Source: an uncultured Eubacterium sp. (GTDB taxonomy: Bacteria > Bacillota > Clostridia > Peptostreptococcales > Anaerovoracaceae). Taken from it: a stretch of DNA of 6,778 nt. Under the pieces are notes generated by a model. It was not told the DNA's origin and searched no databases. It saw nothing but the letters and a program-made list of their open reading frames with translations. The stretch lies in NCBI GenBank assembly GCA_946614405.1, contig CAMOGZ010000082.1, positions 1 through 6,778 of the forward strand, in the 5' to 3' direction. This document shows, piece by piece, positions 1-6,778 of this stretch. A program made the translations under genes and the position numbers. The stretch's first letter is position 1. Each line of letters starts with the position of its first letter.

Positions 1-11
1 TCCTCCTCTCC
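1..11 (-). promoter_or_regulatory. Ribosome binding site of a gene beyond the left edge
   Basis: On the minus strand the window ends in GGAGAGGAGGA, a near-perfect Shine-Dalgarno sequence that comes 20 bases after the stop codon of the 93-residue gene. It suggests that another minus-strand gene starts just outside the window and is co-transcribed with the 93-residue gene. The start codon itself is not visible. Confidence 0.45.
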
Positions 12-30
12 GGTTGTCTCTATTTCAACG

Positions 31-312
31 CTATTTCTTAACATGCTTGCAGTGCCACTTCAGTTTCTTGTTCCGGCGCCGGGCAAGTGTGGTCTCGGAG
101 GGGACCCGCTGTCCGGACGCCTCCAGGGCGTAGCACCACTTGCCAAAGTACTTATGGATCATGTTGACCTCATCCAGATCCATGTCAGATTTTCTGGGGC
201 AGCGTCCCAGCTCTTCAGAACGCCTGTTGATCAGATCGATCAGATAAGCACGGGCTTCTTCCCGCTCCAGTTCTTTGTTGTTCTTGTTTCCATTCTTTCT
301 GATGTTGCTCAT
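31..312 (-). CDS. Small protein with a homing-endonuclease-associated (HNH) repeat
   Basis: The 93-residue product is very basic at its C-terminus (an RRRNKKLKWHCKHVKK tail from about residue 78). Residues 23 to 67 fit the homing endonuclease associated repeat: a helix (LIDLINRRSEELGRCP), an acidic linker, then the signature IHKYFGKWCYALEASG at about 52-67, which resembles the family pattern of a helix followed by FGxWxxALxxxG. In known proteins this repeat is a small DNA-binding unit found beside HNH or LAGLIDADG nucleases and in stand-alone proteins. No catalytic motif is present, so a DNA-binding or accessory role is inferred. The ATG is preceded by GAGGGAAGAGG five bases upstream. No good promoter lies directly in front, so transcription may arrive from the riboswitch promoter near 909-937, through the second aptamer. 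Its biological role is unknown. Confidence 0.8.
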   Translation of the reverse strand: MSNIRKNGNKNNKELEREEARAYLIDLINRRSEELGRCPRKSDMDLDEVNMIHKYFGKWCYALEASGQRVPSETTLARRRNKKLKWHCKHVKK

Positions 313-487
313 GTCAGCCTCTTCCCTCGTATCTTATCTGCAAATAAAATAGAACGCATCGCCGAGTTGCATGTACATCCGGAGTGCTGTTCTTCTGAAG
401 AAGGGAACAGCAAACCAGAGCCCCTTCCGCAGGTTCGGGGCACATGCAAACCGACAAGCATTCCACCTTGATGCCTGACTGATCTAT
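313..487 (-). other. Leader between the second aptamer and the 93-residue gene
   Basis: This stretch holds no convincing gene. On the minus strand it can form a hairpin with arms TGCTGTT and AACAGCA (about 383-410) and a weaker one with arms GCCCC and GGGGC (about 419-440). Neither is followed by a run of T, so they do not look like intrinsic terminators. An open frame from the ATG at 459-461 (AATGCTTGTC on the minus strand) ends in a TGA that overlaps the ATG of the 93-residue gene. Its start has a poorly spaced ribosome binding site and its product is unlike a normal protein. Confidence 0.4.
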
Positions 488-489
488 GG

Positions 490-600
490 CTGGCAGACCT
501 GACTCGCAAGCAAACGCCTGCACACAGTAGAGGTAAGACTGTGCCGGATTCTCACCGGCTTGTCACTTAGCACGACCGACACCCGCTGATGCGGGCCCTT
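490..600 (-). promoter_or_regulatory. Compact cobalamin-aptamer-like RNA (second of a tandem pair)
   Basis: Read on the minus strand, the element has a closed P3-like hairpin (GCCGGTGAGAATCCGGC, 543-559). Next comes CACAGTCTTACC and then TACTGTG, matching the CxGxCxxxCxxxACTGT core of cobalamin riboswitches. The 3' box GAGTCAGGTCTGCC (492-505) is a shortened form of the family's GAGTCAGGAxACCTGCC. A small GC hairpin (CCCGC/GCGGG, 582-595) sits at the 5' end. The aptamer departs from the usual form in the P4 region, where GGGAA and CCCGC are replaced by GTGACAA and TCTTACC, and it lacks the long P7-P11 insert. It could be a class-II-like or variant cobalamin aptamer with altered ligand preference, or a decayed copy. 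It lies downstream of the terminator of the first riboswitch. Confidence 0.62.
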
Positions 601-629
601 CGCGACCACAGACCACACGATATACAATT

Positions 630-660
630 AAAAAGAGCCATGGTGAATACACCACAGCTC
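630..660 (-). terminator. Intrinsic terminator of the left cobalamin riboswitch unit
   Basis: On the minus strand the arms GAGCTGTGGTG and CACCATGGCTC pair over 11 bp (two G-T wobbles) around a TATT loop, followed directly by TTTTT. It lies 55 bases after the 3' end of the aptamer, a normal place for a riboswitch expression platform. Cobalamin riboswitches in Firmicutes usually favour termination when ligand is bound; that mode is inferred here. Confidence 0.85.
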
Positions 661-714
661 CGGTTTTACTGTACTATAATTCCCTTCCTCAGTCACTCCG
701 CTGAATGGAAATCG
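661..714 (-). promoter_or_regulatory. Linker with a possible competing hairpin of the expression platform
   Basis: Between aptamer and terminator the minus strand can form TTCC-AT-TCAG paired with CTGA-GGAA, an imperfect 8-bp stem near 686-711. It competes with a smaller GGAA/TTCC hairpin at the aptamer end. This could connect P1 formation to the terminator, but I could not identify a clean antiterminator. Confidence 0.3.
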
Positions 715-885
715 GTTCCATGCAGGTCTCCTGGCTCATGGATCATCGCGTCCGTTAACCCTTCCCAGCTTACGCCAGTGGGTGACTCCTGTCGCTTAAC
801 GTTGCTCCCCAAACACAGTGGCGGGACCGCTCAGGCATCTCTCCTGATTCCCTATTAACCCTCAAACCAATGAGGGACATGGAAC
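715..885 (-). promoter_or_regulatory. Cobalamin riboswitch aptamer, left copy
   Basis: On the minus strand all main conserved boxes are present in order. P1 is closed by GTTCCATG (878-885) and CATGGAAC (715-722), 8 bp. P2 is CCCTCA/TGAGGG (859-876). Then come AATAGGGAATCAGG, the core GCGGTCCCGCCACTGTG, the CCACTGG and GGGAAGG elements of the peripheral domain, and the 3' B12 box GAGCCAGGAGACCTGC (722-737). This is the full-length clostridial form that binds adenosylcobalamin or a related corrinoid. It has its own promoter upstream and a terminator downstream, yet the next elements are a second aptamer and a gene for a small HNH-repeat protein, not a cobalamin synthesis or transport gene. Confidence 0.95.
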
Positions 886-908
886 GTATATTCAGTTCTT
901 TCATGTAT

Positions 909-937
909 ATTTTACCGACTATTCCTCTTTCTGTCAA
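909..937 (-). promoter_or_regulatory. Sigma-A promoter of the left riboswitch unit
   Basis: Minus-strand TTGACA (932-937) is separated by 17 bp from TAAAAT (909-914), close to consensus. Transcription would start near 902, about 17 bases before the P1 stem of the aptamer. The first terminator would then give an RNA of about 270 nucleotides. Confidence 0.85.
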
Positions 938-1023
938 GGGGAACCCGGGCGATACAGACAGATCTGGGCGGCGCAGATGGGAACGGATGAATAACCGTTT
1001 TATATCCATTTTCACAGTTTAGG

Positions 1024-1051
1024 TTGATTTTTGGAAATTTTACGGTATAAT
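1024..1051 (+). promoter_or_regulatory. Promoter of the HTH-Uma2 gene
   Basis: TTGATT (1024-1029) and a consensus TATAAT (1046-1051) are 16 bp apart on the plus strand, about 60 bases ahead of the start codon. It is divergent from the riboswitch promoter at 909-937, with about 90 bp between the two -35 boxes. Confidence 0.7.
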
Positions 1052-1110
1052 ATCGATATAAGAACGATAACACAGATAGATCTTTGGTTATCATCCGTCA
1101 GGAGGTTATT

Positions 1111-1944
1111 ATGACGATCGAGGAAATGAAGGAACGGAAGAGATCACTGGGATATACGTATCAGGATATTGCAGAGCTGTCCGGCGTTCCACTGGGAACG
1201 GTACAGAAGATCTTCGGTAATGTGACCAAGTCGCCCCGTCGGGAGACGATACTGGCCCTGGAGAAAGTACTGCTGCCACAGAAGCATGCCTTCTCTTATC
1301 AGGAGATCATGGAAGCAGACAGCGCAGGCGGGACTGTATCGGAGGCAGTCACTCCTTATACATCCGCTGTTTCAGAAAAGAAGCAAGGTGAGTATACGCT
1401 TGAGGATTATTACGCTCTTCCGGACGACCACCGGGCAGAGTTGATCGATGGGGTCCTTTATGATATGACCTCACCTACGACGACGCACCAGACCATCGCG
1501 CTGCAAATTTCTTACCAACTACTTCTGCAGAGCGAGGGACATGATGACTGCGCGGTATTTATCTCCCCTGTGGATGTACAACTGGATTGCGATGACCGCA
1601 CTATGGTAGAACCAGATGTAGTAATACTTTGTGATCTGAAGAAGAACATCAACCGATGTATCTACGGTGCGCCGGACTTTGTTCTCGAGGTCCTGTCCCC
1701 CTCTACCCGGAGCCGTGACCTCATCATCAAGCTGAACAAGTACTGGCATGCCGGATGCCGCGAGTACTGGATCGTAGACCCGGAGGACCGGTCCGTGACC
1801 GTCTATGACTTCGAACATGAACGGATGGGACTCCACTACACCTTCGCGGACACGGTGCCGGTAGCAATATCCGGAGACCAGTGCAGCATTGACTTTCGCA
1901 AGATCGCACAGCAGCTGGACCGGTTCGCTTCCTTTCAGAAGTAA
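1111..1944 (+). CDS. HTH domain fused to a Uma2-family (DUF820) PD-(D/E)XK nuclease-like domain
   Basis: The 277-residue product has two parts. Residues 1-55 look like an Xre-type helix-turn-helix (YTYQDIAELSGVPLGTVQKIFG at about 15-36). After a linker, residues 95-275 form a Uma2 domain. The family's signature parts are clear: EPDVVILCD with D169, GAPDFVLEVLSPST with E193, and RDLIIKLNKYWHAG with K207, followed by REYWIVDP. D169, E193 and K207 match the PD-(D/E)XK active site, so the protein is probably catalytically competent. The Uma2 family is very common in cyanobacteria and scattered elsewhere; its substrate is poorly known. I chose ATG 1111 because AGGAGG lies five bases upstream, rather than an upstream start at 1084. 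The N-terminal module suggests DNA-targeted action or self-regulation. The gene stands alone on the plus strand and ends at a strong shared hairpin. Confidence 0.88.
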   Translation: MTIEEMKERKRSLGYTYQDIAELSGVPLGTVQKIFGNVTKSPRRETILALEKVLLPQKHAFSYQEIMEADSAGGTVSEAVTPYTSAVSEKKQGEYTLEDYYALPDDHRAELIDGVLYDMTSPTTTHQTIALQISYQLLLQSEGHDDCAVFISPVDVQLDCDDRTMVEPDVVILCDLKKNINRCIYGAPDFVLEVLSPSTRSRDLIIKLNKYWHAGCREYWIVDPEDRSVTVYDFEHERMGLHYTFADTVPVAISGDQCSIDFRKIAQQLDRFASFQK

Positions 1945-1945
1945 C

Positions 1946-1980
1946 AGAGAAGGTGCCCTTGCGAGCACCTTCTCTTTAAT
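1946..1980 (+). terminator. Strong hairpin terminator between convergent genes
   Basis: Perfect 11-bp arms AGAGAAGGTGC (1946-1956) and GCACCTTCTCT (1965-1975) flank an 8-base loop, followed by TTAATT. It starts one base after the stop codon of the Uma2 gene and ends at the stop codon of the convergent membrane protein gene. On the minus strand no T run follows, so it works best for the plus-strand gene, though it may slow minus-strand transcription too. Confidence 0.8.
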
Positions 1981-2383
1981 TAAAACTCTCGATGACGATA
2001 TTAGGATTCATCTTCTTTGCAAGTTTCTTGATTCCGTCAGAATCATAGGAATGGATCACGTAGGACCGCATCTTCACATCCCAGCGGATGTGGAGCAGAA
2101 CATTCGGGGCCTTTTCTTTGTAATTGAAGCCCAGAGAGTTGATGTCCTCCCAGCGCCACGTATTCTCGTGGACCAGGGTCAGCACCCTCAGCCGGGTGGT
2201 GATGCCCTTCTCATTGATGATCTGTTCCTTCTCCAGGAAGCAGGCCAGAAGCACCAGAAATGCGATGGGGATATAGAACAGCTGATGCTGCAGGATCTCC
2301 ATGACGATCAGCACGCAGACGACTGCGATATACATGATCTTGGTGTTCCGGTCTCTCGTCTTGACGATTCCTCTGAATTCCAT
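1976..2383 (-). CDS. Small two-helix membrane protein with a PH-like C-terminal part, function unknown
   Basis: The 135-residue product begins with a short basic segment, then two hydrophobic helices at about 16-31 and 35-50 joined by a short turn. A soluble domain of about 85 residues follows, with the pattern INEKGITTRL and TWRWEDINSLGF. This pattern of a buried Trp plus 'WxDI' recalls bacterial PH-like (bPH/YcxB type) membrane proteins, a weak assignment made by eye. The ATG comes one base after the TAA stop of the antiporter gene and has no clear ribosome binding site, so translation is probably coupled to it. A longer frame from a GTG at 2416 exists but lacks a ribosome binding site and would overlap the antiporter by 32 bases. 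It may assist or modulate the antiporter; this is inferred from the tight spacing only. Confidence 0.75.
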   Translation of the reverse strand: MEFRGIVKTRDRNTKIMYIAVVCVLIVMEILQHQLFYIPIAFLVLLACFLEKEQIINEKGITTRLRVLTLVHENTWRWEDINSLGFNYKEKAPNVLLHIRWDVKMRSYVIHSYDSDGIKKLAKKMNPNIVIESFN

Positions 2384-2384
2384 T

Positions 2385-3905
2385 TTACTTGAAGTCCGGA
2401 TATACGCCCTCGGCACGGAGTCTCTTCAGATTCTCCATGGCGATCTCATGCGCATCGTCCGGTGCACCAGCCGGGCCCTTGCCCTTCACCAGTCTGCGGA
2501 AGATGTTGGTTCTGGAACCATCCGCGAAGATGATGTTGGCACCGAAGGAAGTGGTGACCAGGGCGAAGATCGGGTTGATGATGTTCATGAATACGAAGGG
2601 CAGGTATCCCAGGGTGGGAACGCCCAGAACGCTGGAGTGATAAGCTCCGCAGGAAGACCATGGAACCAGCGGGCTCCACAGAGTACCGCAGTCCTCCAGA
2701 GAACGGGACAGCATGTTTCTGCCCAGACCCATCTCGTCATACTTATCCTTATACATAGAAGCCGGAATGATCAGTCCCAGGTACTGGTCGCACATGGTGG
2801 TGATGCAGAATGCTCCGGTGATCATGGTGACTGCAGCCAGCTGGAACGGAGTCTTTACCTTCTTGATCAGGGAACCAAGCAGGGACTCTACAGCTCCGAT
2901 GGTCTGCAGGATTCCGCCGAATCCGACAGCGATGATAACCAGGTTGTTGGTCCACAGCATGCTGTCCATACCGCCGCGGTTCATCAGCTTGTCAGCCAGT
3001 TCGTTTCCGGTCTCAGCCTCATATCCATAGTGTACCAGGGTGATGCAGTCGTTGAAGCTTGCACCCTGGAAGATGATAGCGAAGATACATCCGATCACGG
3101 ACAGAAGCAGGATCGCAGGCAGTGCCGGCACCTTCAGTACGGCAACCACCAGGATCAGTACTACCGGGATCAGCAGCAGCGGGCTCATGTGGGAGTAGTG
3201 CTCCATGATGGCCGCCTGCAGTTCCTGGGATACAGTCGGGTCGTAGTTTGCAGATCCTTTCAGACCCAGGATCGCATAAAGAACGATGGCGATGACCAGG
3301 CTCGGGAACGTGGTGGTGACCATGGCTCCTACGTGGTCGAACAGGCCGGTCTGTGCAGCTCCTGCTGCCAGGTTGGTGGAGTCAGACAGCGGGGAGAACT
3401 TGTCTCCGCAGCATGCTCCGGACAGAACCATTCCGGCGATCAGCGCAGGGCTGAATCCCATGGTGGTTCCGATAGTCATGAATGCAATACCCAGGGTTGC
3501 GGATACGGTCCAGGCGGATCCCAGTGCGATACCTACCAGAGCACAAAGTGCACAGGCCAGGGGCAGGAATGCCTTGGGGGAGATCAGCTGCAGTCCGTAG
3601 TACACAACAGCCGGGATGGTGCCGGCGCCCTCGAATGCACCGATCAGACATCCGACACAAAGAATGATAATGATTGCTTCCAGAGACTGACTTACGGCAT
3701 CCAGTGCACCGGTCAGCATCTCTTTGTAGGTGTAGCCGTAGAACTTACCTACCATCATGGCGATGGCGCAGGCGATGAGTACAGGAATGTGCGGGTCCTG
3801 GCCCCAGTCAGCTACATAGTTGGTGATCATGATTGCCAGCAGTACGATAACGGGGATCAGTCCGCCGAACTTACTGGGCAGTCTTTTGGTTGTTTGTTCT
3901 GACAT
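2385..3905 (-). CDS. nhaC: NhaC-family sodium/proton antiporter
   Basis: The 506-residue protein is almost entirely hydrophobic, with about 11 to 12 predicted membrane helices, the usual size for NhaC (TC 2.A.35). The family hallmark GDKFSPLSDSTNLAAG is at 167-182, and the second conserved block EDCGTLWSPLVPWSSCG at 404-420. An acidic and charged cytosolic tail follows from about residue 465. Known members exchange cytoplasmic Na+ for external H+, and some exchange organic acids (malate/lactate) with Na+ and H+, so the exact substrate is open. A TTG codon lies directly ahead of the ATG; I chose the ATG because GAGGAGG is eight bases upstream of it. The gene has its own promoter at 4028-4057 and shares an operator type with the lysine exporter gene upstream. 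The small membrane protein gene follows one base after the stop. Confidence 0.93.
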   Translation of the reverse strand: MSEQTTKRLPSKFGGLIPVIVLLAIMITNYVADWGQDPHIPVLIACAIAMMVGKFYGYTYKEMLTGALDAVSQSLEAIIIILCVGCLIGAFEGAGTIPAVVYYGLQLISPKAFLPLACALCALVGIALGSAWTVSATLGIAFMTIGTTMGFSPALIAGMVLSGACCGDKFSPLSDSTNLAAGAAQTGLFDHVGAMVTTTFPSLVIAIVLYAILGLKGSANYDPTVSQELQAAIMEHYSHMSPLLLIPVVLILVVAVLKVPALPAILLLSVIGCIFAIIFQGASFNDCITLVHYGYEAETGNELADKLMNRGGMDSMLWTNNLVIIAVGFGGILQTIGAVESLLGSLIKKVKTPFQLAAVTMITGAFCITTMCDQYLGLIIPASMYKDKYDEMGLGRNMLSRSLEDCGTLWSPLVPWSSCGAYHSSVLGVPTLGYLPFVFMNIINPIFALVTTSFGANIIFADGSRTNIFRRLVKGKGPAGAPDDAHEIAMENLKRLRAEGVYPDFK

Positions 3906-4021
3906 CAATATGCCCTCCTCTTTAATAATAACTCAGAAACCAAAAAGGCCCGGCGCAAGGAATTGCCTGAATGCTAAAACTACTGGAATGCTGTTAAACC
4001 CTACGTCAGCCCATTTTTTCT
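3906..4021 (-). promoter_or_regulatory. Leader of the nhaC-like gene with a possible small attenuator hairpin
   Basis: The predicted leader is about 115 nucleotides. On the minus strand GGCAA-TTCC-TTG(CG)CC near 3952-3967 can form a short bulged hairpin, followed by GGGCC and TTTTT. It is too weak for a confident terminator but could cause pausing or attenuation. The ribosome binding site GAGGAGG lies at 3914-3920. Confidence 0.3.
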
Positions 4022-4027
4022 AATGAA

Positions 4028-4057
4028 ATTATATTATATACAATATAATCTCGTCAA
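4028..4057 (-). promoter_or_regulatory. Promoter of the nhaC-like gene
   Basis: Minus-strand TTGACG (4052-4057) and TATAAT (4028-4033) are 18 bp apart, in a very AT-rich stretch. Predicted start is near 4021. The octamer TAATATTT (4061-4068) lies three bases upstream of the -35 box, exactly as at the lysO promoter. Confidence 0.82.
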
Positions 4058-4095
4058 CAGAAATATTACTGATTTATTAATTATTTTAAGTTTGC

Positions 4096-4110
4096 ATAAG
4101 TTCTGCTTAT
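4096..4110 (-). promoter_or_regulatory. Palindromic operator (LysR-type T-N11-A box) of the nhaC-like gene
   Basis: On the minus strand it reads ATAAG-CAG-AACTTAT, an imperfect palindrome containing a T-N11-A core, followed by GCAA. It lies 38 bp upstream of the -35 box. The same site, ATAAG-TTA-AACTTAT followed by GCAA, stands at the same distance ahead of the lysO-like gene. Confidence 0.75.
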
Positions 4111-4156
4111 TCTATCTATTCCGATTGTTTATATTAAGTGTCATTTCCGCTGTGAT

Positions 4157-5116
4157 TTACAGAAAGAACGGTACCGCCACCGGTACCAGCACTGAGATCA
4201 CGAACCCGGAAACGAAGGAATAAAGTGCCGTCTGAGAGTTGGTCACCCGCTCCACGATGGGAAGGCATGTGTCCATAGCGGAGGACCCCGGAAGTCCGAT
4301 GGTCTCCACGCAGCCGATGTATCTTGCTGCGATGGGGATCAGGACGATGGCGAAGGTCTCTCTCATCACATTATGCATGAAGGACACGGTTCCCGCCGTG
4401 ATGTATCCCGCATCCATGATAATGCCCGGCGCGATGGAGTACCAGCCGAATCCGGCTCCAATCGCCAGGCACTCCTTTGTGCTAAGTGGCAGGATCCATG
4501 CGCAGGCCGCAGCCCCTGCAAGGGTGCCGGCAACGATGGCAACAGGAAGCAGGAACACCCGCAGTCCCACGTGTCTCAGACCATCAAAGGCATGGCCATC
4601 CATCCCCAGGTCAATGCCGATGAGAAAAAGCTGCAGCGACAGGCTCACTGAGATCAGCACTGCGGCTCTTCCGTCCACGACTTCTCCCCGGGCAAGTCCG
4701 CTGCTCACAAGGAGATACCCCGCGGCGACTCCCCCTGACACAAAGCCCAGAATGCCGAGGATCATGAGATGATTGGACTTCTGCCCGATCTTCTCCTTGC
4801 CGCTTCCGGCCGCATCTGCTCCCCGCAGATTTCCCTGGCGGTCCAGCCCGATCACCTTCCGCATCAGCGTTATGGCCGATGCCGAGCCCACCATGGTAGC
4901 GATGGTGATGGCCAGAGCATATAGCCCGTAGCTTCCCAGGGATCCCACGATCTCCTGATTGGATCCCACGCGCATCCCCATGAAGAACACTACCATCAGA
5001 ATGCAGATCACCTGCACCGTACCGGTCCAGGGAAGCTTCACCCCCTTCTTCCGCAGCACCATGGCCGCCGCATAGCCCACAAAACAATATACCAGATAAA
5101 TCAAAGCTCCACTCAT
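4157..5116 (-). CDS. lysO: LysO-family L-lysine exporter
   Basis: The 319-residue protein is an integral membrane protein with about eight or more hydrophobic helices, in the DUF340/Lys_export family; E. coli LysO (YbjE) is about 300 residues. Family motifs are clear in the C-terminal half: GIDLGMDG at 167-174, GFGWYSIAPGIIMDAG at 222-237, HNVMRETFAIVLIP at 248-261 and GSSAMDTCLPIVERVTNS at 277-294. The glutamate in NVMRE (E253) belongs to a conserved membrane-embedded charged motif. LysO exports lysine and its toxic analogue thialysine. A polar loop at about 93-115 separates the N-terminal part from the C-terminal core. I chose ATG 5116 because GGAGAGGGG is seven bases upstream; a longer frame from a TTG at 5167 would run into the promoter. 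No terminator is visible between this gene and the nhaC promoter, so read-through is possible. Confidence 0.92.
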   Translation of the reverse strand: MSGALIYLVYCFVGYAAAMVLRKKGVKLPWTGTVQVICILMVVFFMGMRVGSNQEIVGSLGSYGLYALAITIATMVGSASAITLMRKVIGLDRQGNLRGADAAGSGKEKIGQKSNHLMILGILGFVSGGVAAGYLLVSSGLARGEVVDGRAAVLISVSLSLQLFLIGIDLGMDGHAFDGLRHVGLRVFLLPVAIVAGTLAGAAACAWILPLSTKECLAIGAGFGWYSIAPGIIMDAGYITAGTVSFMHNVMRETFAIVLIPIAARYIGCVETIGLPGSSAMDTCLPIVERVTNSQTALYSFVSGFVISVLVPVAVPFFL

Positions 5117-5147
5117 AACTAGTCCCCTCTCCAAAAATAAAATCAAG

Positions 5148-5164
5148 CTGTGGATCAGCCACAG
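5148..5164 (-). repeat. Short hairpin at the start of the lysO transcript
   Basis: CTGTGG and CCACAG form a 6-bp stem with a 5-base loop, at or just after the predicted transcription start near 5160. It could protect the 5' end of the message or be an operator half overlapping the start point. Confidence 0.4.
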
Positions 5165-5166
5165 CA

Positions 5167-5196
5167 ATTATATCGCAGTTATTCCGCTAAGGTCAA
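5167..5196 (-). promoter_or_regulatory. lysO: Promoter of the lysO-like gene
   Basis: Minus-strand TTGACC (5191-5196) and consensus TATAAT (5167-5172) are 18 bp apart, the same layout as at the nhaC-like gene. TAATATTT (5200-5207) lies three bases upstream of the -35 box. This gives the exporter a promoter of its own, separate from the riboswitch unit farther upstream. Confidence 0.85.
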
Positions 5197-5234
5197 GGAA
5201 AATATTAGTATTATGAATGTTATTTGAGGATTGC

Positions 5235-5249
5235 ATAAGTTTAACTTAT
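5235..5249 (-). promoter_or_regulatory. Palindromic operator (LysR-type T-N11-A box) of the lysO-like gene
   Basis: ATAAG-TTA-AACTTAT on the minus strand is a perfect 7-1-7 palindrome containing a T-N11-A core. It lies 38 bp upstream of the -35 box, centred about 82 bases from the predicted start. Position and sequence match the site at 4096-4110. No LysR-type regulator gene is in the window. Confidence 0.78.
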
Positions 5250-5264
5250 ACTAAAGGTATTAAG

Positions 5265-5291
5265 TGAGGCAGGGTGACGGGACCTGCCTCA
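5265..5291. repeat. Unassigned 9-bp hairpin
   Basis: TGAGGCAGG and CCTGCCTCA pair perfectly around a 9-base loop. On the minus strand it is preceded, not followed, by T-rich sequence, and on the plus strand it is followed by AAAATG, so it does not fit an intrinsic terminator well on either strand. It lies between the riboswitch terminator and the lysO operator. Confidence 0.5.
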
Positions 5292-5357
5292 AAATGAAAA
5301 AAGAATGAAAAGCAATTGGGGCTCCCACAGTTCAGTAGTTAACTGAAGTAGGGAAAA

Positions 5358-5385
5358 TTAAAAAGACTGTGGTTCGCCCACAGCC
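5358..5385 (-). terminator. Intrinsic terminator of the right cobalamin riboswitch unit
   Basis: On the minus strand GGCTGTGG and CCACAGTC form an 8-bp stem (one wobble) around a 5-base loop, followed by TTTTTAATTTT. It lies about 50 bases after the aptamer, as in the left unit. A second TTCAGT/ACTGAA hairpin (5331-5347) and a CTGTGG copy near 5323 follow; the latter could pair with the 3' arm. Confidence 0.85.
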
Positions 5386-5437
5386 CGTATTCGCTGATGC
5401 TTGTATCCGACCATCGGTCTGCCGCCGATTCAGATAA

Positions 5438-5602
5438 TTTTATGCAGGTCTCCTGGCTTATGGATCGCCACATCACTTCTCCTTCCCAGTTTCATCCAGT
5501 GGATAGCTTTCGCCGTGAAATGATGCTCCCCAAACACAGTGGCGGGACCGCGCCGGACTCAAACCGGCTTCCCTCTTAGCTCCCTCGCGGGAGAACATAA
5601 AA
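5438..5602 (-). promoter_or_regulatory. Cobalamin riboswitch aptamer, right copy
   Basis: On the minus strand P1 is formed by TTTTATG (5596-5602) and CATAAAA (5438-5444), and P2 by CTCCC/GGGAG. These are followed by AAGAGGGAAGCCGG, the core GCGGTCCCGCCACTGTG, CCACTGG and GGGAAGG in the peripheral domain, and the 3' box AAGCCAGGAGACCTGC. It is the same full-length form as the left copy, and both share CACTGTGTTTGGGGAGC; the variable stems differ. The unit has its own promoter and terminator. The next gene downstream, the lysine exporter, has its own promoter, so its link to this switch would need read-through. Confidence 0.95.
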
Positions 5603-5623
5603 CGCATTTTCAATTGCAATTTA

Positions 5624-5652
5624 ATTGTATCCATTTCTGTACTCTTCGTCAA
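5624..5652 (-). promoter_or_regulatory. Sigma-A promoter of the right riboswitch unit
   Basis: Minus-strand TTGACG (5647-5652) and TACAAT (5624-5629) are 17 bp apart. Predicted start is near 5617, giving an RNA of about 260 nucleotides when terminated. Both riboswitch promoters carry CCCCTTGAC around the -35 box. It lies 30 bases beyond the end of the nuclease-like gene, which has no terminator of its own that I can see. Confidence 0.85.
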
Positions 5653-5681
5653 GGGGATTTCTGAATTTTTTCCCAAGAAAT

Positions 5682-6467
5682 CTAAAACAAGTGCAAACGA
5701 ATTATGCCCTCGACCTGCTGCTGATCCATGGTCTTGTCCCGCCTCCCATAGGTAAAGAAGTAGTCCTCGTCGGGGATCAGTCCTGAAAACAGATACTCTT
5801 TCTGCTTCCACAGATATGTCCCCTGGTACGACCCCGCAGAGATCTTCCCGGCGTGTTCGTGGTAGATCGATCGGTTCAGCTTCCTGGCGAAAGGCTCGAA
5901 ATCCGGAAAAAGCTCTGCCCCGCTATTCAGGACTACCTTGGGCTCGTAGCGAGTGGGGATCTTCATTCTCCAGTAAAAGTCCATGATATACTGCTCGTGG
6001 GTCGAGCAGACTTTGTACCCCGAAAGGGTCGGATACTTATGCTCTTCCTTATACTCATCTCTGGGCGGCACGTACACCTCTGCCCACTCCGAGGCACTCA
6101 CAAAGCCTGTCTCGCGGATATACTTCCCGGGCAGATCGTGGTAGATGCACCCGGGATTCTCCATTAATATGTTAGGGTCAAAAGTCCGGATACTCCGGAC
6201 ACTCTCAAGCTGCAGAATATTATTCTCCAGGATCCCGCACATGTCCAGGAGCAGCATCTTGAACTTGAGGAGTTCGATCTTGCCTTTGTCCTTCACGGAA
6301 ATGGAATGGCGTTCCTCCCCGTTGCGCACGCGGTAATACCTGTGACCTTTAGAATCATAAGCCTGCAATTCTCCCGGAGGCATCTCACGAAGTATGGACT
6401 GGTACTTGCTCAGGCACGTCTCTTGATACTTCAGTTCCTTTTGGATCGCGTCTTGTCTCAGGTACAT
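5682..6467 (-). CDS. Uncharacterised protein with a PD-(D/E)XK nuclease-like core
   Basis: The 261-residue soluble protein begins with a helical region rich in charged residues and likely coiled coil (about 5-30 and 60-95). The C-terminal part, about 150-260, has a run of motifs typical of restriction-endonuclease-fold proteins: STHEQYIMDFYWRMKIPTRYEP with E158 and E175, then LFPDFEPF with D189 after a beta-hairpin, then IYHEHAGK with E204 and K208. This order (helix with Glu, 'YEP', 'PDF', 'YxEHxG') is recurrent in clostridial nuclease-like proteins of unknown role. Whether it cuts nucleic acid is inferred from E158, D189 and E204 alone. The start ATG has AGGAGG eight bases upstream. It has a promoter in an inverted repeat. 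Nothing around it identifies a partner, and mobile or defence origin is possible but not shown. Confidence 0.82.
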   Translation of the reverse strand: MYLRQDAIQKELKYQETCLSKYQSILREMPPGELQAYDSKGHRYYRVRNGEERHSISVKDKGKIELLKFKMLLLDMCGILENNILQLESVRSIRTFDPNILMENPGCIYHDLPGKYIRETGFVSASEWAEVYVPPRDEYKEEHKYPTLSGYKVCSTHEQYIMDFYWRMKIPTRYEPKVVLNSGAELFPDFEPFARKLNRSIYHEHAGKISAGSYQGTYLWKQKEYLFSGLIPDEDYFFTYGRRDKTMDQQQVEGIIRLHLF

Positions 6468-6492
6468 TCTACTCGCCTCCTTATGGGACTAT

Positions 6493-6521
6493 ATGATAAC
6501 CCTGAAGTATGGGGAAATCAA
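6493..6521 (-). promoter_or_regulatory. Promoter of the nuclease-like gene
   Basis: Minus-strand TTGATT (6516-6521) and TATCAT (6493-6498) are 17 bp apart, with the start point near 6486 and the ribosome binding site shortly after. The leader is very short. One arm of an inverted repeat covers the spacer and the edge of the -35 box. Confidence 0.6.
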
Positions 6522-6553
6522 GGGCCACAGAAATATTCATTCTTTCCCCATAC
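6507..6553. repeat. Perfect 11-bp inverted repeat over the promoter
   Basis: GTATGGGGAAA (6507-6517) and TTTCCCCATAC (6543-6553) are exact inverted copies separated by 25 bp. The proximal arm overlaps the promoter spacer and the -35 box, so binding there by a regulator should repress; centre-to-centre distance is 36 bp, about 3.4 helical turns. It may also fold into a hairpin in RNA. No T run follows. Confidence 0.7.
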
Positions 6554-6557
6554 GATT

Positions 6558-6778
6558 TGCTTTGTTGACGCCTGCAAAGAAGGATAATGGTGCCTGCGGC
6601 AGCGTGCCGCGGACCGTGCGCCCGCCTGGGCCTTGGGGGTTGGCCCGGCGGCGCGGAAAAGCGGCTAAGTGGAGCGAGGCAGGCGTCGTCTCAGGAAGAG
6701 GCGAGGTACCGGGGCGTCTGGGGCTGAATCCCGGGGGATACGGGGATGGCCTGGGGATCTGCTTCCGCCTGGAATTGG
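6558..6778. other. GC-rich end region with no convincing gene
   Basis: By hand count 6601-6778 is about 71% G+C, far above the rest of the window, with G favoured on the plus strand. Frames on both strands stay open for 30 to 70 codons, but their products are rich in Gly, Arg and Pro and match nothing I recognise. On the minus strand one frame ends in TGA near 6691 and could be the C-terminal end of a gene starting to the right of the window. Nothing stronger can be said. Confidence 0.4.
6711..6756 (+). other. Putative G-quadruplex run of five G tracts
   Basis: Five tracts of four or five G (6711-6714, 6720-6723, 6733-6737, 6742-6745, 6753-6756) occur within 46 bases, with spacers of 5, 9, 4 and 7 bases. 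Four tracts of four would be enough for a three- or four-layer quadruplex on the plus strand. One loop is slightly longer than the strict 7-base rule. Confidence 0.5.

What the first reader, a model, noticed from the sequence alone, without database searches (positions are those of the whole stretch)
4028..5249. lysO-like and nhaC-like genes have superimposable promoters with the same operator
On the minus strand, 5167-5249 and 4028-4110 align without gaps: ATAAG-N3-AACTTATGCAA, then TAATATTT three bases before the -35 box, then TTGAC-N18-TATAAT. The distance from palindrome to -35 is 38 bp in both. The surrounding sequence differs, so this is not a simple duplication. The palindrome fits the LysR-type T-N11-A rule, and TAATATTT sits where an activation subsite could be. 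This predicts a two-transporter regulon, with lysine export and sodium/proton exchange controlled by one unseen regulator.
Basis: partly seen in the sequence, partly recalled or inferred. Interest (0 to 1): 0.75.

Follow-up and report, generated by a model that had tools for sequence, protein, structure and literature searches.

The report
Twin promoters on two lysine-linked transporters
Two neighbouring bacterial genes, one from the lysine-exporter family and one from a transporter family named after sodium/proton exchange, carry nearly the same palindrome at the same place in their promoter sequences, so a LysR-type regulator is likely to switch them together, while a vitamin-B12 riboswitch ahead of the exporter is predicted to add a second control.

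Summary
In detail: the two 83-bp minus-strand promoters agree at 51 of 83 bases, at 35 of 35 element positions, and at background level elsewhere. The composite layout occurs twice in this genome, both times here, and in none of 344 other family genomes. The LysR reading gains moderate support: of three other places in 349 family genomes holding the exact operator, two lie at LysR genes, though a reversed control pattern matches as often by chance. Sodium/proton exchange is probably the wrong role: nhaC orthologs follow lysine riboswitches in two genomes and a lysO-like gene in two others. A cobalamin riboswitch and terminator lie upstream of lysO; a neighbouring genus has this element ahead of lysO-nhaC or nhaC in 4 of 4 assessable loci. 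Most likely: a lysine-transport pair with an older B12-riboswitch layer and a newer LysR layer. Regulator, effector and substrates are untested; contig C82 may be mis-binned.

The parts
5231..5249 (-). operator ahead of lysO, ATAAG-N3-AACTTATGCAA; the 15-bp core is a perfect palindrome around one base
   Evidence: sequence; exact match
4092..4110 (-). operator ahead of nhaC, same pattern, three inner bases differ
   Evidence: sequence; exact match
5200..5207 (-). TAATATTT, possible second subsite, lysO promoter
4061..4068 (-). TAATATTT, possible second subsite, nhaC promoter
5167..5196 (-). lysO promoter P2: TTGACC, 18 bp, TATAAT
   Evidence: 11 of 12 consensus positions
4028..4057 (-). nhaC promoter: TTGACG, 18 bp, TATAAT
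   Evidence: 11 of 12 consensus positions
5624..5652 (-). promoter-like P1 upstream of the riboswitch: TTGACG, 17 bp, TACAAT
5426..5615 (-). cobalamin riboswitch aptamer upstream of lysO
   Evidence: RF00174, 107.6 bits against a gathering score of 31.5
5354..5386 (-). intrinsic terminator after the riboswitch (stem 5386-5364, then T-rich tail)
5147..5165 (-). terminator-like hairpin at the predicted start of the P2 transcript
4157..5116 (-). lysO-like gene, 319 aa
   Evidence: PF03956, 192.5 bits against 23.8; P0001; both key acidic residues
2385..3905 (-). nhaC-like gene, 506 aa
   Evidence: TIGR00931, 396.1 bits against 370; P0121

Best explanation
The lysO-like and nhaC-like genes each have a sigma-70-type promoter sequence with the same operator pattern at the same distance, and a LysR-type regulator is likely to bind both and set them together. 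The nhaC-like protein probably moves lysine, so the pair would be a lysine-transport regulon rather than lysine export plus sodium/proton exchange. A cobalamin riboswitch with its own promoter-like sequence and terminator lies ahead of lysO; it is predicted to let transcripts run into lysO when adenosylcobalamin is scarce, which would fit a genome that encodes a lysine 5,6-aminomutase-type protein. The riboswitch is probably the older layer, shared with a neighbouring genus, and the LysR layer a later addition that gave nhaC its own promoter matched to that of lysO. The best candidate regulator in the genome is the LysR protein at G000:C1:13090-13965; its effector, presumably a basic amino acid, is unknown. 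Shown: the elements, their counts and the gene orders. Inferred: binding, activation, substrates, ligand response and the order of events.
For: Elements identical at 35 of 35 positions with background identity elsewhere. Layout unique to these two places in 345 family genomes. Two of three other exact operator places lie at LysR genes: G254 directly before the start of one, G284 between one and an azlC-like gene. LysR genes with helix YTQ-x-x-[ILV]-[ST]-Q (or YSQ) have a significant core-like site upstream in 4 of 9 (first set) and 3 of 12 (fresh set), other helices in 0 of 24 and 0 of 18. nhaC orthologs follow a lysine riboswitch in G176 and G205 and a lysO-like gene in G284 and G285. Cobalamin riboswitch ahead of lysO-nhaC (G284, G285) or nhaC (G280, G281) in 4 of 4 assessable loci of genus g70. 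Own genome has an OAM_dimer match.
Against: No exact core in 29 nhaC and 35 lysO loci of relatives. The reversed control pattern hits 8 of 349 genomes against 4 for the operator. The helix split was chosen after the first set; the fresh set alone gives Fisher p 0.054, and one of the first nine, L080, had been found through the operator. No LysR gene lies in the window. The predicted operator centre of -82 is not the classic position. No antiterminator was shown for the riboswitch. The contig may be mis-binned.
Confidence: 0.42

Rival explanations
1. The operator belongs to a non-LysR dimeric regulator, for instance a Fur-type protein or a TetR or MarR type, which might repress rather than activate.
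For: The lysO core is a perfect 7-1-7 palindrome (sequence; the resemblance to Fur boxes is recalled). The centre at -82 is unusual for a LysR site.
Against: The nhaC site breaks the inner three bases, so only ATAAG and AACTTATGCAA are kept. Two of three other exact places lie at LysR genes.
Confidence: 0.2
2. The regulon is: lysine export plus true sodium/proton exchange, so that pH or ion balance follows lysine movement.
For: The protein passes the NhaC profile. PMC11477304 (passages) keeps a genuine antiporter as one option for a lysine-riboswitch NhaC.
Against: Lysine riboswitches ahead of two orthologs and the lysO tandem in two others; PMC5584792 (passages) lists NhaC-superfamily lysW as a lysine transporter gene.
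Confidence: 0.2
3. The riboswitch does not control lysO: the terminator ends a short leader, or the riboswitch is a leftover of a neighbouring cobalamin operon, and only P2 serves lysO.
For: P2 stands between riboswitch and lysO, and the aptamer ends 310 bp before the lysO start. A second terminator-like hairpin lies at the P2 start. In G284 a CbiK-like and a FecCD-like gene lie near lysO-nhaC, with a further cobalamin riboswitch about 7 kb away, a possible source.
Against: In G284 and G285 riboswitch and terminator stand directly before lysO-nhaC, and in G280 and G281 directly before nhaC, so the association was kept in several arrangements.
Confidence: 0.35
4. The likeness is a copied promoter without a common regulator, or chance.
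For: The genes are neighbours, and relatives do not keep the operator.
Against: Identity outside the elements is at background (16 of 48, 14.1 expected), which excludes a recent copy; chance is excluded by the shuffles and by the uniqueness of the layout.
Confidence: 0.08

Closest known systems
CcpC of Bacillus, LysR-type regulator of citB (PMC8514465, passages)
   Same: Boxes ATAA and TTAT; a dyad plus a half-dyad nearer the promoter. The own LysR L012 matches the solved CcpC 5z72 at E 1.8e-15, though BenM and others score higher.
   Different: There the dyad is centred at -66 and the targets are TCA-branch genes; here the predicted centre is -82 and the targets are transporters.
LysG-LysE and ArgP-argO: LysR-type control of basic amino acid exporters (title and abstract start of PMC5648196; a reference title)
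   Same: A LysR-type regulator paired with a basic amino acid exporter.
   Different: LysE and ArgO are another exporter family (recalled). Here no LysR gene is adjacent and two transporters share the operator.
Lysine-riboswitch NhaC (LysW) (PMC5584792 and PMC11477304, passages)
   Same: Same superfamily; orthologs in G176 and G205 have the lysine riboswitch.
   Different: No lysine riboswitch in the window or found in the own genome.
Cobalamin riboswitches
   Same: Matched by RF00174 and followed by a terminator.
   Different: The three in C. difficile serve cobalamin synthesis, cobalt import and a BtuCDF-like system (PMC11477304); here the next genes are lysO-like and nhaC-like.

Membership tests
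LysR-type regulator operator | T-N11-A palindrome | tested here: met
   both cores, by sequence
LysR-type regulator operator | main site centred near -65 | tested here: not met
   -82 in both, from a predicted start site; the usual position is recalled, -66 for CcpC
LysR-type regulator operator | second, weaker subsite nearer the promoter | tested here: inconclusive
   TAATATTT at -47 to -40 in both; the 31-bp pair idea failed in the fresh set (0 of 12)
LysR-type regulator operator | same operator at LysR genes elsewhere | tested here: met
   2 of 3 other exact places
LysR-type regulator operator | bound by a LysR protein | not testable with these tools
   needs gel shift or footprint
CcpC regulon | ATAA-N7-TTAT dyad | tested here: met
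   both cores, by sequence; boxes as
CcpC regulon | targets are citrate-branch genes | tested here: not met
   targets are PF03956 and PF03553 proteins
LysO exporter family | PF03956 over its cut-off | tested here: met
   192.5 against 23.8 bits
LysO exporter family | acidic residues E233 and D261 of E. coli LysO | tested here: met
   both aligned to E and D (residues)
LysO exporter family | exports lysine | not testable with these tools
   no transport data
NhaC antiporter (TIGR00931) | profile over its cut-off | tested here: met
   396.1 against 370 bits
NhaC antiporter (TIGR00931) | exchanges sodium for protons | not testable with these tools
   no transport data
LysW lysine transporter | lysine riboswitch ahead of the gene | tested here: not met
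   absent in the window and not found in the own genome; present at 2 of 29 orthologs
Cobalamin riboswitch | RF00174 over its gathering score | tested here: met
   107.6 against 31.5 bits

The most novel reading that the evidence does not exclude
Lysine traffic here is gated by two signals: an adenosylcobalamin riboswitch reports whether the B12-dependent lysine 5,6-aminomutase can work, and a LysR protein reports lysine. Both act on a LysO exporter and an NhaC-type lysine transporter, which would settle what lysine-linked NhaC proteins carry.
Probability: 0.25. Interest if true: 0.7.

Novelty: new variant of a known kind. Interest (0 to 1): 0.42.

Why it matters
PMC11477304 (passages) calls the function of lysine-riboswitch NhaC proteins unknown. 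A shared operator with a LysO-family gene, plus the tandem in two relatives, gives a testable hint that the substrate is lysine. A cobalamin riboswitch on lysine transporters would extend B12 control from making and importing the cofactor to handling the substrate of a B12-dependent fermentation. I saw no report of that in three searches of the held library (listings of 3, 9 and 9 papers, three of which I opened for passages: PMC9600662, PMC11477304, PMC5584792). That is not proof of absence from print.

Tried and rejected
Conservation of the operator in relatives: rejected. Recent promoter duplication: rejected, identity outside the elements is at background. A fixed 31-bp pair of sites upstream of LysR genes looked good in the first set (6 of 9 with the helix, 4 of 24 without) and failed in the fresh set (0 of 12 and 1 of 18), so it is not used. 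A LysR gene near lysO in Eubacterium infirmum (L054) was looked at; no exact core occurs in that locus. Solved structures: no sequence relative of either transporter. CcpC membership: the targets do not fit. Riboswitch platform: single-strand folds were unremarkable (z -0.54 and -1.01), and an antiterminator was not shown.

Rows dropped: L192 from the first LysR set; 10 of 40 fetched regions from the fresh set, because the script found no LysR start. The fresh 40 are a part of the matches that had no locus. L078 had no upstream DNA, so 34 of 35 lysO loci entered the upstream scans; all 35 entered the whole-locus scan. The nhaC loci are the 29 best outside the own genome; 185 of 345 genomes had some match. 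The B12-box test is a text pattern, not a covariance model, and would miss a divergent box such as that of G280. G283 has only 157 bp before nhaC and could not be judged. Some upstream windows began too far out; one search repeats the test on whole loci.

Full report
Source. The window is contig C82 of a draft genome of 1.46 Mb in 223 contigs, 89% complete and 4% contaminated. A same-genus genome has a contig as long (268,749) as a Hornefia butyriciproducens record, and NCBI places Hornefia in Anaerovoracaceae; the placement is an inference.

Observation. The two minus-strand promoters align without gaps over 83 bp with 51 identities; shuffles never reach this (0 of 20,000 in register, 0 of 500 over all registers). 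All 35 element positions agree; the other 48 agree at 16, with 14.1 expected. Both are 11-of-12 sigma-70 matches with an 18-bp spacer. The exact 19-bp operator exists only at these two places in the own genome; with 3 mismatches it has 9 matches and the reversed control 16. The composite layout occurs nowhere else in 345 family genomes (control 0) and at two places, both in another family, in an order sample of 393 genomes that partly repeats the first.

What binds there. Both cores read ATAAG-N5-CTTAT, which is ATAA-N7-TTAT and fits T-N11-A. A search of 349 family genomes for ATAAG-N5-CTTATGCAA hit 4 genomes, while the reversed control hit 8, so the number of matches is at chance. Their places are more telling. 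G254 has the site just before the start of a LysR gene. G284 has it between a LysR gene, partial at the contig edge, and a gene with a weak AzlC match (38 bits against a cut-off of 332). G288 has a symmetric copy between what look, by recall, like a phosphatase and a helicase gene. Sampled genomes of the first two genera had 9 to 11 LysR candidates each (G257, G260, G281, G286), a percent or so of intergenic regions by my estimate, so two of three is unlikely by chance. The own genome has six LysR matches; L010, L011 and L012 share the GYTQ helix.

LysR upstream regions. In a first set of 33, LysR genes with helix YTQ or YSQ-x-x-[ILV]-[ST]-Q had a significant core-like site within 120 bp upstream in 4 of 9, other helices in 0 of 24. 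One of the nine, L080, had been found through the operator. In a fresh set (40 fetched, 30 usable) the counts were 3 of 12 and 0 of 18. Fisher p is 0.054 for the fresh set and 0.0002 for both together. The split was made after seeing the first set. Own L012 (GYTQAAISQL) has ATTAGCGTAACTTAT upstream, sharing the right half AACTTAT with both window sites. It is my best candidate, weakly supported; L010 scores 8 of 10, not significant alone.

Conservation. No exact core occurs in the 29 best nhaC loci (63-91% identity) or in 35 lysO loci of relatives. It removes conservation as support but not the within-genome evidence: the nearest lysO protein outside this species is about 50% identical among those scored, and the nearest nhaC loci (88-91%) already have another upstream layout.

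What the genes do. The lysO product passes PF03956 and keeps both acidic residues reported as essential in E. coli LysO (87 of 296 aligned residues identical). The nhaC product passes the NhaC profile, 396 against 370 bits. Two orthologs at 73% have lysine riboswitches ahead of them (G176, G205). In G284 and G285 the ortholog directly follows a lysO-like gene, 39% and 37% identical to the window's. PMC5584792 lists NhaC-superfamily lysW as a lysine transporter gene (passages); PMC11477304 calls the function unknown (passages). Lysine transport is therefore more likely than plain sodium/proton exchange, but it is not shown.

Second layer. Upstream of lysO on the same strand lie a promoter-like sequence (5652-5624), a cobalamin riboswitch (5615-5426, 107.6 bits) and a terminator (stem 5386-5364). 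G284 and G285 show riboswitch, terminator, lysO, nhaC in that order; G280 and G281 show the riboswitch directly before nhaC; G283 cannot be judged. In the 24 more distant nhaC loci no cobalamin riboswitch reached the gathering score, and 0 of 34 lysO relatives show a B12-box pattern within 800 bp upstream (less sensitive). In G284 CbiK-like and FecCD-like genes lie near, and another cobalamin riboswitch lies about 7 kb away, a possible origin. The own genome has one OAM_dimer match beside a KamD-like protein (name recalled) 89% identical to that of G285. The D-lysine enzyme is adenosylcobalamin-dependent by the title of a reference in PMC9600662. That low cofactor blocks lysine use and releases lysine transport is inference. 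No lysine riboswitch was found in the own genome.

Caution. nhaC is 88-91% identical to genus g70 but 70-74% to members of the assigned genus, and the PH-domain gene 66-69% against 27-30%. The KamD-like protein could be compared with g70 only, and genes on C90 and C160 matched the assigned genus at 70-89% with little g70 DNA at hand. C82 may be a contaminant or carry transferred genes; GC does not settle it (0.522 against 0.525-0.557 for nine other own stretches). This bears on which LysR is the partner, not on the observation.

Verdict. A genuine pair of matched promoters, most likely a small LysR-type regulon for lysine transport on top of a cobalamin riboswitch: a new variant built from known kinds of parts.

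Noticed in passing
window 460-625 and 704-897, minus strand: Two cobalamin riboswitches in tandem (34.3 and 121.1 bits), ahead of a 93-aa ORF with a homing-endonuclease-associated repeat (31-312) or a gene beyond the contig end.
   Followed up: partly
window 1976-2383, minus strand: A bacterial PH-domain gene (bPH_7) directly after nhaC; a homolog lies beside nhaC in 14 of the 19 nhaC loci fetched.
   Followed up: partly
window 5147-5165, minus strand: Terminator-like hairpin at the predicted start of the P2 transcript, with a stem resembling that of the riboswitch terminator; it might stop readthrough from P1.
   Followed up: partly
window 1084-1944, plus strand: An ORF with a Uma2 domain and a weak helix-turn-helix match.
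   Followed up: no
L082 (G288:C1), around 1501-1523: A fully symmetric TTGCATAAG-N5-CTTATGCAA between two genes that do not look like LysR targets.
   Followed up: no
L115 (G284), 9626-12258, plus strand: An M20 amidohydrolase gene and a PLP-enzyme-like gene lie divergent from the riboswitch-lysO-nhaC unit; a similar pair lies beside nhaC in L117.
   Followed up: partly
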